Below, one piece after another: positions 1 to 64,000 of a stretch of 64,000 nucleotides of DNA (positions are counted from its first letter, which is position 1; every line of letters begins with the position of its first letter). A program made the position numbers and the translations under genes. Source of the stretch: Sporopachydermia quercuum (Eukaryota; Ascomycota; Sporopachydermiomycetes; Sporopachydermiales; Sporopachydermiaceae); the NCBI GenBank assembly GCA_001599295.1, contig BCGN01000002.1, forward strand, positions 496,001-560,000. Direction: 5' to 3'. The notes under the pieces are model-generated. The model made no database searches. It was not told where the DNA came from and saw only the letters and a list, made by a program, of their open reading frames with translations.

Positions 1-825
1 TTTTTCTTCTTCTTCTTCCTCCTCCTCCTCCTCCTCTTCTTCTTCTTCATCGTCTTCTTCGATTTCTTGAATTTTAGGCTCAACACCAGGAGGAAGGACT
101 TCGTCTTCATCAGGTGTCAAATCATACTCGTCACTATCGAATTCACCTTCATCAGAGCCATAATCATAATCATCTTCATCGGAGTCATATGGTAAATCAA
201 CGTAGTTACCAGTAAGGTGGACAGAATGGTCACCAGAAACCATGAAGTAAACTCTTTCATTAGGTGTTATAACAAGATCTAATGGTTGTTGGAAAACAGA
301 CTTGGTAGACAAAGTGCAAACAGTGTAAGGTGCGTTGTTGAATTCTTCATCGAAATCGAAACCTTCATCATCTTCATCATCATCTTCTTCTTCTTCGTCT
401 TCATCGGAGTCTTCATCTTCATCATCATCAGAGCCAGCGTCTTCGAATTCATCGGAAACGGTGACTTCTTTGGCTGATCCGTTAGCCTTTTTGCCTTTCT
501 TACTCTTAGGAGTCTCTTCTTCCTCCTCTTCTTCTTCTTCTTCTTCTTCTTCTTCTTCTTCTTCTTCTTCTTCGATATCCATAATATCAGCTTCGTCATT
601 ATCATCTTCGCTATCGAAATCATCATCATCGGTATCTACATCGTCAGAAACACGAATTATGCTCAAAGTAGTGGGTTTTTCTTCTTTTTCGTTGAAAGAT
701 TCAAAATCCAATGCAGCCATAGTGATTCTGACAGCACAAGGAACTCGCAAAGCTGGGACAAGCTCTTGAGGACTCACATCTAAGATGTAAGTACCAATTG
801 GCACAGCAGTAAATGACTCGGACAT
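1..825 (-). CDS. FPR3: Nucleolar FKBP-type prolyl isomerase, N-terminal part (3' end beyond window)
   Basis: This is the N-terminal part of an Fpr3/Fpr4-like protein, a nucleolar peptidyl-prolyl isomerase and histone chaperone with a nucleoplasmin-like N-terminus and a C-terminal FKBP domain. The frame is open from the ATG at 825 to the window edge, about 275 codons. It starts MSESFTAVPIGTYILDV and carries the family signature VRITMAALDFES near residue 33 and KPTTLSIIRV near residue 50. A second block reads VCTLSTKS, then QPLDLVITP, then a VSGDHSVHLTGNYV segment, and the family-typical EYDLTPDEDEV follows near residue 230. Long Asp/Glu runs lie between the blocks. The FKBP catalytic domain would lie off the left edge and cannot be checked. 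Pre-duplication yeasts have one gene for the FPR3/FPR4 pair, so the symbol is a choice between the two. Confidence 0.88.
   Translation of the reverse strand, partial: MSESFTAVPIGTYILDVSPQELVPALRVPCAVRITMAALDFESFNEKEEKPTTLSIIRVSDDVDTDDDDFDSEDDNDEADIMDIEEEEEEEEEEEEEEEEEEEETPKSKKGKKANGSAKEVTVSDEFEDAGSDDDEDEDSDEDEEEEDDDEDDEGFDFDEEFNNAPYTVCTLSTKSVFQQPLDLVITPNERVYFMVSGDHSVHLTGNYVDLPYDSDEDDYDYGSDEGEFDSDEYDLTPDEDEVLPPGVEPKIQEIEEDDEEEEEEEEEEEEEEEK
515..573 (+). repeat. CTT trinucleotide tract (poly-Glu codons on minus strand)
   Basis: About 59 bases of nearly pure CTT/CTC repeat lie inside the FPR3 frame and encode a glutamate run on the minus strand. A similar interrupted tract occupies roughly 1-60. 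Slippage at such tracts commonly makes length vary between strains. The tract also creates a misleading serine-rich open frame on the plus strand. Confidence 0.85.
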
Positions 826-1755
826 GATGCTATGTGTGGATAGAGATATTATTGAATTACAGTAAATGACANACAACCAAATCAATATAAACGGTTATTA
901 TTATGTTTATAGAACAATTGATATATTATTGCTTGAACTAATATTGTTATAATTACTGTAGCAGATTTTATAACATAGCAGTCAAACAGTAAGATAGCAA
1001 GCAAGAAGAATAAATACTGAAGTGCAAACAAAACTCACAGTAAACATCTTTTTTTTTATATTGTGAAAATTTTTTATTACTATGGGAGCTATAGAACAAG
1101 ATATTTCGGAAATGATGTCATTGAATAGGATAGGAGATGTGAAGTTGTCAAGGAGATCATGAGTAGAATATTTCTACAGAAATGTGCGCATAAATAGTGA
1201 AAGAAAGCAAAACGTGCTGGGAAATTAGCTGAGGTACTAGTTTAGACAGAACTACAAAGATTATCTAAGAATGTTGACAGCTGGAATTTCGTTTTGACTG
1301 ACATTACCAGTTATCGAGAGCAAATGCTTTACTATTAGATTTTCAGAGTATTTGTCGTATTATTTCCGATATCCATTCGAGGGAATGTGAATCAAATCAT
1401 AATTTGCACGTGCTAGTCAAGCTTGCATCTGAAGCAATTGAAAAACAAGNACCAGTAAATAGCAGCAATTCCAATTGAAATTTACAGAACTACTAATAGG
1501 TATCATTAGAAATAGTTTCAATACATGAAAATAAATAGTATCTCAAAAAAGCCAATGAAAAAATTGAGAGTAGGAACTATATGACAGAGAATTATTAAAT
1601 GATGACACAATCATGTAAGCCAGAAAAACACATAGTCACGTGTTACCACATGCTCATCTTAACTATTCAGCCCTTGTACTATCATAATTATACAAAACAA
1701 TCCAATAAAGCATCTATAAACATACAAAATGGAACCCAAAAGAAATATCAATAAT
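826..1755. other. Intergenic region, FPR3 promoter side and tricalbin 3' side
   Basis: These 930 bases hold the promoter of the leftward FPR3 gene and the 3' flank of the tricalbin gene. The sequence is AT-rich with short A/T runs. I see no gene, RNA gene or repeat in it. Confidence 0.6.
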
Positions 1756-4700
1756 TTATAGCTGCTTGTAGTTGAAATTAGCAATCAAAGAGCCTCCTGT
1801 TCCAGGTATATCAATAGAAACATCCTCATTCACCCTATCCAGTACCACTGACAAAGGTAATGAAGTTTTACCTATTTCATGATGACGACCGAATGATTTA
1901 CTCTCAAATAATCTGAACAACAAGTTGCAATCAGGTGACGCTCTAAAAGGGAATGATTCATTCCAACGAATATTAACTGAACTATTTTCTGAATCGGTAC
2001 TTGAATTTTTAGTAGGTGTAGATGGTGTTGATCTACTGTTCTTTGACTTGTAAATTTCTTTTGTTTTCTCAGCACGCTCCAATAATACCCTAACTTGGAG
2101 ACTATGAATATTAGACAACTCACCTTTGAAACCAACGATAGTTCCTCTTCCTGGGAATACGTTTCCATTATTGGCATTCGTGAAAAGTGATGCATTAGAA
2201 GATTTAGATACAATACTGGCGATTGCTTCTAATGGGTGATGTTCTGCTTCTGTTTTGCGATTGGGTGTGCTAGAATTTGAGTGGGTAGAACTTCTTGAAT
2301 GACTGCCAGTAGTAGTACTTGTAGCAGTACTACTGGAATTCGTACCATTCGAAACATGTGTTGTATTATTTTGAGTAGTGTTAGCAGAAGTGTTGTTATC
2401 ATCATTGTTCTCACCATCTTCTTCAGGATAAACAAATAAATCATCATCCTCTTTTGTTTCCTTGAATAAATCATCACTTGAAATGCTCTTCTTACTAGAT
2501 TCCTTCTTGCGACCTAAGAATGTTCTCTTGATTAAACTAGACCCTCCTTTGACAACTCCACCGCTAACGTTTCCAACATTACTCAATGTTCTAACTGAGG
2601 TTCCTGCAATATTACTAACCACTCTACCACCGGTATTTGACATAGTACCTCTAGATTTCAACAAAGGTCTGATGTACAAGGGTTTAAACAATAGTGCATA
2701 AGTGATAGTTCCCGATTTACCATCAAGTGGCGCAGCATGAATATTCTTCCTTTTAAACGGTTCGAGACTTGCAATATCGACTTCGCATCTTCCTAATAAA
2801 TCATTAGAATTACCTAAATCCCAATCCCATACTTCGAATATGAGCTTATCACGAGTTCTTGAGTGGATTTGAATATCAGTTTGAAAGTTCCATTCTGGAT
2901 TTAATGTCCTTTTGATAGTATCTGTTACACCNACTGTCTTACCGTTCAGTTTAAGTTCAGTGAATGGGTCAGATCTGTTTCCCCTATCAGCAGCAGGGAC
3001 ATTTTCTGCCTTCAGTATAAAAACAGTTAAAACACCAGAGTTCGAAATTTTTTCATCTTCAAGTAAATCGATAGAAACAGGCAGGTAATAAACTTGCACA
3101 TTAATCTTATGAACTGTTCCTGATTTAGTTTTTAGTTCTATTTGCAAGGGTTTGTTGTATGCTTCTTTGATCAATGTCGGGGTTGCTATATCACCTATTG
3201 CATAAATCTCATCAGGAGCGAAACCTTCTTCTTTCTTACTCAATTGGAAGGTCACTCTTGAAAACTCCATTGATTTAATGAATGACTCTCCAACTTCATC
3301 TAGTTTACGAGTTCCAGGAGTAATCTTACTGGAGGTCCAATCAGGATATACTCTATTATCAAAAACAGCACTTAAATAAGTAGAAGAAGAAGAAGATATT
3401 GATACATTTGATATTTTATAGACCAGAAGGCCTGAAGTGTAGTTCATCAATTCCTCCAATGAAAGCTTTTGCTTCTGAGGATATACGTCTTCTGAGTTCT
3501 CATCTTCCTCGTCTTCATCATAGTATTCCCATTCTTCGTCGCTAGCTAATTCATTATCCTCTAACTCTTTCTCTTTTTCTTCAAGTGTCTTACCTTCTTT
3601 CTCAGCTTCTTCCTTCAATTTCTCCTTCTTCAAAGCTTCCTCCTTCTCTTGTTTTTCAAGCTCTTTTAGTTCACTAGGATTGTAAACAGGAACTGAAGGA
3701 AAGAAGTCAAGTGTATAGTTTAAAGTACCCCTTGCTTTACCTCTCTTTGTTAATTGGGCAATAGTTTCTTTTTCGTGAATATAACGGTTATAAACAACAC
3801 CTTTGCCATCAGGGTTTTTACCCTTAGTAATGATATCAGATAGCTTAACTTCAGTTCTACCAACAGTTCTATCAGTACCTCTTTCAACATCCATTACTTC
3901 AATTCTCAGTTTCTGATTTTGATTTTGAACAGGAACATAAAGGATTTCGTTAAAATCGGGGTTCAATGTTTGGGGGACAGTAATAGTTCGTGAGATCGGA
4001 ATATTATTATTGAACACTTTAACATATGGATCAATAGTACCAATTTTCTCCAAGTTGGGTAAATTCCGAGCGCTGTTAACGTATAATCTAACAACACCAA
4101 TAGGATCAACATAAGAAGCTGCTGATTCAATACCTTTAAGCATAACAGGTTTCCATTCGAGACTCAATCGAACTTCACCTGTTGGAGATAAATCAAACCA
4201 ATCTCTCTTATCAGCCAATTGCATCAAAGCGCTATCAAGACTTGTATGAAGTGAACCAACAATGGGATCAGCTGATAAACCTCTAGAATCATAAACTTTG
4301 AGACCTATCTTACATAGTTGTCTATTGGGGACAAGGACTTCGATACGGTCTTCAAAAGCAGCATCATTCGTTCTACGAAGAGTTCTTGTCTTCTTCACTA
4401 ATTTACCATCAATGCTCAGCTCAGCATAAGGATTCAACTGTCCTACCAAAGATCTTGAAGCATCAAGTTCTCTAGCGGAGTGTAATGTCAATGATAAAAT
4501 ACCAACATTTGAATCAAAAGCGATACCGGAATCACTATCATCTTCATCATCTTTACCAGCTTTCAAGACTGGGAAGAACCGTAAATCATATATGATACCA
4601 CCATAAGTCCGTTGCCTACCAGATCCCTCACGAAGAATTCCTCCTGATTGATTTTCCAAAATGGGGTCTTTCTCAAGTTGAGATAAGGGGATTCTGACCG

Positions 4701-6460
4701 TACCGAGATGCTTATCTTTTCTGAAGTCATTGAAATCCCAAACTTGAAACAACAAGTCATTATTATGAAGCTGGTTGACAAGAATATACTTAGTTTCATT
4801 CCATTTAGGGCTTGCAGTGTTGTTCTTAATTTGCGTTCTTCCCACGTCTTGATCAGCTTTATTTGAGAATTGAAATCTTATATAAGGGTCACAAGTATTG
4901 CCAATAGACCCACTGGTAATCAAACCTTTACCTTCTTTCACAGTCACAGCCAATACACCAATGGCAGAATCATCGACATTGCTCTTGAACAGTTCTTCAA
5001 CATTAATAGGTAAGTAATTAGGAGCATACATCAACGGTTCCAGATTAGAATTAATGATGGAATTAATGAAAGAAGAAAGACCGGGCATATACTTGATAAT
5101 ATCAATACCAAACAAATCACCACCAATAGGCTTTAAACCAAAACTGATATCAGGCTGTTCCAAGAAAGATATTCTCACCATTTTTATATAAGGTAAATCA
5201 GGCATCAAGTTAATTTTTATTTTCATATAACCACTGAAAGAAGTGTTTTCTACCAGCACAGGAATTGATTTGGAAGCAATACCGATACCCAGTGAAACAC
5301 CCAGTTTGATTTTTGGTTTGATCAAGTCTTTGACCTCTTGTTCAGTTAGATCAGATGTATCATCAGGAGTAAATCTGAACTTCCAATCCATTTCAAGGTA
5401 ATCATCACGTTTGGTTGGGTAAGTTCTACAGTATTCNACTTTTGGTGCTTTATTACCAAGGGTAAATTGATCTAATGACAAACCATTAATACCACCACCA
5501 GGAGCAGCATCAGCTAGTTGTTCATTCGCCGTTGAAATAACTGTTTCAGTTAACGCATTCATGTAGATAACCCAGAATTTGGCGGCAAATATGTTTAGCC
5601 AATTCAAAGTTTCTTCCTTATCATCAAGCTTTTGAAAAGCTTCTTCACGAGTAAGATCATCACGTAAGTTACGAGTAAATCTATCAGTTTCCATCTTGTA
5701 AACACCATACGTGAACAAGAAGACAACAGCTAACCAGGCAATCGATTTACCCCAGCGAGCAACCAACCAAGCGAAAAAACAACAGCCCATCATTGTCAAT
5801 GTGTTCTGTAGCCAATCTTGCAGGAAGCTCTCGGTCATGTTCTTCTCAACTTCCCGGGACGAAGCAGCGATAGCGGCCGATACTTCAGGATCGACTTCAT
5901 GATCAGGCTCAATCCATCCACCAATATTCTTCCAACCATCTCTTGGTGATATCATGAGTATCTTGACTTTCTTTGGCGCTTTTCTGGTAGGCAATTCAAT
6001 ATCATCATCTTTTGATTTGAATTTTTTCTTCTCTACATCATCACCCAGTAAACCATAAGGTGCAGACATAACTCCTTTTGTGACTTTCATACCAGTTTGA
6101 AGTACAGCACCCCCAGCGCTTACCCCGGTTTTAAATATAGCACCACCAGTGTTTACACCAGCGTTATAAACACCCCCAGTTATTGCATTATCACCAGCTG
6201 CTTTGGCAGTGCTTTTAACCGTGTTGGTTATAACATTGTCTTTCGCAAGGTGTTTGAGCTATGTTGTTAGTAGATGGTCCGGTATGAGAGGGTAGGTCGA
6301 GCCTTGATGAGACATCAGCAACATCGTAAGAAGGTGCTTAGCAAAATACGGATAGTAAATATTAAAAAAGATAGCTGCCTCAATATCAGCCTTGTGTTTC
6401 TTGCTACGACTCTTCTTTCTTTATTCTAGTATACTTCTTCTCAATACTTACACGATTCAT
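1756..6460 (-). CDS. TCB3: Tricalbin, ER-plasma membrane tether with SMP and C2 domains (2 exons)
   Basis: Tricalbins (extended synaptotagmins) anchor cortical ER to the plasma membrane and move lipids through an SMP domain. I infer two exons. Exon 1 is only 9 bases (6452-6460, coding MNR) with donor GTAAGT. The intron (6259-6451) ends in a TACTAAC branch site and TAG, and exon 2 runs 6258-1756, giving 1503 residues. Without the intron the first ATG is at 6090 and 56 open upstream codons would be lost. A membrane hairpin lies near residues 156-190 and the SMP domain near 215-420. C2 domains start near 435, 585, 715 and 1120, with a degenerate one at the C-terminus. Calcium-type aspartates are visible, for example CDPYIRF and VWDWDLGNSNDLLG. 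Charged linkers and a Ser/Thr/Asn-rich linker separate the later C2 domains. Which of TCB1, TCB2 or TCB3 it matches best is not settled here. Confidence 0.93.
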
Positions 6461-7662
6461 TCTGACAATTGTATAGTATCTCTAGTAGCTACTGCTATTA
6501 TAGAACAAACAGGGTCAACTAAAACCATAGGCAAATGTCTCCTAAAGCTTCAAAAACCAATCTAAGTAAAAANATCAATTGATGTTCTATGAAAGAACTG
6601 GTGGATTGATTATATGAGATAATCAAGATGTGATTGTTACAACAATGACAACAGATGTCGTTAGAGAAGATAGGAAAGAAGACCAATTAATGGATTGGGG
6701 GCTTATTTGCGTATAAAAGGTGAAGGAGTTACGTAATTGTCCGTACAAAAATATGTACAAAAGCCAATAGAAGTAAAAAACCCGATAGGGTTTATGCAAA
6801 ACCATGTGGAAAAATGCATAATCGTAAATTAAGAGGAAATGAGACATTCATAATATATTGAAAATCAGATATTTTTGACTGAGGTAAAAGTAAGTCATAT
6901 GGAACTATAGAGTTTGTATGTGGTAACTTTGAAAAATACATAACTGTTCGGGTCTTTTAGTTTCCGATTTACCAGAAATAAGCAAACAAGGGAAATTACC
7001 ATTGGGTTTTGAAAATGCAATAATAATTAAAGTTTGAATATCAGGTTTTTATCCGTCTTTAGTCTATGATTCAATCGAACTCTATTTTGAGTTCTTGCAT
7101 CAACATGAACTCTGTCGTAAGTAAAAACATTGTCAATTTAGCGATTGTCAGCGTGAATATAAAGGAAAAACAAAAATAATAACAGTAGACTCAGGAATCC
7201 TAAGGCAACCCGCAAATAGGTACTAATAGCTGACTTGTTTGCAACAGATGCCTCATGAATCATTTATTAGTGCCAGTACGTTTTTGTTTACCTCAATTGT
7301 CGTATTTTTTGCAAGCAAATCTACGCAAACCTTAATGCGATTTTTAATCAGCTTGAAGCTTCTCTGCATGAATTGTACATATTCACATGTACCTCCTTTT
7401 TGATTGTCAACGAGAAGGAGAAATGGGACAGCACGGGCATTGAGCACGTACTGGGAGAGAGACGTGGAGATGTCTAATTGTACGGAAAATATTCAGAGAT
7501 ATTCGGAGTTAGGGTAGCAGATGAGGATGTTGAGAATTAAGTCAGCAACCGAAGGTAAAACAAGCGAAAGAACAGGGAAATTGTAAAAAGTACGCTACGC
7601 CTACAGTAGTGTATAGATCTGTGATCTCCTTCATTAATACAATGCTACGTAAATCTACCTCC
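6461..7662. other. Intergenic region between tricalbin and COG8
   Basis: This 1.2 kb stretch holds the tricalbin promoter and the COG8 3' flank. Two short minus-strand open frames (6623-6847 and 7253-7447) are present. The second begins at a non-ATG codon, and neither shows a recognisable family. I see no RNA gene. Confidence 0.5.
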
Positions 7663-9135
7663 TCAATTAATGTTTCTAATGAGATTTTTCTGCTTATTGA
7701 CCATTTCGTACCATNTTTCCGGGCTTATACCAATTTCTGGCTGCAACATGAGATAGTCGAAGTCAGCACCAATACGACCCAGACTTTGACAGCAGTATAC
7801 TAATTGTAGGATAATACTATCCATATCTTCTTTGGATTCCACTTTACTGGCAGTTGATTCAAATGCTTTGACTAACTCTTGCATTACCATGTCAATGAAT
7901 GATCGAACTAATGGATCAGTCAATACAACGGTCTCATTGCCATTATTATTGATAACTGTATCAATAGCTGATAAAATATCCCAGTCGTGATGGCCATCAG
8001 CACTGGCTTTGGTTTTCCCATTTGTATTGCCATCACTACTTTTCCTTTTCCACAACTCCCGTTGTTCTATTGGAAAAATGGTTTTATATGCAACAACAGT
8101 ACCCAACATGTACTCTCTTATTACTTCGATAAATCGTTTCAAATACTTCACATGTTGATCTAGTTCTTTGAACCTAACTAACACATTTAACTGTGTTGTA
8201 ATGAACTGATACCGGGAATTCAAGAATACTCGTTTGACCAGTNCAATATCTGCTTCTCCAGTTAACTTGTTATTACTCTCATCTTCATTGTTCTTTTTCG
8301 TAAAACATTGAATACGTTTCAAAAAAGACACTAATTTGATCATCATTGAAAGTTTGATATCTGATTTCAATATAGAAATCAAGCTAGATGCCATTTTGAT
8401 TAATATTTCATCAATTTGATCGTTGATTTTACTTATTAATCCTATCGAACTGTACCTTAGTTTTAGCCTTTTAATATGTGACGATATTTCCAATACTTCA
8501 TTGTATCTTCCTAATGATAATCTTGCTTCCGCTAGCACAGGCAAATCAAGAATATCACTTATCTTATTTAAATTAGATAGTATGACAGAAGGAGTGACAT
8601 GACTTTTTCGCTGGTTATGCAGTTGATGATATTGCTGTTGTTTCAAAAGAAGGAACTGCTCATCTTTCTTGATATCGACAACGCCATTTGTCAAGTCCTT
8701 TGACAGNGGTGCTAATTGATTATTGAAAACTTCGTTTGCTTTATTCTGAGCTTGATATGCTTTCAACAGATTAGCAGTAGATTTCAATGACAGGTCCTGT
8801 AGTTCATTGCTCAAGACTATTTCCTCATTTTTCAAATACACACTTTCGTGATTATTGCTATTGTTATTGTTACTTTCGTTTGATGCTTGTGAATTTGTGT
8901 TTGTTGATGAGCGCTGTTCAGTATATATCACAGTTGATAGATTACTCAGACTAGTTCTCGAATGATACTGTGAGCTTGATTTGACGTCTTGTAGCGATAA
9001 TTCAGATAAGTGCTTACAGTAATTCGACAGCTCCTTTTTCGCCGAGTCATCTTTTTCCAATGACTCAATAATTGATTTGACGTTTGTTGATAGACCAGGC
9101 AGAATCCTTTCAAGCACTAAATCTGCCACGTCCAT
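7663..9135 (-). CDS. COG8: Conserved oligomeric Golgi complex subunit 8
   Basis: Cog8 (Dor1) is part of the lobe B half of the COG tethering complex, which captures retrograde vesicles at the Golgi. The protein is 490 residues from the ATG at 9135. The longer frame to 9174 adds 13 residues upstream of MDVADLVLERILPGLS, which looks like the natural start. The Dor1-type core is visible: LNKISDILDLPVLAEARLSL followed by GRYNEVLEISSHIKRL, then LISILKSDIKLSMMIKLVSFL, a YLKRFIEVIREYM segment, and LVYCCQSLGRIGADFDYL near the C-terminus. The ending WYEMVNKQKNL fits fungal Cog8 proteins. An Asn/Ser-rich insert lies near residues 75-95. Three N bases fall in the frame and leave single residues undefined. 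The budding-yeast protein is about 600 residues, so this one is somewhat short. Confidence 0.85.
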   Translation of the reverse strand: MDVADLVLERILPGLSTNVKSIIESLEKDDSAKKELSNYCKHLSELSLQDVKSSSQYHSRTSLSNLSTVIYTEQRSSTNTNSQASNESNNNNSNNHESVYLKNEEIVLSNELQDLSLKSTANLLKAYQAQNKANEVFNNQLAXLSKDLTNGVVDIKKDEQFLLLKQQQYHQLHNQRKSHVTPSVILSNLNKISDILDLPVLAEARLSLGRYNEVLEISSHIKRLKLRYSSIGLISKINDQIDEILIKMASSLISILKSDIKLSMMIKLVSFLKRIQCFTKKNNEDESNNKLTGEADIXLVKRVFLNSRYQFITTQLNVLVRFKELDQHVKYLKRFIEVIREYMLGTVVAYKTIFPIEQRELWKRKSSDGNTNGKTKASADGHHDWDILSAIDTVINNNGNETVVLTDPLVRSFIDMVMQELVKAFESTASKVESKEDMDSIILQLVYCCQSLGRIGADFDYLMLQPEIGISPEXWYEMVNKQKNLIRNIN

Positions 9136-10241
9136 TGTGCAAAGATAAGAAAATGGTATAAGTATGGGGAGCACGATGTCAATCGTTCGGAGAATGAAAG
9201 GTCCGTTTTACCAAAGGCTGCTGTAATAATATTAAATGCCCACACTTGGTTTGGTTATCTTCGATATGCAGGCGCGTTCAGCCAATTAGCTGTGGATAAT
9301 CAGCCTTTTGATTTAGTAGTTGATGCTAGGAATAGCTAGGAATAGGGCGGTGCTGATTGATTGTTCCAGGATCAGTTCCACTATGCAAAGCATCGACATC
9401 AAAGCTTAGTTATAGTATGTTCAATTAAAGAATCCCAGCACAATAAGTTAGCAACACCTAACACACTCAAACCAATGAATTTGCTTATTCTCTTTTTTAT
9501 TCCCCTTCGCTTTACATCTCATCAGCAGCAGGAACGCCATATCAACTGTTGATCCTTTCTTGTTGGTATTTGTCTCATAACAGATACCACTCTCTCCTCT
9601 CATTATCATCACGAGAACAACCCTCTTTCATTATGTTCCTCCTTGGTACCCCTTAAGATGTTAGGGTGTACGTTCTGTTAGCTCCAAACTAAATTAACTT
9701 CAGACCCACTCATGCATCTCTCGCATCTTATGCATATCTCAGTTTGCAGCCATTGGCTTTCCTATTAGCTACAGTCTACTAATGGAAGAGTGTAGATGTA
9801 TGTATTGATCATACTTACCAGGTTGCTTCTTTACTATGAAGAAAAGGAGTAGTTACAGAAGACGAGATATCTCATCGATCAGTAGGAATATCAGGATTTG
9901 ACCAGGTTATTTCAATAGTTGATTGATTGACCATTAATCTGTCTTGTTCGACTATACTGCAGTCTAGTTTAGCTTGTGATCTTCGGATTCTTCATACTAG
10001 TCAAGTCTTAAGTTAGGTGATTTCTATCAAGTAAGAAAGAATAGGGAAACGAATAATAGAACGTCCAGATAGATACAAAAGACGACTTTGATTGAATCAT
10101 AACGAAATACAGTAGGAGAAAATACAACTGAGTAGAGTTACACTTGGATAGCACCTTTACCGTACCTTTGGATTCAATCGAACTTCGCGAACTTACGAAT
10201 TATTGTTTATTCTAAAGAGTCAGAAAACAAAAAGCATTAAA
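9136..10241. promoter_or_regulatory. Divergent promoter region COG8 / VMA6
   Basis: About 1.1 kb separates the divergent COG8 and VMA6 starts and must carry both promoters. It contains a short plus-strand open frame (9361-9552) with no family resemblance. I see no convincing TATA pair, RNA gene or repeat. Confidence 0.5.
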
Positions 10242-11381
10242 ATGGAAGGCCTTTTCTTTAATATTGACTTGTAAGTAATATTTTTCATACCTTGGCTTGG
10301 AAAATCAGAAGCTGAGAGAGCCCTTCATCTATTACATCCAATTATTCACTACTTACTAACATCAAACCATAGTGGCTATGTTGAGGGATTAGTCCGTGGT
10401 TATCGTAACGGGCTTTTGTCATCATCACAATACATTAATTTAACTCAATGCGATAGTCTGGATGATTTGAAACTTCAACTATCAGCTACCGAGTATGGAA
10501 ACTTTTTAAGTAATGTTCCATCACCGTTAGCAACATCAGTCATACAAGAAAAAGCAGCAAACAAACTATACAATGAATTTCACTACATTAGATCACAAGC
10601 AGTTGAACCATTAGCCAAATTTATGGATTATATTACTTATGGTTATATGATTGATAACGTTGCATTATTGATTACTGGTACTATTCATGAAAGAGACCGT
10701 AGTGAAATATTAGAAAGATGCCATCCTTTAGGCTGGTTTGATACTTTACCAGCATTATCTGTTGCGACCGATATCGAGTCGTTGTATACCACGGTTCTTA
10801 TTGACACGCCATTAGCACCTTATTTTAAAGATTGCTTATCAGCCGAAGATTTAACTGACATGAATATTGAAATCATTCGTAATAAACTATATAAAGCTTA
10901 TTTGGAAGATTTCTATTCTTTCTGTTTGAAAACATTGCCGAATCCTTCAGACGAGATTATGGGTAGGTTACTTGAATTTGAAGCTGACAGAAGAACTATT
11001 AATATTGCTCTTAACTCTGTTGGTACTGAATTATCAAATAGAGAAAGAAGTGAATTATGTCCTAGCTTTGGAAAGCTTTATCCCTATATCAGTGAAGAGT
11101 TGTGTAATGCTGAAGATATTGAACAAATAAGATCATCATTGGAAAATGTTGGGGATTATAAGGGATATTTTGATTCCGGCAATAATAAAAGTTTAGAAGA
11201 CAATTTCTACCAACGGGAAATGGAATTATGTATGATGGCTTTCACTCAACAATTTACGTTTAGTACTATATGGGCTTGGGTTAAGAGTAGAGAGCAAGAG
11301 GTGAGGAATATCACATGGATTGCTGAATGCATTGCTCAGAATCAAAAAGAGAGAATCAATAATTATATCTCTGTTTACTAA
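10242..11381 (+). CDS. VMA6: V-type ATPase V0 subunit d (2 exons)
   Basis: Subunit d sits on the cytosolic face of the V0 sector of the vacuolar proton pump and couples the c-ring to the central stalk. Exon 1 (10242-10270) codes MEGLFFNID plus two bases. The intron (10271-10372, 102 bases) has donor GTAAGT and a TACTAAC branch site, and exon 2 runs 10373-11381. The joined product starts MEGLFFNIDFGYVEGLVRGY and is 345 residues, the same length as the Saccharomyces protein. The strongly conserved LLSSSQYINLTQCDSLDDLK block follows at once. A CTG codon encodes the Leu of DSLDDL, a position that is Leu in other yeasts, which supports the standard reading of CTG. Confidence 0.97.
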
Positions 11382-13419
11382 AAGGAGTACGANTGTTAAT
11401 GATTGCTGATAACTAGTTTCGTAATTGATATAGTTAATACATTTGAATTAAGAGAAGCAAACAATAGAATAGTAGACTGCAATTATTTGAATTCTGGTAG
11501 AGAGTTATGAATTATGAGTTGTGAACTATGAATGCCGTTGATAGTAGTTTTTTATGTAGTATGCTAGAGAGATAGTGATGGTGGCANAATTCAAAAATGC
11601 CTGCCTGGATTGGAGTTCTATAATTTCATGCTATTTCTTGAGAGTAGTATAATCTGCTGAAATTCTATCTGATTTCGTAAATACGAGAGAGAAATCTAAG
11701 ACTTTATTTAATTAGTGGATGAACTTTGGCAAGCTTAATAGTGGTGAGACTTTCTATTATTATACTACGTTTAATGGAGTTTTATAAGAGTCAAACAGAT
11801 TACGTATGCTATTACATATTCATTAAAAAAAGATTGATAATCTTGACAGTAGTTATTAATTATTCTGACTCCGTCTTGGGTAGACAGAAATCTACGCTTG
11901 CTTTTGGGACAAGCATGAATTAACCACTGCTATATCAATTGTCATACAATTCTTTATTCTGTTAATAAAAGTTGAACCTAAGATAAGGCAGAGAAACGAT
12001 GAAAATAAAGTTGATAAAGGTAGAATCAGTTCATGAGTTTCAGTATTTCGCTACCTTCAGGAGCTGATTCAACTAGCTACAATGCGANCCTACCTCCCAA
12101 ACTTGTTGTCTTACTAAGGATGATCTTAGTTCTTCAAATATATTCATATAAGGAGAAGATCAACTGCTATTTTATGGTCTTATTACATATGACATATTTT
12201 GTTTCTAGTTTCCACTTGTTACCAGAAAGTGCAATTGAGGAAAAATAGAATGAAAAATGTCCTCGCCAGTCCGGAAATTCAGACTAACTGTATTATTTGG
12301 ACTTTGTAGATAACTGATCTAAATAATCTTCATGAATATTTCTCATAGTATCAAACAATTTTATTTTGCAATCTAATGTCTAATATTGATGCTTAAGCCA
12401 GTTCTATGAAATTAGAATTATATTTTCTAGTAGACACTCTTATCCTATTGTTCTGTGTACTGCAGACTCCATTCACACTTTGAATGCAAGCTAGAAAGTC
12501 GTCTGTTGGAAAATTCAAGGAAAATAGTAATTTTAAAACTAGAATTCTTTCGTTATAATCAGTAGATAAGCTGTTAGTCTTTGAAAAGCAGAGAATAATT
12601 TTTAATGTCAACCATTGTTCTCAGTGCTTTCCAGGCNTTAGACTGATAAGCTCGAAAGGCACATTCGGGTTATAAATCTTATTCTGTTAGCGTTATTTAG
12701 GTATAAGGTTTGACTCTTAGTAATAAACTAGATATACTATTTTTCAGTTTAACTGGGAAGAACAAATGGAAATATAGTGGATACATGAATAATGATATTA
12801 CAAGAAATATATTCGTTGGACTTTCTTAACTACACTGAGTTGAAACAGCTAAACTACCATCAACTATTCATATTTTTCTGTTGAGCTATATATCTTTAAG
12901 TCGAACTATTGACTGCTGAATTGAGTTTTATAACCTTATACCGTAGATCCAGAATGGTATTTTAGAATGGAAATCTTCAAACTTTGCTTAGCAACGTTGG
13001 AAACCAGTTGAAGATCGGTTTCTTTTTATCACAATCACAGGATTTTGATACAGAAAAAGGGCTTTATAATTTTGTCAATTAGATTAGATAATGTAAGAAG
13101 TTATTTACATTAATTTACCGGTAAATACTCGGTTGAATTGATCTCTTTTCTTCAAGCCTTTTCCCGTTTAAGATCTTAGAAGCATAGTAAAACAGAGATC
13201 ACATAATCAAAAACTTGCCAGCTATGAAACGGAATAGATCCATCACTTCTGATACATAATATCCGGAAAATTTCTATTACTATAACGATATGAACCTTCC
13301 TACATCTGTATCACATAGATTGTAACCAATTTATCCTCTATCCATTATGGCATATANATACAGAACTTTGATTGAATCAATACTCAAGGATAAATTCCAA
13401 TTTAATAGATGAATCTCAA
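11382..13419. other. Intergenic region between VMA6 and HIT1-like gene
   Basis: This 2.0 kb AT-rich stretch contains only short frames (for example 11726-11923, 12033-12248 and minus 12393-12611), none with a recognisable motif. It holds the VMA6 3' flank and the promoter of the downstream gene. I see no tRNA-like B box. It is long for this otherwise compact region but otherwise unremarkable. Confidence 0.5.
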
Positions 13420-14108
13420 ATGGGGGAAATTAAACAAGAATCTTGTGCATTTTGTTCTCAGNCTTCTAAGTATAAGTGCCCTAAATGCAATGCGAGATAG
13501 TATGTAATTATCCATTATCATAGCATTGCTTGATTTTCATGCTTTTACTGAATTCTTTCAATAAAAAAGTGTACTTTTTAACTGAAATGTACTATTGAGT
13601 GCAAACAGCTTGTTTTGGTTGTTCTGGTTATTCATATTATCCAATGCCTCCTATACTAACTTCATTACTCTCTAGTTGCTCCTTAGGATGCTACAAATCA
13701 CCTAATCATGTCCATAGCGAACCAACAGATTTAACCCCCCAGGAAGCTGGAAATAACGAATCAGCCGACATCATTTTACAGTCAGTTAATAGTATCCTAA
13801 ATACAACACAAGAGGATACAAGCATTGCACCAGAGAATAACAAATATGCGAAGCTCTTAGAAGATGATCAAATAAAGTATTTACTGAAATTCCCTAGTGT
13901 TCAGTTTCATTTGGCTACTATCTACAAATTTTTATCTGACAGTAAGATAACGAGCCAATCATCTTCTCTGGGTAGAAGAGAATTTGCAAAGAAGAAGTTA
14001 AACGAACTACGACTAGGAGGAAGCGAAGAGAATGAAGCAGTAGAAGAATTTGCTTGTAGAGTTTTAGATCTACTAGAGCAGACAGGTAAAGATAAAGACT
14101 TTGCTTGA
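13420..14108 (+). CDS. HIT1: HIT-type zinc-finger protein, box C/D snoRNP assembly (2 exons)
   Basis: Hit1/ZNHIT3 proteins help assemble box C/D snoRNPs with Rsa1 and the R2TP chaperone. Exon 1 (13420-13499) codes MGEIKQESCAFCSQ and onward to NAR. The intron (13500-13675, 176 bases) has donor GTATGT, branch TACTAAC and acceptor TAG, and exon 2 runs 13676-14108. Splicing rebuilds the zf-HIT knuckle: Cys 9, 12, 20, 23, 28 and 32, with histidines at 38 and 40 (KYKCPKCNARYCSLGCYK). The product is 170 residues, close to yeast Hit1 (about 164). The remainder is helical and ends in an ARG/GLU/LEU-rich segment, as in Hit1. One N leaves residue 15 undefined. The gene is convergent with the SMP-30 gene, with 43 bases between the stops. 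The choice of HIT1 over another zf-HIT protein rests on size and layout. Confidence 0.85.
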
Positions 14109-14151
14109 GTATACGAGTCAGGAACGGGAAACTGTATCAAAGCTATGCCAA

Positions 14152-16146
14152 TCATTTGGCATATTTTGATACATCACCTTTCCAGATAGGCTTCCTTTTC
14201 CCTTTCAACCCAGGTACTTTGATTCTGAATAAACAACCGGAGAAATCAGCTTCTCCACCTTCAGGACATCTGAATCCCTTTTCCATGTGATTTTCATGGC
14301 CAGTGGTAAAGAAAGCTTCATCTAAATCTTTTCCTGCTATTTCTGCACATGTAATAGGTCCCGGAGGTAACTGGAATTTCTCCAATACGTTACCATCGCG
14401 GGTTACTCTAATTGCTGAACCTGTTGAATAAACAGCTAGAATGAATTCGTCATTATCAGTAAGGACCAAACCGTCAGGACCAGCTAGATTATATGTTAGT
14501 TATTGAAGGGGAGAATAATAATCATATTTGATAATATTTGATTCCTAATAGATGTAACTCAAGTTGATGTGAAGTAATGTGTAATAAATTGATAACGCAA
14601 TGTTTTATGCTACTCTTTAATCCTTCACAGTGTTCCGTATCCAATATCTTGACCATAATTTAATACAATACGTACGGTCTGCATATTGAGAGAACAGTCT
14701 TGGTATATTGATGAATTCCCGTTTATTAGATAAATCTCCTTTAGAAGCATCATAATCATAGGCATAAACAATACCTGCAGCTGAGTCTACCATCAGCGCC
14801 GTTTTCTTGTCGCTGAACCAAGTAATGGTATTAGGAATTGGAATGTTCTTGATCTTTGTTGTTATTGTAAGATCATTCTCAAGACGATAATATTGACCTA
14901 TTTAAGAATAGTTAGTATATGATAAAAAAGAAGACGATGCATGTTGATGGTACAACCGCGTGTAACATGTTTTATAATGCTACAGCACAATTAGGAACCT
15001 TCAGATGAGCGTACTGAGATTATCCGCATATAGTTAGATTACGCCGATCTAATTGCTAACGAAATGATTTACTTAGATATTATTATTTTGTTTTGACAGT
15101 CATATCAACCCAGCGGNATAACTCAATGAATAAATGCGAATAGAAAACCCTCAACAGGCATTGATAACGATTCAAAATAGCTTTTAGCACACTGCAGTAG
15201 AAGCCCTATCTAATCGCTAACTAATAAACAAATTTCCTTCTATCAGATCTCTTAAATCAAATCATCAACTTGAATTATCATATTCTGCACTTACCACATG
15301 CAGTTGTTTCTTGTCCAAACCTAACAATTGTTAGAAAACTCATTCTATACCATAAAGAACGGAAAACATACAATTAGACGTAATCTGCCAAATTATGATC
15401 AATACTTACGTTCTCATAGTACCAACCCAAAAGTTGCCTGTAGGATCAATACCTCCGTCATTAGCTCTAATCTCGAGTTAGTTCCAATTCCATATTAGAA
15501 AGCTTTACGGTAAATTTAGGTTCTCTGGTATTAAATTCAAGTATGCCTTACTCAGACTGAAATGTCAGCATTGTCCCTTACCTCATATCACTTCAATTTG
15601 TTAGTAGACATCATCAAACATTTGTATTCACAGTCACCTCCGGTCTATTCTTCTTATTTAGACACTCTACTTACTTTGGATTTTCATCTGATTCAAACTT
15701 GGCAATATAATCAACATCAATAATCTTGTCTTTTTCCTCCCTCAAATCAATAATCCCGAAACCAAATTGAGCACCGGCAATGAATACACCAGGAATATCT
15801 GTCAGTGCTAATACGCCAATATGATCCTCTATGTTAAACACAGTATAACTGTCAGTCACACTCTTTTCTTCATCAGCAGCATAAACAGTATTGGATGTGT
15901 TGGGTAGTTTGATTCTTTGAACTTTTTTCTCAACAATATCAACCCAATATAAATGATTAGTTCTATAATCAAAAATTGGACCTTCTCCAAGCGTATTATT
16001 ACACCTGATCAGAGGCTACAACTTGTTAGTAGGTTTTCACTACGGAGGAAGAAGATTACAAGAAGTTTTGAATCCTGTCTGAGCTGCGTATTCACAAATA
16101 CCAATCATACCTTATCTTGCATTATTGTTTTGAAATGAGGTGTCAT
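14152..16146 (-). CDS. SMP-30/gluconolactonase family protein (6 exons)
   Basis: This is a six-bladed beta-propeller of the SMP-30/gluconolaconase/LRE family, metal-dependent lactone hydrolases. I infer exons 16111-16146, 15675-16015, 15410-15466, 15295-15320, 14676-14897 and 14152-14483. Donors are GTATGA, GTAAGT (three times) and GTACGT, and each acceptor follows a CTAAC-type branch site. Phases agree throughout and give 337 residues, normal for the family. Metal ligands are recognisable: Glu 23 in LGEGPIFD, Asn 176 in IPNTITWFSD and Asp 231 in PGPDGLVL. The substrate-side ANDGGIDPTGNFWVGTM motif starts near residue 127. The physiological substrate cannot be deduced. Two exons are very small (26 and 57 bases), so automated gene callers may break this gene up. 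The exact acceptor of exon 3 is the least certain junction. Confidence 0.85.
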
Positions 16147-16898
16147 TTTGAAGGTGGTGGTAGAAATAGACCTACAGATGGTCCGAGTGATGGATTATTA
16201 GAAGAGAGGTTGGCTTTATAACGCTAGATTAGGCCAGAAGACGAGTTGATACTAGGAAAACAAATTCGCATCCATCTAAAAAATGAAAACAAATTCCTCA
16301 TGCAAAAACTTAACAATGAAATAAATGGAAACGTAAACGAGATAAAGAGATTGTTTATCGGAAAGATAGTTCAAGTGAGAGTAAGTGATAAATCGAAGGA
16401 AGAGATGAGAAAAAAGTCTAGAGAAAGGCTAATCGAAATGAGAATAAAGTTGGAAGTAAAGAGTAGAGTTTGACTAAGATAAGTTGCAATAATATGGCAC
16501 TAATAATTGCCCAAAGAAACAAGAACAAAGTTCAAAAACTGTAACTGCATTATAAAACCTTAACCTTATAACCGAACCTTATCTGTATCAACATAGAATG
16601 ATAAAGCCATTCAAATAATTCTATGACAGACTTGATGTTAATTCTGGCCTATTAGTGATGTATTTCACGTTAAATTCCCTCCAATGATCATTTCTGCATC
16701 TATCAAAGACTGTCTTCGAGCAGGAATGCTTTTTCAGCCTCCATATCACAACTATATGTATCTACTTGAGTATCCTACAGATAGTATATTACGTTACTTA
16801 CATACCATATTGCAAATTAGTATTTTTTCATATTATCCCTAGGAAAACAATCCAGTTTAGCCATTAATTAAAATAAATCAATCCAATCCAATCCAATG
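16147..16898. other. Intergenic region, SMP-30 promoter side
   Basis: These 750 bases lie between the start of the SMP-30 gene and the 3' end of the coiled-coil gene. A plus-strand frame at 16246-16473 begins at TTG and is rich in Lys and Arg because the strand is A-rich. I do not consider it a gene. Confidence 0.5.
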
Positions 16899-18368
16899 TC
16901 AATCAACCCCTAATGCAGAGTAGATAAGCTTATTCATGCCTTCATCTTCTCCATAGTATCCCAATAAGATATTCAACAAGCTCATCTGTGAATAAATTTT
17001 TATTGTTGTAGTGTATCTTTGTAAATTTATACTTATTCCACAGTTTTCATTAACTTTTAGGTTTCCAACTACTCCTTCTTTCCTATCCTGCTTACCGGCT
17101 TTACTAACATTCTCTTTTCCATCCCATGCATCCTCCATTATCTTGTGTATTGTGAAGCTTCTTGTTTTAATACTTTGACGTGTCTTCTGAACTGAGCTTG
17201 CTTTATTACTCGAAGCTGTTCTAAAAGCATTACCTCTAGTTTTGGGTATATTCAAACCTAAAAGATTTTCATTTTGTTTCAAAACTCTATTTTCATGTAC
17301 CAGCGAGGCGTTCTGTTTCTTCAATGATTCAATGTAAAACATATTGTCAAATATCTGTCTCTCCAAACTCTGAATTTCTTCCCTTAAATCGCTATTGCTA
17401 ACAGTATTTAATTCTAGAACTCCAAGTTCTTCAGCAAGTGTCTTTCCTTGATTGTTCAGTGAATCCACTGAGTCATTGAAGCTTTCACCAAGAACAGCAA
17501 AGGAATTCTCATTACTAGTTAATTCTCCCAAGGAAACTGAGCTAGAGTTTGCAAAGCTCTCTCTTGAAACTGAAGCACTTAGTCTTTCAATCTCATCTTG
17601 AAGAATGTTACTCAATGATACAGCTTCGTTAAGTTTGCTAANCAATACTCTATTCTTCTCTCTTTCAATCTTTACTGTTTCCTGAAGTTCTTTGATGTTT
17701 TGTTCCAAATAGTATTTTTCTACTGTAGCTTCTTTTATTAAATCATCAATATCATTTGGCTTCTTTCCTTGGGCATTCAGAATTCTTTCTAACTCATTGT
17801 TCAGTCTTATTATCTCCTGTTCCATATTGAATGCTTCTTCCCTTGATGTGATTCTCTCTTTATGTTCTTGCGACTCTTTTTCCCTTAATGAACAATTCAG
17901 CAGTTTCATTTGATCTTGCAAATCATCAATTTCTTTACTACTTGCTGCCAGCAATTGATCTTTCGTTACCAGGAAAGATTCAAGCGTTTGAAGCTCTTGT
18001 TGGGACAGCTCAAAACTTTTCTGCATTTTGATCAATTTTGACTCCAATTGTTTGTTTTCCAAATTCTTCTGATCTATCACATCTTTGAAAGTTTTCAAGT
18101 CTTCTTGGATCTGATCGACTGTGATAAAAGAAGCGCTGATCTGAGATTTGTCATGAAACTCATTGCCATTGCTCGAATTCGAATTCATTGAAGAGTTACT
18201 TGTTTTCCCCGATGATCCATTGCTTGACATAGAATCATCAGACACGCCCGACCATTCAGCATCAGAACTACTACAAACAAATAGCTTATCATTATCGTTT
18301 TGGTTCATAAAACAAAAACTTTTCTGAACTGAAATATGAGTATTTGGATGATTAACCGATTGATTCAT
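16899..18368 (-). CDS. Coiled-coil protein of unknown function
   Basis: A 489-residue open frame starts at an ATG and was not recognised as a member of a named family. Residues 1-80 are Ser/Asn-rich and low in complexity. Residues from about 85 to 265 form a long predicted coiled coil with regular Leu/Ile heptads (LENKQLESKLIKMQKSF, MEQEIIRLNNELERI). A second coil lies near 325-375 (LREEIQSLERQIFDNMFYIE). A basic stretch with TRGNAFRTASSNK and TRQSIKTRSF follows near 380-410 and could be phosphorylated. The C-terminal 60 residues are more hydrophobic (MSLLNILLGYYGED). The layout resembles cytoskeletal or spindle-pole scaffold proteins, but that is only a resemblance. The length, ATG start and lack of stops make it very likely a real gene. 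Confidence 0.8.
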   Translation of the reverse strand: MNQSVNHPNTHISVQKSFCFMNQNDNDKLFVCSSSDAEWSGVSDDSMSSNGSSGKTSNSSMNSNSSNGNEFHDKSQISASFITVDQIQEDLKTFKDVIDQKNLENKQLESKLIKMQKSFELSQQELQTLESFLVTKDQLLAASSKEIDDLQDQMKLLNCSLREKESQEHKERITSREEAFNMEQEIIRLNNELERILNAQGKKPNDIDDLIKEATVEKYYLEQNIKELQETVKIEREKNRVLXSKLNEAVSLSNILQDEIERLSASVSRESFANSSSVSLGELTSNENSFAVLGESFNDSVDSLNNQGKTLAEELGVLELNTVSNSDLREEIQSLERQIFDNMFYIESLKKQNASLVHENRVLKQNENLLGLNIPKTRGNAFRTASSNKASSVQKTRQSIKTRSFTIHKIMEDAWDGKENVSKAGKQDRKEGVVGNLKVNENCGISINLQRYTTTIKIYSQMSLLNILLGYYGEDEGMNKLIYSALGVD

Positions 18369-19355
18369 CTTGTAGATGAGTTACTTCATGGACTCACTGT
18401 TAACTGATGGATATCTTGTAAATTTGCGACTCACTGTCTCTATTTTCTTTTTTCTTTATTTAATTTTCAATGCGTATTTTCTTGCTGCTATCAGAACCAC
18501 TACTAGTAACTTCAATTGAATTTTGTAAATGTCCTGCTGAATGACATGGTCGTACCTCACTCACACCTTGGTACACTCTTTGCAATTCCAATCACTATCT
18601 TTTGTTTTCAGTAGCTAATATTTTCCACAATATTCCTTTTAAAACAACTATGTACAAACCAAGCTTCTGAAGATCAACTTTCCGCTTAACAAACGATGAT
18701 CATCGAACCAATCTTGAGCATTTATCATCGCTTCTCCATTTGTTTTATATCTCATAGTAAATGAAATTTGGATTTCTCGTATTGGATCTCAAAGGAGCAA
18801 GATGTTGATCATTTGCTTAAAAAAGACTATTTAAACCCAATATTGGACGGGTGTTCCAGGATACGTCTAAGAGGGGAGTGCGTGAGATAACACCTATTTC
18901 GCCTCCGCAGTCAGTGACTGAATATACACTATAATTACTGGTCAAACAAGAATATCTCAGTATGGAAACTTTCTCAACTTTATTTGTAACACATCGAAAA
19001 TGTGGGATTTTTTCATCAAACTGGAACTACAGTTGAGAATAGCAGTAGTTGGTTATATAAAGAGAACCATTTACAATTTAATATTAACAAGAGACCACTG
19101 TAATTAGGGGAAGTAATTGAATACCATCATAATAACAGTAAGTTTATATATATCCTAACAGTAAGTTTTGCTCGATTGAATTGATAGGGGAACAGGCATT
19201 CTGATCACATAGCATAGTCATAGATGATGATCGAAGTGCTGATGATCGAAGTTCAAAGTGACTGAGAAGCCCATTGAGTAATGCGTTTAATAGGGTGTAG
19301 TCGCAGGTAATTATTGATATAGTCCTATCTACTAACAACTATCAGAACAATCAAA
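18369..19355. promoter_or_regulatory. Divergent promoter region, coiled-coil gene / EGD2
   Basis: Nearly 1 kb separates two divergent starts. It should include the strong promoter of EGD2, a gene normally expressed with ribosomal proteins. A small minus-strand frame at 19144-19338 covers the EGD2 upstream region and lacks any family resemblance. I could not pick out specific factor sites. Confidence 0.5.
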
Positions 19356-19970
19356 ATGTCTGTCGAAGAAGTTCAAAAGGTCGAAGAAATTGTCGAGGAA
19401 ACTCCTGCCGAAACAGTTGAAGAAACTGAAGAAGCTGAAGCTGAACTTGAAGAAGGAATTGAAGCTGGTGCCGGTGTCACAATTCACTCCAGAAATGAAA
19501 GAAAGGCCAGAAAGCTGATCGCCAAGTTAAACTTGAAGAAGGTTGACGGTATCTCTAGAGTTACTTTTGTTAACTCCAGACAAATTGTCTTTGCTATCAC
19601 CAACCCTGATGTTTACAAGACTCCTTCGGGATCATATGTCGTCTTTGGTGATGCCAAGGCCGAAAACTTGAATGCCAGAGCTCAAGCTGCTCAAAGAATG
19701 GCTGCTCAAGCCAGAACTGCTGGTGCCGCTGGTGCCCTTGGTGAAGAAGACAAGAGCCCTGAATCCATCACTGCTGATCTCCAAAATGCTTCTATTCAAG
19801 ATGCTACTCCAGCTGAGGAAGAAGAAGAAGGTGAAGTTGATGCTACTGGATTAGAAGAAGACGATATCAAGTTGGTCATTGAACAAGCCAGTGTTTCCAG
19901 AGCAAAGGCTGTTGCCGCTCTTAAGAAGAACAATGGTGATTTGGTCAATGCCATTATGGAACTCTCTTAG
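19356..19970 (+). CDS. EGD2: Nascent polypeptide-associated complex subunit alpha
   Basis: NAC alpha binds nascent chains at the ribosome exit together with the beta subunit and prevents mistargeting to the ER. The protein is 204 residues. An acidic N-terminus (about 1-40) is followed by the NAC domain near 45-110 (RNERKARKLIAKLNLKKVDG and VTFVNSRQIVFAITNPDVYK). The linker is Ala-rich, and a C-terminal UBA domain spans 165-203 (EEDDIKLVIEQASVSRAKAV, then ALKKNNGDLVNAIMELS). Codon use is that of a highly expressed gene, with AGA for Arg and AAG for Lys. The end lies 178 bases from the convergent LNP1 stop. Confidence 0.97.
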   Translation: MSVEEVQKVEEIVEETPAETVEETEEAEAELEEGIEAGAGVTIHSRNERKARKLIAKLNLKKVDGISRVTFVNSRQIVFAITNPDVYKTPSGSYVVFGDAKAENLNARAQAAQRMAAQARTAGAAGALGEEDKSPESITADLQNASIQDATPAEEEEEGEVDATGLEEDDIKLVIEQASVSRAKAVAALKKNNGDLVNAIMELS

Positions 19971-20148
19971 GAATACCAAGCGGAGGATTATAATATTATA
20001 ATGTGAAAGTTTATCGGTAAGTGTGTAATATAGCATTAGTTACGGGTAAATTACGAATTTCCTTATGATACAAATTTACGATATATATGCTCTGTAGAAT
20101 AGATTAATAATGTGTTTATGTACCAGAGGTATGCAAGTTGAGATGTAT

Positions 20149-21201
20149 TTATTCAGTAGAGATTTCTAGACTCTGTCTCTGCCGTAAAGTCTTATCGGCA
20201 GAGTCCTCTTTTGATGATAAAGACGATGATACTGTACCTTGGCTGATGCTTGGTAGCTCTATTATCGATACTTCTTGCTCTGTGTCGGTAACGGGACTGG
20301 AATAACCCTCGCGACTAGGCTTAGGACTAACTTCCTCAGGGTTAGATATGTCAGGTGTGATATTTGTATTGGTATCATATAGGGGATTTGCAAGTTCATT
20401 ACTGGTACTTTCTTCTATATCNTCCCTGTTTGTTTCACCTTGAATTCCATTACTTTCATTCGCATTGATATTTAAAAATCCACAATTGGGGCACACATAT
20501 TTTACACTACTTGGAACCTGTCCTGGTGGAGCTAGACCATTATGTGTAAAACACTTAGCACATATCAATGCATATTGTTCTTTACCTGATGGTTCTTCTC
20601 CTAGTATTAAATCAAAAATTCGATCAGTCCAAGTTCGTTGGTAACCACTAAGGTTGAATCCACCCTCAGGGTAGTAAACATTACCATTTTGACCCATCAT
20701 GACTGGATCTAGAGCCATATTCATATTCAATGGTTCGCCGTGAGAATTGATAGCTTCCTCCATTGTCATCGACGGTTTTTCACCAAACCTATCTAGAAGA
20801 GATTTTGTTGATTCAAAGTTTGTAGCTTTCTTCACTTCTTCTATTATTTCTTCTCCAGCTAATTGCAAACTTTGAAGCTTGTCTTCGTTCCAAGTTGTGA
20901 CCTGTCCATAGTAGAGATCAATTATTTTGATTAGGATCCATAAACAAACAGGTACACCGAAAATAATGCCTATATCCTTATAATTCATTTGCTTAAATGA
21001 TTTTGCAGAGAACTTATAGCCACTGACTAAAAGAGTTCCTAAAATTCCATATATAATCAACCTCCTTTTGAATTTCCTGCGCATGTATTTCATTTTTAGT
21101 ATTCTTCTTTCAGTTTTCTCAATTTTCTCTGAAAGATCAACAAGTTTTTTTTCATAGCCTTGGAGGCCTTGTTTCCTCCAAGTGAAATTCCACCAACCCA
21201 T
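20149..21201 (-). CDS. LNP1: Lunapark, ER three-way junction protein
   Basis: Lunapark stabilises three-way junctions of the tubular ER and works against the atlastin-like Sey1. The 350-residue protein begins MGWWNFTWRKQGLQGYEKKL, typical of the family. A short coiled coil follows, then two membrane segments near 48-66 and 78-97. The conserved linker leads to a zinc ribbon near 213-242 with the pairs CAKC and CPNC. Preceding it is YQRTWTDRIFDLILGE, the standard lead-in. The C-terminal 100 residues are polar and Ser/Glu-rich. One N lies at about residue 260. Confidence 0.95.
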   Translation of the reverse strand: MGWWNFTWRKQGLQGYEKKLVDLSEKIEKTERRILKMKYMRRKFKRRLIIYGILGTLLVSGYKFSAKSFKQMNYKDIGIIFGVPVCLWILIKIIDLYYGQVTTWNEDKLQSLQLAGEEIIEEVKKATNFESTKSLLDRFGEKPSMTMEEAINSHGEPLNMNMALDPVMMGQNGNVYYPEGGFNLSGYQRTWTDRIFDLILGEEPSGKEQYALICAKCFTHNGLAPPGQVPSSVKYVCPNCGFLNINANESNGIQGETNRXDIEESTSNELANPLYDTNTNITPDISNPEEVSPKPSREGYSSPVTDTEQEVSIIELPSISQGTVSSSLSSKEDSADKTLRQRQSLEISTE

Positions 21202-22983
21202 TTCTTATGGATATTTAGTATAGATGAATGAGTATAGACCTGAAAAGCAATGTTTCAAAGTATTTTTCAATTAATAAAAAAAAGTTGATGATCAATCGGT
21301 TGGTTAAGCTTTAACAAGTATATAATATGTATGGTGTTTGTAATTGAGAAGATGTCAAAGTGAGTCAGAATAAAGCTATTAAAGAACGTCTTAAATACAA
21401 GTAGCGCCAGAAGTAACTTGAACTAGTTCCTTATATCAAAATTCCTCCAGATTTGAATACAAAGATTGTTCATGGAAGAAATAAATAAAGCATTTCTTAT
21501 TTCAAATCTGTTGATGCTGTCAAAATTCAACTGCAAGTCATGTTGATTTATCTGTTTTAAACATATGGCGTCATAGTGAGACCTTATGTTATTTGTGATT
21601 CGATCGTGATTAGATAAAGGCTTATTTAAGTATCACAAGAACAATTTTGGAAGAGTGTTAGGGGGGTTGTGTGAAGACTGAAACTGAAAGGAATTGAGAG
21701 TGCACGGTTAAAGATAAATGATAGCCACTGATATTAATGATATTAGGTGACGAAAGGTAATCAGGAAAATAAACCCCGAAAAAGTGTAATAGAAAACTGT
21801 CTTTAAAAGCTGGCTGACTTTTGCGAGATAAAATCTAACTTGGCAGCTATCGCAAGCTCGGTTTACATTCTCTCCTATCAGTTGTCTAAACCTTTAATCA
21901 ACTCTTTGATCTACACACTCAAGATTAGCAAGATTAGTAAACAGCTAGAGGTAAGGGCAAAACCTGGCTTACTAAACAATATAATAGGTGAGAGAAGTTT
22001 TCAAAACCTCTTTATAATCTATTCTCAGAACATCACAAGCTATTCAATTGTCACTAATTCTTATCCCAATAATTGAAAAGTTTAGTTTAGAGTATTCTTC
22101 ATAATGTTTGTTCCTGAATAGGCAACTAAAACTTCTGTTTATGACATTTTGAAACCTTCAATCAATCCTCTTTCAATTTGACACATATTCAATTATTAAG
22201 CATTCACCTTCTGTGAATCTCCGACTTACGATATCAACAATAAAATAAAAACACAGTTATGATTTAACTTGATACTTGAGAATTAATATTCGTATCAGAA
22301 AATCACCGAATAGAAACGCTGAAAGTGCTGAATTCCACTAGCAATGTTTAACTTTCCCTAGCCACTCTAATTTATGGTTCACATTCCTTAAATGGTCAAA
22401 GTTTATTTAACATCTCATCTTTAACAAAGTAATAAATACTTCCCTTTCTGCTCTTAGAAAAATCACTAATTGAGATCTGAGACAGATTACCTAGTGTGTG
22501 TTCAACGGCATTGGAGATCATTCCATAAGTCAGATTTTATCCGTTGGTTACAGGTATGTTTCCATCATATGGAGTATTCAAGGAAATTGCTATATAATTC
22601 TTTGAATGAATAATTATTAGTTGATTTAAAAGTGGCAGTGAAATCAATATTTTCCATTATTAGACGAAAACCTTCTTTACTTAGATCTAGTAAAGCTGTT
22701 TCAACAAGTAGCGAGAACACCAGATTGGTTAATTTAATAACTAATTGCAAAATTAAATTGAAAATATGGAGATCTGAGTGTGATATTATTCTCCTAAACC
22801 ACATCTTGAAATGCTATATAAAGAGCTGTAAATCTCCAAGGAATTCAACGTTTATTTCTACGGAGAACTTGAATCGTTATTTCTCATCTTTCTATTTTCA
22901 TCATCAAGGAATTCAAATAAAGTAAGCAGTCAATCTAGAACCAGAATAACTCTTCAAACTTTTTCACGCTTTTATCAATCAAA
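21202..22983. promoter_or_regulatory. Divergent promoter region LNP1 / alpha-factor gene
   Basis: This 1.8 kb stretch separates LNP1 and the pheromone gene. It contains plus-strand frames at 21840-22076 and 22632-22925 that start at TTG or GTG and resemble no family. A TGTTTCA heptamer (complement TGAAACA, the Saccharomyces pheromone response element core) occurs near 22695. A single copy is weak evidence for Ste12 control. Confidence 0.45.
22815..22822 (+). promoter_or_regulatory. Candidate TATA box of the alpha-factor gene
   Basis: TATATAAA lies about 165 bases upstream of the alpha-factor ATG, a normal yeast TATA distance. It is assigned by sequence and position only. Confidence 0.4.
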
Positions 22984-23325
22984 ATGCAGTTCAATAAAAT
23001 CACTCTTTTGGCAATTCTTTATGCCCTTACTGCTAGTACTGCTGCTGCTCCTACTCCTAATACTACTGAAGTTACCAAGAACTTGACTGATTCCGACTAT
23101 AATCTTCCACCTGGAGCAGTTTCATATGTTCTTGAATTTGATGAAGAAGAAGTCCCATTTATTTATTTTGATGAAGACGATGTTCCATCCATTGTTATTG
23201 TCAACTCTACTATTTTGGAGCATTATGAAGAAGCCGGTGAAGGCGGATCTGAATTGAAGAAGAGAGAAGCAGAAGCTGAATCTTGGAGAGGCCAACACTA
23301 TAGATGGGGACAACCTCTCTACTGA
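22984..23325 (+). CDS. MF(ALPHA)1: Alpha-factor-type mating pheromone precursor with a single pheromone unit
   Basis: This 113-residue secreted precursor has the complete layout of yeast alpha-factor. A signal peptide (residues 1-22, core ITLLAILYALTASTAAA) precedes a pro-region with three N-glycosylation sites (Asn 26, 33 and 74). The pro-region also has the hydrophobic acidic blocks typical of the family (GAVSYVLEFDEEEVPFIYF, SIVIVNSTI). A KKR site for Kex2 at 92-94 is followed by an EAEA spacer of the kind trimmed by the Ste13 dipeptidyl aminopeptidase, and then WRGQHYRWGQPLY at the very C-terminus. The last 13 residues match the length of Saccharomyces alpha-factor and share Trp 1, Gly 9, Gln 10, Pro 11 and Tyr 13. 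An extra Glu-Ser precedes the Trp, so the mature peptide may carry two more residues. Only one unit is present; most relatives encode several. Confidence 0.9.
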   Translation: MQFNKITLLAILYALTASTAAAPTPNTTEVTKNLTDSDYNLPPGAVSYVLEFDEEEVPFIYFDEDDVPSIVIVNSTILEHYEEAGEGGSELKKREAEAESWRGQHYRWGQPLY

Positions 23326-23720
23326 AACGAGTTTGGAAAAAGATTTATCGTTTTAGATCGCATCTACATTGATATTTGGCATCTACTGATCACCTCTTGT
23401 ACTCAGAGGCTATAAGATCAGTTTCTTTTATTTCTTCTTTCTATCATAGGTATATCTGCAGATACCTTTTCAGTTATTATTTTTTAGAGCAGTTTGAGTA
23501 GTAATCAATCTAACGTTGAATAAATATGTTTGATTTCAACAATTCCCAAAAGTAATTAAATAAAGTAATTTATAGGAATGATATAATATTGTTCTGGAAG
23601 GAAGAACTTTTTTTACTTTGAGTTTAGTCCAATGCCATNCATTCTTGATGTTCAATTAAGGTTCCAAAAATCACTGAACTCTATTGGAAGTTAATACAAA
23701 CCTTAGAATTATATATAACT
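23326..23720. other. Short convergent intergenic region
   Basis: This is a 395-base 3'-3' interval between the pheromone gene and the mannosidase gene, containing T-rich runs suited to both 3' ends. I see nothing else in it. Confidence 0.5.
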
Positions 23721-26048
23721 TTAAATCACAATTTCATCGTCATACTTTGAGTTCCGTTTTGCTCCTATTAAATTCTTCTTCAAATCATCATCATCAATTA
23801 GCAGCTCATCTTTGGAAACATCTAGCTTCTTTGTATCGAGTTTTATTTTACTCTCATCTTCATTGTCTTGTATTGCTTCAATAACTGCTTCAGCTACTTC
23901 TTCATCTAGCTTCTTTGATGGTGGATTTCCTTTGGGTGTCTTCTTAGATAAGCCAGCTCCAGGTCCTAAATGTGGTTGTTGCTTTGGTTTGCCATATTCA
24001 ACAGAATCTTGTATTGCCTCTTTGACAGTGTCCAAAGTTTCCTTCTTTAAAGGTTTGGAAGGTTTTTGAGCCTCAGGGATCTTTTTTGATCCTTGTTTCT
24101 TCAATAATTCATCAGAAGTGTCATCAGAATACTCATCATCATAATGTTTGGCTAGACTATCTTTGGAATTTGCGTTTTTCAGGGGCTTATCTTCAATTTC
24201 TATATTGCCCTCAGATTTATCTAAAACAGCAGATTCTTCATCTGGAGAAAGTTTTCTCCCTTTCCGTCTATTAACGTTAGCTGCTACATCATTGTCACCC
24301 TTAGAATTGCCAATTTCTGTCTCTTTTCCAGGCTCACTACGTTGCCATCCTGTCTTGAATAAAGGATCCATATCGAATACTGGGAAAGGATGAGCTTCAG
24401 TATTGAACACATTTTCATTCAAGGGTAACACATCAGAGTCATCAAACAACAGATACAAATATTTCAACGTTTCTGACAACCAGAAGCTTTCCATATTATC
24501 AATAAAAGTGGGAGGAACAGTAGTAACGTCTTTCAAAGACGTGAATCCTTGTTCTTCAGAAATTAATGCGTATTTTACAAATGATTCAAAAATACTCCAA
24601 CCCATTTCTCTATAAATAGGATCCTTAGTAATCCTCCAGAGGTAAAACAAAGATTCAACTGTTTCTGGACGCTGTAAATTATGAGTATCAGCGTGCTTTA
24701 TAATGAAATCTTCAACACTGTCTTCATTCGTATTGAAAACAACAATTTCTGGAGCAAGACCGGTTGCTGTTCTAGCATAGGTTTCATAACACGTCTTAGT
24801 CAAATCAGTTGCCAATTGAATGTCTGATTCCTTCATAGCGTCCCAGTCAGAAGAGGACATGGCTGTCTTAAGGTCAACACCTCCTGTTGCTCCTACTGCT
24901 AGCATTCCACCAATAAAACATACTAAATGGTCCATTTTATTGGAAAATTGTCCACCAATGCCATTGGGTAGTTCACCAACAAATTTTAACTTTCCGGGTT
25001 TACTTTGTCTTACTAAATTATCTTTAATACCACGAACAGCTTCTGCATACATTTGCAAGTAGATTTGCTCATTTTCTCTTGTTTGTAGATACTGTTTGAT
25101 GAGATACTCGTAGTAAGAATCACCACGTGAACCAAGACGAATTAAGCTAGTAGTGAATTTACCTGTATCAGGATGAATATAAATAGGAACTAAACCATCA
25201 GTAGCATGATTATCATCTATAGCTTTCATTACTTTCTCAGCAGCTTCCCAGTATAAAGATTCACCAGTCAACTTGGATAAATATTTAAATTCAAGTTGCA
25301 ACGTGGTGGCCTCAGCAGTTGAACTAGCGCCTCTATCTACATGATTTGGAACACCTTTTGATGTTCCAAGGTTAACACTTGAGTAAGGAATTCCAGTTTT
25401 CGAATCGAAGGCACCCATTAGTCTATTGCCAAGATCAGTAGCTCTATCCAAATACAAATCATCCTGCGATAAATAATAGGCAGACAGTAAACCTCCAAGC
25501 ATTCTAATTGTCGTTTCGAAAGTATTTACTTCGTAGTTCATATTGTAATCCAAATCATTAGTAACGAATTCTTTAGCATGTTCTAATTCATCATCCAACT
25601 TCATTAGCATGAGGGTATCCAACGAGTCAACAATAATCCATCCTAAAGGTTTGGGACCCATATTCTTTCCTTTCTTTGACACAGGAGCATATACATCATA
25701 ACCCCAGCCATGCTTTTCATAGGCATTCCACGATATTTTGAAGGCATCTCGTACAGCATTCTGACGATCTTTCCAACTAGCATTCTTTTTGAATAAAGAA
25801 GAAGAATTTGAGACATCTTTGTTTGAGCTTGAGAAAAACCATTTGAATAGAAACCATCCCAAAAGTATCAGGACGAACTTTTTCCAGTACCTCATGATGT
25901 ATTGCTGAATAGTTGATTTTCTGCTCTTTGGTAGAAAACTATCACTTCTAGATGGTTTGTCTTTATATAAAGGTAACTCACTTTCGTTTTTCCCTGTCCA
26001 ACTCTTATAATCTCCTACTGAGGAAGCAAATTTGGTGAAATCCGACAT
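23721..26048 (-). CDS. MNS1: ER/Golgi alpha-1,2-mannosidase, GH47, with long C-terminal tail
   Basis: GH47 enzymes trim alpha-1,2-linked mannose from N-glycans in the ER and early Golgi. The 775-residue protein is a type II membrane protein with a cytosolic N-terminus and an anchor near residues 55-72 (FVLILLGWFLFKWFF). The catalytic domain spans roughly 88-565. Family blocks are clear: AFKISWNAYEKHGWGYD, GWIIVDSLDTLMLM, FETTIRMLGGLLSAYYLS, MDHLVCFIGGML, RPETVESLFYLWR and, at the end, FNTEAHPF, whose Thr binds the catalytic calcium. Beyond this a tail of about 200 charged, low-complexity residues (580-775) has no counterpart in standard Mns1. The tail contains two similar segments (EAIQDSVEYGKPK and EAIQDNEDESK). 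Mns1 itself is about 550 residues, so the tail is the odd feature. Confidence 0.92.
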   Translation of the reverse strand: MSDFTKFASSVGDYKSWTGKNESELPLYKDKPSRSDSFLPKSRKSTIQQYIMRYWKKFVLILLGWFLFKWFFSSSNKDVSNSSSLFKKNASWKDRQNAVRDAFKISWNAYEKHGWGYDVYAPVSKKGKNMGPKPLGWIIVDSLDTLMLMKLDDELEHAKEFVTNDLDYNMNYEVNTFETTIRMLGGLLSAYYLSQDDLYLDRATDLGNRLMGAFDSKTGIPYSSVNLGTSKGVPNHVDRGASSTAEATTLQLEFKYLSKLTGESLYWEAAEKVMKAIDDNHATDGLVPIYIHPDTGKFTTSLIRLGSRGDSYYEYLIKQYLQTRENEQIYLQMYAEAVRGIKDNLVRQSKPGKLKFVGELPNGIGGQFSNKMDHLVCFIGGMLAVGATGGVDLKTAMSSSDWDAMKESDIQLATDLTKTCYETYARTATGLAPEIVVFNTNEDSVEDFIIKHADTHNLQRPETVESLFYLWRITKDPIYREMGWSIFESFVKYALISEEQGFTSLKDVTTVPPTFIDNMESFWLSETLKYLYLLFDDSDVLPLNENVFNTEAHPFPVFDMDPLFKTGWQRSEPGKETEIGNSKGDNDVAANVNRRKGRKLSPDEESAVLDKSEGNIEIEDKPLKNANSKDSLAKHYDDEYSDDTSDELLKKQGSKKIPEAQKPSKPLKKETLDTVKEAIQDSVEYGKPKQQPHLGPGAGLSKKTPKGNPPSKKLDEEVAEAVIEAIQDNEDESKIKLDTKKLDVSKDELLIDDDDLKKNLIGAKRNSKYDDEIVI

Positions 26049-26485
26049 ATTTTGCAGAAGTTCTCTTTATATCATCAATGTGAGAATCAATGTGGGTAAG
26101 ATCCAGTGAATCAGGCTAAACCCTGTGAATAATAGATAGTTCAGAATTCGAATATGAAAGTATAATTATAAAACAAGCGTTCCTGCCGGCATCAAGTATC
26201 TAATTTNTGGAATATTGTCTCCAAGAGCTTATACTGTTTATATTTGACTAGATATTGGATAAAAGAAGTACAATCAAACTAGATATCAGATCAAACAGCA
26301 ACGGAGAATTAAAGACAGATCATCAATTGAAATCTCAGATACCATAAATTTTAACCACTATAATCCTGAAAAAAACGACTTGTGATATTTCAAACCAATT
26401 ATATTATAAATCAATCACCTATCAAGTTTTCTCAACGATATATCCAAGAAGTTATCAGCTCCCATATGCTACAACCAATGAACAG

Positions 26486-26503
26486 ATTATGGCCGGCCAT
26501 AAT
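26486..26503. promoter_or_regulatory. 18-base perfect palindrome in MNS1/LYS1 promoter region
   Basis: ATTATGGCCGGCCATAAT is its own reverse complement. A GC-rich eight-base core in such AT-rich DNA is unexpected and suggests a binding site for a dimeric factor. The factor is unknown. Confidence 0.35.
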
Positions 26504-27208
26504 TGTGGAAAGGAGCTGACGGTTGTGTTAAGATTATGGGAGAAGGATTGAGTATGCATAAATATGCATAAATATGTATGATGATGTAAATTAGAGGAGG
26601 CTTCTTTTCTGTCTCCATTCAGTGAGGATAATTTCAAGCAGTATCCTGAGTTGTTATGCGTTTAGTAGCTGCAAGAGAGATAATTAATAACTGGTAATTG
26701 GACTTTTACCTGTATAGCAGAAGGGTATAAATGGAGGAAGAAAAGATCAAGAAAGAGAACTTGTGACGAAATCATACACTCGCCTGACGATTGCACCGAA
26801 TCCAAAATCTCCCTGGAATTTTTACCAGAACAGAGTGGTAGTTAGATGAAACATTCATTTTTTATTTAGCAACAAAGGCCTCGTGGACAACAATAATTTC
26901 TCGATCAAATCATTAAATCAAGCAGTCAGCTAGTCATATTTTATCTTGTTGTACAATGTTAATAATAAAAAACTACACTACATATATCGTGGTTACGTAA
27001 TCGTATAATAAGCGCCTTGTCAATAGTATAATGTAAACATTACACGGTTGAAGATGAATAGCATCTGATTAAAATAATTTACTTCCAGCAATAATTATTT
27101 GTAATAAAATATTATCAATAAAAATGTACGTAGTCCTCAGTGATTATTCATATTGAATTTTTTCATTGTCCCTCTTAGCTCTTTGTTTTACGGTTTTTTA
27201 TTAATATA

Positions 27209-27233
27209 ACAACATGCATCGTACAACATGCAT
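27209..27233 (+). repeat. Direct repeat ACAACATGCAT x2 upstream of LYS1
   Basis: Two exact 11-base copies (27209-27219 and 27223-27233) start 14 bases apart about 260 bases upstream of LYS1. Each contains the palindrome ATGCAT. They are candidate sites for a regulatory factor. Confidence 0.35.
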
Positions 27234-27239
27234 GGTGAA

Positions 27240-27260
27240 GCAAGGAATATATAACCTTGC
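27240..27260 (+). promoter_or_regulatory. TATA element flanked by inverted repeat, LYS1 promoter
   Basis: ATATATAA (27247-27254) is enclosed by the arms GCAAGG and CCTTGC. It lies about 230 bases upstream of the LYS1 ATG, a plausible TATA position. The symmetry could be chance. Confidence 0.4.
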
Positions 27261-27456
27261 ATATACGTCCACTCTACAAAGAAAAGTATACTTACTTTCG
27301 AACTGAAAAACTATTAGAAGATTCACAGTATCACTCATACCTTTATTGACAAGTTACGATAGTTGAAATCATTGCTTTTGTTAATCATTATTGAAAAGAT
27401 TTTCAAATTAAGAAAATATTNTCAATTGGAAGTTATAGTCGATTGATTGTACTTGA

Positions 27457-28587
<1,131 letters not shown>

Positions 28588-28938
28588 ATATAAAGATTAG
28601 CACCCAGGTTAGCCTGGTTCTTATACTTTATTACATTTGTCAGATGTTAGTATATAAGCTGATGTAATGCTGTAGTATGTAAATGATCAATCGAATCATT
28701 ATATTATTAAATTTTTAATTATTTTTGTTCATTCAAGGGTGTCTGAAAGACATCGTGCATCGAAAACACTTGTTTCCATTCATTTCAATTCCTTATTTCA
28801 ATCTACACTAAATAGAACGCTATACATATAGTACTATTTATCGTACATTATAGTCACATATCTACGATTGCAAAAGCTATATTATGAATAGTCCAATTAT
28901 AAAATAAACATGCAATATAACACCCTGAAAGTAACCGA
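28588..28938. other. Short convergent intergenic region
   Basis: This 351-base interval separates the LYS1 stop from the stop of the leftward mitochondrial gene. Immediately after LYS1 a small inverted repeat (CCAGGTTAGCCTGG core, about 28603-28616) could aid 3' end formation. I see nothing else. Confidence 0.5.
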
Positions 28939-29631
28939 TTACTCAGGCTTTGGAAAAAACTCGGTTCTAGCCTTTCTAGGACCCAGTTCTTCTGTGTCAA
29001 GTAGATAACCTGGTTGTCGGCCTCTTGGAGAACCATCACCAATGATGTTGTAGCTTTGGAAACTGTGGAATACCTTGTCTGGTTGAGGGAAGTTCAATAA
29101 ACTGGCTTCTTCCTGCTTTGCCTTAACCTGCTTTCTATACTCAACATCGAGACCTGCATCATCTATAGGTCCAAACACCTTTTGGCCAAAATCGTATAAA
29201 TAGTTGTTTCCGTATTTTTCTCTCCAGTTCAAATCTTGCTTAATATAGGCAGCGTACCCCAAAATCAATCCAATAAATCCAACGACAGAAGGCTAAGATT
29301 TTGTTAGTAACATGACAATTATCAGCTATTTGGTAGTACACTAGTGGTCCAATATTCTAAACTATTGAGCTAATGTATGATATCAAACAATATACACAGT
29401 TCCGTATCTTCGTTGCCTATCNTTCCTACTATTTCCCTATCGAACGGAAAAAACACTCACATTAATCACACTTTCTGCAGGTGCATATTCTTCACCATGA
29501 TGATGATCGTCATGATGTTCATCGTGGTGGTCACTAGAGTATTTACGAACTTGACTCATTAAACTGGCTCTGTTGACCGACAATCTAATCGGTCGTACAG
29601 CAGGTCGAACACTTCTGATGATAGGATTCAT
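28939..29631 (-). CDS. Probable mitochondrial complex I accessory subunit, ESSS/NDUFB11-like (2 exons)
   Basis: Exon 1 (29461-29631) codes an Arg-rich presequence without acidic residues, then a His-rich segment (DHHDEHHDDHHHGEE). The intron (29293-29460) has donor GTGAGT and branch TACTAAC, and exon 2 runs 28939-29292. The product is 174 residues with one membrane span near residues 59-73 (VVGFIGLILGYAAYI). A polar C-terminal domain includes VFHSFQSYNIIGDGSPRG, which resembles the GSPYNV segment of fungal ESSS subunits. A mitochondrial presequence, a His-rich stretch, a single span and this segment fit that subunit of the NADH dehydrogenase membrane arm. The match is by pattern only, and another small inner-membrane protein is possible. 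If correct, the species has respiratory complex I, which Saccharomyces lacks. Confidence 0.6.
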
Positions 29632-30135
29632 TCTTGTATTTCGATTTTTATTGATTCAACTCCCTTGAAGCTACTACTGATGTACATTCAATCAATGATA
29701 GCTATTATAACTTGTGCTTTGTCGTGTATTTCATCATATTATTGCATGGTATTTTCTTAATAAAAATCTCACACAAATTCAACTAACCTTGATTTAATTG
29801 GTTAGCTAACTGGGGAGGAATACTGGAGATGAGACGAATCTGCCCATCAATGATAATTGTTGATGTGAACATTTAGCACTAAATGAGACATGAAGTAGTT
29901 TTGTCAGGTGTCCTGATATTTTGGAAATTACATTGTCTTCAAGGGTTAATTGAGAATGGAGACATGAGAATCCTTGATTGAACAGCAAGAGCTGCCACAT
30001 CTACAAAAGATAATTATTGATACCTGGTAATTACAGAGACTATTCATACGATTGAATTTTATTCTACTGAATTCAAAGAACTTTTACTCTAATGTTTAAG
30101 TGTATAACTTGTTTAAGTCATTGTAAAACTAACGA
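29632..30135. other. Intergenic region between the mitochondrial gene and YciI-like gene A
   Basis: These 500 bases hold the promoter of the complex I-like gene and the 3' flank of the YciI-like gene. The minus-strand frame at 29806-30000 could be mistaken for a last exon of the YciI-like gene, but a better terminal exon exists at 30136-30171. Confidence 0.5.
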
Positions 30136-30622
30136 TTAATGCTCTTTTCCAACTCTAGTAGCACAGAGGAACTTCAGATATGGTCAATTGTTAGCGAGAA
30201 GACTCAGTATTGTAGATTTTATAATATCAATCGTAATAACCGAAAAATACTTACAGGATAAATTTGAGCTTTTGAAAGATCCCAAACACCGTTTTCAACA
30301 TAAACATCCTTCTTCAAGATTTCTAAAGCATCTTCTTTCGATTCTGCCATAATCGAAAATGCGGATCCTTTGATATCAAGAGATTCACCTTCTTCAGGGT
30401 GCTTCTCCAATATAGCTCCTCCCATTTTGACAATACCTGCCTTCACCTTGGGTGGAACGGAGTCAATGTGTTGTTGTCTAACTTCCATTCGTTTAGCCAA
30501 CTGCAAAGTAACAGATTAGTATACGAATCTATCAGCTATCACCCTACATGAATCAATCATTCCGGAATACATACCACACCTTCGTAATCAGGCAGAATGC
30601 AGAGGAATTCTTTGAGAGCCAT
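30136..30622 (-). CDS. YciI-like (YCII domain) protein A (3 exons)
   Basis: YCII-domain proteins are small ferredoxin-fold dimers of largely unknown chemistry. The domain is found in bacteria and in fungal proteins often annotated as YciI-related. Exons are 30575-30622, 30255-30500 and 30136-30171. Donors are GTATGT and GTAAGT, and branch sites TACTAAT and CTAAC precede the acceptors. The product is 109 residues beginning MALKEFLCILPDYEGV. The fold's middle shows the H-x16-KMGGAILE and FSIMAESKEDALEILKKDVY elements, and the end reads VWDLSKAQIYPFLCATRVG, the usual last strand. The gene lies directly downstream of a paralogue with introns at the same two places. The enzymatic role cannot be told from sequence. 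Confidence 0.85.
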
Positions 30623-30990
30623 TTTTAGTGGTAGTGTAAATCTCATTATATCAGTTAGAAGAAAAATTGTGCAATTCAAATATAACTATTATGGATAATG
30701 AAGATAAGTGTTTTGAGAAGATGAAATGAGTTAGAATTGAGAAATCAGGGTGATAAAATATGTCAGTAAGAATCGGGAGTATATAATTTGTCATGGAAAA
30801 TCTGGGGGATTTTAGGACACGGTTCATCTCATAACTTGAGTTGCGATCCGACGAATCTGTCCGCTATTAGGTTGCACTTATCCGATGCCAAAGGACAAAG
30901 TACAGTTGTACCATTATGTGTTCTGACATTCGTGACAATTTGAAATTTCATTCTCTATGTAAAGAAATAATACATCAACTGTTCTTTGAT
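30623..30990. other. Intergenic region between the two YciI-like genes
   Basis: This 368-base region contains the promoter of gene A and the 3' flank of gene B. A TATATAAT element lies near 30780. No gene is visible, although gene B could extend into it if its last acceptor lies further downstream. Confidence 0.45.
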
Positions 30991-31447
30991 TTAGCTCAAA
31001 ATAATCTAATTGCAAACAGTTAGTAACTGAATTAATAGGATTTTTATTTATCCCAAAGCAAATAAAACTTACAGGATAGATGGAAACACGAGACTCGTCA
31101 TCGACGTTCCAAACACCGGCCTTAGAGTAGACATCATTACGGAGGATTTCTTTTACAGCTTCCTTATCTTTTCCTCTCATGACGATATGAGAACCAATTA
31201 TCTTGGGAAGTTCACCTTCAGCTGGGTGTTCTTCCATGAGAGCACCCCCACTGACAATGATACCAGCAGCAACCTTTTCGGGAAGAGCAGCTAGATGAGC
31301 AGCCTTATTCTGGGCTCTGATGGGTCTCTATTGGTAATATTGTTAGCATGTTAAACAGATCCAAAGGCAATGCAAATGATACACATAGTGACACACCTTT
31401 CCATCCTGATCAAGGACAATACAGCAAAAAGTCTTAAGATCTGACAT
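30991..31447 (-). CDS. YciI-like (YCII domain) protein B (3 exons)
   Basis: This is a paralogue of protein A, upstream and in the same orientation. Exons are 31397-31447, 31073-31327 and 30991-31005. Donors are GTGTGT and GTAAGT, and the branch sites are CTAAC and TACTAAC. The product is 106 residues: MSDLKTFCCIVLDQDGK, then an Ala-rich helix with AAHLAALPEKVAAGIIV, then SGGALMEEHP. It continues with MRGKDKEAVKEILRNDVYSK and VWNVDDESRVSIYP. Both introns lie after the first 16-17 codons and after the Tyr-Pro pair, as in gene A. The final exon codes only IILS and is the weakest part of the model; a longer 3' exon is possible. Confidence 0.78.
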
Positions 31448-31794
31448 CGTGCAATTATTTCATATATAATTATTCTATTAAATTTCAGAATTATTGCTTA
31501 TTTATTTTCAAATATTTTCAAGATTCTTCAGTCGTCAAGTAAGAGAACTGATAACGTCTTTCAGCTGTCGAACCAGATTTTATACATATTTCATCATTCC
31601 AATGTGGGGAAACTGTATTCCCGATAAAGCTTTCAAATTGTAGTTGAGAACAACGGACAGAGTTTTATTGATCATCAACAGAATTATTATACAACATTTA
31701 CCCGAATATTTAGCATTATTATTACTAAGAAAATGAGTTGTATTTACTCTATTTAACAGGGATCTATTCAATATTTATTTTATTTTTATTTTTC
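31448..31794. other. Intergenic region between YciI-like gene B and the esterase
   Basis: These 347 AT-rich bases carry the promoter of YciI-like gene B and the 3' flank of the esterase. A small frame at 31580-31771 is not supported. Confidence 0.5.
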
Positions 31795-32844
31795 TCAGCC
31801 AAAGAGAGAAGCTTCAATGCCTTTATCATTGATATCTCGAAAATTAGGCAAATGCACATCGAGTGACGACGGAGACAATTGAGGATACTTTTCACTGATG
31901 ATTTTCATCAGCGAGGAATAATAGATATCATAACCTTTTTCAGAAAAATGAATACCTAATGTATAGAAGCGGTTAGTTGTCATGGATTTTAATGCTTTTG
32001 TTGCCCTTTCAAATTTAACATTTTTAACTTGTTTCTACTTTTCTCTTCTTTGAATGAAAAAAAAAAGTAGAGAGACAAAAAAAACTTACCATCACATAAT
32101 GCTTCAGTTGGATCAGCCAATTGACTGAATCCTTCAAATAAATCAACGAACCCAGTATTGAATTCTTGACTTACCTTCTTAACTACATCTCTATACAATT
32201 TATTCGTCGCAGAAGAACGAAATGACGTTGTGACTTCGGATGTTGTAATTTCGTTTATTATTCCTCTAGCCCTCAAGGCAGCATATTCTTCATTTTTCAC
32301 TTTAATCCATAATTTTTCATCGTGAGTTGCGGGACTTACCAGAATAACTTGTTTGATACCAGCGTCAGTTGCAATTTTGACAAGGCTAACTACATTCTGC
32401 TCATACTCATCAATTGGAACGTGTTGAATAGCCTCGCTATTTGAAGCATCATTCGTACCAAAAAATATGACTGCCAAAACTATCTTTTCAGCTCTTTCTA
32501 TTTCCAACAGTCGTGGAAGAATTTCAACCGCAACACGCGAAGTATACCCTGCATACCCTCTTTGTAGGAGATCTAATTTTCGTGAATAATCTTTCAAAAG
32601 CAAATGATGACACCAGTTAATATTCTACTACCTCAATCCTGCCAATAAAGCAGCATAACGAGTAAATAATCATCAAATTATATGCCCTTACTTTATGGAA
32701 AAGAAAATCCAAATCATACATACCATTTGCTAGCCGACGACCAAACTTAGTTCCAGCTTCATTGAACATGAACTCGGTGATAGAATCACCGAAGAACAAT
32801 ATCTTCTCGTAGTTAATTGAAGGTAGAAAAGAAAATACTGGCAT
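31795..32844 (-). CDS. IAH1: Isoamyl acetate-hydrolysing esterase, GDSL family (3 exons)
   Basis: Iah1 is a GDSL/SGNH hydrolase that cleaves acetate esters such as isoamyl acetate. Exons are 32724-32844, 32090-32590 and 31795-31955, with donors GTATGT and GTAAGT and branches TATTAAC and CTAAC. Splicing restores the conserved run RRLAN-DYSRKLDLLQRGYAGYTSR across the first junction and CDGIHFSEKGYDIYY across the second. The product is 260 residues (Saccharomyces Iah1 is 238). Catalytic Ser 21 lies in FFGDSITEF, the oxyanion Asn in FFGTNDAS, and the catalytic Asp-His pair in DGIHF. No signal peptide is visible, so it is probably cytosolic. Confidence 0.92.
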
Positions 32845-33273
32845 TTTAGAATTTACAATTTTTGATCCATACCATAATTACATAATTATATAACTATATG
32901 CGTAATTAAGTATCAGTTGCTTAGAAAAATTAAAAGAATTTTGAATATAGCTTTTTGATAAGGAACAATTAGATGCAATTGAGTAAGAGTGAACTAGACA
33001 ATTTGAAGAGAAGGAGAGATAAGGATGGAAAATGAACTTTATTACCTTTTTCATCTACGCGGCGTCAATTGAGAAACAATTAGCCTTCAAGCCACAGTGA
33101 AAGTTTTAAATGGGTAAATGAATAAATAATTAATAAATTATATTGTAACATTATTATTAAGTTGTAAACCGAATCTATGACAAGCATTAAAGAGGAAAAA
33201 TAAGAGGAAAAAAAAATATCAGAAAATGAAAATGACAATGATAATGATAATGATAATTATTGAATAAAAGCAA
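32845..33273. other. Intergenic region between IAH1 and permease copy 1
   Basis: This 429-base stretch holds the IAH1 promoter and the 3' flank of permease copy 1, including a short AATGAT-type repeat near 33226-33256. I see no gene. Confidence 0.5.
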
Positions 33274-35052
33274 TCATTCAGTGTCTAAAGTCTTTTCTTT
33301 ATCACCTTCATCCTTCTCCTTCGGAGTGACATCAGAGCCAGTGAATGAAGGAGCGTAAGCACCATTGTTATTCATTGATGGGTCAATACCAGTCTCATCA
33401 AATTCTTCTTCTTCTTCAGCAAAATCTTCTTCCTGAGGAATGATCAAATTGAGAACCAGTGCAACAATACCAGCAATGGCATAACCGGTTTCAAGAACTA
33501 ATTCAATAGCATCCATGAAACCTCTGAGGCCACTGTTACTACCATCATAGGTAAAGACATATGAGAACCAGTCAGGGACTAATGTAGAGCCGAACCCGAA
33601 AAGACAGGCACCAGTAAGAACAAACCTATCACGTCTAGTGAATTTGATGGTAGAGATAATTCTCAAACCAGAAACAGCGACGGATGTGAACAAGAATGTA
33701 GTCATACCACCTAAAACTGGCTTAGGAATGGCAACCAATGCAGCTGCAAACTTGGAGAAGACACCCATAACGATCAAAAAGAAACAACACCAGTATCCAA
33801 CCATTCTGTTGGCACACTTGGTCAAAGAAATAACACCATTGTTTTGGGCAAAGGTGGACATAGGAGTGCAGGTCATAAGACCTGCGAAACAACCGTTCAA
33901 ACCATCGGCTAAAACACCACCTTGAATTCTGGACTCGTAAATCTTACCTTCAACTTCCAATCTAGATACATCACAAGTAGCTGTAATATCACCAATAGCT
34001 TCCATCATCAAAANAATNTAGACAGCTAAGAACGGTAAAACTGCAGGTCCATATAAACCTAACTTGAAAGTGTGGACCCAGATAAAGGTAGCAGCAGGAG
34101 CAGCNNTAATNCCNGTATCNNTGAAATATCCACATGCTGCTGCNACAATACAACCAACTAACAAACCAACAATGACGGCACATGATTTCATGATAGGTGA
34201 ACCATACTTTTCACAGATAACAATTGTAACGAAAACAAGGAAACCAAGACCGATGAATTGAGCGGAACCCCAAGGTGCCCTTCTTGGAGCCGCAGTATTT
34301 GATGGGCACATACTACCGGTACAATCACTACCACCACACCAGTCTTCCAGACCAGTAGCAATAAGTGAAACACCAATAAGTAAAACAACAGGACCAGTGA
34401 CGATAGCTGGGAAAATTTTTTGCAAGACTTGAGGAGGTAAGAAAGAAAGGATAATTTCAAGCAATGCGCATAAACAGGAAGTACCAATGATCATACCATA
34501 TCCATCGGGGCAAGGAAGCTGGGTTCCATCTGCAGCTGTTGGACAAGTTCCATTAGCATAAAGCTTAGGGAACACCCCATTGATAATCGTAATTGTAGCA
34601 AAAGAAGTACCAACTACTGAAACCAGACCAGTTCCGATGTAATAAGGTGTCTTGTAAATGTGAAAACGTGTAATTTGTATCAGTGATAAACAACCTGAGA
34701 CAATTAAAGATGCTGAGACTAAATACTGTTGAGCATCTTCTTCTAAGTTTGCTGCTAAGGAAATAATTAGTGGAGGTGTTACTACACCAGCAAGCATAGA
34801 TAAAGAATGTTGAAGACCCAAAATAAAACCCAAAACGAGAGGCATNTCACCGTTCAAGGGGAAAAAAGGTGATGGTTTTGGTTTTGTTCTTATGAAAGGA
34901 ATCTTAGGCATGAACAAATAACCATAATTGTATTCGCCTAATAACCCATCTTTTGTTGTCCATTTACGAAAACATCTTACTGGAAACGTCTTGATGGTTT
35001 CAAGATCAATGTGAAAATGGGCAGCGCCTGCTGCAACTTCTGGATCAGCCAT
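33274..35052 (-). CDS. Uric acid/xanthine permease (NAT/NCS2 family), copy 1
   Basis: This is a plasma-membrane nucleobase-ascorbate transporter of the UapA/UapC type that imports uric acid and xanthine with protons. The protein is 592 residues with about 14 membrane segments. Family marks are the TM1 motif LGLQHSLSMLAGVVTPP (Gln-His pair), MMEAIGDITATCDVSRLEVEG (the E-x2-GD-x2-A block of TM8), and the signature QNNGVISLTKCANRMVGYW (QN-x-G-x4-T-[RKG]) in TM10. The acidic C-terminus (EEEEFDETG) may serve endocytic sorting. Part of the frame (33878-34272) contains nine N bases and is identical to copy 2 at 42289-42683. The gene is the mirror image of copy 2, 6.4 kb away. Substrate preference between uric acid and xanthine cannot be settled from sequence. 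Confidence 0.94.
   Translation of the reverse strand: MADPEVAAGAAHFHIDLETIKTFPVRCFRKWTTKDGLLGEYNYGYLFMPKIPFIRTKPKPSPFFPLNGXMPLVLGFILGLQHSLSMLAGVVTPPLIISLAANLEEDAQQYLVSASLIVSGCLSLIQITRFHIYKTPYYIGTGLVSVVGTSFATITIINGVFPKLYANGTCPTAADGTQLPCPDGYGMIIGTSCLCALLEIILSFLPPQVLQKIFPAIVTGPVVLLIGVSLIATGLEDWCGGSDCTGSMCPSNTAAPRRAPWGSAQFIGLGFLVFVTIVICEKYGSPIMKSCAVIVGLLVGCIXAAACGYFXDXXIXAAPAATFIWVHTFKLGLYGPAVLPFLAVXIXLMMEAIGDITATCDVSRLEVEGKIYESRIQGGVLADGLNGCFAGLMTCTPMSTFAQNNGVISLTKCANRMVGYWCCFFLIVMGVFSKFAAALVAIPKPVLGGMTTFLFTSVAVSGLRIISTIKFTRRDRFVLTGACLFGFGSTLVPDWFSYVFTYDGSNSGLRGFMDAIELVLETGYAIAGIVALVLNLIIPQEEDFAEEEEEFDETGIDPSMNNNGAYAPSFTGSDVTPKEKDEGDKEKTLDTE
33878..34272 (-). repeat. 395-base tract identical to 42289-42683 (inverted), with nine shared N positions
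   Basis: This part of permease copy 1 is base-for-base identical to the corresponding part of copy 2, including all nine N bases. It is bordered on both sides by sequence where the two copies differ at several percent of positions. Confidence 0.95.
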
Positions 35053-36896
35053 GTTGTAATGATTTTCTACTGCAAAATTTTGGATATATTGTATGGTTGG
35101 TTTTCAAGCACAATATGCAAACCAATAGAGCATAAAGAGTAACAATATAAACCTAACATCTNAAATCTAAAATGAAGCAAAACAGAACCGAAATTTGAAT
35201 TGGGAATTTGGTCATTATATATAGATGCTACTCATTATTCATCGAATATTGAATAAAATGCACTCCAGCATCTTCAATTGTGAAGATAACAAATTGTGTC
35301 TCCATTCTGAGTTAACGTTAAACTTTACTGATTAGTATCAAAAACTTTGTACGAATATATGGAAGAAACCGAAAATTAATTCCATATATAGGAAAGTATG
35401 TTTATTATGCGTGTAAGAGCAAAAATAAAAGAAAGATTCTTATCCTAATCATTAACGGCTAATAAGCTACTCGTTTTTCAAGGCAGCTATGTAATATGGC
35501 TAAAAGAATTACTGAAAATGAAAAACTACTGGCCAAACCCAGGATTCCAAATGTTATGTTTCATAAAGGTAACCTGGTATTTTACTTTTCTGTAGTTCAA
35601 TGGTTAACATTTCCAATGTCAGTTGATCAAGTAGGTTTTTCACTGAGGTCTAGGAGTTTCCATACAATAATTATCACTGAGGATCTACTAAACAATTATC
35701 TATGTTTTCCTTGAATAATTTGCTTTCACAGATTTTGGTTCACATTCTACTGATCCGATTCACCTAACTCTAATTAAGCTTTGATTAAGATTCATTGAGA
35801 ACTAAGCTTATGAATAAAGTTTATTATTTTTATGGGAAGATTATATCAGGTAAGCTTTCTTAGTAAACTAATAGTTTGAGCTAAAGCATTTTTAGAGTAA
35901 ACTTTAATATAATAGAGCTCATCCAAGTATGAGAGATAGATTTGGTTAACCATTCGTTCCAGCTTTTATCCCAAAATTTATGCAGATATTTTCCAGAATC
36001 CTGATCTAATAGGCTTCAATAAAACCAGTTCCTTGCAAAAAATGAAAATAAAAGTAAGATAAAAAGGCAGGACCAGACTTTTCAAATATTGGTTAGCCAA
36101 TTCAGGGACGGTTTAGATTATTTTAAGGTTATCTACTAAGTCAAATATTTCTAACCCTATTTTCACGAAGCTAAAATTTTCAATATGACTCCAACAGAGT
36201 GAAAGGAGGAATNCATAAAATCAGGTTTTCTATTGTTAATTTCATTTGAGAGATCCCTTCGTTGATCAAATATCCAAATGCTAGATTCTTTAAAATATTT
36301 TTCCAAGATAACTGGATCGTTTTGGTAGTATTAAAGAGAGTTGCATTTATAGGTATTAGATTGACTTTGAAACATCAAACATTTTTGTCTTGGCAGCGCT
36401 CTTATTTTTTATATTTAATTTGGAAACGGAAGTTGAAATCAAAATTCTCCTTTTCAAGCTATCAACTAATAAATCTTGTTAGAGTCAAGACTTTTTACTT
36501 GAAATCCTTGATGATTGTTACATATTCAACTCTAAGACATTTAAAATAAGTAAGATTCTCTATACATTCAGTTCATATTTAGGATATAAAAGAAAAGATT
36601 CTTTTATTCTAAGACTCAATTTTAGCCTTGGCATTATTAAATTTTGAAAATTAAGTGAAAACTCAGGGGAAACCAAAAACAAAGAGATTAACTTCAGATT
36701 AGAATGAGTAGTGAGAAAGTTGTTCTCTTGTAACTCCTGATGAGGCAGTAAGAATATTCTCCACTTGACAATCTGCCTATTCACGATTAATAATAAATGA
36801 TAGTTCTTAGCTCNAAATAAAATTAGAAACGAAAAGAGTAAAATACTGTGGTAATCTTTTACTCAATACAGAATATTCCTTCCGCTGAAAAAGTAC

Positions 36897-36919
36897 GCGG
36901 AGCCAATTTTTGACTCCGC
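36897..36919. repeat. GC-rich hairpin in gene-free region
   Basis: GCGGAG and CTCCGC form six-base arms around an 11-base AT-rich loop that starts with CCAAT. Such a GC block is conspicuous in this AT-rich stretch. CGG and CCG triplets in inverted order recall zinc-cluster factor sites, but the spacing fits none that I can name. Confidence 0.35.
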
Positions 36920-39900
36920 CAAAAAATTTCCTCTGAAAGTAGGTGTCATGCACGATATTGATGAGCATCTTGCGGCATTCTCCAGTTTTACCCTAGGCTT
37001 ATTGCGAGTTTCACTACATATAGAAAAGCTGCCTACTCACATCGTGAGTAATAAAACTTTCATGTGATTTTAGTAATTTTCAGTACCATGAACTTCAACC
37101 CATTTTTATTTATCGGTCTTCTGCAGAAAATTCAAGGCAAGGCAATTAAACTTGGTTCACGGATCCTACGTATTTCTGTTATATTTCTTTTGTGTATATG
37201 GAGTCATTCAGTAATAAACCAGTTTTGCTTTTCCTGATGANTCCTGTGAACGTTTTAGATCCATCGAAGACAGTTTTTTTCAGTGTATGAAGAAGTTTTA
37301 AATAAGAAGGTGACTTTGTATTATAGTACACAGTACTATTTCCCAATCCTGCTTTCCCCAAAATTAGCATCAAGGTGGTAAATTCAATAGACAAGAAGAA
37401 AGCAGTTCATAAGATTTACTATACTGAATACTTTGAGAAGTGCAAACGGGAATCATCGACTTTGAAAGAATAAATGTATACTCCAATACAACAACGCGTT
37501 GGAAGCCTGATTCAATTTCGTCTATATAAGTAGGTGTTACCAAAAAATATTAAAAAATTTAGTATAGTAAAATGCTAAGTTTGAGAAATTGAAAAGTGAA
37601 TTCACTTTCATTGGACGAAGATGTTAATAATATATTAATAGTATAATTATATTCCAGCTCAAGCTCTTCATATCAATTCCTATAGTAAAACTTAACTATT
37701 CTATTTCAATTTATTTTGCTTTACTTTCTAAACTCTATTCTATATCTTCTTAACCACCTTCAACTATCGACATTCAGGCGCATTTCTTTTTTTGTTACCC
37801 AATCGCTCCTAACTTATTACCGTATTTTTTGCACCTAAACATCTATCTTGCTTCAGAAAAAGCTCAGAAGACTTCAAACTTAAAAATGTATTTCTTTATT
37901 CATTGTATTTTGTTCCAAATTTATAATAAATAATACTCATTGTCATTAACTTTTTTACTATGGAAAAATTGGATTTAGAAAATATTAATGAAACTTTAAA
38001 GTTAAAGCTTAGCATCAAAGTTTACTCAAACACCTCCTTTACCTGGGCATTGATAATGAAAACCTTATCTTAAAGTATCTTAAAGTTTTGGATTCTTCAT
38101 AACTATTTTTGGGAAAGCGAGTGTTATCAAATGGAAGCTTCTAATAATTTGACTGATAAGTCATTTTCTCAAATAGGCAACATCCTTGACCAAAGATCAT
38201 ACTGTATGATACATGATAAGAGTCTACTGATATCCAACGGTAATTAGCTATGGATTTCGACAGCCCAAATTGGAAAGCAGGTGAAAGTGAACTTGTTCGA
38301 ATTCATATGATTAGACGATTGAATTATAAGAAGAGTAGTTTCACCAAAGAATCGAGGAAGATGTTTTTCGGGACAACCAAGATTGAACATATTTTTTTAT
38401 CAGTCGCAAGGCTTAATACGCCGGATTAAATCGAGGCAAATACTATATTTTCATAAATCAAGTCATATTCTGTCAGCCATAAGGCTGTAGATATTTCATG
38501 AAGGCAAAGATTTTCTTCAAACAGGTGATCCAATATAGAAGTTAACTGCTACATTAATGATTTGCGAGAACGCATAACACTTACGTAAATGAATTATATA
38601 CAAAAAGTTTGATGTACAGAAGTTTTTGCATGATCGACCCTTTTTGAGTTAGGGAAGAAAATTATAGGAAGATAAATATACTGAAGTCCATCGCTAAATA
38701 TGAATCGTAGTNGTTTTTTTTTCGTACAACTTCAACTAAAATCTGCAGAAACCATTTACTCCAGTACAAACTTTAGTGATCTGTGCAGTCAAAATCTTAC
38801 CATTTCCTTGAGATGAAACTAAACTCCTGTGGAAGTTACCGAAAAAAATTGACATCTGGTCCATTTAGCTGGGTAACTAAGGGTCCTGCAAGATTTCTTC
38901 AATCTGGTGGAATTTGATCAAAGATGAGTCGAAGAAAGACCCAAAAAAAATCAAATATCTTACTCTCAAAGAATGCTATTGCAAATTTGATTATATACAA
39001 CTTGCCATATATATCAAGTGGTTTTTTATTGTATTTCCACTNTGCAGCTTTTTAAGCCGTAGGTGTACTGTATTGTATTCGTGATAACTAACTCAAAAAG
39101 GATTAGATAATCATATTCACTCATGTTAACCAAGTTTTTAAATATTAAGGTTTAATCCGAAAACTATGCATAAAACCTAAGATGCTCATTGAAACTTTAA
39201 AACAAAAGGTTTGAACTCAATTCATGGATTTCTAAAGACTGTATACCAAGAAAACCTATGGATATAATGCATAATATACAAAATTGTAAAGCTGTATCAA
39301 TATAGCTCCATTACCCAAAAAGCAAATAAGAATCGCAGATTTTTCTATTTTCAAATGAGAAGTTAATCCAATTCTTGTGTTGAAAGCGATAAATGAAATC
39401 TGGTTTCTTTATCATGGTTTGAAATAAGCCTTTTCCCAAATTATAGTTTACTCTACAACCTAATTGTAGTAAAACTTTATTTGCTCGCAGCAGAAAGTAT
39501 AATAATCTGTTTAAGCTCAAGGGAATAATAATTTTCATTTCAACAAAGATGGGATATACTCAGGTGAATGATTCTTCGTTAATCTTATTGAATTATAATG
39601 CTATTACCTACTTTTTGCCATGTTTGAATGATTTGTAAGCTATTGTTGTAACCATACAAGGTCGGTATCCGATAAAAAGTCTCCTTTCTAGTTTCAGAGA
39701 ATTAAGGGTATTTGGCTGGTCGGTGATAGGAATGAGCGGTCCCTGCAATAAAAAAAGTACAATCTCAAATATATTCATACTATAGACACAATTCAGCCAA
39801 AATCTCTTAAGAAATGTATATCAAAATTCGTTAATAGATTACTTAAAATATAACCGAAAAAATGATTTGATGGATTAAGAAGGGTTTTCAATGGATCTCA

Positions 39901-41289
39901 TTAAATCAGGACCCTCAGTATGTTTCCATAAAAATCAGAGGAAAAATCCTTACTATCTCGAATCAATATTGATACAGTTCCAATACCTCAGGTCAATAGA
40001 TCAAACAACTGAATGTTATTTTATTCTTATAAACCATAAAATATAATCTGTAATAATAGATCAAATGCTCTTTAGCGTCCCCAGTTTCAAGAACAATGTA
40101 ACATTAGATTTCATGGTCTTTTTTTAAGATTCAAATTAATTATATTGGTGATTGAACATTGTATGTAGATTTCTTATTTTCTTTTCCTTTTCCGAGTTTT
40201 CTGTGGAGATCGCCATGTAATACTTTTCTTTACAGAACATATCGGAAGCAATATAGCAGAACACCGATTTCTTTTTAAGAAATTATGTATCAAGGAGTAA
40301 TTCAAGTTCAGAGAGACAGTTTTCTTGATAATTCACGAAAATTTGATAACTATTATATTTTGTTTTCTGCTACAATTACAAGGTAGTAATTATTTAAACA
40401 GAATACATCGTTTTACAAGCCGCGCATAGAAAGACCCTAAGTTCCAATCGGTGATTCAAAATTGTGAGTGAGTTCCGCAAACTAAAGAAGATAACAAATA
40501 CTTTTCTATCTTACTTTCGAACGTAACTCAGCAGCGAACTTCCAATCAATTGTAATTGTTACATAAAACAGTTTATTCACATGCAAAATTTTCACTGCCT
40601 TCATTGAATCAAGAGCAATTCTTTTTTCTCCTTACCTTTCGAAGATATTCATTGCTTTGCAAATTTCTGTCTGGAAGTCTGATGATGTTCTATCGAGCTC
40701 GTTTGACCTCGTTTGTCAGTATGTTCTGCCGCATACGAAACTTTCACTTTCTGAGGAGGAAGGGAACATTTACGGTATAAAACCGTTGAAGCTTTTAACC
40801 TTAAAAAAAGCAATCTATTACATTTTATTTTCATCTTAGTATCTAAGTCAACCAAAGATTAATCTATATTTTATGATTATTTATTTTATCTTTTAAACGG
40901 AGATATCCTACATGAAACATATAATTTATCCATTTTCTTTTCACTGAATTATTTTCATGTAAGCTAAGACTACCAGAGACATTAGGCAAAAGTATAATTA
41001 ACGTTCAATGTACAACTCCGTAATAATGAACCCTTAATTCGGGCATTGTAAAGAAAAAAATGATCCAAAATGATGGATTTAGAAGCTAAAATAAACCTTA
41101 ATATCTAGAGTTCAGACATCTAGCATTATCATCATACAATTAACATTCCATTGCCAAGAAAGTACGAATAATTGTTAAATACACTTCGTTGTTAACTTTG
41201 AGTCAGATAAAGAATTAATCTTGCTCTAAATCTATCTCTTTGCTGACTGTCATGTCCATGTTCAATAATGATAATACTAAGTTCAATCA

Positions 41290-41309
41290 ATATATATATA
41301 TATATATAT
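41290..41309. repeat. (AT)10 dinucleotide tract upstream of permease copy 2
   Basis: An uninterrupted 20-base AT/TA alternation lies about 200 bases before the permease copy 2 ATG. It is a microsatellite that may double as a TATA-like, easily melted promoter element. Confidence 0.8.
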
Positions 41310-41508
41310 CGGAACAAAGCCAGTTTATGAATACCAGCTTTGACTAGATCCCATAGCAGATGAACATTTTTCTGTTTGCTGATTCTTTATTCATTTTTCA
41401 ATTATTAGAAACATTCCAAAAATAATTTTACTATTTACTGTTGTTTACCTCAGAGATAGTGAAGGGATTGATATATCAACAGTCAATTCGTTAAGCATAA
41501 CCTGAAAA

Positions 41509-43290
41509 ATGGCTGATCCCGAAGTTCAGGCAGGCGCTGCCCATTTTCACCTTGATCTTGAAACCATCAAGACATTTCCATCAAGATGTTATCGTAAATG
41601 GACAACAAAAGATGGGTTATTAGGTGAATACAATTATGGTTATTTGTTCATGCCTAAGATTCCTTTCAAGAAGACTACACCTAAACCCTCACCTTTTTTC
41701 CCTTTGAATGGTGACATGCCTATTGTTTTGGGTTTTATTTTGGGTCTTCAACATGCATTAGCTATGCTTGCTGGTGTAGTAACACCTCCACTAATTATTT
41801 CCTTAGCAGCAAATCTTGAAAGTGATGTTCAACAGTACATGGTTTCTGCTTCATTAATTGTATCTGGATGTTTGTCATTGATTCAGATTACTAGATTTCA
41901 CATTTACAAGACACCTTATTACATCGGAACTGGTCTGGTTTCAGTAGTTGGTACTTCTTTTGCTACAATTACGATTATCAATGGTGCTTTCCCCAAGCTT
42001 TATGCAAATGGAACTTGTCCAACAGCTGCAGATGGAACCCAGCTTCCTTGCCCCGATGGATATGGTATGATCATTGGTACATCAGCTTTGTGTTCCCTAA
42101 TCGAAATTTGCCTTTCTTTCTTACCTCCTAAAGTCCTACAAAAGATTTTCCCATCTATCGTCACTGGTCCTGTTGTTTTACTTATTGGTGTTAAACTTGT
42201 TACTACTGGTATGCAGAACTGGTGTGGTGGTAGTGATTGTGTCCATGGAATGTGCCCACCTAATCCTCTGGCTCCAAGAAGGGCACCCTGGGGTTCCGCT
42301 CAATTCATCGGTCTTGGTTTCCTTGTTTTCGTTACAATTGTTATCTGTGAAAAGTATGGTTCACCTATCATGAAATCATGTGCCGTCATTGTTGGTTTGT
42401 TAGTTGGTTGTATTGTNGCAGCAGCATGTGGATATTTCANNGATACNGGNATTANNGCTGCTCCTGCTGCTACCTTTATCTGGGTCCACACTTTCAAGTT
42501 AGGTTTATATGGACCTGCAGTTTTACCGTTCTTAGCTGTCTANATTNTTTTGATGATGGAAGCTATTGGTGATATTACAGCTACTTGTGATGTATCTAGA
42601 TTGGAAGTTGAAGGTAAGATTTACGAGTCCAGAATTCAAGGTGGTGTTTTAGCCGATGGTTTGAACGGTTGTTTCGCAGGTCTCATGACTATCACTCCCG
42701 TGTCCACCTTTGCCCAAAACAATGGTGTTATTTCTTTGACCAAGTGTGCCAACAGAATGGTTGGATACTGGTGTTGTTTCTTTTTGATCATCATGGGCGT
42801 CTTCTCCAAGTTTGCAGCTTCACTGGTTGCCATTCCTAAGCCAGTTTTAGGTGGTATGACTACATTCTTGTTCACATCCGTCGCTGTTTCTGGTTTGAGA
42901 ATTATCTCTACCATCAGATTCACTAGACGTGACAGATTTGTTCTTACTGGTGCTTTAGTTTTTGGTTTTGGTGCCACCATGGTGTATGACTGGTTCTCAT
43001 ATGTCTTCACCTATGAAGGTGATAACAATGGCCTCAGAGGTTTCATGGATGCTATCGAATTAGTTCTTCAGACCGGTTTTGCTGTTGCAGGTATTGTTGC
43101 ATTGATTCTCAATTTGATCATTCCTCAAGAAGATGATTTTGCTGAAGAAGAAGAAGAATTTGATGAGACTGGTATTGACCCATCAATGAATAACAATGGT
43201 GCTTACGCTCCTTCATTCACTGGCTCTGATACCACCCCAAAGGAAAAGATTGAGAGTGACAAGACTGACAGTGACAAGGAAAACATTTGA
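41509..43290 (+). CDS. Uric acid/xanthine permease (NAT/NCS2 family), copy 2
   Basis: This 593-residue paralogue of copy 1 is inverted relative to it and clearly a recent duplicate. Most differences are single residues (N-terminus PEVQAGAAHFHLDLETIKTF against PEVAAGAAHFHIDLETIKTF in copy 1) or lie in the loop before TM7 and in the C-terminal tail (ESDKTDSDKENI). It has the same family marks: LGLQHALAMLAGVVTPP, the AIGDITATCDVS block and QNNGVISLTKCANRMVGYW. Key transport residues appear intact, so both copies should be functional. The 42289-42683 part is identical to copy 1 with the same nine N bases. The 5' flank differs from that of copy 1, so the copies may be regulated differently. Confidence 0.94.
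   Translation: MADPEVQAGAAHFHLDLETIKTFPSRCYRKWTTKDGLLGEYNYGYLFMPKIPFKKTTPKPSPFFPLNGDMPIVLGFILGLQHALAMLAGVVTPPLIISLAANLESDVQQYMVSASLIVSGCLSLIQITRFHIYKTPYYIGTGLVSVVGTSFATITIINGAFPKLYANGTCPTAADGTQLPCPDGYGMIIGTSALCSLIEICLSFLPPKVLQKIFPSIVTGPVVLLIGVKLVTTGMQNWCGGSDCVHGMCPPNPLAPRRAPWGSAQFIGLGFLVFVTIVICEKYGSPIMKSCAVIVGLLVGCIXAAACGYFXDXXIXAAPAATFIWVHTFKLGLYGPAVLPFLAVXIXLMMEAIGDITATCDVSRLEVEGKIYESRIQGGVLADGLNGCFAGLMTITPVSTFAQNNGVISLTKCANRMVGYWCCFFLIIMGVFSKFAASLVAIPKPVLGGMTTFLFTSVAVSGLRIISTIRFTRRDRFVLTGALVFGFGATMVYDWFSYVFTYEGDNNGLRGFMDAIELVLQTGFAVAGIVALILNLIIPQEDDFAEEEEEFDETGIDPSMNNNGAYAPSFTGSDTTPKEKIESDKTDSDKENI
42289..42683 (+). repeat. 395-base tract identical to 33878-34272 (inverted), with nine shared N positions
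   Basis: This is the partner of the tract in permease copy 1. The first difference on the left is in the codon before TGGGGTTCC, and on the right directly after GCAGGTCT. Confidence 0.95.
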
Positions 43291-43559
43291 AGGGCGCTTG
43301 ACAGCTACTATTTTCATTTTATATTTCATATATGTATATTTTTGATATAATTTTTTCAGTAATGTGGGATACAGCTAGAGACTAATACTGTATTTATTAA
43401 TAATTTTTCAAATAGTCTGAGAAAGCAATATATTTTCTTAGTATTAAAATAAGTCTTCACCAACGTTAGCAATATACGTCGTATTTGTGAAGGAGTGTTT
43501 AAACGAAGGCTCTTTTAGATACCTCTAGATCTGGTGTAAACATTAAATTAATTATTTAA

Positions 43560-44570
43560 ATCTCCTGAAGCATCATCTCGTATCTCGCATGGAGCTTTGT
43601 ACCGGTTGAATTTTAACAAATATTACGATGAAATGGACTATTTGAACTCACTTTCACATAAGCGTCATGAACAAAAAGTCCTCTTGCCAAATGATAAACA
43701 AGTAATCCGAAAACAATTCCAGCAGATGCAGAAGTGATCGTACAATCGTTGAATTATCTCCAATTCATTAGTACCTTAATAAAGTCCGTTATTGTAGGCG
43801 AACAAATAGGATCTTGCAGCTTATCCATATTGGTCAACCAGTAACTCAGGAGCAAAAACCATCAACACAAGGTCCTGAATAAGTAAATACAGCAACTGAG
43901 TCATCCTTATCATCAATTGCTCCTACGGATAATATCCTCTAGCTGAAGAAGGAGAATAATCACAGGCAGACATGGCCTTATTCCCTGCTGATATCTCTAT
44001 TGTTATATCCTGTTTCAGCAATTCCTCTAGGGCATTATTCAAAATCCGGTTTTTCGCAAGGGACATTGCAATCGTTAAGACACTCGGGCAACCGGTGATT
44101 TCAATAATCTATATTGGATATGTTCAATACCTGAATTACTGTGGTCAAAGAAGATTCCCCTCGTTTGCTGGCAAATCTAGGGGAAATTCGCAAGGTCTAC
44201 TTTCTTTGCAACCTATATGTTCTACTTCCAGCAATACATATATTTGTGTCAATTCATTTAAATAATACTTCAAGCTGTAGTGTTCTCACCTGTAAAATCA
44301 ACACCAGCGGCAGCCTATTTTCGAAATCTTTATGTTGAAATACACCAAAACCCATAATCTATATATCGACACCAATACCCGTACTATCGTCATAAGTGTA
44401 AATACTGCTACCATCAACTGGTTAGTTGTCCTTTCTCCAATATGCAGTTATCACTTATAAAAATGGGGTCTTCAGGGCACCTGTTTCCTCTAATTTTCCT
44501 TAACTTGACAATCAGCNAAATGGCTTACAGCATCTTCTTCGATTTTGTCAATGGTCAAAACTCTATTCAG
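43560..44570 (-). pseudogene. Decayed subtilisin-family (S8, cerevisin-like) serine protease gene
   Basis: No frame stays open here, but the minus strand carries subtilase motifs in the right order, spread over all three frames. From the 5' side these are a propeptide end KIEEDAV (about 44535), YTYDDSTGIGVDI at the catalytic Asp region (44360-44405), and VAKKVDLAN (about 44190). TTVIQ (about 44125) and MSLAKNRILNNALEELLKQD (about 44020-44075) follow. ISAGNKAMSACDYSPSSA and GAIDDKDDSVAVFTYSG span 43860-43995. Last is TSASAGIVFGLLVYHLA (43685-43735), at the place of the catalytic GTSMASP. Stops and frameshifts separate nearly every block, and the catalytic His block was not recognised. This is a host-type protease relic; its intact source gene is not in the window. 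Confidence 0.75.
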
Positions 44571-45654
44571 GGAGATGGCTGTAGCCTAAGTTTGCTAATC
44601 GAATGAAGATTAGAAATGATAAAATTCCCTGGGTTATAAACCACCAGTTCAATCATGCATAATTATCAAAAAAGGCTCCCCTGAGGGAGTCTGTCCAAAT
44701 GACCCATGAATACCTTGAAAATTTCCAATTTGAAACTATAGCTGACTCACCCCCATTAAATTCACCATGAGGTCTCTCAAGAAAGTCACGGATTGGGGTT
44801 GTTTGGTGAAATCTGTATAATGTAGCTTGGAAGCTCATTGACCCTTCCAAATAGAAGCCACAAGAACCCGAATGATCTAAGTGTAGCATCTTTAACAATA
44901 AGCTTGCTCTGTTTCGTGCTGTTTTGACTTCGATATTTTTTTTGCTCCACTACATCTAAACTTAAGCACATGCAGTTACTCAAACATCGACGTAATTCTT
45001 TCAATCAAGCAGACAGCAAATATCAAAGAAGATGTGGAGACATTGTCATTTATAGATTATGGTCTCACAATTGATGAATCATATTACAAATGCACTATTA
45101 TACATTTGTAGTTCTCATGAACAGAATAAATTGTCACATGCAAATATTCAGAACAATATAACAACAGAAGAGCGTGGAATTAATTTCCATTTCGGGATTT
45201 TCTTGAACTTCTCAAAAGTATCTGGACATAATTAGAATCGTAAATATTAGAAGGTCGAAACAAGCATTTCGTCTATCCGAGAGCTTTACTTTCTTTCTAC
45301 TACCAAAAATATCTACTATTAAATTACTAAATAGTAGGAAAATTAGCTGTTTATTAGTTGCGTCTGAAACTGAAGTAGCGATACGTCCATTAGCTGAAAC
45401 TCAGCTAACATGAAGAGGTCTCATTATTCAACATTATAAGAGTTGCTACAGTTATACCAAACAACAAAAAACGAACTTCGATGGATCGTTTAGTATAAAG
45501 CAAAACAAAACAAAACAAAAAAATTTTTGATATTGGGAGGTACAGCTAATGAAGCTTGAATTTGTTCAATTTTTCAGTGGCTTCTTATTGTCTTTTAATT
45601 CACTGATTGCTGTGACTCCTCGTCGACCGACCGTTTGTTCAAGATTATTTTTAG
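44571..45654. other. Intergenic region between subtilase pseudogene and HAP3
   Basis: This 1.1 kb region contains two overlapping minus-strand frames (44653-44898 and 44786-45004) that may be remains of the N-terminal part of the protease relic, although no motif proves it. A (CAAAA)4 tract lies at 45501-45520. No intact gene is seen. Confidence 0.45.
45501..45520 (+). repeat. (CAAAA)4 pentanucleotide repeat
   Basis: Four exact tandem copies of CAAAA are followed by more A. This is a simple-sequence tract near the 3' end of HAP3. Confidence 0.8.
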
Positions 45655-46478
45655 CTACTGGTCTATCAAACTATCAAAGTCAACAACTTCATCATAATCA
45701 TTGTACGTATACAAATCACTTGATTCATGCTGAAGATCAGCATCGTTATAAAACATCTCAGAAGGATTCACAAGCTGATTATCATTTTGGAAAGTTGCAC
45801 TTTTCTTTGCATTCCGTGATTGTATTTCTTTTATCCTTTTCCTCTCTGCTTCCATCAATTCCTTCTAAATTCAGCTGTTAGTGGAGTTCAATATTTTATA
45901 ATAATAAAAAAACCGTTTGATGAACCATCAGCAATCAATCTAAAGTTCGTTATTCCTTACCTCTCTGTATTTTGCAAGATAGATCTTTAGCGTTTCTGCA
46001 TAATTCTCAAAACCCAGAGTGTCCATTGCATACAGCACATCTTCACCATTCAGAGTCTTACGCTTATCAAGATTGCACCTTTCAACAGCTTCACTTGTAA
46101 TGAACGATATGAATTCCGAAACACATTCTTGAACGCACTCTTTAGCTTCTTTTGATATTTTAGCCGATGCCGGTAGACTTGTTCTCATAATTCTTCCAAC
46201 TATTTATTATTGTTAGTAAGTTATGTGGGTATCGTTTCGCGTATCTGTACTACTACCGGCAACTTTAGCAATTCTTGTACTATACGCAGGTGCTCCTACC
46301 ACTTTTCAACAACCCAATAGCACGAATTACAGCTGATCAAATAGTACTCACCATTAGCAATTGGCAACCATCTGTCCTGTTCTCTGATCTCAAACTCAAT
46401 CTTTTTGTCATCCGCACTGTTGACTTGGTTTCCTTGTACCACTTGANTTTCTTCTTGCGTTTCGTATTTCACCGCCAT
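45655..46478 (-). CDS. HAP3: CCAAT-binding factor subunit B (NF-YB) (3 exons)
   Basis: Hap3 is the histone-fold NF-YB subunit of the CCAAT-binding complex, which controls respiratory genes. Exons are 46352-46478, 45961-46199 and 45655-45864. Donors are GTGAGT and GTAAGG, and the branches TACTAAC and ACTAAC precede the acceptors. The joined 191-residue product contains [20 protein letters not shown], the hallmark start of the domain. [20 protein letters not shown], then [19 protein letters not shown] and [17 protein letters not shown] complete the histone fold near residues 35-125. The C-terminal exon is acidic and Asn-rich after a basic helix ([14 protein letters not shown]). The first intron interrupts the domain right after WLPIAN. 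Confidence 0.95.
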
Positions 46479-47587
46479 ATTTGAAAATTAAGAAAGATTC
46501 AAAGACCTTTCCTTTTTTCCACTCTACTAATCTATCAAGAATTATCCTATTTCCAAGGTTTAAGGCTTATTCATGGGTCAATTGAATGTTACTCAATAAT
46601 GGCCAATTGTTCGTTCCTTCAACCAATACTCAAACTGTCACCCCAAATAGCTTTATCAAAGCTTTCACCCATATCCAGCATTTGTTTCCTCAGAAAAACC
46701 ACATAGTATCAACATTGACAACAAGTCCCCGGCGAACTTTTGACCGTCGTTCGTTCCTCTTTATTCTTTGCTAACTTCACTTGTTGCTAATTGTTCATCT
46801 TCTTTGCAATCCTTTCATAAAACTGTTCTTTCACCCCTTTATTTAAGATTTGACAACTTGTATCTGTTTTAGGATAAAGGAGAATCATTTACGAAAACTT
46901 AATTTAAGGTCTGCATTATCTTTTTCATCAGTAAATATCACGTGAAGAAGTAGTTTGAAAGAAATGAAGAGAATGGCTTAAAATATACTGATCTATAATT
47001 GAAAATAGGAATACAATAGTTCAACTGTTCTCTGTCATTGAATGTAAATATACATGTTGGAAAACCTTGTTGGGGCATACTCCATTGGAGTTAGCCAAAT
47101 AACGAATTGTTTGTTGTGAAGGTCATCGTTCTGTTCAGATACATCAGCGANTATACAACTCAGAACAGCATCAAAGATACAACCTTTAGCTCATAATTAT
47201 TCACAAAACATATTCTTTGATGTCGCAAAGTATTACGCATCGTTTTGACAATTAAGTTTTACTGCCGTTGAATTTTTGCTTACTAAAACTTGTCTTTTTA
47301 TAGTTCTCATACTGTCATTATTTATTAAGATTGGTCATATTGAAGTCCTAGAGGAGATAATAATTAAATCTTAGAATAATACATCACTTAGCTTTAGGTA
47401 GTCAACCCTTCAACCCTACATTATTTACATTTTTAATAGAACCATCATTAAACTATAATTACGTCTATGATTAATGAATATATTATTACTATCTATGCAA
47501 ATGAATTGAAAACATTTCTAATGAAACTTTGATGCATAATATAACCAGCAAAACAGACACCCGAACTTCCGGTAAAGGAAAGAGTAA
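46479..47587. other. Intergenic region between HAP3 and SLP1
   Basis: This 1.1 kb stretch holds the HAP3 promoter and the SLP1 3' flank. A plus-strand frame at 46586-46774 has no support. I see no RNA gene or repeat. Confidence 0.5.
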
Positions 47588-50500
47588 CTATGGCAATGAG
47601 GTATTAGATGAATTATTTCCTCGGTTCAAGTTGTAAACCAGGTTCGATGGTGATTCGTTTCCGGCTTCTTCTTCACTCTTCAGGTTCAGGGAGTCCAAGT
47701 CGTTGTCTACTTCCACTCGATTTCCGTTTTGAGACTTCGCCCTAACTTGACTTCCACTTTGCGTTCCGCCTGACCCCTTTCCATTTTCCTGCTTCTTCTC
47801 TTGTAACTCTTTTACCAAATCTATCAACTTGTTCGAGCTTTCTTCATCAAATTCATCTCCAGAGCTTATAGGCGATGCCCCACTTGTCGCACTTCTGCTT
47901 CCGCTTCCACCTGTGGTCAAAATGGGTGAAAATGCCATAAATGTATTGACTTTGTTTCTTCCAAAACCTCGAAATGTACTATACTTCTTCCGTGCTCCAC
48001 TTACCATTTTCCCGTTTGCCCCACTTTCTTCACTTTCCTCACTAAAAACATACAGAACTCCAACTACAACAAACACCACAATTCCTAAAAATAACACTAA
48101 GACAACCTCCAGCACCCGCAACATTCGAACCGCTGAATTGAGTTCCGATATCCGTCCCGAAGACTCTTGAATATACCCTTGTAGCTTCCGCTGTTCTCGG
48201 TTGAGCTCAGTAAACATTTCTCGTCTCATCTCGGTGTACAGGAACTTCAACTCATCAATCTCCTTAACTACAGTCCCATTGAGTCCCTTTATCAACGACA
48301 GGAGAATCTTGTTCTGTCGTTTATCAAATTTGCCTAATGCATCTTCAGCAAATTTAGCTCTTTCATGGAAATATTGAAATGTTAAAGAAGCATTTGATTC
48401 AAGAAATGATAACCGGTTCATTATTTTTTTATAGATTGATTCTTGAGTTGATACCGAACCAGATGACGAGTCATAATCAATGCTAGGGTTACCATCAGGG
48501 TTAGGGCTTGAATTGGGATTACTCGTTGAGTTATAATTTATGTTGTAATTATGGTAATTATTGTCATCCTCTGATTCTGTAAGTTTGTTTTTATTTTTGT
48601 CAGAACAACCAATTATTCCATTTACTTCAATACATCCATCATTTATGTTATCATTGTTACAGTTATTGTTATTGTTGTTATAGTTATCATTAATATTATT
48701 ATCATTGCATTGATTGTTATTGCAAATCGAGCTTTCCAAATATTTTGTCATTGCCGCTAAGAACGGATCAATCATTCCAATTTCAAATTCTGTTTCAAAT
48801 GATGGGTCTAACAAAATCTCATTCATTATTGAAGATTCATTAAGCGGTGTCAGAGAGGGGTACTTTGGATCTACTTCCGAGAGCTCGATATTTCCACTTC
48901 CACTTGTACTTCCGATTCCACTTCCGATGCTCTCCTCGGTAACCCCCTTCTCTTTCGCTTCTTTCCCCTCTTTCTGATCTCGGAACTCTTCCATCATTGT
49001 CTTCCCATACACCCTTAAAAGTGACACAGGACAATAAAACTCAGACCCATAATGCTCTAAAAATTCAACCCGGAGATAGCGAGCCCAAATCAACGGGTTA
49101 GCAATCTGAAAGTATTGTAAGTTCCGTTTGTTCTCGGCTTGGAACTCGCCTAATATCCTCCATCCTGAATCGGTTCCTGTTTTACTGTCATCACTATTCT
49201 TCTTATTANTATTAATGTTATTGCTACTAGTTGGGAAGCGATCTGCCACACTGATCCGGATCGTTTTAAACATTGAACTGAAAAACTCAAAATTGCCGAT
49301 AACAACAGTTTCAACTAATATATCATTACACATCTCAACTATCACGTATTTATTCTTAACTGAGCATTCATTGAGCATGTAAATATCCTTATTCTCTGTT
49401 AGAATAGCATTTGCTTTGCTTGCTTCTTTGTTGCTTTTAACAATAGTAGCTGCGCAGTCAATTGATGCATAATTAAACCGTTCAGCATATAATTTACCCT
49501 CTGGTTCTGGGTTTGACTCGGGTAGGTCTGAACCGGATGAGAAAAACCCGATATCAATTTCTAGATCTTCCCCAACGGGTTCATCGGAAGTCCTTTGATT
49601 ATTGTTTCTGTTCACTGAATTTATGTTATTATTATTGTTGTTGTTATTATTATTAAATTGATCGTCTTGTCCCAATTCTTTTAGTTTGTTTCGTTTCCAA
49701 TCGTCAAAGGAAATGAACTGCGGCGATGAATCAAAATATAGTAAATCTTCTTCAATAATGCCTGCTGATGATGACAATGACAATGTTGTTGTTGTTGTTG
49801 TTTTTGATGGTGATAATGGACTCTCGTTGTCAATTGATTCTATGATAGTGTTAATATCTTGTTGGAATAATGTCTTGGATAAGGCGTTTACTGATTGGTT
49901 AGGAAGAGTTACGATTGGAATATTGGTTGTAGATGTACTTGTTATCGGGGAATTAATGTCAGTACTTGCTTGTATTTCTGCGACAGTTTGTTTAGTAGTT
50001 TTCGACGTGTCTTCGGCAATTTTTATACTAGATTCTGCAACACTATCTTCGTTCATTTCTGCATCAATCTTTGCATCAATTTCAGCAGTTTCTGGTTTTA
50101 TTGATATTCTANTCTGCTTTGAAAGAATTGAAGCTTCAATTTGTTGAGAGTCTTCAGTATTCTCTGTTTCGGGTTCGATTATCATATCAATAGGATTGCG
50201 AACAATACTAGGGTTGTTGCTAACTCTGCTAGTACCAATAGTATGATTTATTGTATTAACATTATCGTTGATCATGTTGTTGTTGATATTATTGTTGATG
50301 CTGCTTTTACTATTGTCATTGTTATTGCTTTTATCAACAATAGTATTAATATCACGACTAAAACTGTCAACCTCAATAATGTCATCATTCACACTCGTAC
50401 TCACAGAACTTATTGCATCTATAACAATACTACTATAATCAGTGTTGCCATCAACGATAATAGTAGGATCTTTATTAACATTATCATTAATACTGCCACT

Positions 50501-51289
50501 AGAGCTATCATGACTATCACCAGCAATAACACTGTTCTCCTTGCCATAGGAAACATTATCTGTAATACTACTAATAACAATACCAATAGCAGAAACTCCA
50601 CTGAGAGCACTCCTTTCAACATTATTCATATCATCACCATTAGTACTTGTATCAATATCTCCTTTATTAAGGGTTGCTTCAGTTCTTTTTATTCTACTTT
50701 TTTCTTCTTCGCTANTTTCGTTCCCTCCATTGCTACATTTTTCAGCTGGCGCTAACCCGAAACCTCTGGTGGCACTTTGTCCTTCATTCGAACTACTTGA
50801 ATCATTTGCTTCTCCTGATCCTTTTAATCTTTTTGAACTTGCTAATCGAATTGTAGTTCTAGGTATGCTTTCTTGGTATTCGGAACTTCTAATCAACTCT
50901 TGTTGATCTTCAAGTTCAGACTTGTTGTTGGTATTATAAATACTATGAGAGTTAGTAGTACAATTTGAAACTCTGTGAGATCCATATGTATGCTCCGGAT
51001 TGTTGTGGATGTCATTAATGTTAATTATCGACTGACCTGCTGATATTATGGTTGAGGTTGAAACACTAATGGAATTCCTACCAACATTAATTTCTCCTTC
51101 CTCACTGACAATAATTCCATTGTCACTATTTGATCCTATAGTAGCAATGGTCTCCTTACATCTGATGTTACTATTATTCTCATTGGCTGTACCAGCAACA
51201 TTCCCATACACTCCAAGACTATGATATAACACTATCAAACACCAAACAAGCCAGCCGACTTTCTTACAATAAATAACGAAGTAAACCAT
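47588..51289 (-). CDS. SLP1: SUN-like domain ER protein, SLP1 type, with long low-complexity N-terminal region
   Basis: Slp1 is an ER membrane protein with a lumenal SUN-like domain that acts with Emp65 to protect soluble folding proteins from degradation. The 1233-residue protein starts with a signal peptide (core GWLVWCLIVLYHSLGVYG). About 480 residues rich in Asn, Ser, Ile, Asp and Thr follow. The family lead-in FISFDDWKRNKL is near residue 520. The SUN-like domain spans about 600-760 (FNYASIDCAATIVKSNKEAS, CNDILVETVVIGNFEFFSS, WARYLRVEFLEHYGSEFYC). Coiled-coil segments near 960-1055 precede a membrane segment near 1060-1083 (VVLVLFLGIVVFVVVGVLYV). Saccharomyces Slp1 is about 590 residues, and the extra length is the low-complexity region plus a poly-Asn insert near 880-915. 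Confidence 0.9.
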   Translation of the reverse strand: MVYFVIYCKKVGWLVWCLIVLYHSLGVYGNVAGTANENNSNIRCKETIATIGSNSDNGIIVSEEGEINVGRNSISVSTSTIISAGQSIININDIHNNPEHTYGSHRVSNCTTNSHSIYNTNNKSELEDQQELIRSSEYQESIPRTTIRLASSKRLKGSGEANDSSSSNEGQSATRGFGLAPAEKCSNGGNEXSEEEKSRIKRTEATLNKGDIDTSTNGDDMNNVERSALSGVSAIGIVISSITDNVSYGKENSVIAGDSHDSSSGSINDNVNKDPTIIVDGNTDYSSIVIDAISSVSTSVNDDIIEVDSFSRDINTIVDKSNNNDNSKSSINNNINNNMINDNVNTINHTIGTSRVSNNPSIVRNPIDMIIEPETENTEDSQQIEASILSKQXRISIKPETAEIDAKIDAEMNEDSVAESSIKIAEDTSKTTKQTVAEIQASTDINSPITSTSTTNIPIVTLPNQSVNALSKTLFQQDINTIIESIDNESPLSPSKTTTTTTLSLSSSAGIIEEDLLYFDSSPQFISFDDWKRNKLKELGQDDQFNNNNNNNNNNINSVNRNNNQRTSDEPVGEDLEIDIGFFSSGSDLPESNPEPEGKLYAERFNYASIDCAATIVKSNKEASKANAILTENKDIYMLNECSVKNKYVIVEMCNDILVETVVIGNFEFFSSMFKTIRISVADRFPTSSNNINXNKKNSDDSKTGTDSGWRILGEFQAENKRNLQYFQIANPLIWARYLRVEFLEHYGSEFYCPVSLLRVYGKTMMEEFRDQKEGKEAKEKGVTEESIGSGIGSTSGSGNIELSEVDPKYPSLTPLNESSIMNEILLDPSFETEFEIGMIDPFLAAMTKYLESSICNNNQCNDNNINDNYNNNNNNCNNDNINDGCIEVNGIIGCSDKNKNKLTESEDDNNYHNYNINYNSTSNPNSSPNPDGNPSIDYDSSSGSVSTQESIYKKIMNRLSFLESNASLTFQYFHERAKFAEDALGKFDKRQNKILLSLIKGLNGTVVKEIDELKFLYTEMRREMFTELNREQRKLQGYIQESSGRISELNSAVRMLRVLEVVLVLFLGIVVFVVVGVLYVFSEESEESGANGKMVSGARKKYSTFRGFGRNKVNTFMAFSPILTTGGSGSRSATSGASPISSGDEFDEESSNKLIDLVKELQEKKQENGKGSGGTQSGSQVRAKSQNGNRVEVDNDLDSLNLKSEEEAGNESPSNLVYNLNRGNNSSNTSLP

Positions 51290-52612
51290 TTGATGATTGT
51301 TCTTCTAATTTATCCTGTAATCAAATGAAGTAATTTTCATTGATTTCGTAAAACTAATTCTTCCATTCATTCGATTATCGTCTACCAGCTACCATTACAT
51401 CAAAATTCTAGTTTTTGTATTGGTTTTTCATTTGCAAATTTCTTTGTTTGAAGTAGAAAGCTCACTTGACGATANTCAATCTACTTATAAGTTAGTTCAT
51501 CAAATAGTTGGTTCTAGTTGGTTTTATTCGCTCTTTTAGCATATTTCTTTATTGGGGTGTTGATATATATGTCGGTTATATATGAATTACTGTATTATTA
51601 GAATCACCAAATGAACAGGAATAATACTGATAATTGACAGTTAGTTATCACCAAACGCAGGCGATTGTCTACAACCAATAATCACAGCCTTCTTAACAAT
51701 TCGGTGAACCTTCAATTCTTTCAGTTCCTTTAAAATTATCTTATTTCCCCACCAATTAATCAACCAGATAGCAATCAGTAGATCTGATTCACAATCAACC
51801 AACCCAACAGACTATCCAATCAGGTAGGCATCAAATGGTTGAGTAGTTTAACTTGAACTGATGCAATTTCAATCGTTCTCTAAACCTTCAGTTTTAGTAA
51901 ATGTTCGACACTTCAAGTATTTAATAAGCTTTTAATTTATATACAATTATGCGTTCAATTTATATTATCACCAAATATATAGGTGAATAATAACGATAGT
52001 AATGATAAGCATGCAGTATTACAACAGCTTTGTGACGATCTAATTCGTTCGCGAACAGCCGAAATTATCATCAACATATGTAATTAGATTTTGTAGTTNC
52101 ATGAGACAAAGTTAATAATGGATTTGTGGTGGCACATCATCATCACTAACGCTGGGGAGAGGGCTTCGAGAGGTGTCCAAAATATGTAGATTATATAATC
52201 AAGAATTGATAAAGAATGATTATAGGAGGAATTGCAGTGTTAAAACTGCAAAAATAAATATTGAATTAGCAATTGAGGTTCCTAAAAGGTGTTGAAATAC
52301 TGATTCTTGAATGTATAGTATTCAAATTTGAAAATAAGCGGTGGAAGTGATGGAAAACCATAGAATTACATTTTAAGTGAATACAAAGGATAGTTTCCGT
52401 TGTATACATCTCGGATATCACAGACTGAAAAGGTGAAAATAACGGAAATTATAGATACTTGCAAGGCTTACAATATATTTCGGAATTATGGTTATTAATA
52501 TTACAAATTAGTGCCGGAATAGACAACTATCATATCCGTATTTGGATATTCCACTATATATTACATGCTCCATTATGTTCATGGTTGCCGCTATTTACCT
52601 TCCGTTTAGTCC
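51290..52612. promoter_or_regulatory. Intergenic region, SLP1 promoter side and TAF2 3' side
   Basis: These 1.3 kb contain the SLP1 promoter and the TAF2 3' flank. No open frame, RNA gene or repeat stands out. Confidence 0.5.
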
Positions 52613-55600
52613 CTAAAACTTCAACTTTAGTTTAACCTTCTTCCCGGTCGATGTTTTCAAATCTTTCTCTTTTTCTTTCTCCGTCTTTTTCTCCGTTTTT
52701 TTCTCCGTTTTTTTCTCCGTTTTTTTCTTCTTCTTTGAGCCTAGACTTAAAGATATCTTCGGTAAATCAGTACCGGTCTGTTCTGGTCCATCTTCCAAGC
52801 TTTGAATCACCTTTGTACTAATTTTAAGACGTTTCGGGGCAGGTGCGGTTTCTGTTCCACCTATGGTTCCGTAGATTGCCATTAAAGTTTCGTATTCATC
52901 ACTTAATTTCGGCAATTCGGAATTGCTAACCTCCACAAATTTCATTTTCAGTGAAATCGTCACGTGGACCGGATTCTTACTGTTAAACTTTGTCCCAGGA
53001 ACTATCCCTCCCGTTCTGATCTCTTTAACCGTCTCAGCGCCACTATTATTACTAACGGGCGGCAACTTTATATTAGCCAATTGAATCTTAAACCTTCCTT
53101 GCCGTTTAATGACTACCCCGCTGAACCCCTCTCGTTTAGCCACAACTTTTTTGGTATCCATAGCGGGAAGGATAACCGGTAAAGTGTCCCGAGGGGTGAC
53201 AACGACAGCTAGAATGTCTAAAAGATCCCGTTTATCTACTGGGGAAAAACATGGAGATAACGTGGCTTTCCAGATCTCCTTTCTAACGTATTCATTGTCT
53301 CCGTATTCGGATCTAAATGCGACTAAAGCACCCAAAAGGGAAGCTCGGGCTAGCTGGTCCTTTCTGGCAGTCATTCTTCCCGATTCGGAAGGTTTCTCCT
53401 CTATAATTAACCGTCCGGTTGGGATCACAGAGCTTAAATTAGTGTCATTGATCTCTTCATAACTAGCTAAATTATACGCTTTGGGAAGTTCGGACAACGC
53501 TAGCTGCCCGATTGATCGGGTCATAAAGTGCAAAAGCTTATTCTTCATACTAGGCGCGGGATCAAGTATTGCCATAGTAAACGCATAGTGCAATAGCTCC
53601 GATTGGGCAAATCTTCCTAATGAGAAAATCCCTTCAAAGGCTATACCCCGCACTTCAACCGAATACTGCGGGGTAGTGTAATGGACAAGTTCCGAAAAGG
53701 ATATCGGGACAACTCCGTGCCGAGCCAATCGGATCCTTTCTCGGAGACAGATAAATGTCAATACGTTTTGATAAGAGGGTAATAGTTTGTCCATCCGTTG
53801 GATCTTCTTGATTTCGTTGATAACAGCGGTAATTACTCCTAATTTGGACAAATACTCCGGTGTCTTATCGGCAGTTTCTAGATCGGTCAGTGATATCGGC
53901 TCATTCGTCTCATTCGGAAGCTGTCCCATTTCCCTCTGTTNCACCTTTACCTCCCGAACTTCCCAGTCATTGTCATTGTCATTGTCCNGAATAACATCTG
54001 CCAGAAATTCGTCCAGTGTCCCCTTGTCGGAACCAAGTAAACTGTTAACTAACGCAACAATCAAATTTCCCACATAAAAGCAATCATCAAAATCATTAGT
54101 TCCGTTCTCATTATAGCGAAGAATGTCGAGAAGAAACTTCTGGACTTCTTCCGGACATTTACCATCTTGATTCCGAATGATGGATAAGGCAATAGGAATC
54201 GCTTTTTGGATGAACAGCCGTTGAAAATCCGAGAAATCGTTGGGCATGGGAATTGCCGAGTTTTTATAGCAAAACAAAGTTCGGAATGCTTTTAATAAAT
54301 GCCACATTCCGATAAATCCCGCTTCTTCTTTGCCGAAATGGGCTAATGCCATTGCTGCTTCCACCCGAATGCCATAGAAATATCGAGAATCCATGACTGT
54401 TCGGATAAGTAATGTAGAATAAAGCGGAGTAGGCCGAGTGTCCGAAAAGTACTTTATACTTTCATACTGTGCCACAACGTCCCGATCTTGTTGTAATTGT
54501 GAGGCAAACATATAATCCGGTTGGTTAATAAATATGCGGCAAATCCATTCAAAATCGGCATCAAGTCTGAGCCATTCAAACGCCTCATTCATCATCCGAT
54601 CTTCTTCATCTTTGCCCCAATCGGCAAGACGCCACTCAGACATTTCCGCATCCGATTGTAGTACATCTCCGAGACAATGCAACAAGACTCCCATTTCATT
54701 ACTATTTCCGGAATTCCCGGTAGGGTTGTTATTATTTCCAAGATTGCTGCTGATATTGGCACCAATGTCCGTTATTCCGGCTTGAGCAGCTAATGCTTTA
54801 TCGGACAACGCCATATCCACTTTCTCCTTTTGCCGTTGATTCTTCCGAAGCTTTTTGTACTTTGTGTTATACTGAATATCCAGTTTTGTAAACGCCTCTT
54901 TAAGGTTCACTATATGCTCATACGGAGTTCCGTCCGCTTCGTGGATTCGGATAGTCATAGGGCCTACAAATGTGGTGTTTGATCCGACTCCGGCTCCGGG
55001 TTCATTTGAGCCGGAGATGTCGGGTAAATCGGAGCCGGCATTATCCGAACCTAATTCTCCGTTTGCACCATTTATGCCAACTCCAGCTGTTCCATTTACT
55101 CCGATTTGCTCCCAAATATCCGAATTCTCGGCATTGCTCCTAATATCATTAACAAATCCTTCATATCTCAACACAGAGCCCCGCATCTCTTGGCTTTGTA
55201 CTTGCCGAATGCCCATCTCAATGAACATCCGTTTCTTATTGAACCTTTGTGTAACCCGAAATATTGGATAGCCTGANCCAAACACCCACTGTTCGAAAAA
55301 AGTGTCCATCTTAGCATGAGCCACTTTTTCACACAACCGGATAAAATGCGGGGTGGATATCCCGCTATTGTCTAAATCTCCCGACATTGCTTGTATGAAA
55401 ATTTTCGGAATAACTCGGAGCAGTCCAAACGAGCGATCCGTCTTTGTCATTCGTCGATCTAATATAAATAATACTACTGGAGCTTTAAGTTTGACAAATC
55501 CTACTTCGGGATCTCGGTCCACAATCGGAAAGTTCCAGTTTTGGTAATAAAGGGGAAGCTTATTTATATCCTCGTCACAAATCCGATCCGCCATCCGTCT

Positions 55601-57313
55601 CATCCGATACCGATGCTCATTATTGCCCATTAGGTGTTTTAAAGCTAAGTTAGTCATGAACCCCGAGATACCGATAGTCAGCCATAAATCGGAATAACTT
55701 TTCGGGATCACGTGAACACCCGACCATTGATGAGCCACTGCGTCGATTAAAGTCTCCGTTACCGAAAACAGAGGTTCAATATGCTCAGGACCAAATAATA
55801 GCTTTGTGGAACATATACAGAGCCCCGCGGTGACTGAAATTGGAGAGGGGATGTCTTCCACAAAACAGAAAGTTAATCCTGGAAAGGGAAACATACCGAC
55901 TTCAGATGAAAAAAGATTAATTGCCTGGTATAAAGGTGCAGTTGTGTTCCGGGCTAGCTTTATATGGTGGGGCATACTGTAGATAACACTTGGAACCGAT
56001 CCGGACTCATCCGATGCTTCTTCTTCGGGCTTTTCTTGCAAATCTGGTAACCCGGTTTGTTGGAATGACCCGACAGCAAACCCAACATGCTGGGCAAGCA
56101 CAGGCGTGAAAATGCCGAAGGAAATAATCTTTTTAGACGGGTCCATTGGATGGGCGATTTCCTTGAAGTTGGGATCCGCACAAGCCACGGATAGTTCCGC
56201 CTCTGTGTCATCAGTGGAATCAGGTACGAATGAGCCGGATGGGTCCGGTGTTTTAGCGGTTTTCGATTTCCTGCCTGCAGACCGGGATTTCCTACCATCA
56301 TTTCCGGTTTCGCCGTCATAGTCGTCGTCAACATCATCATAATCATCTCCACTTTCTGCAATTACATTTAGTGTACCACTTTCTCCAATTTCTGCCCCTC
56401 CCCCTCTTAATTCCTCTTCGATCCACCTCCAATCGGTACCAATCAGCCGAGGATTTCCGATATCTCCAACGGTTTTCGGAATAATCACCTCAAATTGCCA
56501 AGTGCATCGTTCTTGCATGTTGTCCACACATGGAACCCAGCAACTAGTAGATAAACCCAATGCATAGTTGCATGTATATGCATGCCACAGGTTTTTAGAA
56601 ATACATGTTGATGCTCCAGTTCCGGATCCAATTCCAGTTTCGACTGTCCGATATCCTCCATAGAAGCAGAAGCCGAGGTTCGGATTTCGGACGGTGTATT
56701 CTATTCGAACAACAAACGCTGTATAAACTTGGGACACTTTCTGATCATGGATTTGACCCGGAGTATTGAAGCTTCGGACTGAAGGTTCTGCAGGCGAATT
56801 GATAGAAGAAGACGGAATGGCAAACTTCTCAGATAATGATCCGAGATCTAGAGGTTTGAGTTTCAAAAAGTCGGGCAAATCAATCCGAAGTTCACCCGAA
56901 CTTTCCCCTCGGAACAAATGGCCCAGTTTTTGTTTATACTGCCGATGTTGCTGAGCACTTGACTCTGGAAACATAGGAGAGAATGACAAATTGGGGAATA
57001 ACCCCGGATCTTTCAACGGATCGTTGAATCGGTAATTGACTTTGCGGTTGTTTATTAGCACGTCATGAATTTCCATTTGACGGCAGTCAAGATTTATGTG
57101 TTTTATTCGGTTATCAGTTGGAACTATTGTGATTTCAGTGTACCCGGATAAAATGCAATTCATTAAGTCAACATCTAAGGAAACTTTCTGATTGTACACT
57201 TTGAATTTTAGGTCTGGGGCAGGAATTCTAGAGGGGTTCGGATGAGATTTGAGGGCTAACGGCGTACCCGCGGAAGATGGTATATCTAAAATCAATGAAG
57301 TAGTGGAAGGCAT
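52613..57313 (-). CDS. TAF2: TFIID subunit TAF2 (TSM1), aminopeptidase-like
   Basis: Taf2 is the largest-but-one TFIID subunit. It has an inactive M1 aminopeptidase fold that contacts initiator DNA. The protein is 1566 residues. The N-terminal saddle begins FKVYNQKVSLDVDLMNCILS and GYTEITIVPTDNRIKHINLD. LWHAYTCNYALGLSTSCWVP and CTWQFEVIIPKTV follow near residues 245-280, then FPGLTFCFVEDIPSPISVTA and TLIDAVAHQWSGVHVIPKSY in the aminopeptidase-like core, where the zinc-binding HExxH is replaced (VAHQW). HEAT-like repeats follow. The C-terminus is a Lys-rich low-complexity tail with repeated KKTEKKTEK units (52660-52740). Acidic and Gly/Asn-rich inserts near 315-350 and 755-790 enlarge the protein relative to yeast Taf2 (about 1400 residues). 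Confidence 0.93.
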   Translation of the reverse strand: MPSTTSLILDIPSSAGTPLALKSHPNPSRIPAPDLKFKVYNQKVSLDVDLMNCILSGYTEITIVPTDNRIKHINLDCRQMEIHDVLINNRKVNYRFNDPLKDPGLFPNLSFSPMFPESSAQQHRQYKQKLGHLFRGESSGELRIDLPDFLKLKPLDLGSLSEKFAIPSSSINSPAEPSVRSFNTPGQIHDQKVSQVYTAFVVRIEYTVRNPNLGFCFYGGYRTVETGIGSGTGASTCISKNLWHAYTCNYALGLSTSCWVPCVDNMQERCTWQFEVIIPKTVGDIGNPRLIGTDWRWIEEELRGGGAEIGESGTLNVIAESGDDYDDVDDDYDGETGNDGRKSRSAGRKSKTAKTPDPSGSFVPDSTDDTEAELSVACADPNFKEIAHPMDPSKKIISFGIFTPVLAQHVGFAVGSFQQTGLPDLQEKPEEEASDESGSVPSVIYSMPHHIKLARNTTAPLYQAINLFSSEVGMFPFPGLTFCFVEDIPSPISVTAGLCICSTKLLFGPEHIEPLFSVTETLIDAVAHQWSGVHVIPKSYSDLWLTIGISGFMTNLALKHLMGNNEHRYRMRRMADRICDEDINKLPLYYQNWNFPIVDRDPEVGFVKLKAPVVLFILDRRMTKTDRSFGLLRVIPKIFIQAMSGDLDNSGISTPHFIRLCEKVAHAKMDTFFEQWVFXSGYPIFRVTQRFNKKRMFIEMGIRQVQSQEMRGSVLRYEGFVNDIRSNAENSDIWEQIGVNGTAGVGINGANGELGSDNAGSDLPDISGSNEPGAGVGSNTTFVGPMTIRIHEADGTPYEHIVNLKEAFTKLDIQYNTKYKKLRKNQRQKEKVDMALSDKALAAQAGITDIGANISSNLGNNNNPTGNSGNSNEMGVLLHCLGDVLQSDAEMSEWRLADWGKDEEDRMMNEAFEWLRLDADFEWICRIFINQPDYMFASQLQQDRDVVAQYESIKYFSDTRPTPLYSTLLIRTVMDSRYFYGIRVEAAMALAHFGKEEAGFIGMWHLLKAFRTLFCYKNSAIPMPNDFSDFQRLFIQKAIPIALSIIRNQDGKCPEEVQKFLLDILRYNENGTNDFDDCFYVGNLIVALVNSLLGSDKGTLDEFLADVIXDNDNDNDWEVREVKVXQREMGQLPNETNEPISLTDLETADKTPEYLSKLGVITAVINEIKKIQRMDKLLPSYQNVLTFICLRERIRLARHGVVPISFSELVHYTTPQYSVEVRGIAFEGIFSLGRFAQSELLHYAFTMAILDPAPSMKNKLLHFMTRSIGQLALSELPKAYNLASYEEINDTNLSSVIPTGRLIIEEKPSESGRMTARKDQLARASLLGALVAFRSEYGDNEYVRKEIWKATLSPCFSPVDKRDLLDILAVVVTPRDTLPVILPAMDTKKVVAKREGFSGVVIKRQGRFKIQLANIKLPPVSNNSGAETVKEIRTGGIVPGTKFNSKNPVHVTISLKMKFVEVSNSELPKLSDEYETLMAIYGTIGGTETAPAPKRLKISTKVIQSLEDGPEQTGTDLPKISLSLGSKKKKKTEKKTEKKTEKKTEKEKEKDLKTSTGKKVKLKLKF

Positions 57314-57644
57314 TATACGTGACTTATGGTTTTGGCTCTTTGGAAACGGGAAACCTCAGTTTGAGGGGGTTAGAAAGCGGACGCAAGTTTTCGGGATGTT
57401 TGAGGAGTAATTTCAGAAAAGAAACAAGATTTCTGCCTGGATCTTGGGTTGTGGTTCCGAAGTGATTAGCCGAAGCGCCGTTAAATCAGGTGGGNTGCCA
57501 GTTGACAATTGAGGTAGAACAACAAGCCGAAAAAGGCTATGTGAAATGCTGATAGTTTCCTAATTCAGTAAACCACACGATTTTATTGCCAGGTTAGATT
57601 TTGTATACTCCAAAGTAGGTTCCAATGCGGAATATCTATCGTTT
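57314..57644. other. Intergenic region, TAF2 promoter side
   Basis: These 331 bases lie upstream of TAF2 and downstream of an uncertain small frame. They should contain the TAF2 promoter. Nothing else is visible. Confidence 0.45.
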
Positions 57645-58076
57645 TCATAGTTCCGTTCCGAAGTTCATGTTGCAAAAGGCTTGATACTGAATCAAAAGCT
57701 GAGAGGTGATGGTTACAGTGANTGTCTTATAATAGGGGNTACAAATTTGAGTTGGGAAGAAGCGGATATGATACTGCCTTGCATAAATGGGTGTAGCAGT
57801 TTCCGAAAATAGATTTTGTATGAGTATCTTCTCCGGTATAGTGNAATTTGTGAAACATACGGAAATGATGTGAGAAATGGATGTATCTGGGTTGATGGTA
57901 TGCTCCGGTTTAAATGAATATTTTAGCATACAAGCTATTCTGAATAGAAGGTTAAGATAAGAATACTTTGATTCTTCAATTTCTGCATTAAATTTGGCTT
58001 TTCTCGACAGAGTTTGTTCTACTGCTAAACAACACACAGTGTCTAAAATAACAGCTGAATTTGCAACCATATCCAT
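57645..58076 (-). CDS. Uncertain small gene, 143-residue open frame, no recognised family
   Basis: An ATG frame of 143 codons lies between the TAF2 and PIK1 starts. It reads MDMVANSAVILDTVCCLAVE and has a helical look in its first 70 residues (AEIEESKYSYLNLLFRIACM). No motif, signal peptide or membrane span identifies it. Three N bases fall inside the frame. A chance frame of this length is uncommon but possible in 64 kb, and the position upstream of TAF2 could equally be promoter. I give it low confidence. Confidence 0.3.
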   Translation of the reverse strand: MDMVANSAVILDTVCCLAVEQTLSRKAKFNAEIEESKYSYLNLLFRIACMLKYSFKPEHTINPDTSISHIISVCFTNXTIPEKILIQNLFSETATPIYARQYHIRFFPTQICXPYYKTXTVTITSQLLIQYQAFCNMNFGTEL

Positions 58077-58997
58077 CAGAACTACTACATCAATATTACA
58101 GTTATAAAAAGATTTTTATTTGCTCTAATATAATAATACTTTACTATAAGTTCTAATAATACCGATTCTTTAGATAATATCATAGCCCTCTTCTGTTAAT
58201 ATTTTCTGTCATTTATCACGCCTTCACTAATAATAACCGGAACTAAATTTTTTATGTCCCATTTCATATACTCATACACGTTCCGCTTCGAGATTTTTTC
58301 TTCGTCCAATAACAGGTGCAATTGTACAACACAAACAACTCCATTTTGTACCATTGTCTGGTGACAAGTGTACGAACACTCCCACAGTCCTTTATTATTC
58401 TCCTATTTCTTCTCCTTCTACTTCTATTTTACACGCTTTTTATATTATATTATGATGATGTATAAGGAGATTTAATGCAAAAGACCATTAAAGGGCTCTA
58501 GATTGATAGCCAGCTGGAAGTATTGCGTGCAGAACGAAGATCCACGTGTTTTTGGGTCGTAGTTGTGTGGATGTTAGCTGGTTGATACGGACAGTGTGGA
58601 ATACAGGTCTAGGAAGTGAATAAAGTGCTCAGGGAAAGATAGTTGAGCTGGTTATTTATATCAATAGTGTCTAGGGAGGTTAAACATCTGTCTTGAAGGT
58701 GATATTGTTGGTCACCATCTGAGTTTTGAAGGCAAAAGATAGAATTTGCTGTGTGATTCATTTGGCGGACTGATGACAGATTGATAACAAGACGATCTAA
58801 TTGCGCATTTACGGAGANCAAATTATTAGACACGGTCCGAAGATTAAGAGGATTATTTTATTAGTACTCAGTCTTCTACTTCTTAAATGTACTAATTGTT
58901 ACAACAGAAGAAGAAAGGTTGAATATATATCGGAGATAATAATCCAAACATAGGAAACTATACACATTTTTTCGGAAACAATAACAATATTTTGGAA
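58077..58997. promoter_or_regulatory. PIK1 upstream region
   Basis: These 920 bases precede PIK1. A minus-strand frame at 58609-58833 begins at GTG and shows short heptads (LDRLVINLSSV), but no start, splice site or family supports it. The PIK1 promoter must lie here; a TATA-like ATATATAT is near 58923. Confidence 0.45.
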
Positions 58998-61900
58998 ATG
59001 ATGAACTATATTAGGAGTAAAACGATGGCTACATCGCAGTCAGCTACATCCAATTCTAATTCCGGAAGTGATATTACTGCAACTGCAGCAAACGGGATAA
59101 GTGGAGCAAACGGATTTACACATTTTTCTTCTTCTCTGCCATCGGAATCCGATTCTGCGGCAGACTCGACGGCTTCTTCGGCTTCGGCAGCCCCTGGGAA
59201 TCTTCTTCTTCTGAGATTCCTTCAATCCGAGCATTTTACACCTTTTCTTTGCATTGCATACCTTGAACGCTATGCGTCAAACATTGGAATCCATGCTTAT
59301 CTGTGCAAGAAATTCAGAACATATAATTATAGCGACATTGAATTCTTCATACCGCAATTAATTCAAATTCTTGTAACAGTTGAAACTGAAAGCCTGGCTT
59401 TGGAAGACTTAGTCATTGATTTATGTACGCAACATCCTCATTATACATTACTAACATTCTGGCAACTGCAGGCGCATATTCAAGATTTAGCATTTGATCC
59501 ACAGTCATATGGATTTCAAATAGCCAGAAGGATTCTGAATAAGCTCCAGTACATTCTCTTCAATGTGGGGACCCCACCATCGGCACGATTTCGAGAAAAC
59601 ACATTCCCCGCAATTATAGCATCGGCAGCAATAGCGGGAGCAATAGGAGTTCCGCAACTTAGTGAGTATATTGGACCATTAGCCAAATCACAAGGAAGGA
59701 AACAACGGTCTTTTGTGTTTCAAATTGCATCAAGTGCGGGAAAAACTTTATCTAGAAAACGTAGATCCTCATCTACACCTACCCCACTTTCGGGAGGGGT
59801 TTCAAGGGGGAATACCGATGAATCATTGGGTCTGCAACAACTAGATTTAGCTGGAAGCGCGGATATAAGTATAAATACTCGATATATTTCTCAACCGAGC
59901 ACTCCAATATTAGAATCAACCAGTGGGATCGGAAGCCCATCGGGTCGCGTAAGAAATAGGTCTGGTAGCAGAAGTACGCTTGATGGAGCTGAATGTGATG
60001 ACCCAAATCGTAATGGTTCTTCCGAGACCGATTTTGATTTAGATGAAGGCGGAGAAACCGAACCGGATTTCGATGATGAAGCCCAGATCGACGGATATGG
60101 CCTAGATGATACCAGTATCGCCGGTAGAATTTCTTCTCAGTTCCGAAGGCCACTTATATACGAACAAGACGGAGAAGTTTCTGCTTCAATGCCGGAACTT
60201 AATATAGCCAAGACTCGCGGTAATAGTTTTCGCCCTCGGCATCAAAAAACCTTTTCGACATCTTCCGGATCAGGAATTGGATTAGATGCCCAATTAAGTA
60301 ATAATATTGGAACTGGAACCAGATCAAGTATCCGTCGGAGCATCCGGAACCATAAGCGAATGCTTAATTTAATGAAAATGCCACTACAACAAAAAATCAA
60401 AGAACTGAAAACTAACTACTTCCGCTGTGGAACGCAATTTGCTATTGCTTTACAGTCAATTTCAGTCCGGTTGTCCCAAGTTCCGAAAGACGCTCGGTTA
60501 TCTGCTCTCCGAGCCGAAATCGCAATGCTGAATACGGATTTACCCGCAGAGGTGGACATTCCTAGTCTTATGCCACCAAATAAACCGGGCAAACTGCACC
60601 GAATTGTCCGGATTGCCCCTGGTGAAACTACTGTTCTGAACTCGGCTGAGCGGGTCCCCTTCTTACTTTTTATTGAGTATCTTCGGGACGATTTGGACTT
60701 TGAACCGTCCAGTGAGAAAAATAAACCAGTGCTACTCCGAGAAAGGGACAGGACATATGTTTTCGATGTGGGATATAAGACAGGGAAGAATACAAACGCT
60801 TTTTTTGCGTCTGAAAGCAAAAATCAAGAGAATGGTGGGTACACAGAGACGGGGAAGCAAACGGGACTAGAAGCCGAGGCTGACTTAGGAGATTTGAGTA
60901 ATATTCAAGGGCATGTCACGTCCACTGAGTTAATGAGGAAAGATGTGTTTGTGGCCATGACTTCAAGTGTACCTCGGATAGCAGAACCAGGTAATTCTAC
61001 TTTTAATTCTACATCCGAAAATATCCCGCAATCCAACTACGAACTCCAGCATCAAGAGCCCCACAGAGACTCTGTGTCTTATTTCCCCTCTCTCGACTCC
61101 CCTAGGGTATCAGAATTAAGCTTTTCCTCAACTTATCAACTACCTGCGGCTCCCGGAACGTTTACAAATGCAACAGATTTAGCAACCCATATGCGAATCG
61201 CAGCTATTATGTTAAACCAACTTGAGACCGGGTCAGCCGGGTTTTCCCCCGATGGAATTCCCGGTGCCGGGTCGGGTTCGGGCATGGGATCCAATGAATC
61301 AGGCTCNGGAACTGGAGGTCCTAAGCTATCCAATGATGAAATTGCATCGATCAGAGCTAAAATCATTGCTAATATGAAAAGCATGCAAGATCATGCAGTA
61401 TTAATTGGAAAAGGAAACTTGGCATCTGATAACCGAGCATTAATGTATTCCGGAGAAGCGGGACAACGGAAGCTTGAAAACGACTTGAAAACTGGAGGAA
61501 TGTTACCTAGCGCTGGTGAATCGGAACTAGGAGTCGGATTAAACAAATCGGGAACCGGAAGTGGAACCGGATTGAAAGCCAAATCGGGTTCGTTATCCGG
61601 ATACATGGGAGAAGACTGGGAAACTAAAAAAGATCGGATCCGGTCGGAATCACCATTTGGGAAAGAGGAAAACTGGGAGCTGTTCTCTGTTATTGCAAAA
61701 ACCGGAGACGATTTAAGACAAGAAGCATTCGCTTGTCAATTGATCCAAGCTATCAGCAACTCATGGGATGCTCATTCCATTAACGTTTGGGTAAAAAAGA
61801 TGAAAATACTCATCACAAGTGCAAATACGGGGCTGGTGGAAACAATTGTTGATGCTCCAAGCATTCATTCATTGAAAAAAGCATTAACAGCAGCTAGAAT

Positions 61901-62513
61901 TGAAAATGGGGAGAATCCAAAGGGAACAATCAGTACATTAACCGATCATTTCCGATTAGCATACGGACAAGATCCAGAAGCGCCCAGATATCAAACCGCA
62001 TTGGACGCGTTTGTCCGATCGTTAGCAGCTTATTCAATCATATGTTATGTCTTACAAATAAAGGACAGGCATAACGGAAATATTCTTCTGGACTCGTCGG
62101 GACACATTATTCATATAGATTTCGGATTTTTACTCAGTAATTCACCAGGAAGCATGGGTTTTGAAGCAGCACCGTTTAAATTAACTATGGAATATGTTGA
62201 GCTTATGGGAGGAGTGGATAGTAAGCATTTTAAGATTTTTTCCCAGTTGATGAAAGATTCATTTAAAGCTCTCCGAAAAGAAGCGGAAGAGATAATCATG
62301 TTAGTGGAGATGATGCAACGAGATTCAACATTACCCTGTTTTTCATTAGGTCAGAATACATCCGCACAATTAAGACAAAGGCTACAATTGCATTTAAGCG
62401 AAGCAGAGGTTGATTTGTTCGTTGAGAATATACTTATTCAAAAGAGTCTTGGAAGCATCTATACTCGATTGTATGATCAATTTCAATTGCTCACACAAGG
62501 AATTTATAGTTAA
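58998..62513 (+). CDS. PIK1: Phosphatidylinositol 4-kinase, Golgi/nuclear type III beta
   Basis: Pik1 makes PI4P at the trans-Golgi and is essential for secretion in yeast. I take the ATG at 58998, because the frame extends upstream only through a TTG. The protein is 1171 residues. The lipid-kinase-unique helical domain lies near 75-190 (FTPFLCIAYLERYASNIGIH, LTFWQLQAHIQDLAFDPQSY). A long polar middle follows with acidic stretches and TRGNSFRPRHQKTFSTSS, a likely phosphorylation region. The kinase domain occupies about 895-1165: VIAKTGDDLRQEAFACQLIQ, the catalytic loop KDRHNGNILLDSSGHIIHID, and the activation segment beginning DFGFLLSNSPGSMGFE. Gly/Ser-rich inserts (754-775 and 845-865) are unusual. 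An N at 61307 affects one residue. It is somewhat longer than Saccharomyces Pik1 (1066). Confidence 0.96.
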   Translation: MMNYIRSKTMATSQSATSNSNSGSDITATAANGISGANGFTHFSSSLPSESDSAADSTASSASAAPGNLLLLRFLQSEHFTPFLCIAYLERYASNIGIHAYLCKKFRTYNYSDIEFFIPQLIQILVTVETESLALEDLVIDLCTQHPHYTLLTFWQLQAHIQDLAFDPQSYGFQIARRILNKLQYILFNVGTPPSARFRENTFPAIIASAAIAGAIGVPQLSEYIGPLAKSQGRKQRSFVFQIASSAGKTLSRKRRSSSTPTPLSGGVSRGNTDESLGLQQLDLAGSADISINTRYISQPSTPILESTSGIGSPSGRVRNRSGSRSTLDGAECDDPNRNGSSETDFDLDEGGETEPDFDDEAQIDGYGLDDTSIAGRISSQFRRPLIYEQDGEVSASMPELNIAKTRGNSFRPRHQKTFSTSSGSGIGLDAQLSNNIGTGTRSSIRRSIRNHKRMLNLMKMPLQQKIKELKTNYFRCGTQFAIALQSISVRLSQVPKDARLSALRAEIAMLNTDLPAEVDIPSLMPPNKPGKLHRIVRIAPGETTVLNSAERVPFLLFIEYLRDDLDFEPSSEKNKPVLLRERDRTYVFDVGYKTGKNTNAFFASESKNQENGGYTETGKQTGLEAEADLGDLSNIQGHVTSTELMRKDVFVAMTSSVPRIAEPGNSTFNSTSENIPQSNYELQHQEPHRDSVSYFPSLDSPRVSELSFSSTYQLPAAPGTFTNATDLATHMRIAAIMLNQLETGSAGFSPDGIPGAGSGSGMGSNESGXGTGGPKLSNDEIASIRAKIIANMKSMQDHAVLIGKGNLASDNRALMYSGEAGQRKLENDLKTGGMLPSAGESELGVGLNKSGTGSGTGLKAKSGSLSGYMGEDWETKKDRIRSESPFGKEENWELFSVIAKTGDDLRQEAFACQLIQAISNSWDAHSINVWVKKMKILITSANTGLVETIVDAPSIHSLKKALTAARIENGENPKGTISTLTDHFRLAYGQDPEAPRYQTALDAFVRSLAAYSIICYVLQIKDRHNGNILLDSSGHIIHIDFGFLLSNSPGSMGFEAAPFKLTMEYVELMGGVDSKHFKIFSQLMKDSFKALRKEAEEIIMLVEMMQRDSTLPCFSLGQNTSAQLRQRLQLHLSEAEVDLFVENILIQKSLGSIYTRLYDQFQLLTQGIYS

Positions 62514-63396
62514 ATGAATTTTGGGTAAATAAGTGTAGAGTTACGGTCTAGAAACGGATAACATGATAATATATATGAAAGTTATATGAAAAAATTGGTC
62601 GTAGGAGGAGAAGTATGTGGAGTAAGAATATTTTATAAGCATTAAACTGGATGGGATACTAGAACTAGTGGGATTTGGGACATTTGGTACTTTTGTTTTT
62701 CTTGTCTTGTTATTTATTCGATTATACTACTCATTTGACGTTCACAAACAACAATAGAATTAAAAATAATGATATCAGCATAGTGGAGAAGAAACCGAGC
62801 TATAAATTGATGAAGTAATTTAAATAAATATGCAGAAATGATTGCACGGAGATTTCAGATGATAATTATGATTTCCCCGTTAGACTGTCTTGTCCTGTGT
62901 TGCTTCGGGACAATGATTATCATCACTTTCCGTACTCTTGTCCGTTGTTACATCTTCTTCATTCTCCATATTCCAGATGTATATGTATGTCAAGTTAAAA
63001 GTTCAACTTAAATAAAGATCTGGCACCATTTTACCTCAAGTTGAAGAGTAGTTATGAAATAATAAAAACGATACTATAACTTTACTGGATACACAGTAGT
63101 AACAAGTCATTGCTAACAGTATATTACTTCCATTATTGTCTTGAAATTTCCCAAAAAATTTCCCTGAATTCAATTGCAAACACTCTTTGCTTCTTCTCCC
63201 CAATCGCGCGTCAATAACCAAAAGTATTTCTCTCCTAAAAAAATAGAATTCATTCATTTGAGTAGCAGCTAAATACCAGGCTGCTCAGAACTATTAATCT
63301 ATTTATGGTAGCCATTAGAAGCAACATCTATAAATAATCATTGAAATCGAAACTAAAGAAAGCGATGATTTGTCAAAGAAAACAATTTACACTAAC
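62514..63396. other. Region downstream of PIK1, possibly with 3' exons of a minus-strand gene
   Basis: No long frame exists in these 880 bases. On the minus strand a 29-codon acidic frame (62883-62969, starting MENEEDVTTDKSTESDD) and a 73-codon non-ATG frame (63036-63257) could be 3' parts of the unidentified gene to the right. No splice signals connect them convincingly. Confidence 0.35.
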
Positions 63397-63510
63397 CTCG
63401 GGACTGAGTATTACAACTGGACAGCTTCTTTCCATGTAATATAAGTGATAATGAAAATCCATCATCTTCTCTGGCGAAACACCAGGAGGAGCTATATAAA
63501 CGAAGAAGTT
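63397..63510 (-). CDS. Probable internal exon of an unidentified gene
   Basis: A 38-codon minus-strand segment reads NFFVYIAPPGVSPEKMMDFH then YHLYYMERSCPVVILSPE. It is bounded by an upstream TAG acceptor and a downstream GTTAGT donor. The composition is strikingly protein-like compared with the surrounding DNA. A preceding frame with an ATG at 63637-63635 (MVIECELNDDSLLHIFATAL) is in a different frame and may be the first exon. I could not place the junctions, because the usual CTAAC branch site is not evident, and I do not recognise the family. A frameshifted relic is an alternative. Confidence 0.4.
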
Positions 63511-63637
63511 CTATACATGAGATAATAAGAACGATATGTTTGAACCAAATAGTGATAAATAGCCTTAGCAAATAATGCAACGCAGTGGCAAATATATGTA
63601 AAAGGCTGTCATCATTTAATTCACATTCGATGACCAT

Positions 63638-64000
63638 TGAATTATCTCGGAAGGCAATACAATAACAATTGACAAATATATTGAAATCTGTTTATTCTCT
63701 CTATTCTCTGCTCATTATCTATGCAACCAGGATCCCATTTACGCTCCGGAAAGCCATCCCAACGCCCACATTATGCAAAACATTCCATCTTCTTTGGATA
63801 CCAATTTATGGAATTGGTTTTCGTGTTTCACATTGCCTTCCATCTACTCATCACATGACTTCCATCACTCTATTTCTATCACCGATCCATGCGAATTCTA
63901 TTATTTCATATCTTTACTACCTTTACAGCATAATATCTTGTATAATAAGCACTATAAAAAATAATGAAATCTCAATTATTTGTTTTATTTATTATTTGAA
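63638..64000. other. Right end of window, no gene seen
   Basis: These 363 bases lie right of the probable exons. A plus-strand frame at 63773-63964 has no family resemblance. They probably include the promoter of the unidentified minus-strand gene. Confidence 0.4.

Follow-up and report, generated by a model that had tools for sequence, protein, structure and literature searches.

A single-unit alpha-factor precursor gene of Sporopachydermia quercuum and a multi-unit gene encoding the same predicted pheromone

The pheromone locus and its surroundings

The window analyzed in the present study, a stretch of 64,000 nucleotides, contains a 113-codon ATG-TGA frame with zero ambiguous bases exactly at positions 22984-23325 of the forward strand, the translation of which reads MQFNKITLLAILYALTASTAAAPTPNTTEV...LKKREAEAESWRGQHYRWGQPLY and then stops. 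A sequence-only reading had proposed an alpha-factor precursor with one unit, and this was borne out: the Pfam profile MF_alpha_N (PF05436) matched residues 7-95 with an E-value of 1.8e-6 and 28.2 bits, the curated cut-off being 22 bits, and one Lys-Arg precedes one terminal 13-mer and TGA. The anatomy described in that reading, namely a hydrophobic leader (recognized by eye), three sequons, Lys-Arg, Glu-Ala-Glu-Ala, and Glu-Ser, is also correct in the sequence. The features are as follows.

22984-23325, +: single-unit alpha-factor precursor ORF, 113 aa, MF-alpha2-like, intact (ORF; Pfam MF_alpha_N, 28.2 bits)
22984-23049, +: putative signal peptide, approximately residues 1-22 (hydrophobic run ending TASTAAA; boundary placed by eye)
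23050-23259, +: pro-region, residues 23-92, with sequons N26, N33, and N74 (sequence)
23260-23265, +: Lys-Arg, residues 93-94, a kexin-type site before the peptide and the only one in the precursor (sequence)
23266-23277, +: Glu-Ala-Glu-Ala, residues 95-98, Ste13-type dipeptides (sequence; XA/XP signature from excerpts of PMC6339444)
23278-23283, +: Glu-Ser, residues 99-100 (the corresponding dipeptide is Glu-Pro in all three spacers that can be read in a second gene, on contig C4) (sequence)
23284-23322, +: predicted mature pheromone WRGQHYRWGQPLY, residues 101-113, with the same amino-acid sequence as the readable units of the C4 gene (sequence)
23323-23325, +: stop codon TGA right behind the single unit (sequence)

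The predicted pheromone is identical to S. cerevisiae alpha-factor at 5 of 13 residues (W1, G9, Q10, P11, and Y13), in agreement with the earlier description of a divergent middle and a retained Trp1 and GQP-x-Tyr. No relic units were found downstream in 23326-23720, where the best 30-base identity to the repeat unit was 15/30 as compared with 15-18 in 30 shuffles, and an array truncated by a nonsense mutation was rejected for this reason.

Two genes on the opposite strand flank the pheromone gene and were classified with Pfam: the upstream one is of the lunapark type, and the downstream one encodes a glycosyl hydrolase 47. The glycosyl hydrolase 47 gene (23721-26048, -), which we take to be of the MNS1 type, encodes a charged C-terminal extension of approximately 218 residues, with the Pfam domain ending at residue 557 of 775. 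LYS1, the best PDB matches of which were saccharopine dehydrogenase, follows next on the same strand, 4 kb from the pheromone gene. The window also contains two xanthine/uracil permease genes (Pfam PF00860; 33274-35052, -, and 41509-43290, +), which are inverted and 91% alike over 1757 bases. Both permease translations carry the same X run, IXAAACGYFXDXXIX, and the N in this pair may stem from a mixing of reads from both copies, or the two genes may have undergone gene conversion recently.

Regarding the genetic code, CTG is read as Leu, as indicated by CTG codons that sit on leucines conserved in PDB relatives, for example those for residues 547 and 1031 of PIK1 and for residues 631 and 811 of TAF2; TAF2 residue 545 is one of the exceptions. 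A CUG-Ser yeast such as Saccharomycopsis was rejected on the basis of these codons. The CUG code of Saccharomycopsis fibuligera differs from CTG-Leu, and Pichia kudriavzevii is a CTG-Leu yeast.

The gene on contig C4 and the divergence of the pair

In the genome searched, which comprised 16.4 Mb in 12 contigs, the peptide pattern matched three places, one in the window and a pair, separated by 243 bases, on contig C4. A whole-protein search placed the start of the C4 gene at C4:1448138 and revealed 69% identity to the window protein over residues 1-113 (E 3.2e-50). Chance resemblance is excluded by this identity together with the MF_alpha_N family match, and the window locus is confirmed to be a real alpha-factor precursor gene. 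The whole-protein search and the MF_alpha_N profile search, both of which were extended to E-values of 10, returned exactly two alpha-factor genes and no third. The window locus as a lone gene was rejected, because the search for further alpha-factor genes yielded a multi-unit gene on C4 that encodes the same peptide.

The C4 gene consists, in order, of a leader, KREAEAEP-WRGQHYRWGQPLY, KREADAEAEP-WRGQ, exactly 100 N, QHYRWGQPLY, KREADAEAEP-WRGQHYRWGQPLY, and a stop. It has the same prepro plan as the window gene and at least three units, the readable ones of which encode the identical 13-mer; the run of exactly 100 N resembles a gap of unspecified size, and the number of units is thus at least three and possibly more. 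The sequons N33 and N74 are common to both genes, and residue 26 of the C4 protein is Glu. The MF_alpha_N scores of the two loci in the genome profile search were near-equal (28.6 and 27.9 bits), which suggests that neither leader has decayed. Downstream of the multi-unit gene, a 1161-residue protein is encoded (L010:1339-4824, -) that is presumably of the multi-pass ThrE/PRM10 type.

Between the window gene and the C4 gene, compared over 111 of 113 codons after two were dropped for N, dS was 0.79, dN 0.17, and omega 0.22 (bootstrap 0.12-0.39), a pairwise value that averages both lineages and alone cannot prove constraint on the window copy. The leader alone gave an omega of 0.27 (bootstrap 0.14-0.51). 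The 13 peptide codons showed three synonymous and zero non-synonymous differences, and the probability of zero amino-acid changes in the peptide at the rate of the leader was 0.002. The low omega, the unchanged peptide, and the equal Pfam scores make the window gene look old and maintained and not recently truncated; an old, maintained minor paralogue, which these sequence comparisons support without proving, fits them better than a fresh truncation. A truncated copy with a full multi-unit gene elsewhere had been named as the finding that would speak against the sequence-only reading, and one half of it proved correct: the multi-unit gene exists on C4, whereas mere truncation is not supported, given the omega of 0.22 and the lack of downstream relics. 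We infer that the single unit was derived by repeat loss, in which the middle of an array was removed by unequal recombination; such a loss fits because the single unit combines the spacer type of the first C4 unit with the stop of the last.

When the 87 open frames of the window (at least 80 residues) were compared with 20 kb around the C4 gene, only the pheromone frame matched at E 1e-3. The genome has one full copy of LYS1 and one 32-residue fragment on C7. A hybrid or whole-genome duplicate is disfavored by the single full copy of LYS1 and by the pheromone gene being all that the window and the C4 20 kb have in common. With LYS1 as the sole neighbor checked for duplicates, its copy number and the unshared surroundings make a dispersed gene duplicate more likely, which is what the pair looks like from its sequence context. 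The LYS1 fragment (C7:458395-458493) is 72% identical to LYS1 residues 223-254 and lies inside a 52-residue open frame, as a relic or an exon.

Receptor, processing enzymes, and upstream regions

The search for an Ste2 receptor, to which the divergent peptide had pointed, was successful. One Ste2 is encoded in the genome, on contig C5 (E 4.8e-78), and its three PDB matches are alpha-factor receptor chains of the S. cerevisiae type; one Ste3 is also encoded. Ste2 is identical to its S. cerevisiae counterpart at 121 of 303 residues (40%) over the 306 alignment columns compared. Excerpts of PMC9220813 name 20 Ste2 residues near the ligand, 6 of which are identical in the two receptors, the present one thus having a divergent ligand pocket; R58 and Y266 are retained. 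In S. cerevisiae Ste2, as described in the same excerpts, D275 touches His2 of alpha-factor, N205 touches Leu4, and K269 adjoins Trp1. The counterpart of D275 in the present receptor is Glu, and residue 2 of the peptide is Arg. N205 aligns with Leu in a gapped part of the alignment, and residue 4 of the peptide is Gln, while K269, around which the alignment is also gapped, has no counterpart. These pairings between the pocket and the peptide agree with coevolution but do not show it, and are suggestive only.

Two proteins of the DPP-IV/Ste13 type (DPPIV_N), with 806 and 1018 residues, are encoded in the genome, and from their sequences are plausibly Dap2 and Ste13, in unspecified order. Regarding kexin, the P_proprotein HMM, which matched 1 of 14 control genomes, had zero matches in this genome, and the Peptidase_S8 HMM had only two, both of the proteinase-K type by eye. 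A 206-residue catalytic query, the soundness of which was evident from its PDB matches to kexin (E 5e-133) and furin (2e-68), also had zero matches, in a search that scores the best candidates only and in which a blank with no positive genome beside it shows nothing. Zero matches were likewise obtained with the HGTRCAGE DNA pattern when two mismatches were allowed. Since KR-EAEA is kept in both precursors, kexin activity is expected, and the likeliest reason for the missing kexin is an assembly gap. The gene of one S8 protease, of the proteinase-K type by eye (L021:2308-3694), is split over several frames, as by introns or frameshifts. MAT-alpha1 had no match in the genome with its Pfam HMM, a blank that does not show absence.

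In the 600 bases upstream of the two pheromone genes and STE3, zero 11-mers were shared among the three with at most one mismatch, and six shuffles gave 0, 0, 0, 0, 0, and 1. Mcm1/alpha1-type patterns were used in the same comparison, and none of the specific patterns tested was present upstream of all three genes. The TTNCCNNNTNNGG pattern had one match, upstream of the C4 gene, and loose CCNNNWWNNG matches, counted with no control, occurred upstream of all three. TGAAACA had one occurrence upstream of the window gene, two upstream of the C4 gene, and none upstream of STE3. Shared alpha-specific control of the two pheromone genes and STE3 is unsupported by this upstream comparison.

Roles of the two genes

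Taken together, this CTG-Leu budding yeast most probably has a pair of paralogous alpha-factor genes for one and the same pheromone, with the window gene as the minor one beside the C4 gene, a reading to which we assign a probability of roughly 0.88. We infer the expression and processing of both genes, and the division of labor between them, as follows. The precursor would enter the secretory pathway, with its pro-region being N-glycosylated; a kexin-type protease would cut behind Lys-Arg, and a Ste13-type dipeptidyl aminopeptidase would then remove the Glu-Ala pairs. The Ste2 of a cells would then respond to WRGQHYRWGQPLY released from alpha cells. The multi-unit C4 gene probably gives most of the pheromone, to which the window gene may add a small extra dose. 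The low-dose pheromone proposed in the sequence-only reading may hold at most for the window copy, as the same peptide is encoded by the multi-unit C4 gene.

The ambiguity between a 13- and a 15-residue product, which had been pointed out earlier, is real, with Glu-Ser in the window gene versus Glu-Pro in the C4 gene. According to excerpts of PMC6339444, the Ste13 signature is in many cases an XA or XP dipeptide; the last spacer dipeptide of the window gene, ES, is neither, and that of the C4 gene is EP in three of three readable spacers. The Glu-Pro of the C4 spacers argues for the 13-mer as the main product, whereas the window copy, with its Glu-Ser, may release either the 13-mer or a 15-mer. 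These signatures and spacers are consistent with a functional specialization, in which Glu-Ser would be a poor Ste13 site and the resulting 15-mer, ESWRGQHYRWGQPLY, a ligand of weaker or altered activity; in addition, alpha-factor owes part of its affinity and efficacy at Ste2 to its N-terminal residues, as stated in parts of PMC9220813. Two DPP-IV-type proteins are encoded, however, and the case involves one substitution in one genome, and we regard such a specialization as unlikely. DPP-IV-type enzymes may accept Ser slowly. It is rather improbable that the window gene has been kept for a different product, with Ser blocking Ste13 trimming and the two genes supplying two Ste2 ligands, the 13-mer and a 15-mer of altered efficacy.

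Repeats evidently troubled the assembly, as the C4 array is interrupted by exactly 100 N, and the near-identical permease pair with the same X run is located nearby; a real window gene with several identical units that were merged by the assembler was, therefore, considered. The ORF is free of N, however, and the expected unit-to-unit junction (PLY-KRE) is absent, with a spacer of the first-unit type being combined with the terminal stop, all of which render a collapse very unlikely. We give equally little credence to a pseudogene decaying after duplication, which would account for the single unit and for the spacer without an XP or XA dipeptide beside the peptide, but not for the open frame, the near-equal MF_alpha_N scores of the two genes, the omega of 0.22, or a peptide without amino-acid changes despite an overall dS of 0.79.

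The minor paralogue that we favor has counterparts in known systems. The number of units per precursor ranges from one, in S. castellii, to 16, as cited in excerpts of a survey of 250 secretomes (PMC6339444), and the single-unit form, which was regarded as unusual in the sequence-only reading, thus has a precedent in print; the alpha-pheromone gene of Saccharomyces (Naumovozyma) castellii is described there as giving one peptide, as in the window gene. In S. cerevisiae, the available parts of PMC6339444 and PMC5850478 describe a similar arrangement of two genes, MF(ALPHA)1 and MF(ALPHA)2, with a KR and EA/DA prepro plan, unequal unit numbers, and a near-identical product. MF(ALPHA)2 has two units versus four in MF(ALPHA)1 (PMC6339444), and the little pheromone that it makes is enough for conjugation (PMC5850478). 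Unlike S. cerevisiae, the small gene in the present genome has one unit instead of two, the middle of the peptide differs, and no segmental duplication was seen between the window and the 20 kb around the C4 gene or at LYS1.

Two precursors are likewise found in Saccharomycopsis fibuligera, the MF-alpha1 of which has nine units and MF-alpha2 three, with different spacers and an identical mature peptide (excerpts of PMC5106798). These genes belong to the two subgenomes of a hybrid and encode an unrelated 11-mer (PMC5106798), whereas the present pair lies in one genome, has different neighbors, and encodes a 13-mer. The MF-alpha peptide of Pichia kudriavzevii, WRWHKWFRNQAIY, which is present five times, also has 13 residues starting with WR, but it is encoded by one gene of five units and has a C-terminus without GQP (excerpts of PMC6053246). 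The WRGQHYRWGQPLY string was not found in the full texts searched, a scope outside which most subscription papers and all supplements fall.

Single-unit precursors (PMC6339444) and the combination of two genes, unequal units, and an identical peptide in S. fibuligera (PMC5106798) are already known from the parts of these papers considered here, and the general picture of alpha-factor action is unchanged. The present analysis adds a pheromone sequence and a clear two-gene case, in which one unit and at least three units encode an identical product, and which may be of use in studies of unit number versus pheromone dose and of the pairing between peptide and receptor.
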